NCBI RefSeq assembly: GCF_946893725.1
Contig: NZ_CAMPPE010000003.1
Coordinates: forward strand, 62,001 to 126,000
Direction: 5' to 3'
Source of the DNA: Anaerococcus sp. Marseille-Q5996
Lineage (GTDB): Bacteria > Bacillota > Clostridia > Tissierellales > Peptoniphilaceae
DNA length: 64,000 bases
In this document: piece by piece, positions 1 through 64,000 of the stretch
Layout: each line of letters begins with the position of its first letter
How positions within the stretch are numbered: position 1 is the stretch's first letter
Notes under the pieces: model-generated
What the model was told of the DNA's origin: nothing
Databases searched by the model: none
Seen by the model: the letters and a program-made list of their open reading frames with translations, nothing else
Translations under genes and position numbers: made by a program

Positions 1-389
1 ATGAAGATAGTAATAAACAAGAGATTGTAAGATTAAATCTTGGTGAGGAAGTTAGATTTAAAGAAAAAAAAATAAAGGCTTCAAGGGTTTTAAAAACAGA
101 TAATAAATCAAAAAATATTGGATATTTTGATCTGGATAAAATTTCCTTTCCCCTTATAATTAGAAGTAGGGAAAATGGTGATAAATTTAAACCATTTGGT
201 ATGAATCATAGGAAAAAACTTAAAGATTTTTTTATTGATGAGAAAATAGATAAGAATATCAGAGACCAGATTCCAATAATTTTATCGGAAAATGATATAA
301 TTTGGGTTGGAGGCTATAGGATTTCTGATGATTATAAGCTTGATAGTGGTACAAATAATATTATAAAAATCGAGGTAGCAGATGATTAG
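1..389 (+). CDS. tilS: tRNA(Ile)-lysidine synthase, C-terminal part (5' end outside window)
   Basis: Only the last ~128 codons are present; the first complete codon is at position 3 and the reading frame enters from outside the window. TilS attaches lysine to the wobble cytidine of tRNA-Ile(CAU), so that it reads AUA. The visible part is the TilS C-terminal substrate-binding domain, recognisable by the 'RSRENGDKFKPFGM' segment followed by 'KKLKDFF' and a 'VGGYRISD' region. The ATP-binding N-terminal domain is not in the window. The stop overlaps the next start (hpt) by 8 bases, which is the classical tilS-hpt arrangement of Firmicutes and supports the call. Confidence 0.92.
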   Translation, partial: EDSNKQEIVRLNLGEEVRFKEKKIKASRVLKTDNKSKNIGYFDLDKISFPLIIRSRENGDKFKPFGMNHRKKLKDFFIDEKIDKNIRDQIPIILSENDIIWVGGYRISDDYKLDSGTNNIIKIEVADD

Positions 390-936
390 CGATACAAATG
401 AGATAATAGAAAAAGTTTTGATTGATGAAGACAGTTTGAATGTTAGAATTAAAAAACTTGCAGGTCAGATAAATGAACATTATAAAGACGAAGATACATT
501 AATAATGGTGGCGATTTTAAAGGGATCTGTAATGTTTATGGCAGAACTTGCAAAACATATAAAACTAGACATAAATTTAGAATTTATGGCAGTTTCTTCA
601 TATGATAGCGGAACTATTTCTAGTGGAAATGTCAAGATCTTAAAAGACCTTGATACTGATATTAAGGATAAAAATGTATTGCTGGTTGAAGATATTATCG
701 ATACTGGACATACACTCTTAAAATTAAGAAATAATCTTGAGAAAAGGGATCCTAAGGATATTAGAATTGTAACCTTGCTTGATAAACCTGAAAGAAGAGA
801 GGTAGACATAAAACCAGATTGGTATGGATTTAAGATACCTAACGAATTTGTTGTTGGTTTTGGTCTTGATTATGATCAAAAGTATAGAAACTTGCCTTAT
901 ATCGGCATTTTAAAAAGATCAGTTTATGAAGGATAG
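382..936 (+). CDS. hpt: Hypoxanthine phosphoribosyltransferase
   Basis: Purine salvage enzyme converting hypoxanthine or guanine plus PRPP to IMP or GMP in the cytoplasm. It is 184 residues, normal for the family. The PRPP-binding loop 'VEDIIDTGHTL' lies near residues 100-111, and a 'MVAILKGSVMFMAELAKHI' segment near residues 42-60 is typical of bacterial Hpt. It overlaps the end of tilS by 8 bases, so translation is probably coupled. A short hairpin with a T-run follows the stop. No anomaly seen. Confidence 0.96.
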   Translation: MISDTNEIIEKVLIDEDSLNVRIKKLAGQINEHYKDEDTLIMVAILKGSVMFMAELAKHIKLDINLEFMAVSSYDSGTISSGNVKILKDLDTDIKDKNVLLVEDIIDTGHTLLKLRNNLEKRDPKDIRIVTLLDKPERREVDIKPDWYGFKIPNEFVVGFGLDYDQKYRNLPYIGILKRSVYEG

Positions 937-957
937 GTCAGTAGGCCTATTTTTTAT
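933..957 (+). terminator. Weak intrinsic terminator after hpt
   Basis: ATAGG (933-937) can pair with CCTAT (946-950), followed by a T-rich run to about 957. The stem is only five pairs, so termination may be partial. Confidence 0.45.
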
Positions 958-969
958 TAAGGAGTTATT

Positions 970-1473
970 ATGTTTAATGGAAAAAATAATTTAGATAATT
1001 TTGTTTTGATAATGTATATTGCAATTATTGCATTTTTTATTTATAGAATTTATAAATCATTTACAAATAAAAAATTACTGGCAGGCGAAACTCACAAATT
1101 TGATAGACCCTCTACAACTTTTGAATGGGTCCTACTTCTATTTTTACTTGCAACAGCAATATTTAATCTTGTAGCTGGTATTAAACAAAATAATAGAAAT
1201 GCAATCTATATGTCAGTAGTTATGGTTGTTTTAGCCTTTGTATTTGCCCTTGTTCAACAAAATAAACTTTATATTGCAGAAAATGGAGTACTTATTAATT
1301 CTAATTTTTATACTTATAAAGAACTTAAAAAATGGGGATTTGATAAGGAAAAAAATGACTTGGTAATGGTTGTAAAAAAAGACAGACAAGAAACAAACGA
1401 AGCAACAAAAGTAAAAAGCGAAGATATTAAGACTGTCAATAATTTAATAAGAAAATATAAACTAGGTAAATAG
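970..1473 (+). CDS. Small membrane protein, DUF5673-like
   Basis: 167 residues of unknown function. Three hydrophobic segments are visible: residues ~10-26, ~54-70 and ~80-98. A soluble C-terminal part contains 'LYIAENGVLINSNFYTYKELKKWGF', a pattern like the C-terminal domain of DUF5673 membrane proteins, where a short beta-rich unit follows the helices. The DUF name is from memory of that pattern and is tentative. An 'AAGGAG' ribosome-binding site precedes the ATG. It lies between hpt and coaX, but the promoter-like and hairpin sequences on both sides suggest a separate unit. Confidence 0.6.
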   Translation: MFNGKNNLDNFVLIMYIAIIAFFIYRIYKSFTNKKLLAGETHKFDRPSTTFEWVLLLFLLATAIFNLVAGIKQNNRNAIYMSVVMVVLAFVFALVQQNKLYIAENGVLINSNFYTYKELKKWGFDKEKNDLVMVVKKDRQETNEATKVKSEDIKTVNNLIRKYKLGK

Positions 1474-1502
1474 TTGAATATCACAAAAATTATCGTATCA
1501 TA

Positions 1503-1538
1503 TTAGAGTTAAATTTGATTATAAAACTCTAAGGGGAG
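1503..1538 (+). promoter_or_regulatory. Hairpin directly upstream of the coaX ribosome-binding site
   Basis: TTAGAGTT (1503-1510) and AACTCTAA (1525-1532) form a perfect 8-bp stem with a 14-base loop, directly abutting the GGGGAG ribosome-binding site at 1533-1538. There is no T-run, so it is not a terminator. It may stabilise the mRNA or affect translation start; this role is inferred. Confidence 0.35.
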
Positions 1539-1543
1539 ATATG

Positions 1544-2329
1544 ATGCTGCTAGTAGTAGATATTGGAAATACCAACACTGTGCTTGGTGTTTTTAATAAT
1601 GAAAAATTAGAATTCAGATATAGAGTGGCTACAAATTTAAAACGCACCAGCGATGAATTAGTAGCTACCCTTTTTAATATGTTCACAATTCATGAGATAA
1701 AAAAAGATTGTATTGAAGATACCATAATTTCATCAGTTGTGCCAGATATTATGTATGCTTGGCAATCTTGCAATCGCAAAATGTTTGGCAAAGAACCAAT
1801 AATTATTGACTATAAAACCGATACCGGAATTATAAATGATTATGAATCACCAAAAGATGTTGGAGCTGACAGGATTGTAAATGCAGTTGCAAGTTTTGAT
1901 AAGTATGGTGGTCCGGCAATAATTGTTGATATGGGCACAGCAATAACTTTTGATGTAATCACAAAAGACGCTAGATACCTTGGTGGATCAATTGCACCGG
2001 GTATAAGAATTGCCCAAGATGGATTATTTGGTATGACTGCTCAATTACCAAAAATAGAGCTTAGAAATCCAACAACTGCAATTGCAAAAACAACTCCAGC
2101 AAGCATGAATGCAGGTATTGTTTATGGTTATATTTCGCTAATAGATGGTGTAATTGACCAAATCCAAAGAGAATTAAAAAATGATCTTGGAGTTAGCGAA
2201 AAAATAAATGTAATCGCAACTGGTGGATATTCAGAACTAATTGCTCATGAATCAAAATATATTGAATATATAGAACCTGATTTGATGCTTGATGGGCTAA
2301 AAATTATCTATGACAGAATTAAAAAATAA
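1544..2329 (+). CDS. coaX: Type III pantothenate kinase
   Basis: First step of coenzyme A synthesis: ATP-dependent phosphorylation of pantothenate, in the cytoplasm. The N-terminus 'MLLVVDIGNTNTVLGVF' is the CoaX phosphate-1 motif of the ASKHA fold. 'GADRIVNA' and 'VDMGTAITFD' (near residue 129) and 'GGSIAPGI' are further family motifs. Length 261 is typical. Of two adjacent ATGs (1541, 1544) the second fits the family N-terminus and the distance from GGGGAG better. Its end overlaps dus by 20 bases. coaE, the last CoA step, lies at 18297. Confidence 0.95.
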   Translation: MLLVVDIGNTNTVLGVFNNEKLEFRYRVATNLKRTSDELVATLFNMFTIHEIKKDCIEDTIISSVVPDIMYAWQSCNRKMFGKEPIIIDYKTDTGIINDYESPKDVGADRIVNAVASFDKYGGPAIIVDMGTAITFDVITKDARYLGGSIAPGIRIAQDGLFGMTAQLPKIELRNPTTAIAKTTPASMNAGIVYGYISLIDGVIDQIQRELKNDLGVSEKINVIATGGYSELIAHESKYIEYIEPDLMLDGLKIIYDRIKK

Positions 2330-3272
2330 GGAAATAATGCTAGCTCCCCTAGCAGGAGTAACAGATGTAGCTTTCAGGATTGTTTGTGAAAAATATGGGG
2401 CAGACAAAACATTTACTGAAATGGCCAGTGTTAATGCCATGGTTTATGATAACAAGCAAACCGATGAAATTCTTTTTATATCAGAAAAAGAAGAACACGC
2501 AAATATCCAAATTTTTGGTAGTGATCCAGAAAAAATTGAAAGAGCTATAAAAGAAAAAATCAACCCACTTGAAAATATTACTGACCTAAGTTTTAATATG
2601 GGTTGTCCTGCTCCAAAAATCTTCAAAAATGGGGAAGGATCTGCTTTGATGAAAGATCCTGACCTTGTGGATAAGATAACAAAAACCTTGGTAAAATCTA
2701 CTAACAAAAAAGTAAATGTAAAATTCCGATCAGGTGTTGATGATTCTTCAAAAAATTATATTGAAATTGGTAAGATTTGCGAGGATAATGGAGTAGATTA
2801 TGTCATCCTCCACGGCAGAACCCGTGAGCAACATTATAGCGGAAATGCAAATTGGGATGATATTAAAAATTTAAAGGAAGCTCTTTCTATACCAGTAGTT
2901 GCAAATGGTGATGTCTTTACTGTTGATGATTTTAAAAATATTATTCAAAAGACAAATGCCGATGGTGTTATGCTAGCAAGAGGAGCCATGGGCAATCCAT
3001 TTTTATTTAAGTATATCCAGGAATATTTAGAAACTGGTAGCTACACACCGGTTACCCCGAGTGAGATTATAGACCAAGTTAAAGAACAATACGATTTATC
3101 ACTAGAATTTAAAGATGAAAGACTAGTTGTAAATCAGATGAGAAAACATGTGGGCTGGTATATCAAGGGATTACCAGACTCAAGCAAAGTTAGAGATGAA
3201 GTTAATAAATTAAAAACTAAAGAAGAAATTTTTGATTTATTAGATGAATATAAGAATGTTTTAGAGGGATGA
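2310..3272 (+). CDS. dus: tRNA-dihydrouridine synthase (DusB family)
   Basis: FMN enzyme that reduces uridines in the tRNA D-loop. 320 residues with a TIM-barrel layout: N-terminal 'MLAPLAGVTDVAFR' (FMN-site region), the catalytic cysteine motif 'NMGCPAPK' (Cys about residue 99), 'VILHGRTREQHYSG', 'VVANGDV' and 'GVMLARGAMGNP'. The start inside coaX has no good ribosome-binding site, but the 'LKNK' preceding the first motif is conserved in the family, so I keep it. An alternative start with an AAGGA site is at 2337. Directly upstream of greA (1-base gap), as in many Firmicutes. Confidence 0.93.
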   Translation: MTELKNKEIMLAPLAGVTDVAFRIVCEKYGADKTFTEMASVNAMVYDNKQTDEILFISEKEEHANIQIFGSDPEKIERAIKEKINPLENITDLSFNMGCPAPKIFKNGEGSALMKDPDLVDKITKTLVKSTNKKVNVKFRSGVDDSSKNYIEIGKICEDNGVDYVILHGRTREQHYSGNANWDDIKNLKEALSIPVVANGDVFTVDDFKNIIQKTNADGVMLARGAMGNPFLFKYIQEYLETGSYTPVTPSEIIDQVKEQYDLSLEFKDERLVVNQMRKHVGWYIKGLPDSSKVRDEVNKLKTKEEIFDLLDEYKNVLEG

Positions 3273-3273
3273 A

Positions 3274-3747
3274 ATGGCAGAAAATAAAGAAGTTATACTT
3301 TCTAAAGAATATTTAGAAAAATTAGAAGATGAATTAGAGTACCTAAAAACCAAAAGAAGACCAGAAATTGCAGAAAAAATAAAAATTGCAAGAAGTTTTG
3401 GTGACTTATCAGAAAATGCTGACTACGATGAGGCTAAAAATGAGCAAGGTGAAATCGAAAGTCGTATAGCAAAAGTCGAAGACATGATTAGAAATGCAAA
3501 AACTATCGAAGTAGATTTAAATTCTGATGAAGTTGGGGTAGGAAATACAGTGACAGTACACGATGAAGAATTTGATGAAACTTTGGATTACAAAATTGTT
3601 GGTACAGCAGAATCTGATCCTATAAAAGGTTTTATATCAAACGAATCACCAGTAGGTGCTGCACTTTTAGGAAAAAAAGTCGATGACAGAGTAGAAGTAG
3701 CTACTCCAAATGGCAAAATGTATTTTACTATTAAAGACATTAAATAA
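3274..3747 (+). CDS. greA: Transcription elongation factor GreA
   Basis: Rescues backtracked RNA polymerase by stimulating transcript cleavage. 157 residues, normal size. The N-terminal half is the antiparallel coiled coil, including 'GDLSENADYDEAKNEQ' with the acidic tip residues. The C-terminal half is the FKBP-like domain ('PIKGFISNESPVGAALLGK'). It lies in the dus-greA-lysS order seen in several clostridial genomes and is separated from lysS by a few bases. Confidence 0.97.
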   Translation: MAENKEVILSKEYLEKLEDELEYLKTKRRPEIAEKIKIARSFGDLSENADYDEAKNEQGEIESRIAKVEDMIRNAKTIEVDLNSDEVGVGNTVTVHDEEFDETLDYKIVGTAESDPIKGFISNESPVGAALLGKKVDDRVEVATPNGKMYFTIKDIK

Positions 3748-3756
3748 GGAGAAATG

Positions 3757-5670
3757 ATGACTGATAACAATAAAGATTTAAATGAAATGCTTAAGATTAA
3801 AAGAGAAAAACTTGAAGAACTTAAGCAAGAAGGTAGAGATCCACACGAAATTGTAAACTTTAAAGACCGCACACCTGCAAGTGAAATTAAAGATAATTTT
3901 GAAGATTACGATGGTAAGTCTGTAAGAATTGCTGGTCGTATTAGAGCAAAACGTGGTCACGGAAACATGAGTTTTATGGATATCCAAGATGAATCTGGAA
4001 CAATCCAAATTGTAAATCGTAAAAATGTTATCGGTGATGAATTCAAACAAGTAAAAAAATATGATATTGGTGATATAGTAGGTATTGAGGGAAATGTTTT
4101 TAAAACAAACCAAGGTGAAATCTCTATAGAAACACAAAATCCTCAACTACTAACAAAATCTTTACAAATATTGCCAGAAAAATGGCACGGACTAAAAGAC
4201 CCAGACTTAAGATATAGACAAAGATACCTAGACCTTATTGTAAATCCAGAAGTAAAAGAAGTTTTCTATTTAAGAAGCAAAATTATTTCTGAAATTAGAA
4301 AATTCCTAGACGGCAGAGGATTTATCGAAGTTGAAACACCAATTTTAAATACAATCGCAGGTGGAGCCACAGCACGTCCATTTATAACCCACCACAACAC
4401 ATTAGATATAGATATGTATCTAAGAATTGCAAACGAACTTTACTTAAAAAGACTAATTGTCGGTGGATTCGATAAAGTTTATGAAATGGGCAGAATGTTT
4501 AGAAACGAAGGTATGGATGCTACCCACAATCCTGAGTACACCGCAATGGAACTATACCAAGCCTATGCTGATTATGAAGATATGATGGAAATTACAGAAC
4601 ATATGGTAGAAACAGTAGCTAAAAATGTTCTAGGAAAAACCACTATCGAATATGACGGCCAAGAAATAGAACTAAAAGCACCATGGGCTAGAATTCCAAT
4701 GATTGATGCTATCAAAGATGAAACTGGTATTGACTTTAACCAAATCACATCTTATGAAGATGCAGTTGCAATTGCAAAAGAAAAAGGTGTTGAAGTAAAA
4801 GAAACACGTGGAGAAATCATTTCAGAATTCTTCGAAGAATTTGTAGAAGATAAGCTAATCCAACCTACATTTATAATCGATTACCCAGTAGAAATCTCAC
4901 CTCTAGCTAAAAGAAAAAATGATGATAAGTCATTAACTTATAGATTTGAAGCCTTTATCAATGGAAAAGAAGTAGCAAATGCATTCTCAGAATTGAACGA
5001 TGCTACAGATCAAAGAGAAAGATTTGAAGCGCAAGTTGCTAAACGTGAAAAAGGTGATGATGAAGCACAAATGATGGATCACGATTTTGTAAATGCTCTT
5101 GAAGTAGGACTTCCTCCAACAGGTGGTCTTGGTATAGGCATTGACAGAGTTATAATGTTACTTACTGGTCAACACTCAATTCGTGATGTCCTATTATTCC
5201 CAACAATGAAGCCAATAGGCTTAGAAAAGGCAGAAAATAGTAATTCGTCAAAAGAAACTTACGAAACTTACAACAAACTTACGACAGAAGAAATCGACTT
5301 TTCAAAGGTGAAAGTAGAGCCACTATTTGAAGATATGGTTGATTTTGATACATTCTCAAAATCTGATTTTAGAGTTGTAAAAGTTAAGAACTGCGAAGAA
5401 GTTCCAAAGTCAAAAAAACTTTTGAAATTTACATTAGATGATGGTTCTGAAAAAGAAAGAGTTATTTTATCTGGTATTAAGGAATATTACAGTGCAGAGA
5501 GCTTAATTGGAAAGACACTACTTGCGATTTGTAATCTTCCTCCACGTAAGATGATGGGAATCGACTCAGAAGGTATGATTATATCTGCAATTTGTGAGTA
5601 CGACGGAGAAGAAAAACTTAACTTAATAATGTTGGATAATAATATTCCAGCAGGATCAAAATTATATTAA
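3757..5670 (+). CDS. lysS: Lysyl-tRNA synthetase (class II) with an extra C-terminal tRNA-binding domain
   Basis: Charges tRNA-Lys. The N-terminal OB-fold anticodon-binding domain spans roughly residues 55-150. The class II catalytic core carries '[17 protein letters not shown]' (motif 2) and '[14 protein letters not shown]' (motif 3). Standard LysRS ends just after 'LFPTMKP' (about residue 486). Here a ~40-residue linker and a ~110-residue EMAP-II/CsaA-type tRNA-binding domain ('[11 protein letters not shown]', 'NLPPRKMMG', '[10 protein letters not shown]') follow, giving 637 residues. The same domain recurs at 8409, and a 14-base identity (5197-5210 and 8400-8413) marks where the tail was probably replaced by an integrating element. 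The ATG at 3757 is better spaced from AAGGAG than 3754. Confidence 0.96.
5197..5210 (+). repeat. Left copy of 14-bp direct repeat (candidate attachment core)
   Basis: TTCCCAACAATGAA within the lysS codons for F-P-T-M-(K/N). An identical copy is at 8400-8413. Outside these 14 bases the flanks diverge abruptly on the left side (LysRS core here, non-coding DNA there), as expected of a recombination crossover. Confidence 0.6.
5255..5286 (+). repeat. Short direct repeats CTTACRA in the element-side lysS linker
   Basis: CTTAC recurs at 5258, 5267 and 5278 (CTTACGA, CTTACAA, CTTACGACA) in the linker codons just inside the left junction. The right end of the element has three TTACGACA copies (8256, 8266, 8277). 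They could be arm-type recombinase-binding sites; that role is inferred. Confidence 0.4.
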
Positions 5671-5687
5671 AAGAACACGCTAATTAT

Positions 5688-5725
5688 TAAACTGGGGTTT
5701 GTTATAAATCCCAGTTTAATTTTTA
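5688..5725 (+). terminator. Intrinsic terminator after lysS
   Basis: TAAACTGGGGTTT (5688-5700) pairs with AAATCCCAGTTTA (5706-5718) with one G-U pair and a 5-base loop, followed by a T-rich run. Confidence 0.85.
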
Positions 5726-5729
5726 TATT

Positions 5730-6065
5730 AAGCAAGATACTACGGTATTAAACGTAATTTCTACTTTAGACCTATATAACACATCAGAAACAAGATCAAA
5801 TCAAAAATCTTTTGGTCTAAATTATCAAAAAACTAGCAAGGAACTTATGAGCCAAGATGAAATAACTGTAATGGATGGTGGTAAGTGTATATACCAGCTA
5901 AGAGGAGTAAGACCTTTCTTGTCTGATAAATTCGATATTACAAAACATAAGAATTATAAGTTATTGGAAGACTATGATAAGAAGAATTTATTTGATGTGG
6001 AAGAGTTTTTGAAAAACAGAGATAAAATAAAAATAAACAGAAACAGTTTAATTACAAGATTATGA
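5730..6065 (+). pseudogene. VirD4-like conjugative coupling protein, C-terminal remnant
   Basis: The reading frame is open upstream of the ATG at 5847 back to about 5730 ('QDTTVLNVISTLDLYNTSET'), and this extension also looks like the protein, so the ATG is not a real gene start. The segment 'MDGGKCIYQLRGVRPFLSDK' followed by 'DITKHKNYK' matches, from memory, the C-terminus of VirD4/TraG-type coupling ATPases of clostridial conjugative elements (CD1115 family). The Walker motifs and membrane segments, about 450 residues, are missing. This is a 5'-truncated remnant sitting directly after the lysS terminator, evidence that a conjugative element once occupied this site. Confidence 0.75.
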
Positions 6066-6090
6066 ATTAAGCTTAGGATAAAGATATTTT

Positions 6091-6099
6091 TGGTATAAT
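6091..6099 (+). promoter_or_regulatory. Extended -10 promoter for the ClbS-like gene
   Basis: TGGTATAAT at 6091-6099 is an extended -10 element (TGn plus TATAAT), 30 bases upstream of the start codon, which also has a GGAGGT ribosome-binding site. No good -35 is seen, which extended -10 promoters do not need. Confidence 0.55.
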
Positions 6100-6128
6100 A
6101 TCTATATATAAACCATGGAGGTAGGCAT

Positions 6129-6647
6129 ATGAGGTCTTATGAAAGTAAGGAAGAATTAAAGAATGAGATAAAGAAAACTTTTGAAAAATATATTTCAGAG
6201 TTTGACAATATACCAGAAGAACTAAAAGATAAAAGACTAGAAGAAGTTGATAGGACACCAGCAGAAAATATTGCCTATCAAGTAGGTTGGACAACTTTAC
6301 TCTTAAAATGGGAAGAAGATGAGAAAAAAGGTATAGATGTTAAAACACCATCTGATAAATTTAAGTGGAATCAACTTGGAGAATTATATAAGTGGTTCAC
6401 TGATACCTATGCTAATAAATCGTTAAAGGAACTAAAAGAACAACTCACAAAAAATATAGAAGATATTTATCTTTTGATAGATGAATTAACAGATGAAGAA
6501 TTATTTAAACCACATATGAGAAAATGGGCAGATGAAGCAACCAAAACTGCTACTTGGGAAGTATATAAATTTATTCATGTAAATACAGTAGCGCCATTTG
6601 GAACATTTAGGACTAAGATTAGGAAATGGAAGAAATTAGTTCTATAG
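6129..6647 (+). CDS. ClbS/DfsB-family four-helix bundle protein
   Basis: 172 residues, intact. Recognised by the N-terminal pattern 'SKEELKNEIKKTFEKYI', the central 'NIAYQVGWTTLLLKWEED' and the C-terminal 'HVNTVAPFGTFRTKIRKWKK', all characteristic of the ClbS/DfsB (DUF1706) family. The family is named after ClbS, which protects producers of the genotoxin colibactin, but most members are of unknown function and this protein need not be a resistance factor. It lies in the lysS-integrated element with its own promoter and ribosome-binding site, so it is probable cargo. Confidence 0.8.
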   Translation: MRSYESKEELKNEIKKTFEKYISEFDNIPEELKDKRLEEVDRTPAENIAYQVGWTTLLLKWEEDEKKGIDVKTPSDKFKWNQLGELYKWFTDTYANKSLKELKEQLTKNIEDIYLLIDELTDEELFKPHMRKWADEATKTATWEVYKFIHVNTVAPFGTFRTKIRKWKKLVL

Positions 6648-6684
6648 ATAGAAAAGTATAAATAAGTTTACTTAGGAGGATTTT

Positions 6685-7106
6685 ATGGCAGTTGCAAATA
6701 TCAAAGTTACATTAAATTGCCCAATAGAAAAAGTATGGGATAAAGTTACTGACCTTCGTGATTTTGGTTGGAGAAGTGATACCAAAGATATCAAAATTAT
6801 TGATGATAAGAATTTTGTAGAGATTACAAAAGATTGGATAGAAACAAATTTTAAAGTTATAGAATGTACGAAACATCAATGCTGGTCTTTTGAAATTGAA
6901 AACGCAAATATAAAAGGAACTTGGATAGGAAAATTTTATTCGAATGGAGATAAAACAACATTAGATTTTACAGAAAATATTATTTCTAAAAATTTATATT
7001 TAAACCTTTTGTAGGACTATATTTAAGAAACCAACAAAAACTGTATTTTAAAGATTTGAAGGAAGTACTTAATTGTGAAGAAGCAAGTCATGTTCAAGTG
7101 TTATGA
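6685..7106 (+). pseudogene. SRPBCC (START-like) ligand-binding domain protein, frameshifted
   Basis: The first frame (6685-7014, 109 residues) begins 'MAVANIKVTLNCPIEKVWDKVTD', a typical SRPBCC/polyketide-cyclase start, and stops after 'ENIISKNLYL'. A +1 frame from about 7004 continues as 'KPFVGLYLRNQQKLYFKDLK' to a stop at 7104-7106, which is the expected C-terminal helix. Restoring one A in the TTAAACC run near 7005 would rejoin the frames. This is either a real single-base deletion or a sequencing error. Function unknown; these domains bind hydrophobic ligands. AGGAGG ribosome-binding site present. Confidence 0.65.
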
Positions 7107-7173
7107 AAATAATGAAATAGATAAATTGGAGTAGCCTATTCATATATTTAGATCTTTTCGAAAGGATAAAACA

Positions 7174-7791
7174 ATGATAGAAAGTAGACTTAAGTTTGAT
7201 AAAATCACATCGTTTGATGAGTTTAATAAATACTATTGGTATCGTGAAGAACTTTCACAGATATGCAAGTTATTAGGATTAGAATATAGAGGTACAAAAC
7301 AAGAACTTACTTATATTATTGAGCAGTACTTTAAGGGGGATGTGATTAAAAAGTCATCAATAAAAAACATAAAGAAACAAGTTGATTATATTACTTTAGA
7401 TATGCCTTTACTTGAGTGTGGATTTTCCTTTAATTCAAAATTCAGAGAATATTTTTCTGTTGTAACAGGTGTTTTGCCTTTTAAATTTACTGCAGATATG
7501 GCAACGGCTTGGAGAAAAGTAAAAAGACAAAATGATTTGAGTTTTACAATTCAAGATATGCTCAAAGTTTATTATGGAAAATCAGATTATGCTAAGTATG
7601 ATAATTCTGTTTGTCAATGGAATCAATTTTTAAAGGATTTTTGTGCAGACGAAAATAGCTGTAACTACTCTAATAAAATACAAGTAGCTGCAATTCTTTG
7701 GAAAGAAGTCAGAGATTCAAAAAACAAAAAAGTTTATTCACGAAAACTTATAAAAAAATATGAGGATAAAATAGAAGACTATCACAAGTAA
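7174..7791 (+). CDS. SAP-domain / DUF6434-like protein
   Basis: 205 residues of unknown function. The N-terminal ~45 residues ('REELSQICKLLGLEYRGTKQ') resemble a SAP/HeH helix-extended-helix DNA-binding motif. The rest contains 'KFTADMATAWRKVK' and 'YYGKSDYAKYDNSVCQWNQF', which I associate with DUF6434 proteins of Firmicutes (older annotations: cytoplasmic protein). No enzyme motif is evident. It sits among element remnants and has its own terminator. The DUF name is from memory. Confidence 0.55.
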   Translation: MIESRLKFDKITSFDEFNKYYWYREELSQICKLLGLEYRGTKQELTYIIEQYFKGDVIKKSSIKNIKKQVDYITLDMPLLECGFSFNSKFREYFSVVTGVLPFKFTADMATAWRKVKRQNDLSFTIQDMLKVYYGKSDYAKYDNSVCQWNQFLKDFCADENSCNYSNKIQVAAILWKEVRDSKNKKVYSRKLIKKYEDKIEDYHK

Positions 7792-7838
7792 ACAGAAACT
7801 ATTTTTTTGAATGAAAAAAATTAATTCAGATAGATGTT

Positions 7839-7875
7839 AGGCGATAGAAATTAAAAACTCTATCGTCTTTTTTTA
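7839..7875 (+). terminator. Intrinsic terminator after the DUF6434-like gene
   Basis: AGGCGATAG (7839-7847) pairs with CTATCGTCT (7860-7868), nine pairs including one G-U, then a run of T. Confidence 0.8.
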
Positions 7876-7895
7876 TTACAAGAAAGGAGTTTTGC

Positions 7896-8186
7896 ATGAA
7901 AAAATTAGAACAAATCAGAAAAGAATCAAAAGAAATAAAAAATAAAATTGACGATACAGAAGAAAGATTAAGGCAACTAAAAAATCAAGAAAAAAAGATA
8001 TTAAAACAAGACATAGAAAAAAGAAGAAAAGAAAGAACACATAGGCTCATAACAAGAGGAGCAATCTTAGAAAGCCTTATAGAAAATGCAGAAGAACTAA
8101 CAGATGAAGAAATAAAAATCCTACTAGAAGAAGCAATAAAGACAAAAGAATTTAAAGAAACACTAAAACTAATGAGAGAAAATTAA
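7896..8186 (+). CDS. DUF3847-like small charged protein of conjugative elements
   Basis: 96 residues, strongly predicted coiled coil in the N-terminal half (rich in K, E, Q), followed by 'RKERTHRLITRGAILESLIE', the signature I associate with DUF3847 proteins. These small proteins are commonly found next to relaxase or mobilisation genes in conjugative and mobilisable elements of Firmicutes; their function is not established. 'AAGGAG' ribosome-binding site precedes the ATG. No relaxase gene follows here, in line with an element that has lost its mobility genes. Confidence 0.65.
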   Translation: MKKLEQIRKESKEIKNKIDDTEERLRQLKNQEKKILKQDIEKRRKERTHRLITRGAILESLIENAEELTDEEIKILLEEAIKTKEFKETLKLMREN

Positions 8187-8255
8187 GAAAAATAAAATAA
8201 CCAAATAGAACAGATGGGAGAATTTGAAAAAGCGATGAAATTTATATTTTAGAAT

Positions 8256-8284
8256 TTACGACAGCTTACGACAAATTTACGACA
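8256..8284 (+). repeat. Three direct repeats of TTACGACA
   Basis: Exact copies at 8256-8263, 8266-8273 and 8277-8284, spaced 10 and 11 bases, about one helical turn. A fourth copy in opposite orientation (TGTCGTAA) is at 8327-8334. The spacing suggests a protein-binding array, for example recombinase arm sites; this is inferred. Confidence 0.6.
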
Positions 8285-8336
8285 ATTTGCTAGAAATCTA
8301 TAGGCACTTATAGAGAGTTAGCAAATTGTCGTAAAT
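8275..8336. repeat. 18-bp perfect inverted repeat near the right end of the element
   Basis: ATTTACGACAATTTGCTA (8275-8292) and its exact reverse complement (8319-8336) flank a 26-base spacer, which itself contains a short CTATA/TATAG palindrome. There is no T-run, so it is not a simple terminator. Its position 65 bases from the putative attachment core suggests a recombination or replication site. The rest of 8187-8399 holds no gene I can see. Confidence 0.6.
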
Positions 8337-8399
8337 GGAGAAGTACCATAAAATAGACTTTTATAGAGGTTTAGACAATTATCTAAGGTAGAGGGGATT

Positions 8400-8413
8400 T
8401 TCCCAACAATGAA
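8400..8413 (+). repeat. Right copy of 14-bp direct repeat (candidate attachment core)
   Basis: TTCCCAACAATGAA identical to 5197-5210. It starts the displaced lysS tail, in the same reading frame (F-P-T-M). Confidence 0.6.
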
Positions 8414-8861
8414 ACCTACTGGTAAAAATGCTGTGGAAAATATTGAAATAGCACCTACAAAAACAGTTGAACAAACAAATGAAGTTGTAGACTTTACTGG
8501 TGTGGAAACTGAAGAATTTTATGATGATATAGACTTTGAAACATTTTCAAAATCAGACTTTAGAGTGGTAAAAGTAACAGACTGTGAAGAAGTACCAAAA
8601 TCAAATAAATTACTTAAATTTACCTTAGATGACGGTACAGATACACCAAGAATAATCCTGTCTGGTATCAAAAAACATTACACAGCAGAAGAGTTAATCG
8701 GCAAAAATTTAGTAGCCATAGTTAACCTACCACCAAGAGCAATGATGGGTGAGGAATCACAAGGTATGATCTTATCAGCAGTTTATGAACAAAATGGTGA
8801 AGAAAAACTAAATGTCCTAATGGTAAGTAACAATATCCCAGCAGGGGCAAAATTATATTAA
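8409..8861 (+). pseudogene. Displaced lysS 3' end: stand-alone tRNA-binding domain
   Basis: 150 codons beginning 'MKPTG', which matches the end of the LysRS core ('PTMKPIG'). A ~40-residue linker and an EMAP-II/CsaA-type tRNA-binding domain follow, about 70% identical by hand alignment to the C-terminal domain of the intact lysS. I see no ribosome-binding site before the ATG, and the upstream in-frame codons (F-P-T) belong to LysRS, so this is most simply the original lysS tail cut off by the insertion. The domain itself is intact and could act as a free tRNA-binding protein if it is translated. A strong terminator follows. Confidence 0.75.
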
Positions 8862-8873
8862 TAGAAAATGTAG

Positions 8874-8909
8874 ACTTCCTAAATCTCCTAGAGACTTAGG
8901 AAGTTTTTT
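8874..8909 (+). terminator. Intrinsic terminator after the displaced lysS tail
   Basis: ACTTCCTAA (8874-8882) and TTAGGAAGT (8896-8904), a perfect 9-bp stem, followed by T6. It was probably the original lysS terminator before the insertion. Confidence 0.88.
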
Positions 8910-8989
8910 GTTGAAATTACATAAATTGATTGATTTAATTGGATAGCTATATAGGTTGATTTTCTAACAAAATCTATTAATCCTTAATG

Positions 8990-9018
8990 TTGACTAGTTT
9001 ACTAAGGTATGTTATACT
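8990..9018 (+). promoter_or_regulatory. Sigma-A promoter of the siderophore transport operon
   Basis: TTGACT (8990-8995), 17-base spacer, TATACT (9013-9018). The predicted start of transcription, about 9025, falls in the Fur box. Confidence 0.85.
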
Positions 9019-9023
9019 TTTGC

Positions 9024-9044
9024 TAATGATAATCAGTATCATTA
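9024..9044. promoter_or_regulatory. Fur box
   Basis: TAATGATA-ATCAG-TATCATTA is an 8-bp inverted repeat. The inner 15 bases (9027-9041) match the 7-1-7 Fur consensus TGATAATNATTATCA at all defined positions but one. Placed at the predicted transcription start, it would let iron-loaded Fur block the operon. Confidence 0.85.
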
Positions 9045-9067
9045 ATAATATGTTTAAGGAGTATTTT

Positions 9068-10144
9068 ATGAAAAATACAAAAATTATGTCAATAGCAATA
9101 CTTGCATTGGCCCTCACAGCTTGTGCAAACAATATAGAAACAGAAAATAATATTGCAGATAGTCCTGCAAATAAAACTGAAGTAAGTCAAGATCTTGAAA
9201 AAGAAAATGCAAATCTTGATGAAACTTCTAAAGATACTGAATCAAGCAAGGAAAAAGCAGATACTCTTACAATCACAGATGCCCATGGTGAAGTCGAAGT
9301 TGCCCGCAATCCTAAAAAAGTAGTTGCCCTTGATAGCAGAAACTTTGAAGTTTTAGAAGCCATGGGAGTTGAACTGGTAGCTGCACCAAAAGATGTTATG
9401 CCAGAAACATCTTCCTATTTGAAAGATGAAAGTGTAGAAAACATTGGTAACCACAGAGAACCAAATCTAGAGTTACTAGCAGCAACTGATCCAGATCTTG
9501 TAATAATCGGCCAAAGATTTGCTGATTATTATGAGGATATTAAGGCTATTGTACCAAATGCTTCTGTAATTGATTTAGACACAGATGTCTCAGAAGATGC
9601 AAAATCTCCCGGAAACAATCTTATAGAAGGCTTTATAAATTCTACAATGATTTTAGGAGAAATCTTTGACAAAGAAGAAAAAGCAAATGAGCTAATAGCA
9701 AATCTTGAAGAATCAATTGAAAAAGCAAAAGCTGCTTATAAGGGTGGCAGTGTAATGGGAATTGTAGTTTCTGGTGGAGAAATCGGGTATTCAGCGCCAA
9801 AATATGGAAGAGTATGGGGGCCTGTATATGAAATACTAGAACTTGAACCAGCTCTAGAGGTGAAAAATGATTCGTCAGACCACAAGGGTGATGACATTTC
9901 TGTAGAAGCAATTGCAGAATCAAAACCAGACTACTTAATGGTCTTAGATCGTGATGCAGCAGTAAGAAGCGAAGAAAATTCTAAACCTGCTATGGAAGTA
10001 ATAGAAGGATCAGAAGCCTTAAAAGATCTTGAGTCCATTAAAAACAATAAAATTTATTACGCTCCAAATGATACCTACACCAACGAATCAATTATTACTT
10101 ATACAAAGATATTTGATGGTTTAGCAGAGTTGTTTAGCAAATAA
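9068..10144 (+). CDS. Siderophore ABC transporter substrate-binding lipoprotein (CeuA/YclQ type)
   Basis: 358 residues. Signal peptide with lipobox 'LALTAC' ending near residue 18, so a lipid-anchored extracellular protein. A ~45-residue acidic linker precedes the class III binding fold: 'NPKKVVALDSRNFEVLEAMG', 'NIGNHREPNLELLAATDPDL', 'KPDYLMVLDRDAA'. This pattern matches the petrobactin/catecholate-binding YclQ/CeuA group. The ATG at 9068 has an AAGGAG site and yields the signal peptide; an in-frame ATG at 8987 lies upstream of the promoter and cannot be the start. First gene of a four-gene operon behind a Fur-controlled promoter. Confidence 0.9.
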   Translation: MKNTKIMSIAILALALTACANNIETENNIADSPANKTEVSQDLEKENANLDETSKDTESSKEKADTLTITDAHGEVEVARNPKKVVALDSRNFEVLEAMGVELVAAPKDVMPETSSYLKDESVENIGNHREPNLELLAATDPDLVIIGQRFADYYEDIKAIVPNASVIDLDTDVSEDAKSPGNNLIEGFINSTMILGEIFDKEEKANELIANLEESIEKAKAAYKGGSVMGIVVSGGEIGYSAPKYGRVWGPVYEILELEPALEVKNDSSDHKGDDISVEAIAESKPDYLMVLDRDAAVRSEENSKPAMEVIEGSEALKDLESIKNNKIYYAPNDTYTNESIITYTKIFDGLAELFSK

Positions 10145-10145
10145 G

Positions 10146-11111
10146 ATGGAAAATACAAAAAGAATAATATTTTCAAAACCCTTTACAATTGCTCTAGGGA
10201 TAGTAATAATTCTAGCTATAGCTTCTGTTTTTACAGGAGCTTATGACATTTTTAAAGAGGGGAATTCTTTTGAAATGGTATTTATAACAAGAATTCCAAG
10301 AACCTTAGCCCTAATGCTTTCAGCAGTAGCCATGAGCCTATCGGGTATTGTCATGCAGCTAATATCTCAAAATAAATTAGTAGAACCAACCACAACAGGA
10401 ACTATTGAATGGGCGGGACTTGGCCTTGTTTTAGTTTATATTCTAATTCCAAAGCCTAGCCTGCTTCAAAGAATGACAGGGGCAATCATAGCTTCCTTTA
10501 TTGGATCTATGGTTTTCTTTTATTTACTTAGAAATATAAAATTAAAATCATCCCTATTTGTGCCAATTGTTGGTATTATGCTAGGGGCAGTTGTTTCTGC
10601 AATTTCAACCTTTATTGGCTTAGAATTCAATATGACTCAGGTAATTGAAGTATGGTTTCAAGGATCATTTGCCCCGGTCCAACGAGGACGCTATGAATAT
10701 TTATTTTTTATAATAATTATTACAATAGCTATTTATATGTATGCTGATAAGCTAACAATTGCAGGACTTGGAGAAGATATATCAACAAATCTTGGTCTTA
10801 ATTATAATCAGATTATATTAAGGGCAAATATTTTAGTTGCCTTAGCTTGTGGGATAGTTTCTGCAGTAATTGGAAATATTCCATTTTTAGGGCTAATAGT
10901 ACCAAATATTGTTTCCCTATATAGGGGAGACAACCTAAGGGAAAATATTCCTTGGGTTTGTTTAGTATCAATGATGGTGATGCTAGCAGCAGATATTATT
11001 TCAAGAACAATTATTGCACCATTTGAACTACCAGTATCACTTATTTTAGGAAGCGCAGGTTCAATTATATTTATAATTATTTTACTAAATATGAGGAGAT
11101 TTAAGATATGA
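10146..11111 (+). CDS. Siderophore ABC transporter permease (FecCD family), first
   Basis: 321 residues, about nine membrane helices. FecCD hallmarks: 'RIPRTLALMLSAVAMSLSG' near the N-terminus, 'SGIVMQLISQNKLVEP', and 'IGNIPFLGLIVPNIVSLYRG', the loop that contacts the ATPase. It resembles YclN/CeuB. It begins one base after the preceding stop and overlaps the next permease by 4 bases, so the two permeases are probably made in equal amounts and form a heterodimer. Confidence 0.9.
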   Translation: MENTKRIIFSKPFTIALGIVIILAIASVFTGAYDIFKEGNSFEMVFITRIPRTLALMLSAVAMSLSGIVMQLISQNKLVEPTTTGTIEWAGLGLVLVYILIPKPSLLQRMTGAIIASFIGSMVFFYLLRNIKLKSSLFVPIVGIMLGAVVSAISTFIGLEFNMTQVIEVWFQGSFAPVQRGRYEYLFFIIIITIAIYMYADKLTIAGLGEDISTNLGLNYNQIILRANILVALACGIVSAVIGNIPFLGLIVPNIVSLYRGDNLRENIPWVCLVSMMVMLAADIISRTIIAPFELPVSLILGSAGSIIFIIILLNMRRFKI

Positions 11112-12121
11112 AAAGTAAATCTTCTTATATAAGTAGTTTTAGATCAGAAAAGGAAAAAAAATCATATATTATAAGTCTGGTAATTTTATCTTTGCTAGCT
11201 GTTTTAACAATATATGGACTCCTTGTTTATAAAAACCCAGTCCCTATTGATTCTCCATCTTTTTTGCCAATTGTAAGACGTAGGCAAATTGCAATAATTG
11301 CCATGGCAATAGCTGCTATCTGCCAATCAATTGGAAGCATACTTTTTCAAAGTGTAACAAATAACAGGATTATAACTCCATCAATTTTAGGTTTCGAGGC
11401 AATTTATTCGACAATAAATACAGCTATTATGTATTTTTTAGGAATAACTGGTTTTTTGGCCATAGGAGGCAAGGGATATTTTATATTTCAAATCATCCTT
11501 ATGGTTGGCCTATGTCTACTGCTTTTTATGGGGATTTTTACAAAAAGAAATGGAAATATAGAGTTAATGCTTTTAATAGGAGTTATTTTAGGCCAAGGTC
11601 TGAGATCAATAGCAGCATTTATGCGTAGGCTCCTTTCCCCATCAGAATTTGATATTTTGCAGGCAAAACTTTTTGCTTCTGTTAATAATTCTGATGCAGA
11701 ATATTTCCCCTTAGCCATTGGAATAATATTTTTTGTGATATTGGGAGTGTTTTTAAATGTGAGAAAGTTAAATGTCCTAAGTCTTGGCAAGGATGTAGCA
11801 ACAAATTTAGGTCTAAATCACAAAAAAGCAACTTTTCTATCATTAATAGCAGTTGCAATTTTAATTAGTATTTCAACAGCCCTTGTTGGACCGATGACCT
11901 TTTATGGATTTTTGGTGGCTACACTGACTTATGAGTTAGCAAAAACTTATGACCACAAATATTTACTAATTATGGCAATAGTGCTAGCCTTTGATATTTT
12001 GGCCGGTTCATACTTTATTATGAATCACATATTTAACGCAAACGGAGTAGTTTCAGTCTTGATTGAATTAATAGGAGGGATTTCATTCCTTATTTTAATA
12101 TTTAGGGAAGAAAAATTATGA
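11108..12121 (+). CDS. Siderophore ABC transporter permease (FecCD family), second
   Basis: 337 residues, multi-spanning, with the FecCD pattern 'RRRQIAIIAMAIAAICQSIG', 'NRIITPSILGFEA' and 'ALVGPMTFYGFLVATLTYEL' as the coupling loop. It resembles YclO/CeuC. Overlaps its neighbours by four bases on both sides (ATGA junctions), which indicates translational coupling in the transporter operon. Confidence 0.9.
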   Translation: MKSKSSYISSFRSEKEKKSYIISLVILSLLAVLTIYGLLVYKNPVPIDSPSFLPIVRRRQIAIIAMAIAAICQSIGSILFQSVTNNRIITPSILGFEAIYSTINTAIMYFLGITGFLAIGGKGYFIFQIILMVGLCLLLFMGIFTKRNGNIELMLLIGVILGQGLRSIAAFMRRLLSPSEFDILQAKLFASVNNSDAEYFPLAIGIIFFVILGVFLNVRKLNVLSLGKDVATNLGLNHKKATFLSLIAVAILISISTALVGPMTFYGFLVATLTYELAKTYDHKYLLIMAIVLAFDILAGSYFIMNHIFNANGVVSVLIELIGGISFLILIFREEKL

Positions 12122-12873
12122 TAAGCTTAGATAATGTAGAAAAAAAATATAGCGATGATGTTAGTATAGGTCCTGTTAGTCTTGATATAAAAAATTGTGG
12201 TATAAACTCAATAATCGGACCAAATGGAGCTGGTAAGTCTACCTTGCTAATGATGATTGGTAGACTTTTGCCAAAAGATTCGGGGAAAATAAATGTGGGT
12301 GGACTAGATATTGATCATACAAATCCAAACCAAATGGCTAAGACGATTTCTATTTTAAAACAAGAAAATAATTTTATCAGCAAATTAACAGTGAAACAAT
12401 TGGTAGGATTTGGGAGATTTCCTTATAGTCAAGGAAGATTTACTGATGAAGATGTCAGAATAATTGAAAAATATATAGATTTTTTTGAACTTAGAGAACT
12501 TGAAGATAGGTATTTGGATGAATTGTCTGGGGGACAAAGGCAAAGGGCCTATGTTGCTATGGTTCTAGCCCAAGAAACAGAATATGTTTTGCTAGATGAG
12601 CCTTTAAATAATTTGGATGTGGCAAGGTCAGTTTCAATGATGAAACACCTAAGACGTGCTTGTGATACTTTGAAAAAAACATTTGTATTGGTAATCCATG
12701 ACATAAATGTAGCAGCCCAATATTCAGATAGGATATTTGCTATGAAAAATGGAAAATTAGTCCTAGAAGGGTCTGTAGACGAGGTTATGGATGGTAGTAA
12801 ATTAACAAATATTTTTGATACAAATATAAATATTGTAAATGGCCCATATGGGAAAATTGCTGTTTATAATTAA
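12118..12873 (+). CDS. Siderophore ABC transporter ATP-binding protein
   Basis: 251 residues, cytoplasmic. Walker A 'GPNGAGKSTLL' (about residues 34-44), Q-loop 'LKQENNF', signature 'LSGGQRQRAYVAM', Walker B 'YVLLDEP', H-loop 'VIHDIN'. These place it in the iron-siderophore importer ATPases (FepC/YclP type). Last gene of the Fur-box operon; I see no terminator before the next gene. Confidence 0.93.
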   Translation: MISLDNVEKKYSDDVSIGPVSLDIKNCGINSIIGPNGAGKSTLLMMIGRLLPKDSGKINVGGLDIDHTNPNQMAKTISILKQENNFISKLTVKQLVGFGRFPYSQGRFTDEDVRIIEKYIDFFELRELEDRYLDELSGGQRQRAYVAMVLAQETEYVLLDEPLNNLDVARSVSMMKHLRRACDTLKKTFVLVIHDINVAAQYSDRIFAMKNGKLVLEGSVDEVMDGSKLTNIFDTNINIVNGPYGKIAVYN

Positions 12874-12916
12874 GTTCTAAATTTCTTTTGGGTATAAATC
12901 CTTTAAGGAGATAAAA

Positions 12917-13432
12917 ATGAACGATAATTTTCAATCAGAATATAAGGACACTGAATCAGTTAGAAAATACGTAAGTAAGCACAATATTTATTCGCTAATA
13001 TTTGCCCTAGGTTTTTTCATTATTATTGTATCAATAATTCCATATTTGCTAATAATATCAGAAAAGATAGAAGATAGGATATTGCCATCTCTTATAGTTT
13101 TCTTAATAGGATTAATAATGGTGCTTACAGGTAATTTTTCAAAGAGAAAACTAAAAGAAAAACAAGCAAATAAGTACACTGTTGCAGCTAGTGAATTTAT
13201 AGATTTAGAAAAAGAAAATATGAAAAGTGCATTTAGAAAAGATTTAATAATTGCAATTTTATTAATCGTTTTAGTTCCCATAATCTATTATATAATTTAC
13301 AGCAATACTCATATGCTAGCGGAAAATTACAATAAGTATATAAAATCTGTATTAATTTTGATTTTGGCTCTTGCAGTCTTTATTCTTTTATATAGTAAGG
13401 GCAAAAAAGAAGCATATAGTAGTCTAATATAA
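12917..13432 (+). CDS. Hypothetical four-helix membrane protein
   Basis: 171 residues with two pairs of hydrophobic helices: residues ~29-49, ~59-76, ~113-130 and ~141-158. Between the pairs is a charged loop with 'KRKLKEKQANKYTVAASEFI'. I do not recognise the family. It has a good 'AAGGAG' site and follows the siderophore operon by 43 bases without an obvious terminator, so it may be read through from it, but a functional link is only a guess. Confidence 0.6.
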   Translation: MNDNFQSEYKDTESVRKYVSKHNIYSLIFALGFFIIIVSIIPYLLIISEKIEDRILPSLIVFLIGLIMVLTGNFSKRKLKEKQANKYTVAASEFIDLEKENMKSAFRKDLIIAILLIVLVPIIYYIIYSNTHMLAENYNKYIKSVLILILALAVFILLYSKGKKEAYSSLI

Positions 13433-13436
13433 AATT

Positions 13437-13458
13437 CACCTATCAAAGGGTGTTTTTT
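13437..13458 (+). terminator. Weak terminator after the membrane protein gene
   Basis: CACCT pairs with GGGTG (one T-G pair), followed by T6. Short stem, so moderate support. A second small hairpin (GCCTA/TAGGC, 13462-13475) follows. Confidence 0.5.
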
Positions 13459-13459
13459 A

Positions 13460-13489
13460 TTGCCTAATTTTAGGCTTTTGGGTTACAAT
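13460..13489 (+). promoter_or_regulatory. Candidate promoter for the CapA-PAP2 pair
   Basis: TTGCCT (13460-13465), 18-base spacer, TACAAT (13484-13489), 27 bases before the start codon. Confidence 0.45.
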
Positions 13490-13515
13490 AGACTTAGCAA
13501 ATATTGGGAGGAACT

Positions 13516-14793
13516 ATGATAAAAATAAAAAGAACATTTGCCTTATTTTTTTCACTTTTGCTTTTAACTGCTTGTAGCAAGGAAGAAGTGAAAGAAGAGA
13601 GCAAAGAGCCAGTAAGAACTGCTGATCTTATTGAAAACTTAGACACTAATGAGATTTCACCAGCAACCAATCAAAGTGAAGAAAGTGAAACAGAAGTTGT
13701 AGATGCAAATGGTACAGATGAACAAGAGGAAGTTGAAGAAAAAATTGAAACCATAACTCTAAAAACAGGTGGAGACCTTATGGCAAATATGGGACAAACC
13801 CAATACGCCTATAATAAGGGTGGGGGATTTTATGATTTTTCAGATTCATTTATGTATGTTTCAGATTTTATTAGTGATGCAGATATTGCAATAGCAAATT
13901 ATGAAACAACTACTGATCCAAACGTCCCATACGCTGGTCACCCTAGATTCAATGCTCCACCAGAGTATCTGGAAGCAATAAAAGAAGCTGGATTTGATAT
14001 TGTAACAACTGCTAACAATCACTCCCTAGACAATGACATTGAGGGAGTCAATACAACAATTGAAGCTATTAGGGATGCAGGACTTGATCATGTAGGTACC
14101 CGTGCTGAGGGTGATGACACTAGATTTATCATAAAAGAAGTTGGTAATATCAAACTTGCATTCTTATCCTATACCTATGGATGTAATGGGAAAGTAGATT
14201 TATTTCAAGTACGTGAAGAAGTACCAGAAGTAAACTACCTAAATGAAGATGAAATCAAAGATGACATCAAAAAAGCAAAGGCAAAGGGTGCTGATTTTGT
14301 AGTGGTATATCCTCATTGGGGGATAGAATTGCGCTCAAATGCAGATCCTAGCCAAATAGAATTAGGGCGTAAAATGATTGACTGGGGAGCAGACCTAGTA
14401 ATAGGAAATCATCCACACGTAGTAGAGCCTTATGAAGAATACGAATCAGCTGATGGCAGAAAAGGATTTATAGCCTATGCCTGCGGAAATTTTATAAGTA
14501 TTCAAAATTTAGAAACAGTAAATGACATCAGGACTGAGCAATCAGTAGCATATAGATTTGAATTATCCAAAAATCTAGCAGATGGCAAAACTTCAATCGA
14601 TGAGATCGAAGCTTATCCTCTTTGGGTTGGTATGACTTATAACGATTATGGACGCAGTGTGAGAACTTACTTATGTGAAGATTTCCTAGATGGTGGGAAA
14701 TATTATGATGAAGTTGACGAATACCAAAGAGATAGGATACAAAAAGCTTATGATGCAACCATGGCGACCATTACTAGTGAGGTAGATTATTAA
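13516..14793 (+). CDS. CapA-family lipoprotein (poly-gamma-glutamate CapA-like metallophosphatase fold)
   Basis: 425 residues. Signal peptide with lipobox 'LLLLTACS', then an acidic, low-complexity linker to about residue 80. The CapA domain shows 'KTGGDLMANMG', 'IANYETTTD', 'TTANNHSLDND', 'VVYPHWGIELRS' and 'VIGNHPHVVEPYE', the calcineurin-like histidine and asparagine pattern of the family. In Bacillus anthracis CapA takes part in poly-gamma-glutamate capsule export, but no capB/C genes are nearby, so the role here is open. The ATG at 13516 follows GGGAGGA; the in-frame TTG at 13504 is upstream of that site. Confidence 0.88.
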   Translation: MIKIKRTFALFFSLLLLTACSKEEVKEESKEPVRTADLIENLDTNEISPATNQSEESETEVVDANGTDEQEEVEEKIETITLKTGGDLMANMGQTQYAYNKGGGFYDFSDSFMYVSDFISDADIAIANYETTTDPNVPYAGHPRFNAPPEYLEAIKEAGFDIVTTANNHSLDNDIEGVNTTIEAIRDAGLDHVGTRAEGDDTRFIIKEVGNIKLAFLSYTYGCNGKVDLFQVREEVPEVNYLNEDEIKDDIKKAKAKGADFVVVYPHWGIELRSNADPSQIELGRKMIDWGADLVIGNHPHVVEPYEEYESADGRKGFIAYACGNFISIQNLETVNDIRTEQSVAYRFELSKNLADGKTSIDEIEAYPLWVGMTYNDYGRSVRTYLCEDFLDGGKYYDEVDEYQRDRIQKAYDATMATITSEVDY

Positions 14794-15371
14794 TGGGGTC
14801 GTGGACTAATTTTGAAATTGGAATCCTAGATGCAATTCAGAAATTATCGACACCTGGCCTTGATAAATTTATGGTAACAATTACAAGCCTTGGTAATTTG
14901 TCGATAATTTGGATTGCCTTTATAATAATTTTTTTATCTACAAAAGAATATAAGACCATGGGCAAGGTAATGGTCTTAGGATTTATTTTAAATCTGATAA
15001 TAGTAAATTTATTATTAAAAAATATTTTTGCCAGAGTGAGACCCTTTAATATTGTAAACTACGCAAACTTATTAATTCCAGCCTTAAAAGATGGTTCATT
15101 TCCCTCAGGGCATACATCCTACGCTTTTACAATTTTTACTATAGTATTATTTATGGCTAAGAAAAAATCACTAAAAGTACTTACAGGTATATTGGCCGTT
15201 TTAATTGCCTTTAGCAGATTATATTTGTACGTTCATTTTCCCACAGATGTAATTGGAGGAGTCATAATAGGATTTATATTAGCAATTCTAGCTATGAAAA
15301 TCTATTTTAGTAAGAATATAAGGGAGAAACTTGCCAATACCAATTTGCAAAGAAGGCAAAAAGTGTTATAA
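14793..15371 (+). CDS. PAP2-family membrane phosphatase
   Basis: 192 residues, about five to six membrane helices. The three PAP2 motifs are visible: 'KNIFARVRP' (K-x6-RP), 'PSGHTS' and 'SRLYLYVHFPTDV' (SR-x5-H-x3-D). Members hydrolyse lipid phosphates such as undecaprenyl pyrophosphate or phosphatidylglycerophosphate at the membrane; the substrate cannot be told here. It overlaps the CapA gene stop by one base, so the two are co-translated and may act on the same envelope pathway. Confidence 0.88.
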   Translation: MGSWTNFEIGILDAIQKLSTPGLDKFMVTITSLGNLSIIWIAFIIIFLSTKEYKTMGKVMVLGFILNLIIVNLLLKNIFARVRPFNIVNYANLLIPALKDGSFPSGHTSYAFTIFTIVLFMAKKKSLKVLTGILAVLIAFSRLYLYVHFPTDVIGGVIIGFILAILAMKIYFSKNIREKLANTNLQRRQKVL

Positions 15372-15389
15372 TCATTAGGTAACCATTGA

Positions 15390-15476
15390 GCCGGTGTGTT
15401 GGAATTGGCAGACGAGACAGACTCAAACTCTGTTGTCCACCAGGGCGTGTGGGTTCGAGTCCCACCACCGGCACCA
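15390..15476 (+). tRNA. tRNA-Leu (anticodon CAA)
   Basis: Acceptor GCCGGTG pairs with CACCGGC and an encoded ACCA end follows. The anticodon stem ACAGA/TCTGT encloses loop CTCAAAC (anticodon CAA, reads UUG). A long variable arm and the T-loop GGTTCGAGTCC are visible. 87 nt, class II as expected for leucine. Confidence 0.96.
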
Positions 15477-15528
15477 AAAAAGCTTATTCGCTTAAGAGAG
15501 ACCAAGAGTCTATAAAAAATAATATAAA

Positions 15529-15565
15529 AACCTCGTAGTCGATTAGATTACGAGGTTTTTTTTAT
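15529..15565 (+). terminator. Intrinsic terminator after tRNA-Leu
   Basis: AACCTCGTA (15529-15537) and TACGAGGTT (15549-15557), a 9-bp perfect stem with T-run. Confidence 0.9.
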
Positions 15566-15620
15566 GATTTTTTAAAAGACTTTACTAACCTATAAATTCA
15601 TATACTATTTTAATCAAATC

Positions 15621-15649
15621 TTTAAAATATCCACATTTTACGTTATACT
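15621..15649 (+). promoter_or_regulatory. Candidate promoter of polA
   Basis: TTTAAA (15621-15626), 17-base spacer, TATACT (15644-15649), 19 bases before the polA start. The -35 is weak. Confidence 0.4.
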
Positions 15650-15667
15650 ATAACTAAGGAGTGACAA

Positions 15668-18310
15668 ATGAGTAAAACACTTATGCTAATTGATGGTTCT
15701 AGTTTGATTTTTAGGGCTTTTTTTGCTCTTCCAAACCTTACAAACAACGATGGGGTAATGACCAACGGTGTGTATGGTTTTTTAACTATGTACCAAAATG
15801 CTTTTGATAAATATAATCCAGATTCTGTTCTTGTTGCCTTTGATAGGTCTGGTAAAACTTTCCGCCACGATGAGTTTAAAGATTATAAGGCAACCCGTGA
15901 TAAGATGCCAAGTGAGCTTTCTTATCAATTTGGAATTTTAAAAGATATACTTGACTCTATGAAAGTAGCCTATACAGACCTTGATGGTTTTGAGGCTGAT
16001 GATATAGTAGGAACTTATGCCGATATGGGCCAAGAAGCAGGTTATGAAGTTGTAATCATAACTGGAGACCGTGATTATTTACAGTTAGTTGATGAGCATA
16101 TTACAGTTTATCTTACTAAAAAAGGCATTTCTGATATGGTTGAGTATAACTTATCAACTATAAAAGAAGAATATGGTTTGACACCCCAACAATTAATAGA
16201 TGTTAAGGGTCTTGAGGGAGATAAATCTGATAATATCCCTGGTGTTGATGGTATAGGTCCTAAAAAAGCAATTGGATATATCCAAAAGTATGGTTCTATT
16301 GAGGGACTTTACGATCATATTGATGAAATCTCTGGTAAAAAAACCAAGCAAACTTTAATAGATAGCGAATCAATAGCCTATATGAGCAAAAAAATTGGGA
16401 CAATAATTAAAAATGCCCCAGTAGAAATTGAATTGTCTGATCTAGAATTAACTGAGCCAGATTATCCAGCACTTAAAGAAAAGTTTTCAAAATATAACTT
16501 CAATAAGTTTTTAGAAAAAATCGAAGGTCAGGTTGATGTTGCTGATACGGATAGAGAATTTGAATATTTAGAAACTGATGATTACAAAGGACTAATAGAT
16601 TCTATTAATAAAAATAAAGAATTTACTTTTAAATCTTTTTTTGATGGGCAAAATTACATTCATTCACAGATTTATAAGTTAGCTATAAAAACTATTGAAG
16701 GCACGACTTATATTATAAAGGCTGATGATGAATTTGTTTCAAAATTTAAAGATATTTTTGCAGATAAGAATATAATAAAAAATTCTTTTGATATAAAAGA
16801 AGATGTAGTTTTATTAAATAAATTAGGAATTGATGTGGCCTTGCCTTATGATGATGCTATGCTAATGCATTATCTAATAGATCCATCTAGGTCATCATAT
16901 GATGTGAAAACTTTAAGTCAAATTTATTCGGATTTTGAACTTATAAGTGAGGTAGATTTAATTGGCAAAGGTGCAAAAACTAAAAAATACGAAGACATCG
17001 ACCAAGACGAATTAAATTCATATATAGCATCAGTTCTTTACACTATTGAAAATTCCAAAGAAAAACTGGTAGATGAATTAAAATCCTACAAGATGTATGA
17101 CCTCTACCAAGATATAGAAATTAAACTTTCCAAGGTTCTTGCAGATATGGAAATAGCTGGTTTTGTAACGGATATTAAAGTTTTGGAAAACCTTAAATCT
17201 GAAATAGATGAGGTTTTAGAAGGGTTGACTAGGGAGATTTATGAGCTAGCAGGTTCTGAATTTAACATCAATTCTACAAAACAATTAGGGGAGGTCTTAT
17301 TTAAAGATTTAGACTTACCAGTTATAAAGAAAACTAAAACTGGATTTTCAACTGATGCATCAGTTCTAGAAAAATTACGCGATGAACATCAAATTATCCC
17401 TAAAATCGAACAATACAGGGAAATGTACAAATTGCGTTCAACTTATATCGAAGGCCTGGAAAGTGCAATCGATGAAGACGGAAGAATAAGATCGACCTTT
17501 AGGCAGAGCATTGCTTCCACAGGCAGACTTTCATCTACAGAACCAAATTTACAAAATTTGCCTATAAGAACTGAAGAAGGTCGCAAAATTAGAAAAGCCT
17601 TTAAGGCAAGTCCTGGCAAAATTTTAATAGATGCTGATTATTCTCAAATCGAGCTTAGAATATTAGCATCATTATCGGAAGATGAAAATATGATAGATGC
17701 CTTCATAAATGGGGTTGATATTCACACAAAAACAGCATCAGAAGTTTTTGACAGACCTTTAGAAGAAGTTACAAAAGTTGAAAGATACAATGCAAAGGCA
17801 GTAAATTTTGGTATAATTTATGGGATAAGTGATTATGGACTGTCCCAAAACTTAAATATACCAAGACCTCTAGCAAAAGATTATATAGAAGGATTTTTTG
17901 AAGGATATCCAAATGTAAAAAAATATATGGATAACATCATAAAAAAGGCCCGTGAAGACGGATTTACAGAGACCTTATTTAATCGCAGGAGATACATTCC
18001 AGAAATCACTTCAAAAAACTTTAATGTAAGAAGCTTTGGAGAAAGGGTTGCCCTAAATACTCCAATCCAAGGTACAGCAGCAGATATTATAAAAATTGCT
18101 ATGATAAAAACAGATGAAAATCTTAAAAAAGCAGGTCTTGATGCACAGATTATCCTCCAAATCCACGATGAAATCATTCTGGAATCTTCTATAGAGGATA
18201 AGGAAAAGGCAATTGAGATTTTAAGACAATCCATGGAATCAGCTGCTAGCCTTAAGGTACCCTTACTAGTTGAAATTGATACAGGAGAAAGCATGTATGA
18301 GTCCAAGTAA
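15668..18310 (+). CDS. polA: DNA polymerase I
   Basis: Repair and Okazaki-fragment polymerase, 880 residues. Residues 1-~290 are the 5'-3' exonuclease ('IDGSSLIFRAFFALP', 'LDGFEADDIVGT', 'GLEGDKSDNIPGV'). The middle region has the place of the proofreading domain but lacks the catalytic D-x-E of exo I ('FTFKSFFDG' instead), so 3'-5' exonuclease activity is probably absent, as in Bacillus and Thermus enzymes. The polymerase domain has motif A 'DADYSQIELRILAS', motif B 'KAVNFGIIYG' and motif C 'QIHDEIILE'. It overlaps coaE, a frequent gene order in Firmicutes. Confidence 0.97.
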   Translation: MSKTLMLIDGSSLIFRAFFALPNLTNNDGVMTNGVYGFLTMYQNAFDKYNPDSVLVAFDRSGKTFRHDEFKDYKATRDKMPSELSYQFGILKDILDSMKVAYTDLDGFEADDIVGTYADMGQEAGYEVVIITGDRDYLQLVDEHITVYLTKKGISDMVEYNLSTIKEEYGLTPQQLIDVKGLEGDKSDNIPGVDGIGPKKAIGYIQKYGSIEGLYDHIDEISGKKTKQTLIDSESIAYMSKKIGTIIKNAPVEIELSDLELTEPDYPALKEKFSKYNFNKFLEKIEGQVDVADTDREFEYLETDDYKGLIDSINKNKEFTFKSFFDGQNYIHSQIYKLAIKTIEGTTYIIKADDEFVSKFKDIFADKNIIKNSFDIKEDVVLLNKLGIDVALPYDDAMLMHYLIDPSRSSYDVKTLSQIYSDFELISEVDLIGKGAKTKKYEDIDQDELNSYIASVLYTIENSKEKLVDELKSYKMYDLYQDIEIKLSKVLADMEIAGFVTDIKVLENLKSEIDEVLEGLTREIYELAGSEFNINSTKQLGEVLFKDLDLPVIKKTKTGFSTDASVLEKLRDEHQIIPKIEQYREMYKLRSTYIEGLESAIDEDGRIRSTFRQSIASTGRLSSTEPNLQNLPIRTEEGRKIRKAFKASPGKILIDADYSQIELRILASLSEDENMIDAFINGVDIHTKTASEVFDRPLEEVTKVERYNAKAVNFGIIYGISDYGLSQNLNIPRPLAKDYIEGFFEGYPNVKKYMDNIIKKAREDGFTETLFNRRRYIPEITSKNFNVRSFGERVALNTPIQGTAADIIKIAMIKTDENLKKAGLDAQIILQIHDEIILESSIEDKEKAIEILRQSMESAASLKVPLLVEIDTGESMYESK

Positions 18311-18890
18311 GATTGTAATTACAGGGACAATAGCTTCTGGAAAATCAACCTTGTGCAAGCTATTAGAAGAAATGGGTTTTAAGCTTATATCTGCAGATGA
18401 AGTAAACAAAGAATTACTAATTCCTGGAGCAAAAAATTATGAGGCTATAAAAAAATCTGGGGATTTTAATCAAGCTTTTGAAAATGAATGCTTAAATAAA
18501 AAGAAACTTGCACAAATAATTTTTTCTGATAGAAAAAAACTAAAAAAACTAAATCAGCTTAGCCACAGAAATATCTTAGATGAGATTGAAAAACAAATCG
18601 AAATCTTAGATGAAAAAGTAGTTTTTATCGAAATCCCACTTTTCTTTCAAATGGAAGAGAAATTTAATGCAGATGAAGTATGGCTGGTGGTCGCTGACTA
18701 TCAAATTCAAATCAAGAGATTGATGCAAAGAGATAAAATCAGTCTTGAATATGCTAAAGCAAAATTAGAAAGTCAAGAACAATTACTAAATATGAAAGAA
18801 AATAGTAATGTAGTTTTTGATAATAGCACAAGTGTAGAAAATCTTTCTACCCAACTTAAAAAAGTCTTAAAACAAAAGGATTTACTATGA
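18297..18890 (+). CDS. coaE: Dephospho-CoA kinase
   Basis: Last step of coenzyme A synthesis: phosphorylation of dephospho-CoA. 197 residues. P-loop 'GTIASGKSTL' (about residues 10-19), then 'ISADEVNKELLIPG', the CoaE D-x-V motif, and 'VVFIEIPLFFQ'. The ATG at 18297 lies inside the polA end with an AGGAG site upstream; an in-frame ATG at 18270 is less well placed. Four-base overlap with the next gene. coaX at 1544 provides the first step of the same pathway. Confidence 0.92.
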   Translation: MSPSKIVITGTIASGKSTLCKLLEEMGFKLISADEVNKELLIPGAKNYEAIKKSGDFNQAFENECLNKKKLAQIIFSDRKKLKKLNQLSHRNILDEIEKQIEILDEKVVFIEIPLFFQMEEKFNADEVWLVVADYQIQIKRLMQRDKISLEYAKAKLESQEQLLNMKENSNVVFDNSTSVENLSTQLKKVLKQKDLL

Positions 18891-19543
18891 AAGTTTTAAA
18901 ATTTATAGGAAAATTTATAGGCTATATATTGCTTACAATATTGTTAGCAATAGCTATAAGCTACGGGATAATAGCCTACCAAACTTCACGCACACAAATC
19001 AATTATCAAGAGCAGATTACAGAAATATCTGAACAGGCAAATGTGGATCCACTATTTACTGCAGCTATTGTAAAAGTAGAGTCAGACTTTGATAACGATG
19101 CTCACAGCCACCAAGGCGCCCAAGGGCTAATGCAAATTCTAGATGAAACTGCAAAACATTCAGCAGAAGTAGTTGATATGGAATATTATCCAGAAAAATT
19201 AAATGACATTGACTACAACTTAAAACTTGGAGTAGGTTATTATGATTATTTGATGAGATATTATAACAATCGTCAATTAGCCCTAGCAGCCTACAATGGT
19301 GGAGTGGGAAATGTCGATAAATGGATCAAGGAAGGGATTTTAGATAAGGATAATCCAGATGTTTCAAAAATTCCATTTGAAGAAACCAGACAATATGTCA
19401 CAAAGGTAGAATCCACCTACGATGTTTATAAAACATTTTATAAGGATGGTCTCCCATCCAATACAGAATTATCTGACCTAGGACAATTAAGTTACAATAA
19501 TTTTATGACATTCATCAACGATCTTTTATATAATATCCTATAG
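18887..19543 (+). CDS. Lytic transglycosylase, membrane-anchored (SLT domain)
   Basis: 218 residues. An N-terminal membrane helix (residues ~8-28) anchors a single SLT-type domain outside the cell. The catalytic glutamate is in 'AAIVKVESDF' (Glu65), followed by 'GAQGLMQI', 'KLGVGYYDYL' and 'ALAAYNGGVGNV', the standard family motifs. It cleaves the MurNAc-GlcNAc bond of peptidoglycan, forming 1,6-anhydro ends. The polA-coaE-SLT order is common in Clostridia. Start overlaps the coaE stop (ATGA). Confidence 0.92.
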   Translation: MKVLKFIGKFIGYILLTILLAIAISYGIIAYQTSRTQINYQEQITEISEQANVDPLFTAAIVKVESDFDNDAHSHQGAQGLMQILDETAKHSAEVVDMEYYPEKLNDIDYNLKLGVGYYDYLMRYYNNRQLALAAYNGGVGNVDKWIKEGILDKDNPDVSKIPFEETRQYVTKVESTYDVYKTFYKDGLPSNTELSDLGQLSYNNFMTFINDLLYNIL

Positions 19544-19546
19544 TTG

Positions 19547-19575
19547 TTGATGAAAGTCACAAATTCATTTATAAT
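19547..19575 (+). promoter_or_regulatory. Promoter of the rnf operon
   Basis: TTGATG (19547-19552), 17-base spacer, TATAAT (19570-19575), 35 bases before the rnfC start. Confidence 0.7.
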
Positions 19576-19609
19576 ATAAAAGAAGATAAATAATATTAAG
19601 GAGATGCAT

Positions 19610-20947
19610 ATGGCAGGAAATGCTTTGACATTTAGAAAAGGTGTTCACATAGATGAGTTCAAAGAACTTTCAGAAAATAGTGAACTGTACACCTTACCTA
19701 CACCAAATGAGCTAGTGATTCCGCTTACTCAACATATTGGTGCACCAAGTAAATGTCTTGTAAATAAAAAAGACGAAGTACATATAGGAGATTTAATCGG
19801 CGAGGCTGTTGGTAACTTCTCAGCAAATATCCATTCATCAGTAAATGGAGTTGTAAAAGACATAATAGATATTCAAACAGCATCCGGTAAAAATTCTCAA
19901 GCAGTTGTTATTGATACAGAAGGCTACGATCAAGAAAAAGAGTACATATTAAACGAAAACGTTCAATTAAATAAAGAAGATATCGTAGAGAAAATTAAAG
20001 CGGCTGGAATAGTTGGTATGGGTGGGGCAGCCTTTCCAACTCACATAAAATATACACCAGCAAAAGAAGTTGACACAGTAATAGTAAACGGTGCAGAATG
20101 CGAACCATACGTTACTTGCGATGATTATATACTAAAAAATAGATCAGAAAATATTGTAAAGGGTCTAGAAATTTTAGTAGTAGGATCAGGGGCAAAACAA
20201 GGAATTATTGCGATTGAAGATAATAAACCAAAGGCCTCTGAAGCAGTATCAGCATATTTAGAAGAATATAAAAATCATGCTACAAATATGCCAGAGCTAA
20301 AAGTAGTTAAACTTGCTACAAAATATCCACAAGGGGATGAAAAAAGACTTATTGATGCTACTTTAAATAGAACTGTACCATCAGGTGGTCTACCAATGGA
20401 TGCAGGAGTTATAGTATCAAATGTTTCTACTGTAAATGCAGTATATGAAGCAATCTATTATGATAAACCACTTTATGAAAGAGTTATGACAGTAACAGGT
20501 CATAATGTTAAAAATCCTCAAAATGTCCTAGTAAAAGTAGGTACATCTTTTGATTATGCAATTGATGCAGTTGGAGGATTAAATGGTGAAATTGGAAAAC
20601 TAATTAGCGGTGGACCAATGATGGGTATTGCCCAACCAAATTCAGGAAATCCAGTAGAAAAAGCTACAAACTGTATTTTAGTACAAACAAAAGAAGAAGC
20701 AATCCCAGCAGAAATTGAACCATGCATTAGATGTTCTCGTTGTGTTGATGTTTGCCCAGTTAATTTACTGCCTCTTTATATCCACAAATTTGCCTTAAAT
20801 GAAAAATTTGATAAGGCTGAAGATTATAGAATTATGGATTGTATAGAATGTGGATCTTGTTCTTATATTTGCCCATCTAAGAGACCGCTTGTGGAAGCAA
20901 TTAGATTTGGTAAGCGTCAAATAAGACAAGCAGGAAAGGGTAAGTAG
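19610..20947 (+). CDS. rnfC: Electron transport complex subunit RnfC
   Basis: 445 residues. Peripheral Rnf subunit carrying the NADH and FMN site (SLBB and Nqo1-like folds: 'GIVGMGGAAFPTHIKY', 'VNGAECEPYVTCDD') and two 4Fe-4S clusters near the C-terminus ('CIRCSRCVDVCP', 'CIECGSCSYICP'). Shorter than proteobacterial RnfC because it lacks the long C-terminal alanine-lysine tail. First gene of rnfCDGEAB, the clostridial order. The second ATG (19610) is spaced properly from AAGGAG; 19604 touches it. Confidence 0.95.
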   Translation: MAGNALTFRKGVHIDEFKELSENSELYTLPTPNELVIPLTQHIGAPSKCLVNKKDEVHIGDLIGEAVGNFSANIHSSVNGVVKDIIDIQTASGKNSQAVVIDTEGYDQEKEYILNENVQLNKEDIVEKIKAAGIVGMGGAAFPTHIKYTPAKEVDTVIVNGAECEPYVTCDDYILKNRSENIVKGLEILVVGSGAKQGIIAIEDNKPKASEAVSAYLEEYKNHATNMPELKVVKLATKYPQGDEKRLIDATLNRTVPSGGLPMDAGVIVSNVSTVNAVYEAIYYDKPLYERVMTVTGHNVKNPQNVLVKVGTSFDYAIDAVGGLNGEIGKLISGGPMMGIAQPNSGNPVEKATNCILVQTKEEAIPAEIEPCIRCSRCVDVCPVNLLPLYIHKFALNEKFDKAEDYRIMDCIECGSCSYICPSKRPLVEAIRFGKRQIRQAGKGK

Positions 20948-20957
20948 GAGTAGATAT

Positions 20958-21932
20958 ATGGAAAATAGAGAAAAATTATTAGTCACATCTTCTCCTCATG
21001 TGAGAAGTAAAAATACTGTACAAAGTGAGATGAGAGATGTAATAATCGCTTTAGTACCAGCGGGCATTGCTGCAGTATATTATTTTGGTTACAGAGCCTT
21101 AATTTTAATATTAGCATCAGTTTTAGCTTGCGTTTTATCAGAATTTTTATTTAACAAATTTACAAAAAGAAAACAAACTGTAAAAGATTTGTCAGCAGTA
21201 GTAACAGGTATATTATTAGCTTACAATGTGCCATTTACTCTACCTGTTTGGCAAATAGTTATAGGTGCGATTTTTGCAATTGTAGTTGTAAAAATGGCCT
21301 TTGGTGGTCTTGGACAAAATATAGTAAACCCAGCCTTGGCTGCAAGAGCATTTTTACTTGCTTCTTGGTCGGAAACAATGTCAACATTTGTACCACCTCA
21401 AAGAGTAGCAACTCTAAAATCAGTTAGCACAATTTCAGCACTTTCAGCTGCAACTCCACTTTCAGAGCCACAATCTTATTCTGTAATGGATTTATTTTTA
21501 GGAAATATTCCTGGATCTTTAGGTGAAGTTTCAGCCCTAGCCCTACTTTTAGGATGTGCTTACCTACTAATTAGAAGAGTTATTAATATCAAAATGCCAC
21601 TTATTTACATAGCGACAGTTACAATTCTTTCAGGATTATTTACAGGTTTTGACAATATACTAAAAGATGTTTTATCAGGTGGTTTACTTCTTGGTGCAAT
21701 ATTTATGCTTACAGACTACACAACTAGCCCAGTAACTCCAAAGGGTCAAATTGTTTATGCAGTATTAGCAGGAATATTGACAGCAGTTATTAGAGCCTTT
21801 GGTGGTTATCCAGAAGGAGTAAGTTATTCTATCTTACTTGCAAACCTTGTAGTACCAATTATAGAAAAATATACAAGACCAAAAGTATTTGGGGTAGATT
21901 ATAGCAAACAAAAAGGAGTAGCAAATGAATAA
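20958..21932 (+). CDS. rnfD: Electron transport complex subunit RnfD
   Basis: 324 residues, about nine to ten membrane helices, a core membrane subunit of Rnf. The segment 'LSAATPLSE' matches the place where FMN is attached to a threonine in this family. 'GGLGQNIVNPALAARAFLL' and 'GGLLLGAIFMLTDYTTSPV' are typical RnfD/NqrB helices. It lies 10 bases after rnfC and overlaps rnfG by 8 bases. Confidence 0.95.
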   Translation: MENREKLLVTSSPHVRSKNTVQSEMRDVIIALVPAGIAAVYYFGYRALILILASVLACVLSEFLFNKFTKRKQTVKDLSAVVTGILLAYNVPFTLPVWQIVIGAIFAIVVVKMAFGGLGQNIVNPALAARAFLLASWSETMSTFVPPQRVATLKSVSTISALSAATPLSEPQSYSVMDLFLGNIPGSLGEVSALALLLGCAYLLIRRVINIKMPLIYIATVTILSGLFTGFDNILKDVLSGGLLLGAIFMLTDYTTSPVTPKGQIVYAVLAGILTAVIRAFGGYPEGVSYSILLANLVVPIIEKYTRPKVFGVDYSKQKGVANE

Positions 21933-22464
21933 TTTTAAATTAGGTTTAAGATTATTTGTTATAACAGCAGTAGTAGCATTAGCTCTTGCCTTTACAAATA
22001 GTCTGACAGCTCCAGTAGTTGCAGAAAATCAAGCACAAGAATTAAAAGAATCTCTATCTGTAGTTTATCCTGCAGATTCTTATGAAGAATTAGAAGTGGA
22101 TAAACCAGAAACAATAAAAAATGTTTATAAGGCCGTTACAGCTGATGGGGAGGGATATGTATTCCAAATCAATTCTCCTGGTGGATATGGTGGAGATATT
22201 GAATACCTAATAGGTGTTGACAAAGACCATAACATAACAGGATTTGCTCCATTAAATCACTCAGAGTCACCAGGATTTGGTGCTGAAATGGAACAAGATT
22301 TCTTTAAAGAGGGAATGGTTGGAGTAAATATGGATAATGAAGTTGGCTATTCAGAAGCTGGTGGCGAAAATGAAATAGTCGGAATATCTGGAGCTACAAT
22401 TTCTACTACAACTATTGTAAAAGGAATTAACGATGCTAGACAAGTACTAGCTAGTCTGGAATAG
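21925..22464 (+). CDS. rnfG: Electron transport complex subunit RnfG
   Basis: 179 residues. One N-terminal membrane helix (~7-27) and an extracytoplasmic FMN-binding domain. The flavinylation motif 'SGATISTTT' near residue 153 provides the threonine to which FMN is covalently bound by ApbE-type transferases; no apbE gene is in this window. 'APLNHSESPGFGAEM' is a typical preceding motif. Overlaps rnfD by 8 bases. Confidence 0.94.
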   Translation: MNNFKLGLRLFVITAVVALALAFTNSLTAPVVAENQAQELKESLSVVYPADSYEELEVDKPETIKNVYKAVTADGEGYVFQINSPGGYGGDIEYLIGVDKDHNITGFAPLNHSESPGFGAEMEQDFFKEGMVGVNMDNEVGYSEAGGENEIVGISGATISTTTIVKGINDARQVLASLE

Positions 22465-22472
22465 GAGTTACA

Positions 22473-23153
22473 ATGGAACAACAATTAGATAGACCTTTTG
22501 TAGACGAAAATGCAAAAGTAGATAGTAAAAGAAAACAAAAAGTAAATCTTGGTAAGGTATTTTCTGATGGGATATTTAAAAATAACCCAGTCTTTGTACA
22601 ATTAGTAGGAATGTGTTCAGTCCTAGGGGTTTCATCAACTATGCAAAATGCTATTGGTATGGGATTATCAGTTATATTTGTATTAGTGATGAGTAACCTA
22701 GTAGTATCTTTACTTAGAAATTTTATAAAAGATGAAATTAGAATCCCAGCTTTTATCGTAATTATTGCAGGATTTGTAACTATAGTTCAGTTAGTACTTA
22801 GGGCGTATGTACCTTCTTTATATAAATCTTTAGGTATATTTATCCCGCTAATTGTAGTAAACTGTGTAATTCTTGCTCGTGCAGAAGGATTTGCTTCAAA
22901 AAATGGTCCTATCGCATCTATTGTTGATGGATTTGGCCAAGGACTTGGTTATACTCTTGCTATCTCAGTTTTAGCTTTTGTAAGAGAATTATTAGGAGCA
23001 GGAACAGTATTTGGAAAAACTATTATTCCAGCAGAATACACAATTGGATTCTTACAACAACCAGCATCATCATTTATAGTTTTAGGTTTATTATTTGCAG
23101 CATATGCAGCTTATACTAACAAAAAAGAACGTAAAGCTGCTTTAGCTAAATAG
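22473..23153 (+). CDS. rnfE: Electron transport complex subunit RnfE
   Basis: 226 residues, about six membrane helices, homologous to RnfA and NqrD. Motifs: 'NPVFVQLVGMCSVLGVS' near the N-terminus and 'GIFIPLIVVNCVILARAE', whose cysteines take part in the membrane iron-sulphur site shared with RnfA. A ~35-residue hydrophilic N-terminal extension is somewhat longer than usual. Confidence 0.94.
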   Translation: MEQQLDRPFVDENAKVDSKRKQKVNLGKVFSDGIFKNNPVFVQLVGMCSVLGVSSTMQNAIGMGLSVIFVLVMSNLVVSLLRNFIKDEIRIPAFIVIIAGFVTIVQLVLRAYVPSLYKSLGIFIPLIVVNCVILARAEGFASKNGPIASIVDGFGQGLGYTLAISVLAFVRELLGAGTVFGKTIIPAEYTIGFLQQPASSFIVLGLLFAAYAAYTNKKERKAALAK

Positions 23154-23161
23154 GAGAGCAT

Positions 23162-23734
23162 ATGACAGATTTAATATCAATAATAATTGGTGCAATATTT
23201 GTATCAAACTATGTATTAGGACAATTCTTAGGAATTTGCCCTACTTTAGGGGTAACCAGTAAAGTTGAAACAGCTCGTGGTATGAGTTTCGCAGTTATAT
23301 TTGTAATTACTTTATCGTCAATAGTAACCTGGTTTATTCAATACTACTTACTTGAGCCATTACATATAGAATATTTACAAACAGTTGTATTTATCTTAGT
23401 TATAGCATCTTTAGTACAATCAGTAGAGACTGTAATGAAGAAAAATATGCCTAGCTTATATGGAGCTTTGGGTGTGTTCTTACCGCTTATTACAACTAAC
23501 TGTGTTGTACTAGGTGTAGCTATAAAAACAATTACAAACCAATATGATTTGCTTCAAACTATTGTTTATGCCCTAGCAGCATCATTAGGATTTATGCTAG
23601 CTATGATGATCCTATCATACATAAGAGAAAGAATTGCAGAAAATGATACTCCAGAAGCCTTTAAAGGTGCGCCAATGAGTCTTATTACCCTAGGACTTAT
23701 GTCAATAGCATTTATGGGCTTTGCAGGATTATAG
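23162..23734 (+). CDS. rnfA: Electron transport complex subunit RnfA
   Basis: 190 residues, six membrane helices, sister of RnfE in inverted topology. 'NYVLGQFLGICPTLGVTSKV' and 'GVFLPLITTNCVVLGVAI' carry the conserved cysteines. Together with RnfE it carries electrons across the membrane in the Rnf complex, which couples ferredoxin oxidation by NAD+ to ion pumping. Eight bases after rnfE. Confidence 0.95.
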   Translation: MTDLISIIIGAIFVSNYVLGQFLGICPTLGVTSKVETARGMSFAVIFVITLSSIVTWFIQYYLLEPLHIEYLQTVVFILVIASLVQSVETVMKKNMPSLYGALGVFLPLITTNCVVLGVAIKTITNQYDLLQTIVYALAASLGFMLAMMILSYIRERIAENDTPEAFKGAPMSLITLGLMSIAFMGFAGL

Positions 23735-23743
23735 GAGTCATTT

Positions 23744-24544
23744 ATGAATGAAATATTATTACCAGTTTTAGTTCTAGGGGCCTTAGGATTTTTATTTGCT
23801 ATTGCTCTTGGACTAATAAGTTCAAAATTTAAAGTAGAAACATCAGTTACAGAAGAAGCAGTTAGAAATGCACTACCAGGTGCAAACTGTGGAGCTTGCG
23901 GTTATCCAGGATGTGATGGATGTGCTGCAGCAATTGCAAATGGAGAAGCTCCTGTAAGTGCCTGTGTAATTGGTGGACCAACTACAACAGAAGCAGTAGC
24001 AAAAGTTATGGGAGTTGAAGCAGTAGCAAGTGATAATAGACAAGTTGCAGTTGTAAAATGTAATGGAGATTGTGAAAGTGCAAAAGATTTATTTGAGTAT
24101 TCAGGGCTTGAAGATTGTAGAGCACAAATAGCACTTTTCGGTGGTAAAAAAGAATGTAACTACGGATGCATAGGATGTGGAACTTGCGAAAAAGTTTGCC
24201 CTTTCGATGCTATCCACGTACATAATGGAGTAGCAAAAGTTGATCGTGATAAATGTGTAGCTTGTGGTAAATGTGTAGAAGCTTGTCCAAAAGATATTAT
24301 CACACTTGTACCATACGCACAAAAAGCAGTTGTTTTATGTTCTAACCAAGAAAAAGGTAAAGATGCACGTAAAAAATGTGATAAGGCATGTATAGCATGT
24401 ACACTATGTGCAAAAACTTATCCAGAAGGATTTGAGATGAAGAAAAACCTATCAGTAGAAAATATCAACCCAGACCTAGATGTTGAATTATTAAAACAAG
24501 CTGCTGATAAGTGTCCAAACAAATGTATAAAAGTATTTGAATAA
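23744..24544 (+). CDS. rnfB: Electron transport complex subunit RnfB
   Basis: 266 residues. N-terminal membrane helix, then a four-cysteine domain 'GANCGACGYPGCDGC', then two ferredoxin motifs 'CIGCGTCEKVCP' and 'CVACGKCVEACP'. A further cysteine-rich C-terminal part ('CDKACIACTLC', 'CPNKCIKV') is a partial extra ferredoxin-like unit, common in clostridial RnfB. It is the entry point for electrons from ferredoxin. Last gene of the operon, with a terminator 12 bases after the stop. Confidence 0.95.
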   Translation: MNEILLPVLVLGALGFLFAIALGLISSKFKVETSVTEEAVRNALPGANCGACGYPGCDGCAAAIANGEAPVSACVIGGPTTTEAVAKVMGVEAVASDNRQVAVVKCNGDCESAKDLFEYSGLEDCRAQIALFGGKKECNYGCIGCGTCEKVCPFDAIHVHNGVAKVDRDKCVACGKCVEACPKDIITLVPYAQKAVVLCSNQEKGKDARKKCDKACIACTLCAKTYPEGFEMKKNLSVENINPDLDVELLKQAADKCPNKCIKVFE

Positions 24545-24556
24545 TAAGCAAAAGAT

Positions 24557-24586
24557 AAGCCGGCCTAGCCGGTTTATTTTTTTTAT
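24557..24586 (+). terminator. Intrinsic terminator of the rnf operon
   Basis: AAGCCGG (24557-24563) pairs with CCGGTTT (24569-24575), one G-T pair, 5-base loop, then a long T-run. Confidence 0.9.
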
Positions 24587-24656
24587 AAACTCATATTTTG
24601 CCCTAAATTGACAAGAAAAACTATTAAACGTAAACTCATATAATGAGGTATTTTTT

Positions 24657-25037
24657 ATGAAAATTAAAAAGGGTGATATAATTATTTCAATTAGCCTATT
24701 GCTTTTGAGTATGTTAATGGCCTTTGGAATTTCGAATATGAACACAAAATCGACCGGACAAATATTAAGGGTTGAAAAAGACTCTAAATTATATGGTGAA
24801 TTTCCTTTAGATCAGGATAGGGAAATAGTTTTAGATGATAATGCACAATTTAATAAAATTGTGATAAAAGATGGTAAGGCATATATGGATGAGGCAAATT
24901 GTAGGGACCAGATTTGTACACATATGAAAGAAATAAGTATAAATGGCGAAACAATAATTTGCTTACCAAATAGAGTGTTTTTAGAAGTGGTTGATAATTC
25001 TGTCACAGACGATGGAATTGATAAGATAAATAGGTAG
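24657..25037 (+). CDS. NusG domain II-containing exported protein
   Basis: 126 residues. N-terminal membrane helix or signal anchor (~8-25) followed by a small beta domain with 'CRDQICTHMKEIS' and 'ICLPNRVFLEV', the pattern of the NusG_II family (unrelated in role to transcription factor NusG). Function unknown. In many Firmicutes this gene sits next to a Gx transporter gene and near rnf, as here (4-base gap to the next gene), suggesting a shared envelope or redox function; that link is by association only. Confidence 0.85.
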   Translation: MKIKKGDIIISISLLLLSMLMAFGISNMNTKSTGQILRVEKDSKLYGEFPLDQDREIVLDDNAQFNKIVIKDGKAYMDEANCRDQICTHMKEISINGETIICLPNRVFLEVVDNSVTDDGIDKINR

Positions 25038-25040
25038 TTT

Positions 25041-25571
25041 ATGAAAGATTTGAAAAAAGTAACAAATATTGCGCTTTTGACAGCCATGGCTCTTGCAATT
25101 TCTTTAATTGAACATATGATTCCAATACCAGTTCCAATTCCTGGGGCTAAACTTGGTTTTTCAAATATGATTATTTTGCTGACCCTATATTTTTATGGTA
25201 TGAAGTCAGCACTTTTAGTAGGTGTTTTAAAATCATTTTTACTTATGCTAATTACAGGATCGGTAACAGCATTTTTCTATTCCTTTGCTGGTGCAATCTT
25301 AGCATCTCTTGCTATGGGTCTTTCACTAAAACTTTTAAATAGATTTTCATCATTTGTTGGTATTTCTGAAATAGGAGCATTTTTCCATAACCTAGGCCAA
25401 ATACTAGTTGCAGCTATTTTTATGGGAAATATTAAAATGCTAATTTATTTTCCAGCCCTAGTTATGATGGGGGTATTTACAAGTTTTTTTGTAGGTCTTA
25501 GTGTAAACTATGTTGCAAGTCACATGGAAAAATTAAATATTGGAGACATCAAAAATGAGAAAATCAATTAA
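25041..25571 (+). CDS. Gx transporter family membrane protein
   Basis: 176 residues, five to six membrane helices, with 'GAKLGFSNMIILLTLYFYG' and 'LGQILVAAIFMGN', typical of the Gx transporter family (often labelled heptaprenyl diphosphate synthase component I). The fold is that of ECF S-components, so it probably binds a small molecule or lipid precursor; the substrate is unknown. Paired with the NusG-II gene; its end overlaps radC by 17 bases. Confidence 0.85.
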   Translation: MKDLKKVTNIALLTAMALAISLIEHMIPIPVPIPGAKLGFSNMIILLTLYFYGMKSALLVGVLKSFLLMLITGSVTAFFYSFAGAILASLAMGLSLKLLNRFSSFVGISEIGAFFHNLGQILVAAIFMGNIKMLIYFPALVMMGVFTSFFVGLSVNYVASHMEKLNIGDIKNEKIN

Positions 25572-26235
25572 GGATTTTGACCTAGATGATAGGCCAAGGG
25601 AGAAATTAATTAGCAAGGGGGCAGATGGCTTAAGTGATGAGGAGCTTTTAGCAATTATAATCTCAACCGGAACTAAGGAAAAAAATGTAATTGAACTTTC
25701 TAGAGAAATTTTACAAACATTTTCTTATGAAAGTCTAGCTGATATTGAGGTAAGTGAACTTACAAAAATAAAGGGGATAAAGTCAGCTAAGGCAAGTTCT
25801 ATTGTAGCTTCTTTGCGTTTTGGACAAAGAATTGCTCAAAAAACCATGGAAAAAAAGATTACAAAAATAAAAAATAGCGAAGATATTTACCAATATTTAA
25901 AAAATGAAGTCCAAGATAAGAAAAATGAATGCTTTTATGCTATCCTTTTAGATACGAAAAATGTTATAATATCTAAAGAAGTAATAAGTATAGGCACTTT
26001 GGATGCATCCATTGTCCATCCTAGAGAGGCCTTTAAACCTGCTATAAAAAAATCGGCAAAATCAATAGTTTTTGCCCACAATCATCCAAGTGGAGATTTT
26101 ACTCCATCAAAAGATGATTTTAGAATAACCCAAAGACTAGTAGAAGCAGGTGAAATATTGGACATAGAAGTCCTAGACCACATAATTATCGGTAAAGACG
26201 GATATTATAGTTTTAAAAAAGAAAATTTTATTTAG
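25555..26235 (+). CDS. radC: RadC family JAB-domain protein
   Basis: 226 residues. An N-terminal helix-hairpin-helix region ('LSDEELLAIIISTGTKEKN', 'TKIKGIKSAKASSIVA') precedes a JAB1/MPN metalloprotease-like domain with 'FAHNHPSGDFTPSKDD' (H-x-HPSG-x-PS-x2-D). Despite the name, a role in DNA repair is not established. The ATG at 25555 is preferred over the TTG at 25540. It stands just before mreB, its usual place in Firmicutes. Confidence 0.93.
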   Translation: MRKSIKDFDLDDRPREKLISKGADGLSDEELLAIIISTGTKEKNVIELSREILQTFSYESLADIEVSELTKIKGIKSAKASSIVASLRFGQRIAQKTMEKKITKIKNSEDIYQYLKNEVQDKKNECFYAILLDTKNVIISKEVISIGTLDASIVHPREAFKPAIKKSAKSIVFAHNHPSGDFTPSKDDFRITQRLVEAGEILDIEVLDHIIIGKDGYYSFKKENFI

Positions 26236-26247
26236 GAGCAAATGTAG

Positions 26248-27258
26248 ATGAATTTAAGAATGGTTGCCACAGATTTTGCCATAGATTTGGGCACGAGCAA
26301 TATTTTAGTTTATAAAAAGAATGAGGGTGTCATAATCGATGAGCCTTCAATGATAGTTTTAGACCAAAATAATACTAAGGTTTTGGCCATTGGACAAGAA
26401 GCTAAGGATATGATTGGAAAAACTCCATCAAATATTCATGTTGTAAAACCAATTGAAAATGGAGTGATTACTGACTTTAACCTTACAGAGGCAATGTTAA
26501 AGCATTTTTTTAACCAAGTAAATCCCGGAACATCAATTTTTCAACCAAAGGTTGTAATTTGTGTACCAAGTGGAATAACCGACATTGAATCACGTGCCAT
26601 AGAAGATGCAGCACTTCATGCTGGTAGCCGTGATATTATTTTAGTTGACGAATCGTTAGCCGCAGCCTTTGGTATGGGACTTACACCAGAAGATCCAAGG
26701 GGCATTTTGCTTTTAAACCTTGGTGCAGGTACTAGTGAAGTATCTGTAATTTCTTTAAATGGCATAGTTACAAGCAAAACCATAAATAAGGGTGGAGATT
26801 ACATAGATGATGCCATCATTGATTTATTTAGAGAAAAAAAACGTCTTGATATTGGTAGACAAACAGCAGAGGATATAAAAATAAATCTATTAAGCCTAAG
26901 GGTAAAAGATGGTGAAAACTCCATGAGTGTTGATGGAAGAGATTTATTATCAGCAGCTCCAAAGACTGTAGATATCAAAAGCAAAGACCTTGTAGAATGT
27001 ATAATGCCTTATGCAGATGAAATAGTAAGTATGATTTATGAAGTCCTTGAAAAAATCCCACCAGAACTAACAGCAGACATCAAGAAAGATGGCTTTGGTT
27101 TAACTGGTGGTATTAGTAAAGTGCGAGGTCTTCGTGAATATATAGAACATAAATTAAATCTATCTTCTTATATATCTGAAAATCCAGAAACAGATGCAAT
27201 TTTAGGTACAGGTAAGATATTAGAAGATCCAGATAGATTTTTTAAATATCGTAAGTAG
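26248..27258 (+). CDS. mreB: Rod shape-determining protein MreB
   Basis: 336 residues, actin-like ATPase that forms membrane-associated filaments guiding lateral wall synthesis. Phosphate-1 motif 'FAIDLGTSNILVYKK' near the N-terminus, 'VPSGITDIESRAIEDAA', 'LLNLGAGTSEVSVISL' (phosphate-2) and 'GFGLTGGISKVRGL' (adenosine loop). Followed at once by mreC, mreD and a PBP2 gene. If the host is a coccus, retention of MreB is of interest, since many cocci have lost it. Confidence 0.95.
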   Translation: MNLRMVATDFAIDLGTSNILVYKKNEGVIIDEPSMIVLDQNNTKVLAIGQEAKDMIGKTPSNIHVVKPIENGVITDFNLTEAMLKHFFNQVNPGTSIFQPKVVICVPSGITDIESRAIEDAALHAGSRDIILVDESLAAAFGMGLTPEDPRGILLLNLGAGTSEVSVISLNGIVTSKTINKGGDYIDDAIIDLFREKKRLDIGRQTAEDIKINLLSLRVKDGENSMSVDGRDLLSAAPKTVDIKSKDLVECIMPYADEIVSMIYEVLEKIPPELTADIKKDGFGLTGGISKVRGLREYIEHKLNLSSYISENPETDAILGTGKILEDPDRFFKYRK

Positions 27259-27264
27259 GTAAAA

Positions 27265-28155
27265 ATGGCATATAGAAGAATTAAAAAATCCAACAAATCT
27301 TTTTTAATAACAGTTTTTGCACTTTTGATAGTAATGGGTGTTTCATCTCAAACTGATGCCCTTTCAGGTGCAGGATCAAATATTGCAAATACAATTTTTG
27401 AACCAATTGAGAGCATTACTTACTCAATCTCATCTGAAATAATGGGGCAAATTGAAAGAACAGTTGGATCAAAAGAAACCAGGGCAGAGGTAATGAGGCT
27501 AGAATCGGAAAATAGATCTTTAGTAATGGAAAATGCAAGACTCACTTCAGTAATAAATAAAGAAGATTTTCTAAAAAATGAAGCAAAAGCCATTGATGAG
27601 TCACAAAATGAATATATCAAAGCAAATGTAGTAAATTCTGATGTAAGTTCATTAACCAGCAATTTTACAATAGATAAGGGAAAAAAAGATGGTATCAAGC
27701 AAAACGATATTATCTTACAAGCTATTGGAGATAGTAATTACTACACAGGTCTAGTAGGTAAAGTTACTGAAGTATTTGAAACAACAGCACGTGTTGAAAC
27801 AATAAACAATCAAGCAAACGATGTTTCATTTATAAATACCAGAAGTGGAGATTATGGGGTTATAGATAAATTTACATCAAGAACCATCCAAGGTTATATG
27901 CTTGATGTAGAAAGTGAAGCTAAAAATTCTGATGTTTTAATGACCAGTGGTCTAGGTGGAGTATATCCATATGGAATTTACATTGGACAGATTAGCAATG
28001 TTTCAATGAGTCAAGATACCCTTAGAAAAAATATTACAGTAGATTCACCAGTGGATTTTTCCCATATTTATAGGGTTTTAGTCCTAAAAGGAAACAATTC
28101 ATATCAAATAGATGAAAAAAATAAAGAGTCAGAGGAGGAAAATATAAGTGAATAA
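27265..28155 (+). CDS. mreC: Rod shape-determining protein MreC
   Basis: 296 residues. An N-terminal membrane helix (~12-29), a coiled coil (~65-95, 'EVMRLESENRSLVMENARL') and the extracytoplasmic beta domains ('NFTIDKGKKDGIKQNDIIL', 'DVLMTSGLGGVYPYGIYIG'). It scaffolds the elongasome between MreB and PBP2. Six-base gap from mreB and 8-base overlap with mreD. Confidence 0.93.
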   Translation: MAYRRIKKSNKSFLITVFALLIVMGVSSQTDALSGAGSNIANTIFEPIESITYSISSEIMGQIERTVGSKETRAEVMRLESENRSLVMENARLTSVINKEDFLKNEAKAIDESQNEYIKANVVNSDVSSLTSNFTIDKGKKDGIKQNDIILQAIGDSNYYTGLVGKVTEVFETTARVETINNQANDVSFINTRSGDYGVIDKFTSRTIQGYMLDVESEAKNSDVLMTSGLGGVYPYGIYIGQISNVSMSQDTLRKNITVDSPVDFSHIYRVLVLKGNNSYQIDEKNKESEEENISE

Positions 28156-28636
28156 ATTTAAAACATTTTTAGTATTTTTAATATCATTTATCCTCCAAAC
28201 CACAATTTTTTCTAAAATTGATATATTTGGTGCAAATATAAATATCATAATTCCTGCAATAGTAGCACTATCACAAGTATTGGGGGTTAAAATTGGGCCT
28301 TATGGGGCAATGATTACAGGAATTATTGAAGATTTTCTGTTTACAAATTTAATTGGGCCAAGGGCTCTATCATATTTTTTGATAGGGTCATTTGTTTCAA
28401 GTGATAGATTTAATTTTGCAAAAGATAGACCAACAGGTATTGTAATGACATTTTTTGCAAGTATCTTCAATTTCTTACTTTTAACATTAATTTATTTTAT
28501 ATTTACCAGACAAAACAATTTGATGAATTACTTGCTATTACCCTTACTTATTGAATCTATATTAAATACATTAATTTATTTTATTTACTATCATATAGTC
28601 AAAAAAATAATGTATATACCCACATATAGGATTTAG
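28148..28636 (+). CDS. mreD: Rod shape-determining protein MreD
   Basis: 162 residues, five membrane helices, GTG start inside the mreC end. Family pattern 'ILQTTIFSKIDIFGANINI' and 'GALTG'-like 'GPYGAMITGIIEDFLF'. An integral membrane part of the elongasome. 10 bases to the PBP2 gene. Confidence 0.88.
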   Translation: MNKFKTFLVFLISFILQTTIFSKIDIFGANINIIIPAIVALSQVLGVKIGPYGAMITGIIEDFLFTNLIGPRALSYFLIGSFVSSDRFNFAKDRPTGIVMTFFASIFNFLLLTLIYFIFTRQNNLMNYLLLPLLIESILNTLIYFIYYHIVKKIMYIPTYRI

Positions 28637-28646
28637 GAGTTTTTAA

Positions 28647-31600
28647 GTGAGAAAACAAAAGGAAAGACGATTAGTACTTATTCAGGCTCTTGTAATTCTC
28701 CTAATGGCCATAATAATCGGCAGACTTTTTACAGTTATGATAGGTCAAGGAGATTATTATAGAGATTTATCTGACAATAGAAAAGTAAAAGAAGTAGATG
28801 AAATTGCCAGTCGTGGTAATATTTACGATAGAAATGGGAAAATTCTTGCAACAAGTATCCCATCTTTTGCTGTGCAGATTTATAAGGACCAACTTCAAGA
28901 ACTAGAAGCAGAAGATAGGATAAAAAATCTTGGTAAACTAGTTAATATCTTAGAAGAAGATGGAGTAAATTATACAGATGAATTTGCTCTAAAATTAAAT
29001 TCCTTCGTGTATAAAAGAAAAGAAGATTATTTTATCCTAGGTCAGATGCCAACAGAGGTTGTAGTTTCAACAATCATTGACAACGACTTAGTTAGAGAAT
29101 TTTTAACTACTGTTTATAAAGACGAAAATATTGAATATGAAACAATGAATACCGCCTTGCTTGCCCTCAAAAAAAGGGGGATTGATATACCAGCAAATGT
29201 TAGTCAAGATGGAGGTCAAGTAAAAGTATCCTACAGGGATAACTCAAAGAAAAAATTGGAAGCTGTTGGATATAGCGAAGATGAAGATCCAATTGATGTT
29301 GTAATTGATGCGGTTGGCAACGACAGATCAGTTTTACTTTCTATTTTGCAAAACTCAAATGCAAGGAAATTGGCCTATGAGCTTCTAAAAAATGCAAATT
29401 TACTTGGAAGCATTGAAATGGAACCTTATGTTGTAAAAGCAAATGAGGATATGATTGAAAAAAAGGCTAAATTATCAAAAGTTTACCCAGAAGTTAGCCT
29501 AAAAAGTGAACCAAGTAATGATTTTTACGAAATAGTAAAAACTTCAACTATAAATGAAGTCTTAAGCCAGGCTAGTGTGAAGGATGATGGTTCTTATGTA
29601 ATTCCAGCAGATATTTTAATCCAACAACTTGAAAATCTTGGAATTTATGCAAACTTCGAAACAGAAGTTATAACTGAAACCAAGGATGAGAGAAATACTT
29701 ATAAGGTTAATATCAACTTCAAAAACCCTCAAGCAGGATCTCCAGTAGATGAGCTTGCAAGGATAGCAGATGAAAATGATTTGCTAAAACCACTTATATT
29801 ATCAGAAGATATTAAGTATATGGCTCAAAATGCAAACACTAGAAATAATATCTATCCATCCATAGATATATCTGAAGATGATCCAGAAGATTGGGATTAC
29901 ACATTTAATATCGAAAAAAGTAATTTTTACACTTATTATGCAGGCAAAGATAAGATAAATGACCGCGACAAGGTGGTTTCAATCCTTGAAAATGAACAAG
30001 ATGCAAAAGAAATATTAAACTACCTAAAGAAAATAAATGATTTGGAACAATACTCAGACCTAGAGGCAGTAGGTATTCTTACAATTGATAATAAAATCAA
30101 TCGTCAAGGCAGTTTCGGATATCGTCCTATAAACTTAGTATATAATATAGATGAATCTACAGTTTTAAAAATCGAAGAAAATATCGATGCAACAGCTGGC
30201 ATTCAGGTAGATACTATACCTATTAGATCATATCCAAATAGATACTTGGCAAGTCATATACTGGGTTATATGGGTCCAATTGCAACAGCAGAAGAAGTAG
30301 ATAAATATGTTAATGAACGCGATTATTTGCGTGATGAAATTATAGGGAAAACTGGTATTGAAGAATCTTACCAGGACAATTTAAAGGGAAAAAATGGTAA
30401 GTCATTAGTAACTGTAGACTCAGCAGGAAATAGAAAACAAACTATTTCACAAACTCCATCTGAACCAGGTGATGATTTGTATTTATCAATTGATGCTGAT
30501 CTTCAAGAACAAGCTGAAAAATCATTAGAAGGTGTTCTTGATGCCATTAGCCAAGGCTACCAATACGAATCAGATTATGGAACATTTATGCCACTTAGAC
30601 AGGCTCCTCACGCATCAAGTGGTGCAGTTGTAGTGTCAAATGTAAAAACTGGGGAAGTCTTAGCTATGGCTTCTTTCCCAGATTATGATCCAAATTTATT
30701 TTCTACTGGTATTTCTCAATCGGATTGGGAAAGCTTGCAGGTAGAAGAAGATAGTGGGCCACTTGTGCCTCGTCCAATGCTAAATATTGCAACACAAACT
30801 GCCGTTATGCCTGGATCAACATTTAAATTAGTAACATCATTAGCAGCATTAGAAAGTGGATTAGATCCACAAGCAGTAATTACAGACTATGGTTATGTAG
30901 AAGTAGGTAACCAGAGATTTAATAACTTAGCTTGGACAGAATATGGTATAACTCAAGGTGAAGAAAATTTATATGGGGCAATTAGAGACTCTAATAACTA
31001 TTATTTCTATGTTTTAGCTCTTGGGGAAAATCCGCATGATGGTAAGTCCATAGGTACAAAACTAGACTTAAATGATATTAGGATTGCAGCAGAAAAACTA
31101 GGACTCGATCAACCGACAGGTATTGAGGTGAATATACCAAAAGAAACAACTGGAAATATACCATCAGTTGGTAAAAAAGTTGAAATTACTAAGATGATGC
31201 TACAAAGTTATCTAGAAGAAAAATTGCCAGTATATCTAAAGGATGGAGTAAAAAAATCTAGAAGCGAATTTGAAAGTGATGTCCTAGAAATTGTAAAAAT
31301 GACTGCAAATCCAAGTGAATGGACAAGAAAAAATATTATTGACTTCCTTGATGAAAAGGGATATGAAGCAGAAATTACTAAAGGAAAAGACAGGGCTGGT
31401 CTCGCCGATACTATTAAATACACATATTTAAACCAAGCTGAATGGGATATTACAGATATGCTAAACATTGTAATCGGCCAAGGGCAAAATTCTTACACCC
31501 CGATTCAGATGAATAGGGCTATTGCTACTCTTACAAATGGCGGTTATTTAAATAAATTTACCCTAGTAGATAAGGTTACAAATCATGATTCTGGGGATAT

Positions 31601-32090
31601 ATTGTTTAACAATGTACCTGAAAGATCAAGGATAGATATAAAGGATAAAAAATATCTTGAAGATATTAAATACGGTACGCTTTTAGTATCTCAAAATAAC
31701 AAAATATTAAATCAAATGCCGGTAGATATAGGTATCAAAACAGGTACAGCAGAAGTAGAAGGTAAAAACCTAGATGGAACAGACTATGATTCTTATGCAT
31801 GGATGGTAGGTTTTGCACCATATGATGACCCGGAAATTTCAATAAGTATAGTCCTCACTCAAGGTGATACATCATACAATGCAACTCCAATTATGAGAGA
31901 TGTAATTTCCAAATATTTTGACCTAGACGTTTATCTTACAAATTCCGGAGATACTCCAAATGATGCAGATATTGCAGAGCTTGGTGATTCTGTAGCAGAT
32001 GATCAGCAGGGATTGCCTGAAGATAATCAAAATAAAGAAGATAAAGATATAAAAGAAGATAATGATAGTGCCGATGGTACTCCAAACTAA
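28647..32090 (+). CDS. mrdA: Penicillin-binding protein 2-type transpeptidase, unusually long
   Basis: Class B PBP that cross-links peptidoglycan during elongation. One N-terminal membrane helix (~8-30), then the pedestal motif 'ASRGNIYDRNGKILA' near residue 54. Catalytic motifs: S-T-F-K with Ser724, S-N-N at 782-784, and K-T-G-T at 1031. At 1147 residues it is far longer than ordinary PBP2 (600-750). Most of the extra length is a ~280-residue acidic, repeat-free insert at about residues 185-470 in the pedestal region, plus an acidic C-terminal tail after ~1095. GTG start with AGGAG upstream. In the mreBCD operon. Confidence 0.92.
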   Translation: MRKQKERRLVLIQALVILLMAIIIGRLFTVMIGQGDYYRDLSDNRKVKEVDEIASRGNIYDRNGKILATSIPSFAVQIYKDQLQELEAEDRIKNLGKLVNILEEDGVNYTDEFALKLNSFVYKRKEDYFILGQMPTEVVVSTIIDNDLVREFLTTVYKDENIEYETMNTALLALKKRGIDIPANVSQDGGQVKVSYRDNSKKKLEAVGYSEDEDPIDVVIDAVGNDRSVLLSILQNSNARKLAYELLKNANLLGSIEMEPYVVKANEDMIEKKAKLSKVYPEVSLKSEPSNDFYEIVKTSTINEVLSQASVKDDGSYVIPADILIQQLENLGIYANFETEVITETKDERNTYKVNINFKNPQAGSPVDELARIADENDLLKPLILSEDIKYMAQNANTRNNIYPSIDISEDDPEDWDYTFNIEKSNFYTYYAGKDKINDRDKVVSILENEQDAKEILNYLKKINDLEQYSDLEAVGILTIDNKINRQGSFGYRPINLVYNIDESTVLKIEENIDATAGIQVDTIPIRSYPNRYLASHILGYMGPIATAEEVDKYVNERDYLRDEIIGKTGIEESYQDNLKGKNGKSLVTVDSAGNRKQTISQTPSEPGDDLYLSIDADLQEQAEKSLEGVLDAISQGYQYESDYGTFMPLRQAPHASSGAVVVSNVKTGEVLAMASFPDYDPNLFSTGISQSDWESLQVEEDSGPLVPRPMLNIATQTAVMPGSTFKLVTSLAALESGLDPQAVITDYGYVEVGNQRFNNLAWTEYGITQGEENLYGAIRDSNNYYFYVLALGENPHDGKSIGTKLDLNDIRIAAEKLGLDQPTGIEVNIPKETTGNIPSVGKKVEITKMMLQSYLEEKLPVYLKDGVKKSRSEFESDVLEIVKMTANPSEWTRKNIIDFLDEKGYEAEITKGKDRAGLADTIKYTYLNQAEWDITDMLNIVIGQGQNSYTPIQMNRAIATLTNGGYLNKFTLVDKVTNHDSGDILFNNVPERSRIDIKDKKYLEDIKYGTLLVSQNNKILNQMPVDIGIKTGTAEVEGKNLDGTDYDSYAWMVGFAPYDDPEISISIVLTQGDTSYNATPIMRDVISKYFDLDVYLTNSGDTPNDADIAELGDSVADDQQGLPEDNQNKEDKDIKEDNDSADGTPN

Positions 32091-32101
32091 AGGAAGAAAT
32101 A

Positions 32102-32728
32102 ATGAAAGTTTATGTTATAAATGGCCCAAAAGCTATTGGGAAAACAGATTTTTCAGTAAATTTAGCTGAATACTTACAACAAAATAATAAAGTATTATTG
32201 ATCCAAGGAAAACGCGCTACAACATCAAATATAGAGGACTATTTCCAAAAAGATGGAATGATAACCTATGACTTGGCAGATTATTTCACAGGACTAGCAC
32301 CTCTTGAGAGAGTTCTAGTCCATGAAAATGATAATCTAGACTTTATCATAAGTCCTCTTTTAGAAGATAAATATGAAATCAAAGGGGAAGACATCAATAA
32401 TCTTTTAAATAACATATCCTATGATTTTGTAGTTATAGATGGTGTAGACAAAAATCTAATATCGAATAAAACTTCAGTTGATATTATTGGAGAAAATGAT
32501 TTGGCATTAGTAAATGAAAGTGATGCATTTTTTATAAATAAAACATCAGATGATTTTGATATAAGAAATCATAAGGATACCATCGATGCAAAGTCTTCTA
32601 AATATCTTGGAACAGTAAAAAATGGTGAATATTTTAAAAATGTAATCGAAAACCTAATAGCTGGAAAGGAAGTAGAAATACCAAAATTAGGATTTTTTGA
32701 GAAATTAAAGGCTAGTTTTAGAAAATAA
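32102..32728 (+). CDS. Divergent MinD/ParA-like ATPase
   Basis: 208 residues. The N-terminal 'VINGPKAIGKTDFSVNLAEYL' is a deviant Walker A region: the KGG-x-GKT signature lysine is replaced (GPKAIGKT), although a lysine stays in the fourth position. 'YDFVVIDGVD' is a Walker B strand. The C-terminal 'FFEKLKASFRK' looks like the amphipathic membrane-targeting helix of MinD. Shorter than MinD (260-270). Its place right after mreBCD-PBP2 is where Clostridia carry minCDE, so it is probably a diverged MinD, here without minC or minE. Whether it hydrolyses ATP is uncertain. Confidence 0.65.
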   Translation: MKVYVINGPKAIGKTDFSVNLAEYLQQNNKVLLIQGKRATTSNIEDYFQKDGMITYDLADYFTGLAPLERVLVHENDNLDFIISPLLEDKYEIKGEDINNLLNNISYDFVVIDGVDKNLISNKTSVDIIGENDLALVNESDAFFINKTSDDFDIRNHKDTIDAKSSKYLGTVKNGEYFKNVIENLIAGKEVEIPKLGFFEKLKASFRK

Positions 32729-32733
32729 AAATA

Positions 32734-32777
32734 AGGACTAAGTTAGATTAAAATTTCTAACTAAGTCCTCTTTTTTT
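32734..32777 (+). terminator. Terminator of the mre operon, overlapping the convergent GIY-YIG gene
   Basis: AGGACTAAGTTAG (32734-32746) pairs with CTAACTAAGTCCT (32757-32769), one mismatch, followed by T7 (32771-32777). The right arm and T-run are at the same time codons of the minus-strand GIY-YIG gene. Confidence 0.85.
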
Positions 32778-32995
32778 GTTTTAGATAACTTTTTTATAGC
32801 TATTTCCCTTTTTAAGGCTTCTGACTTATCTGATATTTCTTCGTAATAAACTAATTTGCAGGGCCCTCTTGCTCTGGTGTATTTGGCACCCTTGCCAGAA
32901 TTATGTAAGGCCAATCTTTTTTCTAAATCAACACACCAGCCAGTATATAAAGAATTATCCTTGCATCTTAAAATATAAACATAACCAAAAGTCAT
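32738..32995 (-). CDS. GIY-YIG nuclease-domain protein (UPF0213 family)
   Basis: 85 residues, a complete small GIY-YIG domain: 'YVYILRCKDNSLYTGW' holds the G-Y/Y-I-G-equivalent motif, followed by 'RLALHNSGKGAKYTRARGP' and 'EALKREIAIKKLSK'. Such stand-alone proteins are widespread in bacteria; their nuclease role is poorly defined. Its ATG overlaps the recX stop by 4 bases, so it is co-translated with recX. Its 3' end lies in the terminator of the convergent mre operon. Confidence 0.9.
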   Translation of the reverse strand: MTFGYVYILRCKDNSLYTGWCVDLEKRLALHNSGKGAKYTRARGPCKLVYYEEISDKSEALKREIAIKKLSKTKKEDLVRNFNLT

Positions 32996-33597
32996 TTAAA
33001 AAGTTCACCAACTACCTTATTTATAATATCAAATTCAAAACCCTTGCCAGATAAATACCTGTAAACTTTCTGCTTGTTTACTATAGAAAAATCGTTCCTA
33101 GCCTTTTTTAAAGCAAAATTGTAGGCGTTTTGGTATTCTTCGTCATCATCTATTTCTTTTAAATAATTATCAATTAATTCATCAGATATCTTCTTAGCTT
33201 TTAAGGAGTAACGAATTTTATTTTTTGCCCATTTTGATATATTGTGCTTATCAGAAACATAAGATTTTACAAAAAGTTCATCATTCAAAATCCCATATTC
33301 ATTTAGAAAATCAATGGTTTTTTGGATTGACTCATTGGAAAAATTATTATCCTTTAAAATTTTTTCAATCTCAAAACTAGTTTTTTGAGCATAGGAAATT
33401 TTACCAAGGGCAAAATTCTTTGCTCTATTAAACTCATCTTCACTTAGAATTTCCTTATATACATCAAAATCAAGCTCGTCATCAATATTTAATTGCAAAT
33501 CATTATATAAGTCATAGGAAATATTAAAATCTTCACCTGAAATACTAAGTATCACTAAATTGTATTTATCAGAATAATCTATAGACTCAATAATCAT
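32992..33597 (-). CDS. recX: Regulatory protein RecX
   Basis: 201 residues, rich in charged helices. Three-helix repeats typical of RecX: 'AKNFALGKISYAQKTSFEI', 'TIDFLNEYGILNDELFVKSY', 'NKIRYSLKAKKISDELIDNY', 'VYRYLSGKGFEFDIINKVV'. RecX binds RecA filaments and limits recombination. An N-terminal ~60-residue extension, common in Firmicutes, precedes the repeats. No recA is adjacent. Its start codon overlaps the stop of a 34-codon gene upstream (ATGA), so the three minus-strand genes form one operon. Confidence 0.88.
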   Translation of the reverse strand: MIIESIDYSDKYNLVILSISGEDFNISYDLYNDLQLNIDDELDFDVYKEILSEDEFNRAKNFALGKISYAQKTSFEIEKILKDNNFSNESIQKTIDFLNEYGILNDELFVKSYVSDKHNISKWAKNKIRYSLKAKKISDELIDNYLKEIDDDEEYQNAYNFALKKARNDFSIVNKQKVYRYLSGKGFEFDIINKVVGELFK

Positions 33598-33698
33598 AGA
33601 CCAGCAAATGATGCATAAGCACTATAAATAATAGGAGTTACCATTGCAAGTGCAATAATTATTGCAAATAATTTTAATATAGTTTTATTGTTCTTCAT
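33594..33698 (-). CDS. Small single-helix membrane peptide upstream of recX
   Basis: 34 codons. The peptide starts MKNNKTILKLFAIIIALAMV and ends PIIYSAYASFAGL: a lysine-rich start and one hydrophobic helix (~residues 7-24). A strong ribosome-binding site (AGAGGTGA, 33704-33711) is placed correctly before the ATG, and the stop overlaps the recX start (ATGA), which together argue for real translation. Architecture recalls the tiny one-helix peptides of Firmicutes such as Prli42 or DUF4044 proteins, but I cannot assign it to a family. Too short for ordinary gene finders. Confidence 0.65.
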   Translation of the reverse strand: MKNNKTILKLFAIIIALAMVTPIIYSAYASFAGL

Positions 33699-33781
33699 CA
33701 AATTCACCTCTACTTTATTTTACTATATATCCCCAAAAATACACTAATTAATAAAAAAATCAAAAAACTTACAAAAAAAGC

Positions 33782-33811
33782 TTGACAAGTTATAGCAAAA
33801 AGTATTATAAT
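33782..33811 (+). promoter_or_regulatory. Upstream promoter before the tRNA pair
   Basis: TTGACA (33782-33787), 18-base spacer, TATAAT (33806-33811). The ~90 bases between it and the next promoter contain no convincing gene, only a 13-codon ATG frame without a ribosome-binding site. It may be a second promoter for the tRNAs or drive a short RNA. Confidence 0.65.
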
Positions 33812-33899
33812 ATTTTTTGCAGTTAAGAATGCATGGATGGCCTTTAATTATGCTTTTGAATCTTATGTAAAGTAAATGTAAAAATTATATTAAAAAAAC

Positions 33900-33927
33900 T
33901 TGACATAGATTTTATATAGTGTATAAT
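33900..33927 (+). promoter_or_regulatory. Promoter of tRNA-His/tRNA-Leu
   Basis: TTGACA (33900-33905), 16-base spacer, TATAAT (33922-33927), 17 bases before the tRNA-His gene. Confidence 0.85.
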
Positions 33928-33944
33928 AGTAAGGGTAATGACCT

Positions 33945-34022
33945 GGTGGGTATGGTCCAGTTGGTTAAGACACCTGGTTGTGGCCCAGGAGGCCGTGAGT
34001 TCGAATCTCACTACTCACCCCA
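33945..34022 (+). tRNA. tRNA-His (anticodon GTG)
   Basis: Acceptor GTGGGTA pairs with TACTCAC (one G-T); the extra G-1 at 33945 faces the discriminator C, the mark of tRNA-His. Anticodon stem CCTGG/CCAGG with loop TTGTGGC (GTG). CCA is encoded. Confidence 0.96.
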
Positions 34023-34023
34023 T

Positions 34024-34109
34024 GCGGGATTGGCGGAATTGGCAGACGCGCTAGACTTAGGATCTAGTGAGAATTTCTCGTGAAGGTTCAACTCCTTTAT
34101 CCCGCACCA
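34024..34109 (+). tRNA. tRNA-Leu (anticodon TAG)
   Basis: Acceptor GCGGGAT pairs with ATCCCGC, CCA encoded. Anticodon stem CTAGA/TCTAG with loop CTTAGGA (TAG, reads CUA). Long variable arm as expected. One base separates it from tRNA-His, so both come from one transcript. Confidence 0.96.
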
Positions 34110-34119
34110 ATAGATAAAA

Positions 34120-34149
34120 AACCGTTGTTAGTTCAACGGTTATTTTTTT
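34120..34149 (+). terminator. Terminator of the tRNA operon
   Basis: AACCGTTG (34120-34127) and CAACGGTT (34134-34141), perfect 8-bp stem, then T7. Confidence 0.9.
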
Positions 34150-34246
34150 GCCCAATTTTATGAAAAATATATTTTACAAATTAATTTAACAATCTATGTT
34201 AAAATTTTCCAAAATAGGTTATAATTTATATTAATAGGAGGCAGTT

Positions 34247-34963
34247 TTGCAAAAATTTAAAAGAGTTGTATTAAAATTAAGTGGCGAAGCCCTCGCAGGG
34301 ACCAAGGGCTTTGGATTTGATGATGAAGTTATAGAAAACATTTGTGCATCTATCAAAAAAGTTCATATGCTTGATGTTGAAATAGCAATTGTAGTTGGTG
34401 GTGGTAATTTTTGGAGGGGTCGTTCTGGAGCTCAAATAGAAAGAGCTAGCTCAGATACTATTGGTATGCTCGGTACTGTTATGAATGGTTTAAGGATCCA
34501 AGGTAGTCTTGAAGAGATGGGTATGGACACTAGACTTATGACAGCCATAGATATGAAAGAAGTTGCTGAACCGTATATCAGACGCAGGGCTATTAGACAC
34601 TTAGAGAAAAATCGTATAGTAATTTTTTCTGCAGGAACTGGATTACCATATTTTTCAACAGATACTACAGCTAGCCTTCGTGCTTTAGAAATTGATGCAG
34701 ATGTAATCCTTCTAGGAAAAACGGGTACTGATGGAATATATGACAAGGATCCAAATATTTTTGATAATGCAGTAAAATATGACAAATTAACTTATAAAGA
34801 AATATTACAACAAGAAATCAAAATCATGGATACCACTGCAACTAGCCTTGCTATGGATAATAGCATGCCACTGATTGCTTTTGGAATCGATGATCCAAGC
34901 AATATGGTAAAAATTTTCACAGAAGAAGAAGCAATCGGTACAATTGTAAAGGAGAAATTTTAA
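34247..34963 (+). CDS. pyrH: Uridylate kinase
   Basis: Phosphorylates UMP to UDP in pyrimidine nucleotide synthesis. 238 residues of the amino-acid-kinase fold: '[12 protein letters not shown]', '[11 protein letters not shown]', '[20 protein letters not shown]' and '[15 protein letters not shown]'. TTG start, preceded by AGGAGG with correct spacing. A TATAAT at 34220 may be its promoter, with only a poor -35. Followed without gap by frr; the usual upstream rpsB-tsf genes are not adjacent (tRNA genes lie there). Confidence 0.96.
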
Positions 34964-35524
34964 ATGAATTATGAAGAAATTAAATCATCAGCTGATAAGG
35001 ACATGAAACAAGCTGTTGAGTCATTTGAAGGTAGAATTGCAAATATAAAAGCTGGCCGTGCATCAGAAGCAGTTTTGGATGGAATAACATTTTCATATTT
35101 TGGAAATGAAACACCAATCAACCAAGCTGCAACAATTTCTATCCCAGAAGCTAGACTTTTAGTTATCAAGCCTTGGGATAAATCAAATGTTGGACCAATC
35201 GAAAAAGCAATTATTAAAGCAGATACTGGCATCAATCCACAAAATGATGGTGAAGTAATCAGACTACCATTCCCAGCTCTAACAGAAGAAAGACGTAAAG
35301 AATATACAAAAGAAGTAGGAAAATACGCAGAAGATGCAAAAATTTCTATAAGAAATAAAAGACGTGATGGAATGGATGAAGTCAAAAAAAGTGAAAAATC
35401 TGGAGACATCACTGAAGATGATAGATTTGCGCTTGAAGAAGAACTTCAAAATATTACAGATAAATATATCGAAGAAGTAGAACAATTAGCAGATAAGAAA
35501 AATAAAGAATTATTAACAGTGTAG
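34964..35524 (+). CDS. frr: Ribosome recycling factor
   Basis: Splits terminated ribosomes together with EF-G. 186 residues, normal. Motifs 'MKQAVESFEGRIANIKAGRA' at the start and 'FPALTEERRKEYTKEV' in the middle. It begins right after the pyrH stop, with an AAAGGAG site inside the pyrH end. The pilus gene cluster begins one base after its stop, a less common neighbour: uppS/cdsA are usual. Confidence 0.97.
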   Translation: MNYEEIKSSADKDMKQAVESFEGRIANIKAGRASEAVLDGITFSYFGNETPINQAATISIPEARLLVIKPWDKSNVGPIEKAIIKADTGINPQNDGEVIRLPFPALTEERRKEYTKEVGKYAEDAKISIRNKRRDGMDEVKKSEKSGDITEDDRFALEEELQNITDKYIEEVEQLADKKNKELLTV

Positions 35525-35525
35525 T

Positions 35526-36623
35526 GTGGCTAATTTAGATTTAAATAAAATAAAAGAATTTTTAAATAAGGATATATCCTCTAGTAAGATTGATAGTAGG
35601 ATTATGTCCTTATTTTTAAAACAATTATCTTTGCTAATAGGATCAGGCATGCCTCTAGATACGAGTTTAAAGATAATTGAAGAACAGAAGTTGGATAAAA
35701 AATTAAGCAGAGCTCTTCAGCAAATAAATTTTGATTTATCTAAAGGCTTATCAATTAATGATGCTTTTAGCCGTAACAAAAAATATTTTAATCCCATGTT
35801 AGTTGCCTTTATAAAAAGTGGGGATCAAAGTGGCCATATGGCAGAAGTATTGGATGAACTATCCACTTATATCAATGAAGAAAGCAAAAATAAAAACATA
35901 ATCAAACAAGCACTTACATATCCTATTATGCTTTTATTAGTAATGATTGTAATAATTATAATCGTAATGAATTTTGTTTTGCCAACTTTTGAAGGCATAT
36001 TCGAGTCTTTTGGCAAAGATTTGCCAATATCTACAAAAATTTTGATGGGACTTTCAAGATTTTTTTCAAATTATGGAATATATATTTTCTTATTTCTTAT
36101 TCTTATAATCATATGCATTATGATTTTAAGAAAAGATGATCAAATACGTTTAAAAATAGATAAGCTTAATTTCCTTAAACTACCATTTTTTAAATATAGA
36201 AGGTTGAGTTTGGAATATCAATTTACATCCTTACTTTATATCTTAAAAGCGGGGGATGTAGGCATAATACCAAGCCTTGAGATTATTAAAGAATCTTTTA
36301 AAAATCAATACTTAAAAGAAATTTTCAATCAAATTATTCTTGACCTAAAGAAGGGTCATAGCCTGAGTGATAGTTTATCTAGCAAAGAAATATTTTCTCC
36401 ACTTCTGATTTCAATGTTAAAGATTGGGGAAGATAGTGGACAGATGAAATCAGCATTAGAAAAATCAAGTGAGTATTTTGCGACAGATTATATCTATAAA
36501 CTCCGTCATATTTCATCACTTGCAGAACCAGTAATGATAATTTTAATGAGTATAGTAGTTGCTTTTGTAGTGTTTGCCATAGCCCTACCAATATTTGAAT
36601 CGGTAAATGGGGTTGGATTTTAG
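35526..36623 (+). CDS. Type II secretion/type IV pilus inner-membrane protein (GspF/PilC/ComGB family)
   Basis: 365 residues. Two cytoplasmic GspF domains ('SLLIGSGMPLDTSLKIIEE', 'LLYILKAGDVGIIPSLEII'), each followed by membrane helices (three in all: ~135-155, ~180-200, ~335-357). The family forms the inner-membrane platform on which pilins are assembled. GTG start one base after frr, with no clear ribosome-binding site, so it probably relies on coupling. No assembly ATPase gene (GspE/PilB/ComGA) accompanies it in the window. Confidence 0.88.
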   Translation: MANLDLNKIKEFLNKDISSSKIDSRIMSLFLKQLSLLIGSGMPLDTSLKIIEEQKLDKKLSRALQQINFDLSKGLSINDAFSRNKKYFNPMLVAFIKSGDQSGHMAEVLDELSTYINEESKNKNIIKQALTYPIMLLLVMIVIIIIVMNFVLPTFEGIFESFGKDLPISTKILMGLSRFFSNYGIYIFLFLILIIICIMILRKDDQIRLKIDKLNFLKLPFFKYRRLSLEYQFTSLLYILKAGDVGIIPSLEIIKESFKNQYLKEIFNQIILDLKKGHSLSDSLSSKEIFSPLLISMLKIGEDSGQMKSALEKSSEYFATDYIYKLRHISSLAEPVMIILMSIVVAFVVFAIALPIFESVNGVGF

Positions 36624-36631
36624 GAGAAAAG

Positions 36632-37015
36632 ATGAAAAATAAAAAGAAAAAGGGATTTACTTTAATAGAGTTAGTTATTGTAATAGCAATTATAGGAATT
36701 TTGGCTGCAGTAGCTCTTCCAAGATACAATAATTCAAGACTTGCTGCTGCGGAAGCTGCTCATAAGAGCAATGTACAAATGTTAAAGTCTGCTGCTATGT
36801 TAAGAAGAAATGAAATGAGCAATACAGATAAAAAAGAAGTTAATTGGCCGAAAGACGGTGACTATAAAAACTATGTAGAAAAATGGCCTGAAATTCCTTC
36901 TGGTTTAAAGGACTCTAGTGGGAATACTCCGGATGGATATACTGTCATAATCACTCCGCAAACTATTACAGTTAATCCAGAAGAGAATGCATTCGAAGAA
37001 TCTCAAGAAAAGTGA
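36632..37015 (+). CDS. Type IV pilin-like protein (major pilin candidate)
   Basis: 127 residues. Class III signal 'KKKKGFTLIELVIVIAIIG': cleavage after Gly, N-methylated Phe, Glu at +5, then a long hydrophobic helix and 'ALPRYNNSRLAAAEAAHKSN', as in ComGC/PilA pilins. The C-terminal ~70 residues form a small soluble domain. AGGAG site present. Its stop overlaps the prepilin peptidase start (GTGA). Confidence 0.88.
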   Translation: MKNKKKKGFTLIELVIVIAIIGILAAVALPRYNNSRLAAAEAAHKSNVQMLKSAAMLRRNEMSNTDKKEVNWPKDGDYKNYVEKWPEIPSGLKDSSGNTPDGYTVIITPQTITVNPEENAFEESQEK

Positions 37016-37722
37016 TATACCCTGTATTATTTTTCCTAGGAGCAATCTTTGGATCATTTGCAAATCTAGTTATAAATCGAAAAATCAAAGGTGAAAGCAT
37101 TATAAGCCCTCCTAGCCATTGTGAATCTTGTGGACATAGGCTATATCCATGGGATTTAGTTCCGATATTTAGCTTTTTATTTTTAAAAGGCAAATGCAGG
37201 TATTGCAAGGATAAAATTTCATATGAAAATTTGATTTTAGAAATAATAGTCGGATTATTGGCTCTGATATTTATAAATACAGATGAATTAATCAAATCAA
37301 CATTGCTTTTCTTTGCAATACTACTTGCCCTGATTGTGGCAGTCATAGATTTTAAAAGTTTTGACATCTATATGAACCAAATTTCCATATTAGCAATCAT
37401 AGGCATAGTATACCGTTATAATTTTCTAGGATTTGATTTTAGTTTTATAAAAACTGTGCTTCTATTTTCAATTATATATGGGCTTATATATTTTGTATCA
37501 CAAAATTCTTTGGGAGATGGTGACATATATTTTTTTCTAGCCCTATTTCTTTACTTGCCAAACAATAGAATAATTTATCTAGTACTATTTTCTATATGGC
37601 TAGGGGCTATTTCAGGTATATTTATTGCCTACAAAAATAAAACGCTAAAAATACCAATCCCATTTTGTATTTACATATTTTTATCCTTCCTCATTTTAAA
37701 TCTACCTGGGGTCTATTTATGA
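37012..37722 (+). CDS. Prepilin peptidase (A24 family)
   Basis: 236 residues, about seven to eight membrane helices. N-terminal 'GAIFGSFANLVINRKI', zinc-binding 'CESCGHRLYPWDLVPI' and 'CRYCKDKI', and the two catalytic aspartates in 'VIDFKS' and 'GDGD' (37516 region). It cleaves the leader of the pilins encoded around it and methylates the new N-terminus. GTG start overlapping the pilin stop; its own stop overlaps the next pilin gene. Confidence 0.92.
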   Translation: MIYPVLFFLGAIFGSFANLVINRKIKGESIISPPSHCESCGHRLYPWDLVPIFSFLFLKGKCRYCKDKISYENLILEIIVGLLALIFINTDELIKSTLLFFAILLALIVAVIDFKSFDIYMNQISILAIIGIVYRYNFLGFDFSFIKTVLLFSIIYGLIYFVSQNSLGDGDIYFFLALFLYLPNNRIIYLVLFSIWLGAISGIFIAYKNKTLKIPIPFCIYIFLSFLILNLPGVYL

Positions 37723-38147
37723 AGAAACGTGGTTTTACTTTGATAGAATTAATAGTGGTTTTGGCAATAATGTCTATAGTACTTGGGATTGGATTATTTA
37801 GATTCAACTCTATAGACAAAATTAAGACTGAAATTGAAGTTCAAAATTTAATAAATGATCTGCAATATGCAAAAGCCAAGGCCCATACAACGGGCAATAC
37901 TTCTATAATATTCCTTAATAGAAATAACTACAGGATTGTATCTGGAGATAATTATAGAAAAACTCAAAATCTACGTTATATAGAGTTACAAAGAGATTAT
38001 ACATCTGAAGTACGTTTTTATTCTACAGGAAGTGTGGGAGGTTCAGACTATTTTTATATAAAATATAAATTTGATCACTCAGATAAAAATATTTATAAAC
38101 TTATAATTGCACCAGTAGGAGGAAGGTCTAGAATTGAAAAGCTTTAA
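37719..38147 (+). CDS. Prepilin-type protein (GspH/minor pilin-like)
   Basis: 142 residues from the ATG at 37719, which overlaps the peptidase stop. N-terminus 'MKKRGFTLIELIVVLAIMS' is a class III signal. Body with 'LINDLQYAKAKAHTTGN', the helix-strand pattern of GspH/FimT-type minor pilins. An in-frame start at 37665 would bury the signal and is rejected. Confidence 0.82.
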   Translation: MKKRGFTLIELIVVLAIMSIVLGIGLFRFNSIDKIKTEIEVQNLINDLQYAKAKAHTTGNTSIIFLNRNNYRIVSGDNYRKTQNLRYIELQRDYTSEVRFYSTGSVGGSDYFYIKYKFDHSDKNIYKLIIAPVGGRSRIEKL

Positions 38148-38484
38148 AAAAGGTTTTACATTAATTGAAACGATAATCGCATTGGGGATATTAGCCTTAA
38201 TTGCTGCCTTTTTACTCCCATCTTTGCAAAGCCTTATCAAGTCTTCAAATGAATTAAAAAACGAACCACAAATTATTTTTGCACTAGAAGAAGCCATGGA
38301 AAATGAAAAAAATAATCCTAGTCCAAACTATGACTCAAATAAAAAATTTGTAAATGGATTTGAAATAATAGTTACAAGGTCAAATTATAACCAAGACTTA
38401 GATAAAATAAAAGTAAAACATAAAAATTATGAACTTGAGCTTTTAGAGGTAAATAATGAGAAAAAAAGGATTTACTCTAATTGA
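38134..38484 (+). CDS. Prepilin-type minor pilin
   Basis: 116 residues. TTG start with GGAGGA upstream, giving 'MKSFKKGFTLIETIIALGIL', a class III signal with Glu at +5 and a hydrophobic helix. Small soluble C-terminal part. The start overlaps the preceding gene by 14 bases. Resembles PilV/GspI-type minor pilins. Confidence 0.78.
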   Translation: MKSFKKGFTLIETIIALGILALIAAFLLPSLQSLIKSSNELKNEPQIIFALEEAMENEKNNPSPNYDSNKKFVNGFEIIVTRSNYNQDLDKIKVKHKNYELELLEVNNEKKRIYSN

Positions 38485-38998
38485 ATTACTTGCATCATTG
38501 GCTATTGCATCGTTATTAATAGTGACAGCCTACGTAATTTTTGTACTTAGTATTAAAGCTTCAAAAAACACTTACGCCAATGAATTGGACTATAAATCAT
38601 CATCGTTGGGGTTTACATATGTAGAAAATGTTATTAGAAGAGCCTACAAAATCGAATTAACAAATGATATTGGAGAGACTAACTGCAAATTTTATCTTGT
38701 AAACGTATCAGAATCTGATAATAAAGAATATATATCTACCTATAGATTTTTAACTGATGATAGCCAAACCACTAAGGAAAAAACTTTATATGCTGAAATC
38801 ATAAATGTATCAAATAAAGGTGATTCGGATGACAGCAAGCTATATGTAAATTATCGAGCAAGCAAAGTTCCAATTGCTAAATGTAATGACCTTTATTTAT
38901 ATTATGATGCAGGAAATGAAACCGTAAAGATTATTATAAATAAGGACAATCCTAGACTTAGATATGAAACTTTAATTAATGTAGGTAAAAGATTATGA
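38456..38998 (+). CDS. Prepilin-type minor pilin (PilW/GspJ-like)
   Basis: 180 residues. N-terminus 'MRKKGFTLIELLASLAIAS' is a class III signal; 'NVIRRAYKIEL' and a beta-rich C-terminal domain follow, as in the larger minor pilins (PilW/GspJ). Overlaps the preceding gene by 29 bases and the following one by 4 bases. Confidence 0.8.
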   Translation: MRKKGFTLIELLASLAIASLLIVTAYVIFVLSIKASKNTYANELDYKSSSLGFTYVENVIRRAYKIELTNDIGETNCKFYLVNVSESDNKEYISTYRFLTDDSQTTKEKTLYAEIINVSNKGDSDDSKLYVNYRASKVPIAKCNDLYLYYDAGNETVKIIINKDNPRLRYETLINVGKRL

Positions 38999-39477
38999 AA
39001 AAGGGATTTGTATCTATATTGACCCTATTTGTACTTTTAGTTTTATCACTTACAATCACATTTGTTTATGGGCAAAATGAAAATACAAGTGAATATGTTA
39101 GAGACTTGTACAATAAAAAACAAGCTATTTATTTAGCTGAGTCTGTAATGAATAGTTATTTAGTTGAAAATTATGACAAATTAGGAGATATTATCCTAAA
39201 AAATGATTTAATAACTGATAAAAAGAAAACTGATAATTATGAATTGAATGAGTCAGCAAACTTTTTATACAATGGAAAAAGTTATTACATAAAGATTTAT
39301 CATAAATATTATGATGAGGATATGAAATTGCAGGATGTATACAAAGTAAGCCTTGAAAATGTTAGTGTAGGAGATAGTAAATCTGATTCAGCACTATGGT
39401 TTAAAGTGATTGAGGAAGATGATGATTTGGAAAATGATAAGAAAAGTATTAAAATGATTATTAGAAGTACTTATTAA
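38995..39477 (+). CDS. Pilus-associated protein, PilX/ComGG-like
   Basis: 160 residues. 'MKKGFVSILTLFVLLVLSLT' has the K-K-G-F start and a membrane helix but lacks the Glu at +5, as in PilX/GspK/ComGG minor pilins. 'KKQAIYLAESVMNSYL' after the helix is typical for the group. Last gene of the pilus cluster; 58 bases separate it from ackA. I see no convincing terminator. Confidence 0.7.
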   Translation: MKKGFVSILTLFVLLVLSLTITFVYGQNENTSEYVRDLYNKKQAIYLAESVMNSYLVENYDKLGDIILKNDLITDKKKTDNYELNESANFLYNGKSYYIKIYHKYYDEDMKLQDVYKVSLENVSVGDSKSDSALWFKVIEEDDDLENDKKSIKMIIRSTY

Positions 39478-39534
39478 TTTTAAATTTTAAAAGCTATAGG
39501 TATAATGTATGTATAAAGAATATAAGGAGATAAA

Positions 39535-40725
39535 ATGAAAATATTAGTAATAAATTGTGGAAGTTCATCACTTAAATACCAACTTTTTAACATGGAAAAT
39601 GAAGAGGTAATGGTAAAAGGTCTTGTAGAAAGAATTGGAATTGAAGGAAGCCGACTAGTTCAAAAAAATAATGGAGACGAATTCGTTATCGAAGAAGCTA
39701 TGCAAAACCATACAGAAGCAGTTTCTCATGTATTTGATGCGTTAATTGATAGTGAAAATGGTGTAATCGAAAGCCTTGAAGAAATTGATGCTGTTGGACA
39801 TAGATTCGTTCATGGTGGGGAAAAAATGACAAAATCTGCACTAATTACAGATGAAGTTAAAGATGCTATAAACGAAGCAGCTAAATTTGCTCCACTTCAC
39901 AACCCAGCAAACTTAATGGGACTTAAAGCTTGTGAAGAATTACTACCAAATGTACCAAATGTTGCAGTATTTGATACAGCTTTCCACCAAACAATGCCTG
40001 CAAAAACATATCTTTATGGTATTGACTACAAATACTATGAAGAAGATTCAATTAGAAAATATGGATTCCACGGAACAAGCCACAATTATATTACAAATAG
40101 AGCAGCTGACTTATTAGGAAAATCAGTTGAAGAAACAAACATTATTTCAGCTCACTTAGGAAATGGTTCATCTATAACAGCTGTTAAAGAAGGAAAATCA
40201 TTTGATACTACAATGGGACTTACTCCACTTGAAGGTCTTGTAATGGGAACTAGATCTGGTGACCTAGATCCAGCAGTTGTAACATATATCGAAGAAAAAG
40301 ATGGTCTTTCAGCTAGAGAAATCAATAATATCCTAAACAAAGAATCAGGTGTACTTGGAGTATCAGGTGTAAGCTCTGACTTTAGAGACCTAGAAGATGC
40401 AGCAAAAGGAGGAAACGAAAGAGCTCAAGTTGCATTAGATATGTTCACAACAAGAACAAAAAGATATATAGCAGGATACATGGCAGAAATTGAAAAAGTT
40501 GATGCTATCGTATTTACAGGCGGTATTGGTGAAAACTCAATCGAAATGAGAGAAGACACCCTAAAAGGATTTGAACAATTTGGTATCAAAATTGACCAAG
40601 AAGCTAACAAAGTTCGTGGTGGTGAACATGTAATTTCTACAGAAGATTCTAAGGTAAAAGTTATGGTAATCGCTACAAACGAAGAGCTTATGATTGCAAG
40701 GGATACACAAGATTTAGTAAAATAA
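39535..40725 (+). CDS. ackA: Acetate kinase
   Basis: Makes ATP and acetate from acetyl phosphate, the last step of fermentative substrate-level phosphorylation. 396 residues. 'ILVINCGSSSLKYQLF' at the start, 'HRFVHGG', 'FDTAFHQTMP', 'FHGTSHNY', 'AHLGNGSS' and 'VFTGGIGENS' are the ASKHA motifs. Good AAGGAG site; a TATAAT at 39501 may be a -10. No pta gene is nearby. Confidence 0.97.
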   Translation: MKILVINCGSSSLKYQLFNMENEEVMVKGLVERIGIEGSRLVQKNNGDEFVIEEAMQNHTEAVSHVFDALIDSENGVIESLEEIDAVGHRFVHGGEKMTKSALITDEVKDAINEAAKFAPLHNPANLMGLKACEELLPNVPNVAVFDTAFHQTMPAKTYLYGIDYKYYEEDSIRKYGFHGTSHNYITNRAADLLGKSVEETNIISAHLGNGSSITAVKEGKSFDTTMGLTPLEGLVMGTRSGDLDPAVVTYIEEKDGLSAREINNILNKESGVLGVSGVSSDFRDLEDAAKGGNERAQVALDMFTTRTKRYIAGYMAEIEKVDAIVFTGGIGENSIEMREDTLKGFEQFGIKIDQEANKVRGGEHVISTEDSKVKVMVIATNEELMIARDTQDLVK

Positions 40726-40730
40726 AAACC

Positions 40731-40759
40731 TTGACATATAGGATATCTCAATATATAAT
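40731..40759 (+). promoter_or_regulatory. Promoter of rpmF
   Basis: TTGACA (40731-40736), 17-base spacer, TATAAT (40754-40759), immediately after the ackA stop. Confidence 0.88.
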
Positions 40760-40797
40760 ATAAAAGATTGCTAAAACTGATAAGAGGAGGTGTAACG

Positions 40798-40977
40798 ATG
40801 GCAGTACCAAAAAGAAGAACATCAAAAACAAGAAAAAATAAAAGAAGAGCCTCAGCTTATACTTTGAACAGATCAAACTATGTTGAGTGTCCAAATTGCC
40901 ACGAGCCAAAACTTCCACACAGAGTTTGCCCAAACTGTGGAGAATATAAAGGCGAAGCAATAATTGATGTAGAATAA
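40798..40977 (+). CDS. rpmF: 50S ribosomal protein L32
   Basis: 59 residues. '[18 protein letters not shown]' and the zinc-ribbon cysteines '[17 protein letters not shown]' identify L32. Preceded by GAGGAGGTG. The YceD/DUF177 gene that usually lies directly before rpmF is absent here; ackA is upstream, and rpmF has its own strong promoter. plsX follows after a terminator, the common rpmF-plsX order. Confidence 0.97.
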
Positions 40978-41004
40978 GATAGTGTTTATGCACTATCTTT
41001 TTTT
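40978..41004 (+). terminator. Intrinsic terminator after rpmF
   Basis: GATAGTG (40978-40984) and CACTATC (40991-40997), perfect 7-bp stem, then T-run. Some read-through to plsX is likely, as no other promoter is seen. Confidence 0.85.
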
Positions 41005-41025
41005 ATACAAAAAATGAGGAAGATT

Positions 41026-42009
41026 ATGAAAATATTAATTGATACTTACGGAGCAGATGCGGGTGCACAGCCAATCATAGATGGTACGGTAAAAGCCCTT
41101 GAAAAACGTGACTTTACACCTGTTTTTATAGGAAATGATAGGGAAATAAAACTTTTAATTCACGATAGAATAAAAAATTACGAAATAATTCCTACAAATG
41201 AATTTGTTTCAAATGATGAGGACCCAGTAAGAGCCATCAGAAAGAAAAAAGATGCTTCCATAGTTTTAGCCTATGAAAAATCCAAAGAAGAAGGATATGA
41301 TGGAGTGATTTCTGCAGGTTCTACAGGAGCCTTGCTTGCAGGAGGATTATTTCTTTCTGGAAGAATTCCAGGTATAAAAAGAGCCTGTTTAGCAGCAAGC
41401 ATCCCTTCAGTTAATGATGAGATTACTTTATTGATGGATACTGGTGCAAATATGGATTGCAAACCAGAATTTCTTTATGAATTTGCCTTAATGGGTAAGG
41501 TTTATCTTGAAAATGTAATGAATATTACAAATCCTAAAATTGGTCTGTTAAATGTTGGAGTTGAAGAACATAAGGGGAATACTCTAACAAAAGAAACATA
41601 CAATCTATTAAAAGAATCAAATATGAACTTTACCGGTAATATTGAAGCCCGAAATATCCTAACCGGTAAAGTAAATGTAATTGTTGCAGATGGATTTGAT
41701 GGAAATATTGCAATTAAAACAACTGAAGGAGTATTAAAAACTTTTGCATCAGAGCTTAAAAATATTATTTATTCATCTGCCAAAAATAAAATTGCTGGTG
41801 CAATTCTAAAAAATGATATTAAATCTTTAGCAAATAAATTTAGCCCAGATGAAGTTGGAGGAGCGCCACTTCTTGGGGTAAAATCTTATGTATACAAGGC
41901 CCATGGAAACACAAATGAAATAGCATTTTCAAATGCAATCCTAGGCCTGATTAACTATATAGAAATGAATGTTATAGAAAAAATCGAAGGAGAGTTAAAT
42001 GGTAATTGA
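41026..42009 (+). CDS. plsX: Phosphate acyltransferase PlsX
   Basis: Converts acyl-ACP to acyl phosphate for phospholipid synthesis at the membrane. 327 residues from the ATG at 41026, which is correctly spaced from GAGGA; an ATG at 41014 overlaps that site. Motifs: 'ILIDTYGADAGAQPII' (usual form D-x-MGGD; here the MGGD is altered to YGAD), 'GVISAGSTGALLAGG', 'NVGVEEHKGN' and 'VADGFDGNIAIKTTEG'. Its end overlaps acpP by 11 bases. Confidence 0.93.
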   Translation: MKILIDTYGADAGAQPIIDGTVKALEKRDFTPVFIGNDREIKLLIHDRIKNYEIIPTNEFVSNDEDPVRAIRKKKDASIVLAYEKSKEEGYDGVISAGSTGALLAGGLFLSGRIPGIKRACLAASIPSVNDEITLLMDTGANMDCKPEFLYEFALMGKVYLENVMNITNPKIGLLNVGVEEHKGNTLTKETYNLLKESNMNFTGNIEARNILTGKVNVIVADGFDGNIAIKTTEGVLKTFASELKNIIYSSAKNKIAGAILKNDIKSLANKFSPDEVGGAPLLGVKSYVYKAHGNTNEIAFSNAILGLINYIEMNVIEKIEGELNGN

Positions 42010-42223
42010 TGAATTAATCAAACTAGCAAATGAAAATCTTGACATAGATTTTAATGATTTAGATATGAATACAAAATTATCTGATCTTGATATCGATTCT
42101 ATTGATATGCTTGATTTTATAATGCTTATAGAAGAAAAATACGACATAGAATTTGAAGAAGATGAGCTAGATGAAATAGAAACTTTAGATGATATAGCAA
42201 GTCTTATAGAAAGTAAAATCTGA
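41999..42223 (+). CDS. acpP: Acyl carrier protein
   Basis: 74 residues, acidic four-helix protein that carries acyl chains on a phosphopantetheine arm. The attachment site is 'DIDSIDMLDF', where the usual D-S-L is D-S-I. Between plsX and rnc, as in many Firmicutes (where fabD/fabG may intervene; they do not here). Overlaps plsX by 11 bases and rnc by one base. Confidence 0.93.
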   Translation: MVIDELIKLANENLDIDFNDLDMNTKLSDLDIDSIDMLDFIMLIEEKYDIEFEEDELDEIETLDDIASLIESKI

Positions 42224-42933
42224 TGATATCGAAATTAAGACTCGAACAAATTAAAGAATTTGAAGATAAGATTGGCTACACATTCAACGACAAATCGTTG
42301 ATAGATGTAGCCTTTACTCATTCATCCTATACAAATGAGGCAAAAACAAAAGCTAAAAGCAATGAACGTTTAGAGTTTTTGGGAGATAGCGTTTTGGATT
42401 TGGTGGTTAGTGAGGTTTTATTTAAAAACTACAACAACAAACCTGAAGGCTGGCTTACAAAAACAAGATCCCGACTTGTTTGTACAGACTCCTTTGCAAA
42501 AGCTAGCGAAAAATATGACTTAACTAGCTATTTAAATTTTGGAAAAGGTGAAAAACAGCATGGTGGAGGTCTAAAAAAACACGTAAAAGCAGATACTTTT
42601 GAAGCAGTTTGTGCTGCAATTTATTTAGATGCAGGTTTTGAATACTTGTATAATTTTTTGGTGGAAAATTATACTGAAGCAGCCAAGGAAATAATTGAAG
42701 ATGACTCAATGTTTAATGACTACAAAACAAGACTTCAAGAGTACCACAATGCCCATGATAAAAAAATTCTAAAATATACATTGATTAATCAAGAAGGTCC
42801 TGAGCATGATAAAATATTTACTATGCAAGTAAAGGCTGGTAACAAAATTTTGGCAACTGGTATTGGTAAAAACAAGAAGAAAGCTGAGCAAAATGCAGCA
42901 AAAAATGCCTATGAAAGAATAAAAAATGACTAA
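42223..42933 (+). CDS. rnc: Ribonuclease III
   Basis: Double-stranded RNA endonuclease for rRNA processing. 236 residues. The nuclease domain has the signature 'ERLEFLGDSVLDLVVSE' and 'DTFEAVCAAIYLDAGF'. The C-terminal dsRNA-binding domain spans ~residues 160-235, ending 'GKNKKKAEQNAAKNAYERI'. Overlaps both neighbours slightly. Confidence 0.96.
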   Translation: MISKLRLEQIKEFEDKIGYTFNDKSLIDVAFTHSSYTNEAKTKAKSNERLEFLGDSVLDLVVSEVLFKNYNNKPEGWLTKTRSRLVCTDSFAKASEKYDLTSYLNFGKGEKQHGGGLKKHVKADTFEAVCAAIYLDAGFEYLYNFLVENYTEAAKEIIEDDSMFNDYKTRLQEYHNAHDKKILKYTLINQEGPEHDKIFTMQVKAGNKILATGIGKNKKKAEQNAAKNAYERIKND

Positions 42934-44008
42934 AAAAGAATATATTATTCCAATTTTTATACCATTTTTAGGTTGCCCACATGATTGTGCCTTTTGTAAT
43001 CAGATTAAAATTACAAATTATAAGGACAAAATGGATCCTAGTAAAGTCATAGGCGAGATTGAAAAAAATTTAGAATACTTTCCTGACAATGATAATATCA
43101 AAGAAATTGCCTTTTTTGGAGGCTCTTTTACAGGACTTGACACAGATGTGATGGTTGGATACTTAGAAATTGCCAGAAAATATAAAGAGAAGGGAATTAT
43201 TGATAGAATCAGACTTTCAACTAGACCTGATTATATAAATAATTCTATTCTTGATACTCTAAAAAAATACCAGGTTGATATTATTGAGCTAGGTATCCAA
43301 TCACTTGATCAAAAAGTATTAGATGCCAACGAACGTGGTCATAGTGTAAAAGCAAGTTATAAAGCATCTAAAATGATAAAAGATTATGGATTTACCCTAG
43401 GCCATCAGATAATGCCTGGACTTTTTAATGATACTTTTGATAAAACTATAGATACAGTTATAAAATCCATAAAAATTGGGCCTGATATTGTAAGGATATA
43501 TCCTACACTTGTAATTAAAGATACAAAACTAGAAATGCTTTATAATACTGGCATATATAAGCCACTTACAATTGATGAGGCTATAAGAGTTTCTGCTGAT
43601 GCAGCAATGCTTTATAAATTTGCTGGTATAAATATCATAAGAATTGGACTTCAGCCAACAGAAAATATAAACGAAGGAGCAGATGTTGTGTCAGGACCAT
43701 TTCATCCTGCTTTTAGGCAATTAGTGGAAGCTGAGATTTATAAAAAATATCTTGAAGACATTATAAATAATAATCATATTGAAGATGAATTTACAATTTA
43801 TGCCAACAATCGCAATATCTCTTTAATAGCTGGAAATAATAAGGCCAACAAGAAGTATTTTTATGATAAACACAAGGTAAATTTGAAATTTCAATCAAGT
43901 GATACAGAATATATTATATATAAGGATAATAAGTTAGAATTTAATATAGAATATTTTATAGATAACTATGTAAGAAAAAACTACGGCGGTGATTTACTAT
44001 TAGACTAG
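42926..44008 (+). CDS. Radical SAM protein, Elp3-like (without acetyltransferase domain)
   Basis: 360 residues. Radical SAM cluster motif 'CPHDCAFCNQ' (C-x3-C-x2-C) at residue ~17, 'FFGGSFTGLD' (the GGS/SAM site) and 'ELGIQSLDQKVL', as in Elp3/YtqA-like proteins. It lacks the C-terminal GNAT domain of true Elp3. In Clostridia this gene stands between rnc and smc; its substrate is not known, though tRNA modification is a reasonable guess. Overlaps rnc by 8 bases and the smc start by 10. Confidence 0.85.
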   Translation: MTKKEYIIPIFIPFLGCPHDCAFCNQIKITNYKDKMDPSKVIGEIEKNLEYFPDNDNIKEIAFFGGSFTGLDTDVMVGYLEIARKYKEKGIIDRIRLSTRPDYINNSILDTLKKYQVDIIELGIQSLDQKVLDANERGHSVKASYKASKMIKDYGFTLGHQIMPGLFNDTFDKTIDTVIKSIKIGPDIVRIYPTLVIKDTKLEMLYNTGIYKPLTIDEAIRVSADAAMLYKFAGINIIRIGLQPTENINEGADVVSGPFHPAFRQLVEAEIYKKYLEDIINNNHIEDEFTIYANNRNISLIAGNNKANKKYFYDKHKVNLKFQSSDTEYIIYKDNKLEFNIEYFIDNYVRKNYGGDLLLD

Positions 44009-47000
44009 AAAGTATAGAACTTAAAGGATTTAAGTCCTTTGCGAACAAAACAACAATACCATTTGAAAAACAAATCACAGCCATAGTGGGTCCAAATGGA
44101 TCTGGAAAATCAAATATTTCCGATGCCATAAGATGGGTTTTGGGTGAACAGTCTGTAAAATCTCTACGTGGATCAAAAATGCATGATGTCATTTTCCAAG
44201 GAGCAGAGGGAAAAAACTCCCTAAATCTTGCAGAAGTCAACCTTGTTTTTAACAATAGTGATAAATCTTTAGCCATTGATTACGAAAAAGTTGTTATCGG
44301 ACGCCGTATATATCGTGATGGTGAAAACGAATATAAGATTAACGGCAAAAAAGTCAGATTAAAGGATGTCCGTGAATTATTTTTAGACACTGGAATTGGA
44401 AAAGAAGGTTATTCCTTAATCGGTCAAGGTAGAATAGATGAAATAATTAGCTCATCAAACTTTGAAAGAAGGGCTCTTTTTGAAGAAGCAAGTGGGATTT
44501 CAAAACACAAATACAGAAGAGACGAAGCAAACAAAAAACTTACAAAAGTTAGTGATGATTTAGAAGTCATCGAGCGTGAGTGGGAATATAAGGCCAAAGA
44601 CTTAGAAAAATTATCTAATGAAGCAAAAAATTATGAAAAATGGCAAGAATTAAGTGCTGATTTGGATAAAAAAGCCTATGGATATGTAAAAGAAAAATCT
44701 GCTAGCCTTTTAGAAAAAAAACAAAATTTAAATGAAGAAATCAGAGAAATTGTTAATGATTTAGAAGATAAAAATCATAAATTAAAAGATTTAAACAAAG
44801 ATTTAATCCCATTTAACGAACGCTTTGATCAAATAAGTAAAACTAAAGAAGATATAGAAAATAAACTTTCTAAATCGAGAAAAATTATAGAAAATAATGA
44901 AAACAAAATTGAATTAAATAATAAGGAATTGACTTACAACACAAAAGATTTGCATAGAATAAGTCAAAACCTTGCATCAAATGAAGAAAAATCAGCAAAG
45001 CTTAATGATGATATATCAAAGGATGAACACAATCTTAAGGCTAAAACTGATGAAATAAATATATCAAAAGATAATATTTTAAATTTAAATGTAAAAATTA
45101 GTAATTTAAATGAAGTAAATAATAAATTAAATACTGATATAGAAATTTTAAAATCTGAAGATGAAAAACTCACTAAGCAAATATACGATTTAGAGATAAA
45201 TGCAAAAACAAATGAAATTCTTAAACAAAAACGTGCCGCTGAAATTACTGAAAATCAAGAAAAATTAAAAACATTAGATTTTGAAATAAATAATATCAAT
45301 AAAAAACTAGACGATCTTTCTGCAAAAAAAATAGAAAATCTAGATAAAAGTAAAAAAATAAGTGAAAATATAGAAGATGCACAAAATAATTTAACAAATA
45401 TTGATAATGATATAAATAACTATCAGAAACACTTAAATAGTATCAATATTGATTTAAAAACAGCAATAAATCAATATAAGTTTAACAAAAATCTTATTGA
45501 CTCTAATGAAGGTTATTTTTACTCTGTCCAAAGCTTTTTAAATATGACTAAGGCAAATAATCTGGATTATTTATACGAAGATACCTTAGCAAATCTGATA
45601 AATGTAAAAAACGGCTATGAAGAAATAATCGATAATCTTATGGGACAAGCTGTTCAAAATATTGTAACTCGAACAAAAGATGATAGTAAAACCCTGATAA
45701 ATTTTGTAAATAAAAACAATATTGGACGAATCACATTTTTGCCAATTGATTCTATAAATTCTTTTAAAAAATCAAAACCAAATGAGCCGGAAGTAATCGC
45801 AATGGCCAATGAATTGCTTGATTTTAATCCCAAATACGAAGCTATTATAAATCATTTTTTAGGATCTACTGTTGTTGTAAAAAATATAGATGATGCTACA
45901 AATCTATCCAAAAAAATTAAGGGATATAGAATTATAACTTTAAATCTAGATGTAATAAATAGCTGGGGTTCTATGGTTGCAGGATCAAATAAAAATAAAA
46001 AATCAAATACCGGAATCCTAAATCGAAACAAAAAATTAGAGCAGAATAAAGAAAAAATTACAGACCTTAAAAAATTATATACGGAGATTAAAAATAAACT
46101 AGATGAGCTTATAAATATAAAAAATAATTTAATTGTAGCCAGTAAAAAAGAGCAAGAAGTATTTGAAGATACAAAAATAGTTATTTACGATATTAATAAT
46201 GAAATATCAAATCTTTCTTATAAGCTGCAAAATATCAACGAGCAAAAGGAAGAATTAAATAAAAATATAAATATCGTAGAAAATGAAAACTCTTCCCTAA
46301 ATCTAGATGAATTGAAAAATAAAAAATCTAAGATTGAAAATCTTATTAAAGATAATAGCAATAAAATAAGCGAAAATGAAGGCCAGATAAAAGAATTACA
46401 AGCTGAATTAATAAAAAATCAAAACAGGGTGGAGATCTTAAGTCGTGATATAAATATGATAGAAAATGCTATTGCAGGCTTAAAGGCTGAACTATCAAAT
46501 ATATCAGAAAGCAAGAAGATAGAAAGTAAAATAAAAATTGAAACTGAGAATCTTATTGCAAAAGCTGAATCTGAAAATAAAAAACTTAAAGATCAGATTG
46601 AAAATTTATCAAAAGATACAATCGATTTAGAAAAAGAATTGGCAAATAAAAATGAAATGCTTACAAAGAGTAAGGAGGAAAATGCCAAACAAATTGAAAT
46701 TGCAAAAAAATTAGAAGAAGACTTAAACAAAGCAAATATCAAAAAAGTAGAATTAACATATAAATATGAATCGGTTGTAAAAGACTATGACAATCTTATT
46801 GATGAAATTAAAGCTTTTTTAACAAAAGATATTGAAGAACTTGAAAAAATATATAGAGATACAAAATTTGAAAAAGTAAATAAAGGTGAATTGATAAATC
46901 TTCAAAAAAATATAAATAATATCGGATATTTTACTGCCGATTCACTTGCTGACTACAAAAATACAAAGGAAGAATTTGATTTTATCGATAGTCAGGTAAA

Positions 47001-47517
47001 GGATTTGAAGGAATCCAAAGCAAATATTGAAAAACTTATCAAGACTTTGGAAGATGAAATGAAGGATGAGTTTAAGAAAAATTTTGACATTATCAATAGC
47101 AGATTTACTGAAATATTTAAGATTTTATTTATGGGTGGAGATGCTAGGTTAAAACTGGATAGTGAGGATCAACTTTTAGCAGGAGTTGAAATCGAGGCTC
47201 GACCACCATCAAAATCTTTAAAATCCATATCACTTTTATCAGGTGGAGAAAAGGCACTGACTGCAGTTGCACTTTTATTTGCAATCTTTGAAACAAACCC
47301 AGCACCATTTGCCATTCTTGATGAAATTGATGCAGCCCTTGATGAGACAAATATTAAAAGATATATCGAATACCTAACATCATTATCCAAGAACTCTCAG
47401 TTTATAATGATAACTCATAGACAAACAACCATGCAGCTTGCAGAAAAAATCCATGGTGTTACTATTGGTGATGATGGGATTAGCAAGGTATATTCTATAG
47501 ACTTTGATAAAAATTGA
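43999..47517 (+). CDS. smc: Chromosome segregation protein SMC, apparent ATT start
   Basis: 1172 residues, usual size. Compacts and organises the chromosome with ScpA/B. Walker A 'GPNGSGKSN' near residue 33, long coiled coils (~170-500 and ~680-1000) around a hinge (~510-660), signature 'LLSGGEKALTAVAL' and Walker B 'FAILDEIDAAL'. The family N-terminus (M)RLESIELKGFKSF reads through an ATT codon at 43999: upstream in frame is only one sense codon after that stretch and then a TGA at 43990, and no ATG/GTG/TTG exists before 44086, which would delete the first beta strands and half of Walker A. GGCGGTGAT lies 5 bases before the ATT as ribosome-binding site. Confidence 0.9.
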   Translation: MRLESIELKGFKSFANKTTIPFEKQITAIVGPNGSGKSNISDAIRWVLGEQSVKSLRGSKMHDVIFQGAEGKNSLNLAEVNLVFNNSDKSLAIDYEKVVIGRRIYRDGENEYKINGKKVRLKDVRELFLDTGIGKEGYSLIGQGRIDEIISSSNFERRALFEEASGISKHKYRRDEANKKLTKVSDDLEVIEREWEYKAKDLEKLSNEAKNYEKWQELSADLDKKAYGYVKEKSASLLEKKQNLNEEIREIVNDLEDKNHKLKDLNKDLIPFNERFDQISKTKEDIENKLSKSRKIIENNENKIELNNKELTYNTKDLHRISQNLASNEEKSAKLNDDISKDEHNLKAKTDEINISKDNILNLNVKISNLNEVNNKLNTDIEILKSEDEKLTKQIYDLEINAKTNEILKQKRAAEITENQEKLKTLDFEINNINKKLDDLSAKKIENLDKSKKISENIEDAQNNLTNIDNDINNYQKHLNSINIDLKTAINQYKFNKNLIDSNEGYFYSVQSFLNMTKANNLDYLYEDTLANLINVKNGYEEIIDNLMGQAVQNIVTRTKDDSKTLINFVNKNNIGRITFLPIDSINSFKKSKPNEPEVIAMANELLDFNPKYEAIINHFLGSTVVVKNIDDATNLSKKIKGYRIITLNLDVINSWGSMVAGSNKNKKSNTGILNRNKKLEQNKEKITDLKKLYTEIKNKLDELINIKNNLIVASKKEQEVFEDTKIVIYDINNEISNLSYKLQNINEQKEELNKNINIVENENSSLNLDELKNKKSKIENLIKDNSNKISENEGQIKELQAELIKNQNRVEILSRDINMIENAIAGLKAELSNISESKKIESKIKIETENLIAKAESENKKLKDQIENLSKDTIDLEKELANKNEMLTKSKEENAKQIEIAKKLEEDLNKANIKKVELTYKYESVVKDYDNLIDEIKAFLTKDIEELEKIYRDTKFEKVNKGELINLQKNINNIGYFTADSLADYKNTKEEFDFIDSQVKDLKESKANIEKLIKTLEDEMKDEFKKNFDIINSRFTEIFKILFMGGDARLKLDSEDQLLAGVEIEARPPSKSLKSISLLSGGEKALTAVALLFAIFETNPAPFAILDEIDAALDETNIKRYIEYLTSLSKNSQFIMITHRQTTMQLAEKIHGVTIGDDGISKVYSIDFDKN

Positions 47518-47563
47518 TTATATCCTGGGCAAAAAGTAAAATATGAGTAAATAGGAGGAACAT

Positions 47564-48040
47564 ATGGCTATTAGAAATATAAGAATTGAAGGAGACCCTA
47601 TTCTTAGAAAAGAATGCAAAAAAGTCCCTCAAATAACAGACAGAATTAAAATTTTATTAGAAGATATGGGCGAAACAATGTACCACGCTGATGGAGTAGG
47701 TCTAGCAGCTCCACAAGTAGGTATTTTAAAGCGTATTATAGTTGTAGATCCACGCGATGAAGAAACTGGACTTGTAAAACTAATTAATCCTGAAATTATC
47801 GAGGCTGATGGAGAACAAGTAGGAGTAGAAGGTTGTCTTTCTATACCTAATTTTAACGCGACTGTTAAAAGACCAGAACACGTTAAAGTTAAATATTTAG
47901 ATGAAAATGGTAAAGAACAAATCTGGGATGCTCATGGTTTCCCAGCAGTAATTTTATCTCACGAAATTGACCATTTAAATGGGGTGCTTTTTAGAGATAA
48001 ATATATAGATGAAATTAATTATGATGTCGAAAATGCTTAA
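47564..48040 (+). CDS. def: Peptide deformylase
   Basis: Removes the formyl group from new proteins. 158 residues. The three metalloenzyme motifs are present: 'GVGLAAPQVG', 'EGCLSIP' and 'HEIDHLNGVLF'. AGGAGG site. Followed by fmt with overlap, the common def-fmt pair that adds and removes the formyl group. Confidence 0.97.
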   Translation: MAIRNIRIEGDPILRKECKKVPQITDRIKILLEDMGETMYHADGVGLAAPQVGILKRIIVVDPRDEETGLVKLINPEIIEADGEQVGVEGCLSIPNFNATVKRPEHVKVKYLDENGKEQIWDAHGFPAVILSHEIDHLNGVLFRDKYIDEINYDVENA

Positions 48041-48968
48041 TATATGTTTTATGGGCAATCCAAAGTTTGCAGTGCAGACTTTGGATGTTCTTTATAAGGA
48101 AGAAAATATTGATGTAAAGCTAGTAGTTTCATCAAAAGATAAGAAAAGATCTAGAAACAAGGTCACTCCAACCCCAATTAAGCAATATGCTATGGACAAT
48201 GATATTCCAGTTATAACCCCTGATTCTGTAAATACAGAAGAATTTGTAAATCAGTTAAAAGAGTTAGAAATTGACTTTATAGTGGTAGTAGCCTTTGGCC
48301 AGCTAATTGGGAAACTACTATTAGAAGAATTTAATGACCGTATAATAAATCTTCATCCATCTATACTTCCTAAATACAGGGGAGCAGCACCAATGCAATT
48401 TACCTTGCTAAATGGAGATACAAAAACTTCGCCAACTACCATGCTTATAGAAAAAGGTATGGATAGTGGTGATATTTTAATGAAAAATATTGTAGTTGTG
48501 GATATAAATGATGATTACTACAGCCTTGAGGAAAAAATGTCCGACTTGGGATCAAAAGCAATACGTGATACGATTTTAAATTTTGATGAAGTTTACCAAA
48601 ATCGCATAAAACAAGATGATCAGCTTGCAACATATACTTCAAAAATCAGCAAAGAAATGGGAAAGATAGACTGGGAAAAATCTAGTTTTGAAATTTATAA
48701 TCAAATTAGGGCTCTAATTGATTTTCCAACAGCATTTTTTACCTATGAAGGAAATAATGTAAAAGTTTTAGAAGCTGAAATTTTAGAAAACTATAAGGCA
48801 AAGCCAGGCTATATCTATGAAGCTGATGGCAAAAATAATATTGTAATTGGTACTGGGGATGGGGCAATTAAAATAAATAAATTGCAATTTCCTGGCAAAA
48901 AAGCTATGGATACCAAGTCATTTTTGATGGGCAATGACTTTAAAAAAGGAATTATCCTAGATGACTGA
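48033..48968 (+). CDS. fmt: Methionyl-tRNA formyltransferase
   Basis: 311 residues. 'ICFMGNPKFAVQTLDVLY' at the start, 'VVVAFGQLIGKLLLEEF', 'NLHPSILPKYRGAAPMQFTL' (the SLLP-like active-site loop) and 'MDSGDIL'. The C-terminal OB-like domain begins near residue 205. Several in-frame ATGs (48009, 48021, 48024, 48033) lie inside the def end; the last gives the family N-terminus. No strong ribosome-binding site, so translation is probably coupled to def. Confidence 0.93.
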   Translation: MLNICFMGNPKFAVQTLDVLYKEENIDVKLVVSSKDKKRSRNKVTPTPIKQYAMDNDIPVITPDSVNTEEFVNQLKELEIDFIVVVAFGQLIGKLLLEEFNDRIINLHPSILPKYRGAAPMQFTLLNGDTKTSPTTMLIEKGMDSGDILMKNIVVVDINDDYYSLEEKMSDLGSKAIRDTILNFDEVYQNRIKQDDQLATYTSKISKEMGKIDWEKSSFEIYNQIRALIDFPTAFFTYEGNNVKVLEAEILENYKAKPGYIYEADGKNNIVIGTGDGAIKINKLQFPGKKAMDTKSFLMGNDFKKGIILDD

Positions 48969-50241
48969 TTTAGAATTAAGCTTTGATATACTTGATAGGG
49001 TTATAAATAAAGAAGCAAAATCAAATGATGAAATAAATAAGATTGCGGATACTGCAAATAATTTAGGATTTGTGACCAAAAATGTCTATGGAGTTTTGGA
49101 AAATAAAATTTATCTAGACTACATAATCAGAAAACTTTCTACTGTCCGACTTAAAAAAATCCATTCATCAGTTTTAATCATCTTAGAAATTGGTATATAT
49201 AATATTCATTTTCTAAATACCAAAGATTATGCAATTGTAAATGAGCTAGTGGAATTAACTAAGAAAAAAAATAAAAGATCAGCTGCTTTTGTAAATGCAA
49301 TTTTAAGAAACTTTATAAGAGATGAAAAAGAAATTGCAAAGATAAAAGAAAGCGATGATATAAAATCCCTATCTATCAGATATTCTCTACCAGAGGAATT
49401 AACCCGCTATATATTTAATAATTATGGGATAGAATATACCAAAAATTTCTTAAGGTATATTAATTGCGAACAGATAATATCTATAAGGGTAAATAATTTA
49501 AAAACTGATAAAGATAAATTAAAAAAGACTTTAGAAGATAAGGGTTTTAAAGTAGAAAATGGAAATCTATCAGCAAATGCTCTAAAAGTATTAAATCCAT
49601 CTGGTCTTGTAAATACAGATGAGTTTAAAAATGGATTTTTTACTATTCAGCAAGAAGGATCAATGAAAACAATAGAAATCCTAGATCCAGGAGAAGATTC
49701 AAAAATCCTTGATTTATGTGCTGCCCCTGGTACAAAAACATCCTATATAGGTGAGTATATCAAAAATAAGGGACAAATTGTAGCAAACGATATATCAAAA
49801 GAAAAATTGCCTTTGATAAAAGAAAATATTGATAGATTGAGTCTAGAAAATATAAAATTAAACAGTTTTGATGCTAGCATCTTTAAGAAAGAATATGAGG
49901 GTCAATTTGATTATGTCCTTGTAGATGCGCCATGCTCAGGACTTGGCGTTATGGGAAGAAAACCTGAAATACGCTATAATAGAAGCATGGATGATATAAA
50001 AATATTGGCAGAATTACAAAAAGATATTTTAGACCAAGCTATAAAATATTTGAAAAAAGACGGAGTTCTGGTTTATTCAACTTGTACAATAGGAGATATT
50101 GAAAATAAGGATAATTTCTTATTTTTATCATCACAAGATGATTTAGAGCTAATACCTATTGAAGGCAAAGATTACATAGAATATGTAAATTATATAGACA
50201 AAACTGATGGATTTTTTATAAGTAAATTTAAGAAGATTTAA
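48961..50241 (+). CDS. rsmB: 16S rRNA (cytosine-967-C5)-methyltransferase
   Basis: 426 residues. N-terminal NusB-like helical domain (~1-140), then a Rossmann methyltransferase: 'LDLCAAPGTKTSYIGEYI' (SAM site), 'VDAPCSGLGVMGRKPEIRY' (first cysteine) and 'VYSTCTIGDIENKDN' (catalytic cysteine). Overlaps fmt by 8 bases; the def-fmt-rsmB-rlmN-PP2C-PrkC-rsgA-rpe order is the standard Firmicute operon. Confidence 0.95.
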   Translation: MTDLELSFDILDRVINKEAKSNDEINKIADTANNLGFVTKNVYGVLENKIYLDYIIRKLSTVRLKKIHSSVLIILEIGIYNIHFLNTKDYAIVNELVELTKKKNKRSAAFVNAILRNFIRDEKEIAKIKESDDIKSLSIRYSLPEELTRYIFNNYGIEYTKNFLRYINCEQIISIRVNNLKTDKDKLKKTLEDKGFKVENGNLSANALKVLNPSGLVNTDEFKNGFFTIQQEGSMKTIEILDPGEDSKILDLCAAPGTKTSYIGEYIKNKGQIVANDISKEKLPLIKENIDRLSLENIKLNSFDASIFKKEYEGQFDYVLVDAPCSGLGVMGRKPEIRYNRSMDDIKILAELQKDILDQAIKYLKKDGVLVYSTCTIGDIENKDNFLFLSSQDDLELIPIEGKDYIEYVNYIDKTDGFFISKFKKI

Positions 50242-50242
50242 T

Positions 50243-51268
50243 ATGAAACAAACTATAAATGATAAGACAATTAAAGAAATAGAAGATATTTTTACCAATC
50301 TAGGTTTTCAAAAATTTAGAGCAAAGCAAGTCTTTAGACAAATTCATGTTAATAAAATAAATGATTTTGATCAAATGACAGATTTACCCTTGGATATGAG
50401 AGAAAAACTTGACCAGGATTTTGAAATTCAAAAGGTAAAACTACTCGAAACTTACGAATCTAAAATAGACTCTACAAAAAAATATCTTTTTGAACTAAAT
50501 GATGGCAATATTATAGAAGCGGTTTTTATGGAATATGATGATCGCAAGACTATTTGTATATCTTCCCAAGTAGGATGCAGGATGGGATGTACTTTTTGTG
50601 CATCAACTAAAAATGGACTTGTAAGACACCTTAGCGCATCAGAAATAATTGATGAAGTCTATGAGCTTGAAAGATTAAATGGTGATATAAATAATATTGT
50701 AATCATGGGCATAGGTGAGCCTTTGGATAATTTTAACAACATAACAAAATTTATAGAAATTATCACAGACGAAAAGGGTAGAAATCTTTCACATAGGTCA
50801 ATTAATCTATCAACTTCTGGATTAACACAAAAAATTTATGAACTAGCTGACACAGGCCTTGATGTAAATCTTGCTGTAAGTTTACATTATCCAACAGATG
50901 AGCAGAGAAAAGAATATATGCCTGTGGCTCGCAAATACAATATAAATGGTCTTTTAAAAGCAACCGATTATTATCTTGATAAAACCAAAAGGCGCGTTTC
51001 TTTTGAATATGTAGTTATAGATGGGGTAAATAATAGGGATGTTGATGTGGAAAATCTTACAAAACTCATGCGTGGGAAAAATGTACATATCAATTTAATT
51101 CCTTTAAATCCAATTGAAGAATTTAAACATGGCAAAACCAGCAAAAAAGTTATTAATGACTTTAAAGATAAACTTTCAAAAAATGGACTAAATGCTACAA
51201 TTAGATACTCCATGGGTCAAGACATAGATGCTAGCTGTGGTCAGCTAAGAAATAATTATGCGAGGTAA
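50243..51268 (+). CDS. rlmN: Dual-specificity rRNA/tRNA adenine-C2 methyltransferase RlmN
   Basis: Methylates A2503 of 23S rRNA and A37 of some tRNAs by a radical SAM mechanism. 341 residues. 'CRMGCTFCAS' is the cluster motif; 'NIVIMGIGEPLDNFNN' and 'LAVSLHYPTDEQRKE' are family motifs; 'GQDIDASCGQLR' near the end holds the second catalytic cysteine. One base after rsmB. Confidence 0.96.
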   Translation: MKQTINDKTIKEIEDIFTNLGFQKFRAKQVFRQIHVNKINDFDQMTDLPLDMREKLDQDFEIQKVKLLETYESKIDSTKKYLFELNDGNIIEAVFMEYDDRKTICISSQVGCRMGCTFCASTKNGLVRHLSASEIIDEVYELERLNGDINNIVIMGIGEPLDNFNNITKFIEIITDEKGRNLSHRSINLSTSGLTQKIYELADTGLDVNLAVSLHYPTDEQRKEYMPVARKYNINGLLKATDYYLDKTKRRVSFEYVVIDGVNNRDVDVENLTKLMRGKNVHINLIPLNPIEEFKHGKTSKKVINDFKDKLSKNGLNATIRYSMGQDIDASCGQLRNNYAR

Positions 51269-51270
51269 AG

Positions 51271-51993
51271 ATGAAATTTTCTTCCATATCTAACATTGGA
51301 AAACTTAGAGAAACAAACGAAGATTCTTACAGCAATGTTTCAATTGATAACTATGATTTTTTTATAGTTGCAGATGGCATGGGTGGTCACAGCGATGGAG
51401 AATTAGCTAGTTCACTTGCTAGTAGGTCTTTTACTGAATTTATAGAAAATAATAATCTAGGCGACTTTAGCTCAGTTACTGATTTTCAGGAAAAAGCAAT
51501 AATATATGCAAATGAAAAAGTATATCATATTGCCAGCCAGAAAGAAGAGAAGATGGGCACAACAGTAGTTTGCCTATGTTTAGATTATAAAGATAATAAA
51601 TATCACATCAGCCACATTGGTGACTCGAGATTATATTTGTATAGGGATGGCCAAATAAGTCAAATTACAAAAGACCATTCTCTAGTAAACGAGCTAATCG
51701 ATAGCGGGGCCTTAAAAGAAGATGAAGCAGAAAACTTTATCAACAAGAGCGCAATAACACGTGCTGTGGGCATAGGACCTGATGTAAATATCGATAGCAA
51801 AACTATCGAAATGATAGATAGTGATGTGATTTTAATAGTAACAGACGGTTTAACAAATGAAGTAAGCACTGAGAAGATTAAAGAAATCATTAGCGAAAAT
51901 TCAGATGTTTATGACATTTCAAATAAACTTGTCGAAGCTGCCAACCAATCAGGCGGCAGAGACAATATAACAGTAACAACCGTTAAAATTTAA
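51271..51993 (+). CDS. prpC: PP2C-family serine/threonine phosphatase
   Basis: 240 residues. Metal-binding and catalytic motifs 'RETNEDS', 'VADGMGGHSDGE', 'SHIGDSRLYLYRDG', 'LIVTDGL' and 'GGRDNITV'. It reverses phosphorylation by the PASTA kinase encoded next (10-base gap); the pair controls cell wall growth and division in Firmicutes. Confidence 0.94.
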   Translation: MKFSSISNIGKLRETNEDSYSNVSIDNYDFFIVADGMGGHSDGELASSLASRSFTEFIENNNLGDFSSVTDFQEKAIIYANEKVYHIASQKEEKMGTTVVCLCLDYKDNKYHISHIGDSRLYLYRDGQISQITKDHSLVNELIDSGALKEDEAENFINKSAITRAVGIGPDVNIDSKTIEMIDSDVILIVTDGLTNEVSTEKIKEIISENSDVYDISNKLVEAANQSGGRDNITVTTVKI

Positions 51994-52002
51994 GAGGGTA
52001 TT

Positions 52003-53997
52003 ATGGAAAAAATAATTTTGGACGATAGGTACGAGATTATAGAACAGATCGGTGTAGGAGGTATGGCAAAGGTTTATAAGGCCAAAGACAGACTCCTAGA
52101 TAGGTTTGTAGCTATCAAAATACTCAAAGACCAATACGCTGAGGATAGCGAGTTTCTAAAAAAATTTAATAACGAAGCCCAATCAGCTGCAAAGCTTTCA
52201 CATATAAATATTGTAAATGTATTTGATATAGGAGAGGACCTTTATAAGGGTGAACGTATATACTATATAGTTATGGAATTTGTGGATGGCCAGACGTTAA
52301 AAGATTTGATTGTAAATGAAAAAAGGCTTTCAAATCCTGATATAATCGACTATTCTATACAAATAGCCCAGGCTTTAAAAACTGCCCACCAAGCAGGAAT
52401 TATCCATAGGGATATCAAACCACAAAATATCTTGATAGATAATTATGGACTCTTAAAAGTAACAGACTTTGGGATAGCCAGGGTATCATCAAATGCTACT
52501 ATCACTTACACAAGCTCCATTTTAGGAACAGTCCACTACATTTCACCAGAACAAGCCAAAGGGAAAATAGTAGATGAAAAATCTGACTTATATTCTCTAG
52601 GAGCTGTTATGTATGAAATGGCTACTGGAAAAGTTCCATTTGATGCTGATAATTCCGTAAGTATTGCTGTAATGCACATACAAGATAAACCAGAGCCTGC
52701 TAAAAATCTAAATCCAAACCTATCAGATCATTTAAATTACATTATAATGAAGCTTTTAGATAAGGATCCAGCAAACAGATTTTTAAATGCAAAAGAATTA
52801 ATAGATGCCTTAGAAGATCAAAATTTTATCATGGAAGAGGAATTAACTGATACTGCAAGAATACCAATTGTAGTACCCCAAGAGCGTTCATACCAAAAAG
52901 TTTACAATGATCAAGCTCAAGTAGAACTTGATAGGGAAGAAGAAAAAAAGGAAGCAGTTTATGTTTCAAATCCTGATGATAAGGAAAAAAAGAAAGGCAA
53001 AAAATCAGATAAAAAACTTTGGCCATTGCTTCTTTTAGCCTTAATATTGGTCTCAGCAGTATATTTTTTACGAGGCAGAACAAATACTGGAGAAAAAGTT
53101 GAAGTACCAATGGTATTAAACCTTGACCAAAGTCAGGCTGTAAATGAACTAGAAAGACGCGGTCTAAAAGCAAATATTGCTAGAACAGAAGAAAGCGATG
53201 AGTACGAAATCGGTAAGGTTATGAGCCAGGATCCTGAACAAAATTCAAAGGTGGACAGAGGAACGGTAATAAACCTTGTGATTAGTGGTGGCCGTGAGGT
53301 AGAAGTACCAGATTTAAGAAATATGACCCTTTCTCAAGCTGACGAAACGCTAAAAGCAATAGGACTTAGATTGGGCAGAACAAATCCTCAGACTAGTGAT
53401 AGTGTAGATAAGGATTTAATAATCAGTCAAACTCCGAGGTCTACATCGAAATTACAAGCAGGAAGCGAAGTTGATGTAACAGTAAGTACAGGATCTGATC
53501 AAAGAGTAAACACAATTGAAGTTCCAAATTTAACAGGAAAAACTGAAGAAGATGCAAAAGCTATTATCAACCAATACGGACTTAGCCTGCGTGATGTGAA
53601 ATATCAAAACAGTACAAGTGTAGAAAAAGGTCTGGTAATTAGCCAATCTATTGCAAATGGAACACAAGTAGCAAGTAATTCTAAAATTGACCTTACAATT
53701 AGCCTTGGTCCAGAAGAAGATAATCAACAAGAAGACCAAAATAATCAAAATGCTGATACAAACGGTCTAAGAAACGTTGTTTTAAGGGTTAATTTGCCAG
53801 AAGAAAAAGATCAATTTAGGGTAATGGTATTTGATATAGTAGATGGGCAAAGAAACCAAGCCATAATCAATCAAACAATGACAAGTGCAGATTTAAATAA
53901 TGAAGGCTTATTAATCTTAAATGTAAAAGCTAGATATGGAGCAAGTCTTGAAGTAATCGTAGATGATCAAACCCTAGGAGTGTATAGGGTAGAGTAA
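52003..53997 (+). CDS. prkC: PASTA-domain serine/threonine protein kinase
   Basis: 664 residues. Cytoplasmic kinase domain (~1-270): 'GVGGMAKVYKAKD' P-loop, 'VAIKIL' lysine, 'HRDIKPQNILID' catalytic loop, 'DFG', 'GTVHYISPEQA' activation segment. A lysine-rich stretch precedes one membrane helix (~345-362), then three extracellular PASTA domains starting near 'VEVPMVLNL', 'VEVPDLRNM' and 'IEVPNLTGK' that bind muropeptides or lipid II. A ~80-residue domain of unknown role, after a Q/N-rich linker, ends the protein. Confidence 0.95.
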   Translation: MEKIILDDRYEIIEQIGVGGMAKVYKAKDRLLDRFVAIKILKDQYAEDSEFLKKFNNEAQSAAKLSHINIVNVFDIGEDLYKGERIYYIVMEFVDGQTLKDLIVNEKRLSNPDIIDYSIQIAQALKTAHQAGIIHRDIKPQNILIDNYGLLKVTDFGIARVSSNATITYTSSILGTVHYISPEQAKGKIVDEKSDLYSLGAVMYEMATGKVPFDADNSVSIAVMHIQDKPEPAKNLNPNLSDHLNYIIMKLLDKDPANRFLNAKELIDALEDQNFIMEEELTDTARIPIVVPQERSYQKVYNDQAQVELDREEEKKEAVYVSNPDDKEKKKGKKSDKKLWPLLLLALILVSAVYFLRGRTNTGEKVEVPMVLNLDQSQAVNELERRGLKANIARTEESDEYEIGKVMSQDPEQNSKVDRGTVINLVISGGREVEVPDLRNMTLSQADETLKAIGLRLGRTNPQTSDSVDKDLIISQTPRSTSKLQAGSEVDVTVSTGSDQRVNTIEVPNLTGKTEEDAKAIINQYGLSLRDVKYQNSTSVEKGLVISQSIANGTQVASNSKIDLTISLGPEEDNQQEDQNNQNADTNGLRNVVLRVNLPEEKDQFRVMVFDIVDGQRNQAIINQTMTSADLNNEGLLILNVKARYGASLEVIVDDQTLGVYRVE

Positions 53998-54866
53998 TGA
54001 ATGGAAAAATAATCAAAGCTCAAAAAGAATTATATTATGTAGAAACTGGCAATAAAATTTACATGGCTAAAGCACGCGGCAATTTCCGAAAAAAAGGCAT
54101 AAAGCCTTTGGTAGGTGATGATGTAAAAATTGACATCCAAGATGAAGATAATGCTTATATTACAGAAATTTTGGAAAGAAAAAACACAATAAAAAGACCA
54201 AATATATCAAATGTAGATCAAATGCTAGTTTTTATAACAATCAATGATCCACCCCTTAATCTCTACAACCTTGATAAATACCTATCCATGTGCGAATACG
54301 AGCATATCGATGTGGTTATAGTATTATCGAAAAAAGACTTAGCAACTAGCGAAAAAATTAATAATTTAACTGATATTTATCAAAAAATTGGTTATACTAT
54401 CCTTACTTTAGATAATTATAATGATTTCCCAGTAGATATAATAAAAGAAATCCTACAAGGAAAAACTTCTGCAGTATCGGGAGCATCTGGAGTAGGCAAA
54501 TCAACTTTTTTAAATAATCTAGTTGAAAATAACTTAGAAATTGGTGAAATATCTGAGAAACTAAAACGCGGAAAAAACACTACCCGCCATACGGAAATAT
54601 TTACCATAGAAAATGACACATACATTTTTGACACCCCAGGATTTGATAGCTTTGATTTTGATTTTTTAGAAGATGAAAACAATCTAAAATATACTTTTAG
54701 AGAAATGGCTGATAGTAATTGTAGGTTTAACAATTGCAATCACATAAATGAGCCAAATTGTAAAGTAAAAGAAAAATTAGCCAATGGTCAAATAGCAAAA
54801 TCAAGGTATGAAAATTATCTGATGATATTTAATGAACTTAAAGATAGGAGAGAAAACAAATGGTAG
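53997..54866 (+). CDS. rsgA: Ribosome small subunit GTPase RsgA
   Basis: 289 residues. Circularly permuted GTPase that helps mature the 30S subunit. OB domain first, then G4 'VLSKKDL', then G1 'GASGVGKSTFLNNL' and G3 'DTPGFDSF', and a zinc motif 'CRFNNCNHINEPNC' at the end. Overlaps prkC by one base and rpe by seven. Confidence 0.95.
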   Translation: MNGKIIKAQKELYYVETGNKIYMAKARGNFRKKGIKPLVGDDVKIDIQDEDNAYITEILERKNTIKRPNISNVDQMLVFITINDPPLNLYNLDKYLSMCEYEHIDVVIVLSKKDLATSEKINNLTDIYQKIGYTILTLDNYNDFPVDIIKEILQGKTSAVSGASGVGKSTFLNNLVENNLEIGEISEKLKRGKNTTRHTEIFTIENDTYIFDTPGFDSFDFDFLEDENNLKYTFREMADSNCRFNNCNHINEPNCKVKEKLANGQIAKSRYENYLMIFNELKDRRENKW

Positions 54867-55522
54867 AACTATCCCCATCAATTTTAAGCTGTAACTTTTC
54901 AAATTTACAAAAGGATTTGGACAAAACTACTGGTACTGATTTAAAAATGATTCACATCGATGTAATGGATGGGATTTTTGTACCAAATATATCTTTTGGC
55001 TTTAAAGTTATTAAAGATATCAGAGACAAAAATGATTATTTTTTTGACACCCATGCTATGATTGTTGAACCAATTAAGTACATCGAAGAATTTAAAAATT
55101 CTGGAGTAGATAGGCTAACAATTCATTATGAAGCTTGCGAAAATCTAGACCAGACCATAGATAAAATTAAAGAAAATGATATGGAAGTAGGACTTACCTT
55201 TAAGCCTGCAACTGATATTGATTTAATAATCCCATATCTTAAAAAAATAGATTTAGTATTAGTTATGAGTGTTGAGCCAGGTTTTGGTGGACAAACATTT
55301 ATGGAAGATTCTATTGAAAAAATCAAAATACTAAGAGCTTATATTGACGAAAACAACTTGGATGTTAAAATCCAAGTAGATGGTGGAATTAAAACAACAA
55401 ATGTAGAAAAAGTCATTGATGCTGGTGCAGACGAGATAGTATCAGGATCTGATGTATTTGGTAAAGATATAAAAGAACAAATAAATAAATACTATGAAAT
55501 ATTTAAACAGAAGTCACTTTAA
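54860..55522 (+). CDS. rpe: Ribulose-phosphate 3-epimerase
   Basis: 220 residues, TIM barrel of the pentose phosphate pathway interconverting ribulose-5-phosphate and xylulose-5-phosphate. 'LSPSILSCNFSNLQKDL', 'HIDVMDGIFVPNISFG', 'VLVMSVEPGFGGQTFM' and 'QVDGGIKTTN' are the conserved motifs. Last gene of the def-rpe operon; the terminator overlaps its final codons. Confidence 0.96.
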   Translation: MVELSPSILSCNFSNLQKDLDKTTGTDLKMIHIDVMDGIFVPNISFGFKVIKDIRDKNDYFFDTHAMIVEPIKYIEEFKNSGVDRLTIHYEACENLDQTIDKIKENDMEVGLTFKPATDIDLIIPYLKKIDLVLVMSVEPGFGGQTFMEDSIEKIKILRAYIDENNLDVKIQVDGGIKTTNVEKVIDAGADEIVSGSDVFGKDIKEQINKYYEIFKQKSL

Positions 55523-55537
55523 AAGTGGCTTTTTTTT
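55511..55537 (+). terminator. Terminator of the def-rpe operon
   Basis: AAGTCACTT (55511-55519) pairs with AAGTGGCTT (55523-55531), one T-G pair, then T8. Confidence 0.85.
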
Positions 55538-55590
55538 ATTTGAGGGTATGTATATACAGACGCAATGATAAAAAAACAAAGGAGATAATA

Positions 55591-57720
55591 ATGGCAAAAA
55601 AACAAGACAGTAATAAAGAGCATGATTTTAAAAAAGCTCCCCTAACTCCTCCGGATATAGATAAAGTTGAGCAAGTAGCAGATAATGCTAAGCAAAAAGA
55701 TTTAGAATATAATAAAGTTGATAATAAAAATAAGGCCTTTACAACAAATAAGGGTCTAAAAATGGCTGAAGATGAGTTTTCTTTAAAAGCTGGCAGACGC
55801 GGTCCAACTCTAATTGAAGACTTCCATTTAAGAGAAAAAATAATGCACTTTGACCATGAAAGAATTCCTGAAAGAATCGTTCATGCTCGTGGTGTAGGTG
55901 CTCACGGTGTATTTAAATGTACAAAAGATATGAGTGAATATACAAAAGCATCTATTTTTACTGAAGAAGGAAAAGAAACACCATTATTTACAAGAATTTC
56001 GACAGTAGCAGGATTTAGAGGATCTACAGACACACCTCGTGACGTACGTGGATTTGCCCTAAAATTCTACACTGAAGAAGGAAACTACGATATAGTAGGT
56101 AATAATATGCCTATTTTCATTATTCAAGATGCAATAAAATTCCCTGATTTCGTACACGCAGTAAAACCAGAGCCAGATACAGAAGTACCGCAAGCACAAT
56201 CAGCTCATGATACTTTCTGGGATTTTGTAAGCCGTAACCAAGAATCGGCACACATGACAATGTGGCAAATGAGTGATAGAGCAATACCTAGATCACTTAG
56301 AATGATTGATGGATTTGGTATCCATACATTTAGATTTGTAAATGCTGAGGGAAAAGGAACATTTGTAAGATTCCAATGGAATCCACAACTAGGTGTACAT
56401 TCTAGAGTGTGGGATGAAACATTAAAAGTTTCTGGTAATGATCCAGATAGTCAAAGAAAAGACTTATATGATGCTATCGATGAAGGAAATTATCCAGTTT
56501 GGGACTTCTGTGTACAATTATTACCAGAAGAAAAAGAATTTGATTTCCCATTTGATATACTTGACCCAACAAAAGTTTGGCCAGAAGAACACATTGAAAA
56601 AATTAAAATAGGTGAAATTACATTAAACAGAAATGTAGACAACTTCTTTGCAGAAACAGAACAAGTTGCCTTTAATCCAGGAAATGTAATCCCAGGTATT
56701 GATTTTACAAACGACCCACTATTACAAGGAAGACTCTTCTCTTACACAGATACACAACTTTTAAGACTTGGTGGACCAAACTTTGCCCAAATTCCTATCA
56801 ATAGACCAATTTCTGAAGTTCACAATAACCAAAGAGACGGTTGGCACCAACATATGATTAACAAAGGGCCAGTTGCATATCATAAGTCAACTATTGATGA
56901 CCAATCACCATATTATGAATCAGCAGAAAATGGCGGATATGAACACTATCAAGAAAAAATTGATGGAGTAGTTATAAAAGACCGTGATGATAGCTTTAGA
57001 GATCACTTTAGCCAAGCTACTGCATTTTATAAATCACTTAGTGAAGTAGAACAAAAACACATAAAAGATGCATTTTCATTCGAACTTTCTAAGGTAAGAA
57101 GATCAGAAATTAGACAAAATGTTGTAGATATGTTTGCAAATGTAGATGAAAAATTAGCAGAAGAAATTGCAAAAAATGTTGGTGCTCAAAAACCAAATGC
57201 GGAAAGAGGATTTGATCCAGCAGGAGTTAAGCCTAGCAAGGAAGCCCAAGCAGTAAAAATGCCAGAATTTTCACAAGAAGATACAATATTTAAGGCAGAT
57301 ACATTAAAAGTAGGAATCTACTCTGACAATGATGATGACTTTGACTTTAAAGGATTAGTGAAATCTATTAAAGATAATAAAGCAAAAGCAGAAATTATCC
57401 AAGGTGACCTACAAGATACAAAAGATGGGCAAATGGTAAAACATAGATACGAAACAGTACATCCAGTGCTAGAAGATGCCCTAATAGTAGTTGTTCCAGA
57501 GAAACCTAGCCATGACTTTAGCAAAAATGTTGGAGAATTTGTAGAAGAAACATTCAAACACTACAAACCAATTTGGTTAATTGGTGATGCAAGTGACATT
57601 CTTTCAAGCGAGCAAGAAAAAGCTGACGGGGTAATGGTCACAAAAGATAGTAAAGATATAGATAAATTTATAGAAAACTTAACAAAACAAAGATTCTGGG
57701 ACAGAGACGGATCAAACTAG
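55591..57720 (+). CDS. katE: Large-subunit (clade 2, HPII-like) heme catalase
   Basis: Breaks down hydrogen peroxide. 709 residues. The core has the catalytic histidine in 'VHARGVGAHG', the asparagine in 'NNMPIFIIQD' and the heme-ligand tyrosine in 'RLFSYTDTQLLRLGGPNF'. A long N-terminal arm (~1-60) and a C-terminal flavodoxin-like domain (~565-700, 'LKVGIYSDNDDDFDFKGL') mark the large-subunit type. The ATG at 55591 has GGAGATAATA upstream. Transcribed alone between two terminators. A heme catalase in a probable anaerobe needs heme from outside or from synthesis; no heme gene is in the window. Confidence 0.93.
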   Translation: MAKKQDSNKEHDFKKAPLTPPDIDKVEQVADNAKQKDLEYNKVDNKNKAFTTNKGLKMAEDEFSLKAGRRGPTLIEDFHLREKIMHFDHERIPERIVHARGVGAHGVFKCTKDMSEYTKASIFTEEGKETPLFTRISTVAGFRGSTDTPRDVRGFALKFYTEEGNYDIVGNNMPIFIIQDAIKFPDFVHAVKPEPDTEVPQAQSAHDTFWDFVSRNQESAHMTMWQMSDRAIPRSLRMIDGFGIHTFRFVNAEGKGTFVRFQWNPQLGVHSRVWDETLKVSGNDPDSQRKDLYDAIDEGNYPVWDFCVQLLPEEKEFDFPFDILDPTKVWPEEHIEKIKIGEITLNRNVDNFFAETEQVAFNPGNVIPGIDFTNDPLLQGRLFSYTDTQLLRLGGPNFAQIPINRPISEVHNNQRDGWHQHMINKGPVAYHKSTIDDQSPYYESAENGGYEHYQEKIDGVVIKDRDDSFRDHFSQATAFYKSLSEVEQKHIKDAFSFELSKVRRSEIRQNVVDMFANVDEKLAEEIAKNVGAQKPNAERGFDPAGVKPSKEAQAVKMPEFSQEDTIFKADTLKVGIYSDNDDDFDFKGLVKSIKDNKAKAEIIQGDLQDTKDGQMVKHRYETVHPVLEDALIVVVPEKPSHDFSKNVGEFVEETFKHYKPIWLIGDASDILSSEQEKADGVMVTKDSKDIDKFIENLTKQRFWDRDGSN

Positions 57721-57730
57721 ACAAAAAAAA

Positions 57731-57763
57731 GACCACTAGGAAATTTCCTAGTGGTTTTATTTT
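57731..57763. terminator. Bidirectional terminator between catalase and rpmB
   Basis: ACCACTAGGAAA/TTTCCTAGTGGT (57732-57755) is a 24-base perfect palindrome. T-rich DNA follows on the + side (TTTATTTT), and A8 precedes it, giving T8 on the minus side. It serves the convergent catalase and rpmB genes. Confidence 0.88.
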
Positions 57764-57789
57764 GAATTCAAAATAAAAAAAGCACTCGA

Positions 57790-57978
57790 TTATGCTTTTT
57801 GTACTCTTCCAGATTTTAAACATTTAGTACATACGTTGATTGATTTTGGAGATCCATCTACTATAGCTCTTATTCTATGCACATTTGGTTTAAAAGTTCT
57901 GTTGTTGATTTTGTGTGAGAAAGTTACAGTTTTACCTGCTTTTGTACCTTTGCCACAAACTTCGCATGTTTTTGCCAT
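57790..57978 (-). CDS. rpmB: 50S ribosomal protein L28
   Basis: 62 residues, basic. 'MAKTCEVCGKGTKAGKTVTF' and a second pair of cysteines ('VCTKCLKSG') show the zinc-binding C+ form of L28. 'HKINNRTFKPN' is the family motif. AGGAGG site on the minus strand. Transcribed divergently from murB, with overlapping promoter sequences between them. Confidence 0.97.
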   Translation of the reverse strand: MAKTCEVCGKGTKAGKTVTFSHKINNRTFKPNVHRIRAIVDGSPKSINVCTKCLKSGRVQKA

Positions 57979-58029
57979 ATAAACACCTCCTAGCTTTTTA
58001 CAATTAATCTTTATTATTTTACCAAAACT

Positions 58030-58057
58030 TTGGACAAATTACAAATTTTTTTATAAT
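58030..58057 (+). promoter_or_regulatory. Candidate promoter of murB, overlapping a minus-strand rpmB promoter
   Basis: TTGGAC (58030-58035), 16-base spacer, TATAAT (58052-58057) on the + strand. On the minus strand TTGTAA, 17 bases, TAAAAT lies in the same stretch (about 58019-58047), so the divergent promoters may interfere. Confidence 0.55.
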
Positions 58058-58132
58058 GAACAAAGAAAGCAAATTAAGGTATAATAAAATAATAGAAAAC
58101 TTTGATTTAATTTATTAAATCTAGGAGGATAT

Positions 58133-59035
58133 ATGGATTACAAATCTATTTATGAGGGAAAGAGATTTGGAGAAATACTTTTTGACGAACCCTTAAAAGA
58201 TTACACAACTTGGGGCATTGGCGGACCTGCTGATGTACTTATCAAACCAAGTAATGAAGAAGAATTAAAAAACTTATTAAAATTTAACTATGAAAATGAA
58301 ATAAAAACAACGGTTATAGGTCTAGGATCTAATTTACTTGTAACTGATAAGGGCATCCGTGGATGTGTTTTAGTTTTAGCTGATAATTATGATGGCATAA
58401 GCTTTGATGGGACAACAATGACAGTTCTAGCTGGAACATCTTTAAATAAGGCTGCAACAACATCAATTGCAAACCACCTAACCGGCATGGAAGAAATTTC
58501 TGGAATTCCAGGGACTGTTGGTGGAGCAGTTGCTATGAACGCTGGTGCCTATGGCGGAGAAATAAAAGATGTATGTGTTAGTGTAAAGGCCTTTGATTTT
58601 GCTGGAAATGAATATAAATTTACCAATGAAGAAATGAATTTTTCATACAGACACTCAAAAATATTTGAACAAGACCTTATAGTATCATCAGCAGTTTTTG
58701 AACTTAGCTCAGACAGTCTAGATGAAGCACTTAGCAAATACGAAGATTATACAAATCGCCGTGAAACCAAGCAACCACTTGATAAAAAATCTGCTGGTTC
58801 TACATTCAAAAGACCAGAAGGTTCTTATGCATCAAAGTTAATTGATGAATGTGGACTAAGGGGATATAGAATTGGTGATTGCCAAGTGAGTGAAAAACAC
58901 TGTGGATTTATAATTAATAGAGGAAATGCAACAAGTGCTGAAATGCTTGCATTTATTGAAGAAGTTGCGAAAATTGTTTATGACAAAACAGGATTTACTT
59001 TAGAACGTGAGGTTAAACTAATCGGAGAATTATAA
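58133..59035 (+). CDS. murB: UDP-N-acetylenolpyruvoylglucosamine reductase
   Basis: Makes UDP-MurNAc, second committed step of peptidoglycan synthesis. 300 residues, type II MurB. FAD motifs 'TTWGIGGPADVLIKP', 'GLGSNLLVTDKGIRG' and 'GIPGTVGGAVAMNAGAYGGE'; catalytic 'SAGSTFKRP' and 'CGLRGYRIGDCQVSEKH'. Good AGGAGG site. Its stop overlaps rapZ. Confidence 0.96.
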   Translation: MDYKSIYEGKRFGEILFDEPLKDYTTWGIGGPADVLIKPSNEEELKNLLKFNYENEIKTTVIGLGSNLLVTDKGIRGCVLVLADNYDGISFDGTTMTVLAGTSLNKAATTSIANHLTGMEEISGIPGTVGGAVAMNAGAYGGEIKDVCVSVKAFDFAGNEYKFTNEEMNFSYRHSKIFEQDLIVSSAVFELSSDSLDEALSKYEDYTNRRETKQPLDKKSAGSTFKRPEGSYASKLIDECGLRGYRIGDCQVSEKHCGFIINRGNATSAEMLAFIEEVAKIVYDKTGFTLEREVKLIGEL

Positions 59036-59883
59036 TGAAACTTAAAATAATTACTGGTTTAAGTGGTTCTGGAAAAACTACTGCCTTAAGGGCATATGAA
59101 GATATGGGTTATTATGCTATGGATAATTCTCCAGCATATTTGATAGAGAAATTTATTGAACTTAATGAAACTCAAGAAAAACCTATCGACAAGATGGCAG
59201 TTGTAATTGATTTTAGATCCCACAATCTTGATAGTAATATGTACGAGTCCTTCAAATCATTAAAAGAAAAAAATGCTGATACTGAAATTATTTACGTTTA
59301 TTGCAGTGATAGCATGATTTTAAAAAGATATAACGAACTACGCCGTCCACATCCATTAGGAGAATTTGGAAATGTGTCTGATGGGATAGAGAAAGAAAAA
59401 TTATTTCTAGAAGATATTAGAAAAATTTCTGATAGATTTATAGACACCAGTAATTATACAGCTAAGGAACTAAAGAAAGTTATAGAAGATTCTTTAGAAA
59501 AAAAAGATTCGATGATAGTAAATCTTCTATCATTTGGTTATAAAAATGGAATAAGTGAAGACTTTGATTATGTCTTTGATATGAGATTTTTACCAAATCC
59601 ATTTTACATAGAAGAATTAAAACCCTTAAATGGAACTGATAAAAAACTAAAAAATTACTTAGATGAATTCAAAATCATAGATAATTTTGCTAATGATGTT
59701 TACAAGATGATTAGTTATCTAATACCTGAATTTAAAAATCAAGGCAAAAACACAGTAACAATTGCGTTTGGTTGCACTGGAGGTAAGCATCGTTCGGTTT
59801 ATATGGCAGAAAGAATGTACAAAAAACTTAAAAATGAAGATTACATAGTTGTAAAAAAACATAGAGATAAGGAAAAATGGTGA
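59035..59883 (+). CDS. rapZ: RapZ/YvcJ-family nucleotide-binding protein
   Basis: 282 residues. Walker A 'GLSGSGKTTALRAYEDMGYY', Walker B-like 'VIDFRSH', 'RRPHPLG' and the C-terminal 'AFGCTGGKHRSVYMAER'. In E. coli RapZ controls a small RNA for GlmS; in Bacillus (YvcJ) it affects competence and binds nucleotides. Here it is part of murB-rapZ-phosphatase-whiA. Confidence 0.95.
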   Translation: MKLKIITGLSGSGKTTALRAYEDMGYYAMDNSPAYLIEKFIELNETQEKPIDKMAVVIDFRSHNLDSNMYESFKSLKEKNADTEIIYVYCSDSMILKRYNELRRPHPLGEFGNVSDGIEKEKLFLEDIRKISDRFIDTSNYTAKELKKVIEDSLEKKDSMIVNLLSFGYKNGISEDFDYVFDMRFLPNPFYIEELKPLNGTDKKLKNYLDEFKIIDNFANDVYKMISYLIPEFKNQGKNTVTIAFGCTGGKHRSVYMAERMYKKLKNEDYIVVKKHRDKEKW

Positions 59884-59884
59884 A

Positions 59885-60601
59885 ATGCAGTATTATAAAA
59901 GACTACCTTTGGAAAATATAAAAAATGCAAGAGAAATTGGAGGAGTGCCGACCATGGATGGTAGTGTCACTCAATGGAAGAATTTTTTGAGGGCTGCAAA
60001 TCTTGATGATATTAGTGATGAAGAAGTAAAAATTCTTAAAGACTATGGGGTAGAAGCTATTATCGATTTAAGACGAGAAAGAGAAATCCCATTTGAAAGT
60101 GATAGTCACAAAAAATTATATGATAACTTTAATTTTCACAATATTTCTCTTGCGCCAAACGATGAGTTTCGCAAAGAAGAAATAGAACAGATTATAAATA
60201 GAGAAATATCTATCGGATCAACCTATAGAAATCTGATTGATAATTTTCCAAAGATTAAAGAAATAATGGAAGTTTTTGCAAATACTGATGGGGCAACTCT
60301 TTTTCACTGCCAAGAGGGCAAGGACCGCACAGGAATTATTTCAATGATACTGATGGGGCTAGCAAATGTAAGCCGTGCAGATATAATTGCAGATTATGAA
60401 ATTTCTTCGGCATATCTAGGATATATCGAAAGATATGATGAGGATGAGCCATATTCTGTATTTAGAATTACAAATCCATATGCCATGAAAGAAGCATATG
60501 AATATATAGAACGCAAATACAAAAGCTTTGAAGAATATTTGCTATATGCAAAAGTTGACCAAGAAACAATTGACAAGGTGAAAAATAAATTAACTAGGTG
60601 A
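59885..60601 (+). CDS. Tyrosine-protein phosphatase (DSP-like, Y_phosphatase3)
   Basis: 238 residues. The P-loop 'FHCQEGKDRTG' gives the C-x5-R active site (Cys142, Arg148). N-terminal 'NAREIGGV' and 'FLRAANLDDISDEEV' are typical for this bacterial group, which removes phosphate from tyrosine or phosphoinositides. It occupies the position where Firmicutes usually carry yvcK (gluconeogenesis factor) between rapZ and whiA; I see no yvcK in the window. Confidence 0.88.
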   Translation: MQYYKRLPLENIKNAREIGGVPTMDGSVTQWKNFLRAANLDDISDEEVKILKDYGVEAIIDLRREREIPFESDSHKKLYDNFNFHNISLAPNDEFRKEEIEQIINREISIGSTYRNLIDNFPKIKEIMEVFANTDGATLFHCQEGKDRTGIISMILMGLANVSRADIIADYEISSAYLGYIERYDEDEPYSVFRITNPYAMKEAYEYIERKYKSFEEYLLYAKVDQETIDKVKNKLTR

Positions 60602-60605
60602 TAAT

Positions 60606-61502
60606 ATGTCTTTTTCAAAAAGATGTAAAAAAGAAGTCCTGAAAAAAGAACCGATCAATCCACTAGCAGAACTTATGTGCGTGCTAGATTTTATAGGTTC
60701 AATTAGGATTTCAAATAGTGGCTACAAAATAGTTTTTAAAACTTATTCAAATACTGAAGCTAGATACATTTACAATATTATAAAAGATGCTTATAACTAC
60801 TCATCAACCTTTGAAATAAAAGATTTGAACAATGATGATAGACTTTTTACGGTAATTATCGAGGAAAGTAAAATATCTGAAGACATAATGGATAAAAGCA
60901 GTAATTTTTTTATAAATAATCCTAGGGATTTGGAAGATGTATCCTTTGATGAGATAAAATCTTTTTTAAAAACATCCTTTGTTTTTAAGGGATCGGTAAA
61001 CGATCCTCAGAGAGGATATAATTTAGAAATTAGTTCAAATGATGAAAATAGCGCAGATTTACTAAAAAAATCGATGGAAATATTTGAACTAAATCCAAAA
61101 GTAAATGTCAAAAAAGATTCATACGTAGTTTATCTGAAAGATAGCGATAAGATTTCAGATTTTTTGGCAATTATTGAGGCCAATAAATCTTTATTTGAAT
61201 TAGAAAATGTCAGAGCTATGAGGTCTATAAGAAATGACATCAATAGGCAAACTAATTTTGATAAGGCAAATATTGATAGAACTGTTCATGCATCTTTAAA
61301 ACAAGTAGATGCAATAAACTATTTGATTAAGCAAAATGAATTTCAAAAGTTATCAGATGATATGATTGAAATAGGAAACTTAAGGCTTGAAAATCCCTAC
61401 GCATCCATAGAGGAACTGGGAGAAATGGTTAAGCCAGCTATGAGCAAATCAAAGGTAAATTATAGGTTACAAAAATTTATAAAAATGGCGGAAGATTTGT
61501 GA
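60606..61502 (+). CDS. whiA: DNA-binding protein WhiA
   Basis: 298 residues. N-terminal LAGLIDADG-like domains without catalytic residues ('MCVLDFIGSIRISNSGYKIVF', 'SFVFKGSVNDPQRGYNLEI') and a C-terminal helix-turn-helix ('YASIEELGEMVKPAMSKSKV') identify WhiA, linked to division and sporulation control. The 3' end forms a terminator-like hairpin before dnaE. Confidence 0.95.
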   Translation: MSFSKRCKKEVLKKEPINPLAELMCVLDFIGSIRISNSGYKIVFKTYSNTEARYIYNIIKDAYNYSSTFEIKDLNNDDRLFTVIIEESKISEDIMDKSSNFFINNPRDLEDVSFDEIKSFLKTSFVFKGSVNDPQRGYNLEISSNDENSADLLKKSMEIFELNPKVNVKKDSYVVYLKDSDKISDFLAIIEANKSLFELENVRAMRSIRNDINRQTNFDKANIDRTVHASLKQVDAINYLIKQNEFQKLSDDMIEIGNLRLENPYASIEELGEMVKPAMSKSKVNYRLQKFIKMAEDL

Positions 61503-61522
61503 TAAGCAAATCTTTTTATTTT
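61492..61522 (+). terminator. Terminator or attenuator between whiA and dnaE
   Basis: AAGATTTG (61492-61499) and CAAATCTT (61507-61514), perfect 8-bp stem over the whiA stop, then T-rich DNA. dnaE starts 8 bases beyond, so some read-through is likely. Confidence 0.65.
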
Positions 61523-61529
61523 GGGAGAT

Positions 61530-64000
61530 ATGATGGAAAACAAATTTACTCATTTACACTTGCACACTGAATATTCCTTGCTAGATGGTTTTTCAAGAAT
61601 TGATGAATTAATTGAAAAAGCCAAGTCTTTCGGCATGGACTCTCTAGCAATTACTGACCATGGTCAAATGTATGGGGTAATTGAGTTTTATAAAAAAACC
61701 ACTGCAGCTGGCATAAAACCAATTATTGGCTGCGAGGTCTATGTGACTGAAAAAGACCATTTAATTAAAGATCCTAGTAATAAACGATATTATCATTTGA
61801 TTTTGCTTGCAAAAAATAATAATGGTTACCAAAATCTTTTGAAAATAGTTTCTGAGGGATATGTAAATGGTTATTACTATAAACCTAGAGTAGACCTTGA
61901 TTTTATAAAAAAATATTCTGATGATATTATTGCTCTTAGCGCTTGCCTAAGTGGAGAGGTCAATCAAAGAATTTTAGAAAATGATATTGAAGCTGCATAT
62001 GAAACAGCAAAAAAATATGCAGAAGTTTTTGGTAAGGATAATTATTACCTAGAACTACAAAACCATGGCCTTCCTGAACAAAAAAGAGTTAATGAAATTC
62101 TAGTAAAAATACATAAGGATTTGGATATAGAACTTGTTGCTACAAATGATGTCCACTACATAAACAGGGAAGATAGTTTTTACCAAGATGTTCTTTTATG
62201 TATACAAACAGGGGCGCTATTAAAAGATGAAGACAGGATGAAGATGCCGTGCGATGAGTTTTATCTGAAATCTCCCGATGAAATGTATGCTATCTTTAAA
62301 GACTATGATCGTGCCTTGGAAAATACAAATAAGATTGCACAAATGTGCAATGTCGAAATAGAATTCCACCACCCACACTTGCCATATTTTACTAAATTAC
62401 CAGAAAATATGACTAATTTGGAATATTTAACCCAATTAGTCGATGAGGGGCTAGCAAAAAAATATGAAAATGTGGATGAAGATATAAGAGCTCGTGCCCT
62501 TAAGGAAATAAATGTAATTCATAATATGGGATACATTGATTATTTTCTTATCGTTTGGGATTTTGTAAGGTTTGCCAAGGAAAATGACATAGCAGTTGGT
62601 CCAGGTCGTGGATCTGCTGCTGGATCCTTGGTTTCTTACGCACTGGATATAACACAAATTGACCCCCTAAAATACGATTTGATTTTTGAAAGGTTTTTAA
62701 ATCCGGAAAGAGTTTCCATGCCTGATATAGATATAGATTTTGACTATGTCAGACGTGATGAAGTTGTAGAGTATGTGAACGAGCTTTATGGACGTGATCA
62801 CGTATCCCAAATTGTAACCTTTGGTAGGATGCAGGCTAGAAATGCTATCCGTGATGTAGGTCGTGTTTTAGATATTTCTTATGGGAAAGTAGATAAAATC
62901 GCAAAATTAGTTCCTGCAGTTATAAATATGACCCTAGATCGCGCCCTAGAAGAGTCAGATAAATTTAAAGAGTCTTATGAAAGTGATGCTGAAAGTAAAA
63001 GGCTAATTGATACTGCAAGAAAAGTAGAATCATTACCACGTCATACATCAATCCATGCGGCAGGTGTGGTAATGAGTAAGGAAATTTTGACAGATATTGT
63101 TCCATTAGCCTTATCCAATGACCAAGTTGTAACACAATTTAATATGACAGAAATTGAGGAGCTGGGACTTTTAAAAATGGACTTTTTAGGTCTTCGAAAT
63201 CTTACAGTCATCAAAGATACCATAAAGGATGTTAAAGCAAATCGTGGTATAGATGTTGACATTGAAAACATAGATGAAAATGATCCTAATATCATAGACC
63301 AGTTTAATAAGGCAAAAACAATTGGACTTTTCCAATTTGAATCTACAGGGATGAGAAATTTCCTAAAAAATTTAAAACCTACAGTTTTTGATGACTTGGT
63401 TGCAGCAAACTCATTATTTAGGCCGGGGCCAATGGATGAAATTCCAACATACATCCATAACAAAAATAATCCAAAAGATGTATCTTTTTTAGATGAAAAA
63501 CTAAAACCAATTTTAGGAGTTACTTATGGAATTATAGTTTATCAAGAACAGGTAATGCAAATTGTCCAGCAGCTGGGAGGATTTTCTCTTGGAGAAGCTG
63601 ACAATTTAAGACGTGCCATGAGTAAGAAAAAAATGGACATCATGGAAGCAAATAGGGAAATTTTTGTAAATGGTAAAGTAGATGAAAATGGAGAAGTAAT
63701 TATCCCAGGATGTATCCGCAATGGGGTAAGTGAGAGGGCAGCAAATAAAATCTATGATGAGATGATTTCCTTTGCAAAATATGCCTTTAATAAATCCCAC
63801 TCAGCCGCTTACTCTTTAGTTGCAGTCCAAACTGCATATTTAAAACACTATTTTCCAGAAGAATATATGGCAAATCTAATATCCTCTGTTATGGATAGTG
63901 CATCAAAACTTTATTTATATGTTAGTGAAGCAAAATCCATGGGCATAGAGGTAATAGCTCCAGATGTTAATTTGTCATTTCAAAAGTTTTTTGCAAAAGA
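61530..64000 (+). CDS. dnaE: DNA polymerase III alpha subunit (3' end outside window)
   Basis: About 823 codons of the replicative polymerase alpha subunit are present; the gene runs off the end. The N-terminal PHP domain is marked by 'HLHLHTEYSLLDG' and 'AITDHGQMYGV'. The palm carries 'GPGRGSAAGSLVSY' and 'MPDIDIDFDY' with the metal-binding aspartates; 'GLFQFESTGM', 'FRPGPMDEIP' and 'EQVMQIVQQ' follow. It lacks an inserted proofreading domain, so it is DnaE rather than PolC. Start at 61530 or 61533 after GGGAG. dnaE after whiA fits related anaerobes. Confidence 0.95.
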   Translation, partial: MMENKFTHLHLHTEYSLLDGFSRIDELIEKAKSFGMDSLAITDHGQMYGVIEFYKKTTAAGIKPIIGCEVYVTEKDHLIKDPSNKRYYHLILLAKNNNGYQNLLKIVSEGYVNGYYYKPRVDLDFIKKYSDDIIALSACLSGEVNQRILENDIEAAYETAKKYAEVFGKDNYYLELQNHGLPEQKRVNEILVKIHKDLDIELVATNDVHYINREDSFYQDVLLCIQTGALLKDEDRMKMPCDEFYLKSPDEMYAIFKDYDRALENTNKIAQMCNVEIEFHHPHLPYFTKLPENMTNLEYLTQLVDEGLAKKYENVDEDIRARALKEINVIHNMGYIDYFLIVWDFVRFAKENDIAVGPGRGSAAGSLVSYALDITQIDPLKYDLIFERFLNPERVSMPDIDIDFDYVRRDEVVEYVNELYGRDHVSQIVTFGRMQARNAIRDVGRVLDISYGKVDKIAKLVPAVINMTLDRALEESDKFKESYESDAESKRLIDTARKVESLPRHTSIHAAGVVMSKEILTDIVPLALSNDQVVTQFNMTEIEELGLLKMDFLGLRNLTVIKDTIKDVKANRGIDVDIENIDENDPNIIDQFNKAKTIGLFQFESTGMRNFLKNLKPTVFDDLVAANSLFRPGPMDEIPTYIHNKNNPKDVSFLDEKLKPILGVTYGIIVYQEQVMQIVQQLGGFSLGEADNLRRAMSKKKMDIMEANREIFVNGKVDENGEVIIPGCIRNGVSERAANKIYDEMISFAKYAFNKSHSAAYSLVAVQTAYLKHYFPEEYMANLISSVMDSASKLYLYVSEAKSMGIEVIAPDVNLSFQKFFAK

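Follow-up and report, generated by a model that had tools for sequence, protein, structure and literature searches.

The lysS gene of Anaerococcus sp. Marseille-Q5996 raises the question of how a synthetase gene came to be followed, a few kilobases downstream, by a second and divergent version of its own 3' end. The general view is that aminoacyl-tRNA synthetases gain and lose accessory domains at a slow pace. The locus was analysed within a 64-kb stretch of DNA (i.e. the window), in which lysS occupies positions 3754-5670 and encodes a 638-aa protein with PF00152 and PF01588 (tRNA_bind) matches, the latter at residues 539-636. The features of the gene and its second tail are as follows.

3754..5196, plus strand: catalytic core of the host lysS, ending at the attachment site (PF00152, OB-fold; match to G023, the nearest relative searched)
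5197..5210, plus strand: attL core TTCCCAACAATGAA, an exact repeat of 8400-8413
5211..5670, plus strand: element-borne lysS 3' end, comprising a linker and tRNA_bind domain (domain at about 5368-5661; PF01588 and tail identity within the genus)
5686..5720, plus strand: terminator hairpin of the element-borne tail (present in the terminator listing)
8400..8413, plus strand: attR core TTCCCAACAATGAA, an exact repeat of 5197-5210
8409..8861, plus strand: displaced native lysS tail, a free 150-aa tRNA_bind ORF (92.8% aa and 89.8% DNA identity to the fused tail of G023)
8874..8904, plus strand: terminator-like hairpin of the native lysS (conserved in G023, which has an empty site; TTTTTT 3' by eye)

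The initial annotation had described a 14-bp repeat in the same frame at both sites, each copy followed by a linker, a tRNA-binding domain and a separate terminator, and these observations were reproduced. Exactly two copies of TTCCCAACAATGAA were present in the window, one inside lysS, a number reached in 0 of 100 dinucleotide shuffles, and both were in frame with their respective tails. The second copy begins the 150-aa ORF, in which PF01588 was matched at residues 51-147, and this displaced tail (8400-8861) sits behind a 3.2-kb element remnant. Hairpins follow both tails; that at 8874-8904 was listed on the minus strand only and was assigned to the plus strand by eye. Fused and displaced tails exhibited 60-62% identity over ~155 residues. 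The value of ~70% given previously refers to a shorter stretch of ~112 residues aligned by hand.

Comparison with relatives indicated which of the two tails is native. An empty site with a single lysS tail was found in G023, the core of which is 97.7% (aa) and 93.9% (DNA) identical to that of the window. DNA identity with the G023 tail was 89.8% for the displaced tail versus 68.8% for the fused one, and the G023 tail was followed by siderophore-ABC genes that also lie downstream in the window. A second empty-site genome (G011) likewise has one tail, resembling the displaced and not the fused version, which is the pattern that the initial annotation had predicted for empty sites. The displaced ORF could instead be an independent Trbp111-like gene: it has a start codon, and among solved structures the free-standing Trbp111 (1pyb, E 2e-21) and a MetRS beta subunit match it equally well and better than any other. 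The ORF is, however, 92.8% identical to the C-terminal tail that LysRS carries at this locus in G023, with which it also shares a terminator-like hairpin, making this reading of its origin extremely unlikely.

Having its closest counterparts elsewhere, the fused tail was 94-97% identical at the DNA level to lysS tails in 11 of the 18 genus-mates compared, against only 77-83% for the lysS cores of the same genomes. Values of dS between the window and G003 were 0.998 for the core and 0.168 for the fused tail, and between the window and G023 were 0.313 for the core and 0.456 for the displaced tail. Placement of fused tails with the sisters of their hosts was rejected in AU tests (p = 1.3e-5 for the window, 2.7e-52 for G026 and 1.1e-52 for G003). 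Displaced tails grouped with the sisters of their hosts in the tail tree, with weak support for the window's own case (74/68). Tandem duplication of the 3' end of lysS in a single lineage, with later divergence of the copies and fortuitous insertion of other genes between them, would likewise give neighbouring homologous tails that share an exact 14-bp repeat. As the fused tail is nearer to those of distant species than to the second copy in its genome or the tails of sister species, and as G023 has an empty site and the trees conflict, this explanation has a vanishingly small probability; for the window, it was rejected on the identity, dS and tree data. The corresponding interval in relatives, moreover, holds larger elements with an integrase and conserved ends.

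Between the two tails, the window contains the following features.

5763..6065, plus strand: truncated C-terminus of a VirD4/TraG-type T4SS coupling protein (intact homologue in Falseniella)
6129..6647, plus strand: DUF1706 ORF (the Falseniella element also has it, following the coupling protein)
6685..7014, plus strand: SRPBCC/Polyketide_cyc2-like ORF (weak match, below the Pfam cut-off)
7174..7791, plus strand: SAP_new25 ORF (99.5% to G001)
7896..8186, plus strand: DUF3847 ORF (occurs in related elements)
8205..8252, plus strand: integrase gene remnant, last 15 codons and stop (integrase-end sequence present in 10 genus genomes)

Across 100 aa (5763-6062), the coupling-protein fragment showed 96% identity to residues 497-596 of its intact counterpart in the Falseniella element; searched by itself, the fragment (5724-6062) gave no Pfam match. 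Of a conjugation module, the window has this fragment only. The earlier description of conjugation remnants between the tails holds for this fragment, the DUF3847 ORF and the integrase 3' end, the latter two matching related elements, but the DUF1706, SRPBCC-like and SAP_new25 ORFs are not conjugation genes. Little of the integrase gene is left in the window, where most of the element has since disappeared, and the exchange is therefore probably frozen. Because this element lacks an integrase, its mobility is deduced from its relatives.

Larger elements whose displaced end carries an integrase, for which a search had been proposed, were detected both within the genus and beyond. These elements were 63-81 kb in five genus-mates and 10.6 kb in Falseniella (Lactobacillales), and span from an element-type tail to a Tn916-type tyrosine integrase adjoining the displaced tail. 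In Falseniella, the LysRS core, element tail, integrase and a native-type 7-aa tail (FPTMRNQ) are found on one contig, 10.6 kb apart; the element encodes an integrase with PF00589 and PF02920, a Tn916-type Xis, a coupling protein and RepA_N. Repeats of a TTACGAC type were present at both element ends, and in the window lie at these positions.

5259..5285, plus strand: putative left arm-type sites in the coding linker, TTACGAA at 5259, TTACAAC at 5268 and TTACGAC at 5279-5285 (genus tails compared)
8256..8334, plus strand: right arm-type repeats, TTACGAC at 8256, 8266 and 8277 and inverted GTCGTAA at 8328 (right ends read)

The linker contained TTACGAC in 16 of 30 genus lysS tails (two copies in 15) and lacked it in the other 14, and the same four right-hand copies occurred at 12 of the 14 right ends read, that of the window included. 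These repeats may bind the integrase, in which case the putative integrase-binding DNA doubles here as a protein linker.

Taken with the empty site and junctions, these elements argue for site-specific insertion into lysS by an element with its own ~155-codon 3' end, as initially proposed. On this reading, an ICE with a Tn916-type tyrosine integrase recombined into a conserved 13-14-bp site at lysS codons 482-486, where the catalytic core ends. A linker and tRNA-binding OB domain of ~150 residues follow the site in Anaerococcus, and the element therefore carries a complete replacement 3' end (i.e. linker, domain, stop and terminator). Integration joins this 3' end to the host core in frame and moves the native tail beyond the integrase, at the opposite end of the element; excision would be expected to restore the native tail. 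ICE integration with 3'-end replacement almost certainly explains the locus. An alternative is that the tail was exchanged through ordinary homologous recombination with lysS DNA of foreign origin, the element remnant having inserted separately; some element-type lysS tails do lack an element end in the stretch read. Replacement, however, would not leave the native tail downstream, identity of core and tail changes sharply at the attachment core in the pairs compared, and the element tail bears the same TTACGAC repeats as the other end of the element. Plain homologous replacement is thus strongly disfavoured for the window and we consider it very improbable.

Distribution of the insertions was examined through the integrase and the right end. 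A search at ≥93% identity gave 32 entries, of which four lacked a locus and 28 were examined; a lysS tail followed 22 of these 28 integrase loci, with three at secondary sites and three cut by contig ends. The right-end pattern occurred in 36 copies in 30 of 130 genomes (reversed control, 0). The whole domain was swapped in 33 of 130 family genomes, representing 13 genera. The domain was apparently grafted onto a domain-less LysRS of Lactobacillales (4/75), and apparently removed by other lysS-targeting elements in three genomes, with the domain left behind. Mogibacterium pumilum was considered as a domain gain and rejected: its three genus relatives themselves carry tails with the domain, indicative of a swap. 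For several lysS genes with element tails, the stretch read contained neither an element end nor a displaced tail; in these cases later deletion and plain tail recombination cannot be told apart. Empty site, both junctions, the foreign fused tail, the larger integrase elements and the swaps elsewhere are all read from sequence, as are the displaced domains at other lysS-targeting elements.

The chimeric LysRS probably works, because its gene is intact and no other lysS was found. Following displacement, the 150-aa ORF could be expressed. No clear sign of relaxed selection was obtained from dN/dS of displaced-tail pairs (0.01-0.16, seven pairs) versus native pairs (0.03-0.11, four pairs), a comparison that says little because the divergence probably mostly predates displacement. 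The conserved AGAGGGGATT preceding the displaced ATG was considered as a ribosome-binding site contributed by the element; membership of the element att site accounts for it equally well, and such a supply is not claimed for type-1 elements. A likely ribosome-binding site and in-frame start derive from the element in two type-2 insertions, and also precede a third displaced domain, but are absent at the other type-2 ends; the displaced domain may be translated. A reversible exchange, whereby the ICE-borne domain alters LysRS to the benefit of element or host and the displaced domain acts in trans as a Trbp111-like protein, is a rather doubtful extension.

A single recombination event can exchange, and apparently add or remove, an accessory domain of LysRS, with the old tail often kept downstream as a record of the event. 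Domain exchange reaches across genera and the apparent gain reaches another class of Bacillota, providing natural pairs with and without the domain for asking about its role; insertion into a housekeeping gene can have consequences for the sequence of the protein. Relative to the initial annotation, the target is recognised as a published one for ICEs, the interval as a remnant of a widespread ICE family, and related insertions appear to add or remove the domain. What is new is the whole-domain swap, with the apparent gain and apparent removal; the lysS target site itself was already known.

lysS is described as a target of ICEs and islands in Streptococcus and Enterococcus, including ICE_SsuGZ1_lysS, the vanD islands Tn6711-Tn6713 and ICEVREfm_vanD (PMC4701971, PMC8301612, PMC10765050, PMC7168690). 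The target gene, site-specific integration and, for the vanD elements, the 13-bp repeat TTCCC(A/G/C)AC(A/G)ATGA (PMC8301612, PMC10765050) are shared with Anaerococcus, this repeat lying at both ends of the window's element (5197 and 8400, exact). The published sites are at or ~17 bp from the lysS end and the protein is described as changing very little (PMC4701971, PMC8301612, PMC10765050, PMC7168690); only a few codons lie past the site, whereas the exchange in Anaerococcus covers ~157 codons and takes in a folded domain and, in other genomes studied here, the domain is apparently added or removed. The e14 prophage in icd of E. coli K-12 similarly inserts inside a coding gene, supplies an in-frame 3' end and leaves a displaced copy, with the cited account giving 54 replaced residues and two conservative changes (PMC11148124); the Anaerococcus tail, in contrast, differs by ~38%, encompasses a whole accessory domain and belongs to an aminoacyl-tRNA synthetase. 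Tn916 resembles the lysS elements in its integrase (PF00589 and PF02920), Xis and direct-repeat clusters at both ends, but is described as inserting with low specificity (PMC4701971), whereas the lysS element is site-specific and has its left repeats inside coding sequence. Trbp111 and the tRNA-binding domain of MetRS (PF01588) are the closest solved relatives of the swapped domain. Trbp is reported as a free-standing protein that dimerises and binds the 3' ends of tRNAs (PMC11286949); the domain described here is instead joined to LysRS or, where displaced, stands as a separate ORF.

The lysS gene of the window, up to the attachment site, encodes the catalytic core of the synthetase, which is followed by a tail (i.e. 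a linker plus a tRNA-binding domain). A second tail lies downstream as a free reading frame.

Features of the lysS locus (window positions)
3754-5670: lysS, 638 aa, class-II catalytic core plus C-terminal PF01588 tRNA-binding domain
5197 (inside lysS) and 8400: TTCCCAACAATGAA, both copies in frame
8409-8861: free PF01588 ORF, 150 aa

TTCCCAACAATGAA is present in just two copies across the 64-kb window, and two copies arose in 0 of 100 shuffles. The interval between them encodes a T4SS coupling protein C-terminus (96% identical to an intact protein over 100 aa), DUF1706, a weak SRPBCC-like ORF, a SAP-domain ORF and DUF3847. Past these come an integrase-gene remnant (the final 15 codons) and a repeat cluster. 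lysS is single-copy in this genome, and the one PF01588-like match elsewhere lies inside a 650-codon frame, probably MetRS by its size. The genes at 5723-8186 exhibited 95–100% amino acid identity to those after lysS in G001:C6 (L037), a distant genus-mate whose core is 77% identical to the window's in DNA; the two genomes appear to have shared the same element form recently.

The comparison drew on lysS regions from 29 of the 30 other genomes in the genus, G017 having yielded no lysS tail. The initial annotation had predicted that the tail of an empty site would resemble the displaced tail (8414-8861) and not the fused one (5211-5670), and this was borne out in the two nearest relatives. G023, the nearest by lysS core (97.7% amino acid and 93.9% DNA identity), has a single tail with 92.8% amino acid and 89.8% DNA identity to the displaced tail as compared to 68.8% DNA identity to the fused tail. 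Downstream of it are the same siderophore-ABC genes as in the window from 8862 onward, and its 3' terminator-like hairpin is nearly identical to that past 8862. The second nearest, G011, has a tail of the same kind (82.6% to displaced versus 68.4% to fused).

The fused tail is of foreign origin. Tails with 94–97% DNA identity to it were found in 11 of 18 other lysS genes, whose cores are only 77–83% identical; intermediate values were obtained for G013 (87.0%) and G025 (83.4%), and 66–69% for G023, G011, G015, G024 and G010. Synonymous divergence between the window and G003 was ~1.0 for the core and 0.17 for the tail. A core tree (29 rows, frameshifted G029 excluded) and a tail tree (45 rows, with two tails of <130 aa excluded and further partial copies not extracted) were in conflict; tail-tree rows of G028 and G029 labelled displaced are element tails at secondary sites. 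Grouping of the fused tails of the window, G026 and G003 with those of their hosts' sisters was rejected by AU tests. The displaced tails of these three genomes group with the hosts' sisters, with weak support (74/68) in the window's case. Separately, lysS is fused to an element-type tail in G081, G051, G108, G013 and Facklamia languida (L225, L227, L229, L049, L363), and the sequence retrieved around it shows neither a right end of the element nor a displaced tail; these are possibly fixed domain replacements or gains.

A search for complete elements with an integrase at the lysS 3' end had been proposed; larger elements with an integrase beside the displaced tail are present in genus-mates and in Falseniella, and gene listings cover parts of the one in G003 and the one in Falseniella. 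The two tails are separated by ~63–81 kb on one contig in G003, G004, G005, G008 and G026, and by ~153 kb on one contig in G027. A 411-aa tyrosine integrase, carrying PF02920 (the Tn916-type DNA-binding domain), has its stop ~150 bp upstream of the displaced tail, with a Tn916-type Xis just upstream of it in Falseniella. Matches at E<=1e-80 occurred in 33 of 130 family genomes, and in 25 of these, across 8 genera, the integrase was full-length with at least 97% identity. There were 32 rows at >=93%, of which 28 had a locus and were examined: 22 adjoin a lysS tail (20 intact, two with early stops), three are at secondary sites and three are cut by contig ends. The right-end pattern was detected in 36 copies in 30 of 130 family genomes (reversed control, 0). 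Downstream of 21 more distant integrase loci in the class (L122-L142) are a short lysS-like end (8–10 residues; 13 loci), a domain tail (one locus) or neither (seven loci). Site-specific insertion into lysS, with the element supplying a replacement 3' end, as proposed, is very likely the mechanism of integration; the element would be an integrative and conjugative element (ICE).

Elements or tail ends at secondary sites were seen in G028 (G028:C2:225390-327686), G029, G035, G036 and G038 (L072, L073, L103, L112, L118, L184, L185); these sites share part of the core only (e.g. TTCC..ACAA), the tail there being a free ORF outside lysS. Two displaced native-like tails lie 7.5 kb apart at G012:C5:138050-146055 (L077), with dS ~1.0 between them, which suggests serial insertions by elements with different tails. 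Three displaced tails occur on one contig at G022:C10:33528-65131 (L075, L076); two are nearly identical and each adjoins an integrase copy, one truncated, a pattern read as stacked elements.

Right ends in the genus carry three direct and one inverted TTACGAC, putative integrase-binding sites, in 12 of 14 cases; the exceptions are a G012 copy with two and a G002 copy, cut by the contig end, with one. The motif also occurs within the coding linker of 16 of 30 genus lysS tails (two copies in 15) and is absent from the other 14; the window's linker has one plus decayed neighbours. Among the best 80 named loci of 392 relatives found, tails at least 92% identical to class A (i.e. the element-type tail fused in the window) had at least one TTACGAC in 43 of 44 and two in 35, the exception (L304) starting past the linker; less similar tails had it in 7 of 36. 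Because translation runs through the two linker copies in different frames (acT-TAC-GAC, T-Y-D; CTT-ACG-ACa, L-T-T), selection on the DNA motif, not on the peptide, is suggested.

Across the family, the swap, i.e. lysS fused to a tail at least 93% identical to class A, was found in 33 of 130 genomes and 13 of 39 genera, leaving out G029 and G053 (lysS broken or cut). An apparent gain of the domain is seen in the F. languida family, where lysS was obtained from 75 of 76 genomes, with open frames of 659–663 codons in four, 502–528 in 70 and one partial match. All four long genes (F. languida, Falseniella ignava, Atopobacter sp. AH10, these three being Lactobacillales, class Bacilli, and one further genome) have a class-A tail. 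Native tails in this family, 10 among 30 loci filtered, are each of 7–9 residues. Behind the integrase in Falseniella, 10.6 kb from lysS on the same contig, is a native-type tail of 7 residues (FPTMRNQ), and in Atopobacter FPTLKNIEKK lies behind the integrase on a different contig from lysS. No element end was present near lysS in the stretch read for F. languida and the fourth genome.

Insertion by other lysS-targeting elements appears to have removed the domain. G079 and G092, of different genera and with type-2 elements, share the same short lysS end, and each has a domain tail further downstream (59 and 40 kb, respectively) beside an integrase ~40% identical to that of window-type (type-1) elements. 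In G106, lysS ends in FPTMKPLVDKEQLVNSESK and a class-A tail lies 36 kb away, adjoining a 52% integrase. G083 also has a short tail, with no displaced domain found in a genome 65% complete. Short native tails occur throughout the lysS read in some family genera (e.g. G031-G036, G038), so the direction of loss rests on one genus relative each of G079, G092 and G106 with a fused domain (G078, G094 and G107, respectively). From these sequence comparisons, a domain swap, plus apparent gain and loss, is a well-supported evolutionary consequence of insertion.

In G079, G092 and an Oscillospiraceae MAG, the displaced domain is preceded by an in-frame start, MLNE(E/K)Q, and a purine-rich stretch, both supplied by the type-2 end; the type-2-like ends of G053, G113 and G243 are without these. 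The three type-2 loci with this leader, in full M..MLNE(E/K)Q, are L177, L180 and L309; it stands directly ahead of the domain and downstream of the purine-rich stretch. Since a number of displaced copies are broken (in G004 and G002, and elsewhere by stops), such copies are not generally essential. Trbp111, described as a free-standing dimeric tRNA-binding protein (PMC11286949), is one of the two solved structures that match the domain best.

In the literature searched, mostly non-subscription papers, no report was found of a synthetase domain being swapped, gained or lost through an element. A precedent for an element-borne 3' end is e14 in icd, described as involving 54 residues with two conservative changes (PMC11148124). 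lysS is itself a published target of ICEs and islands in streptococci and enterococci (PMC8301612; PMC10765050; PMC7168690), and the enterococcal lysS elements have the same 13-bp repeat as found here.
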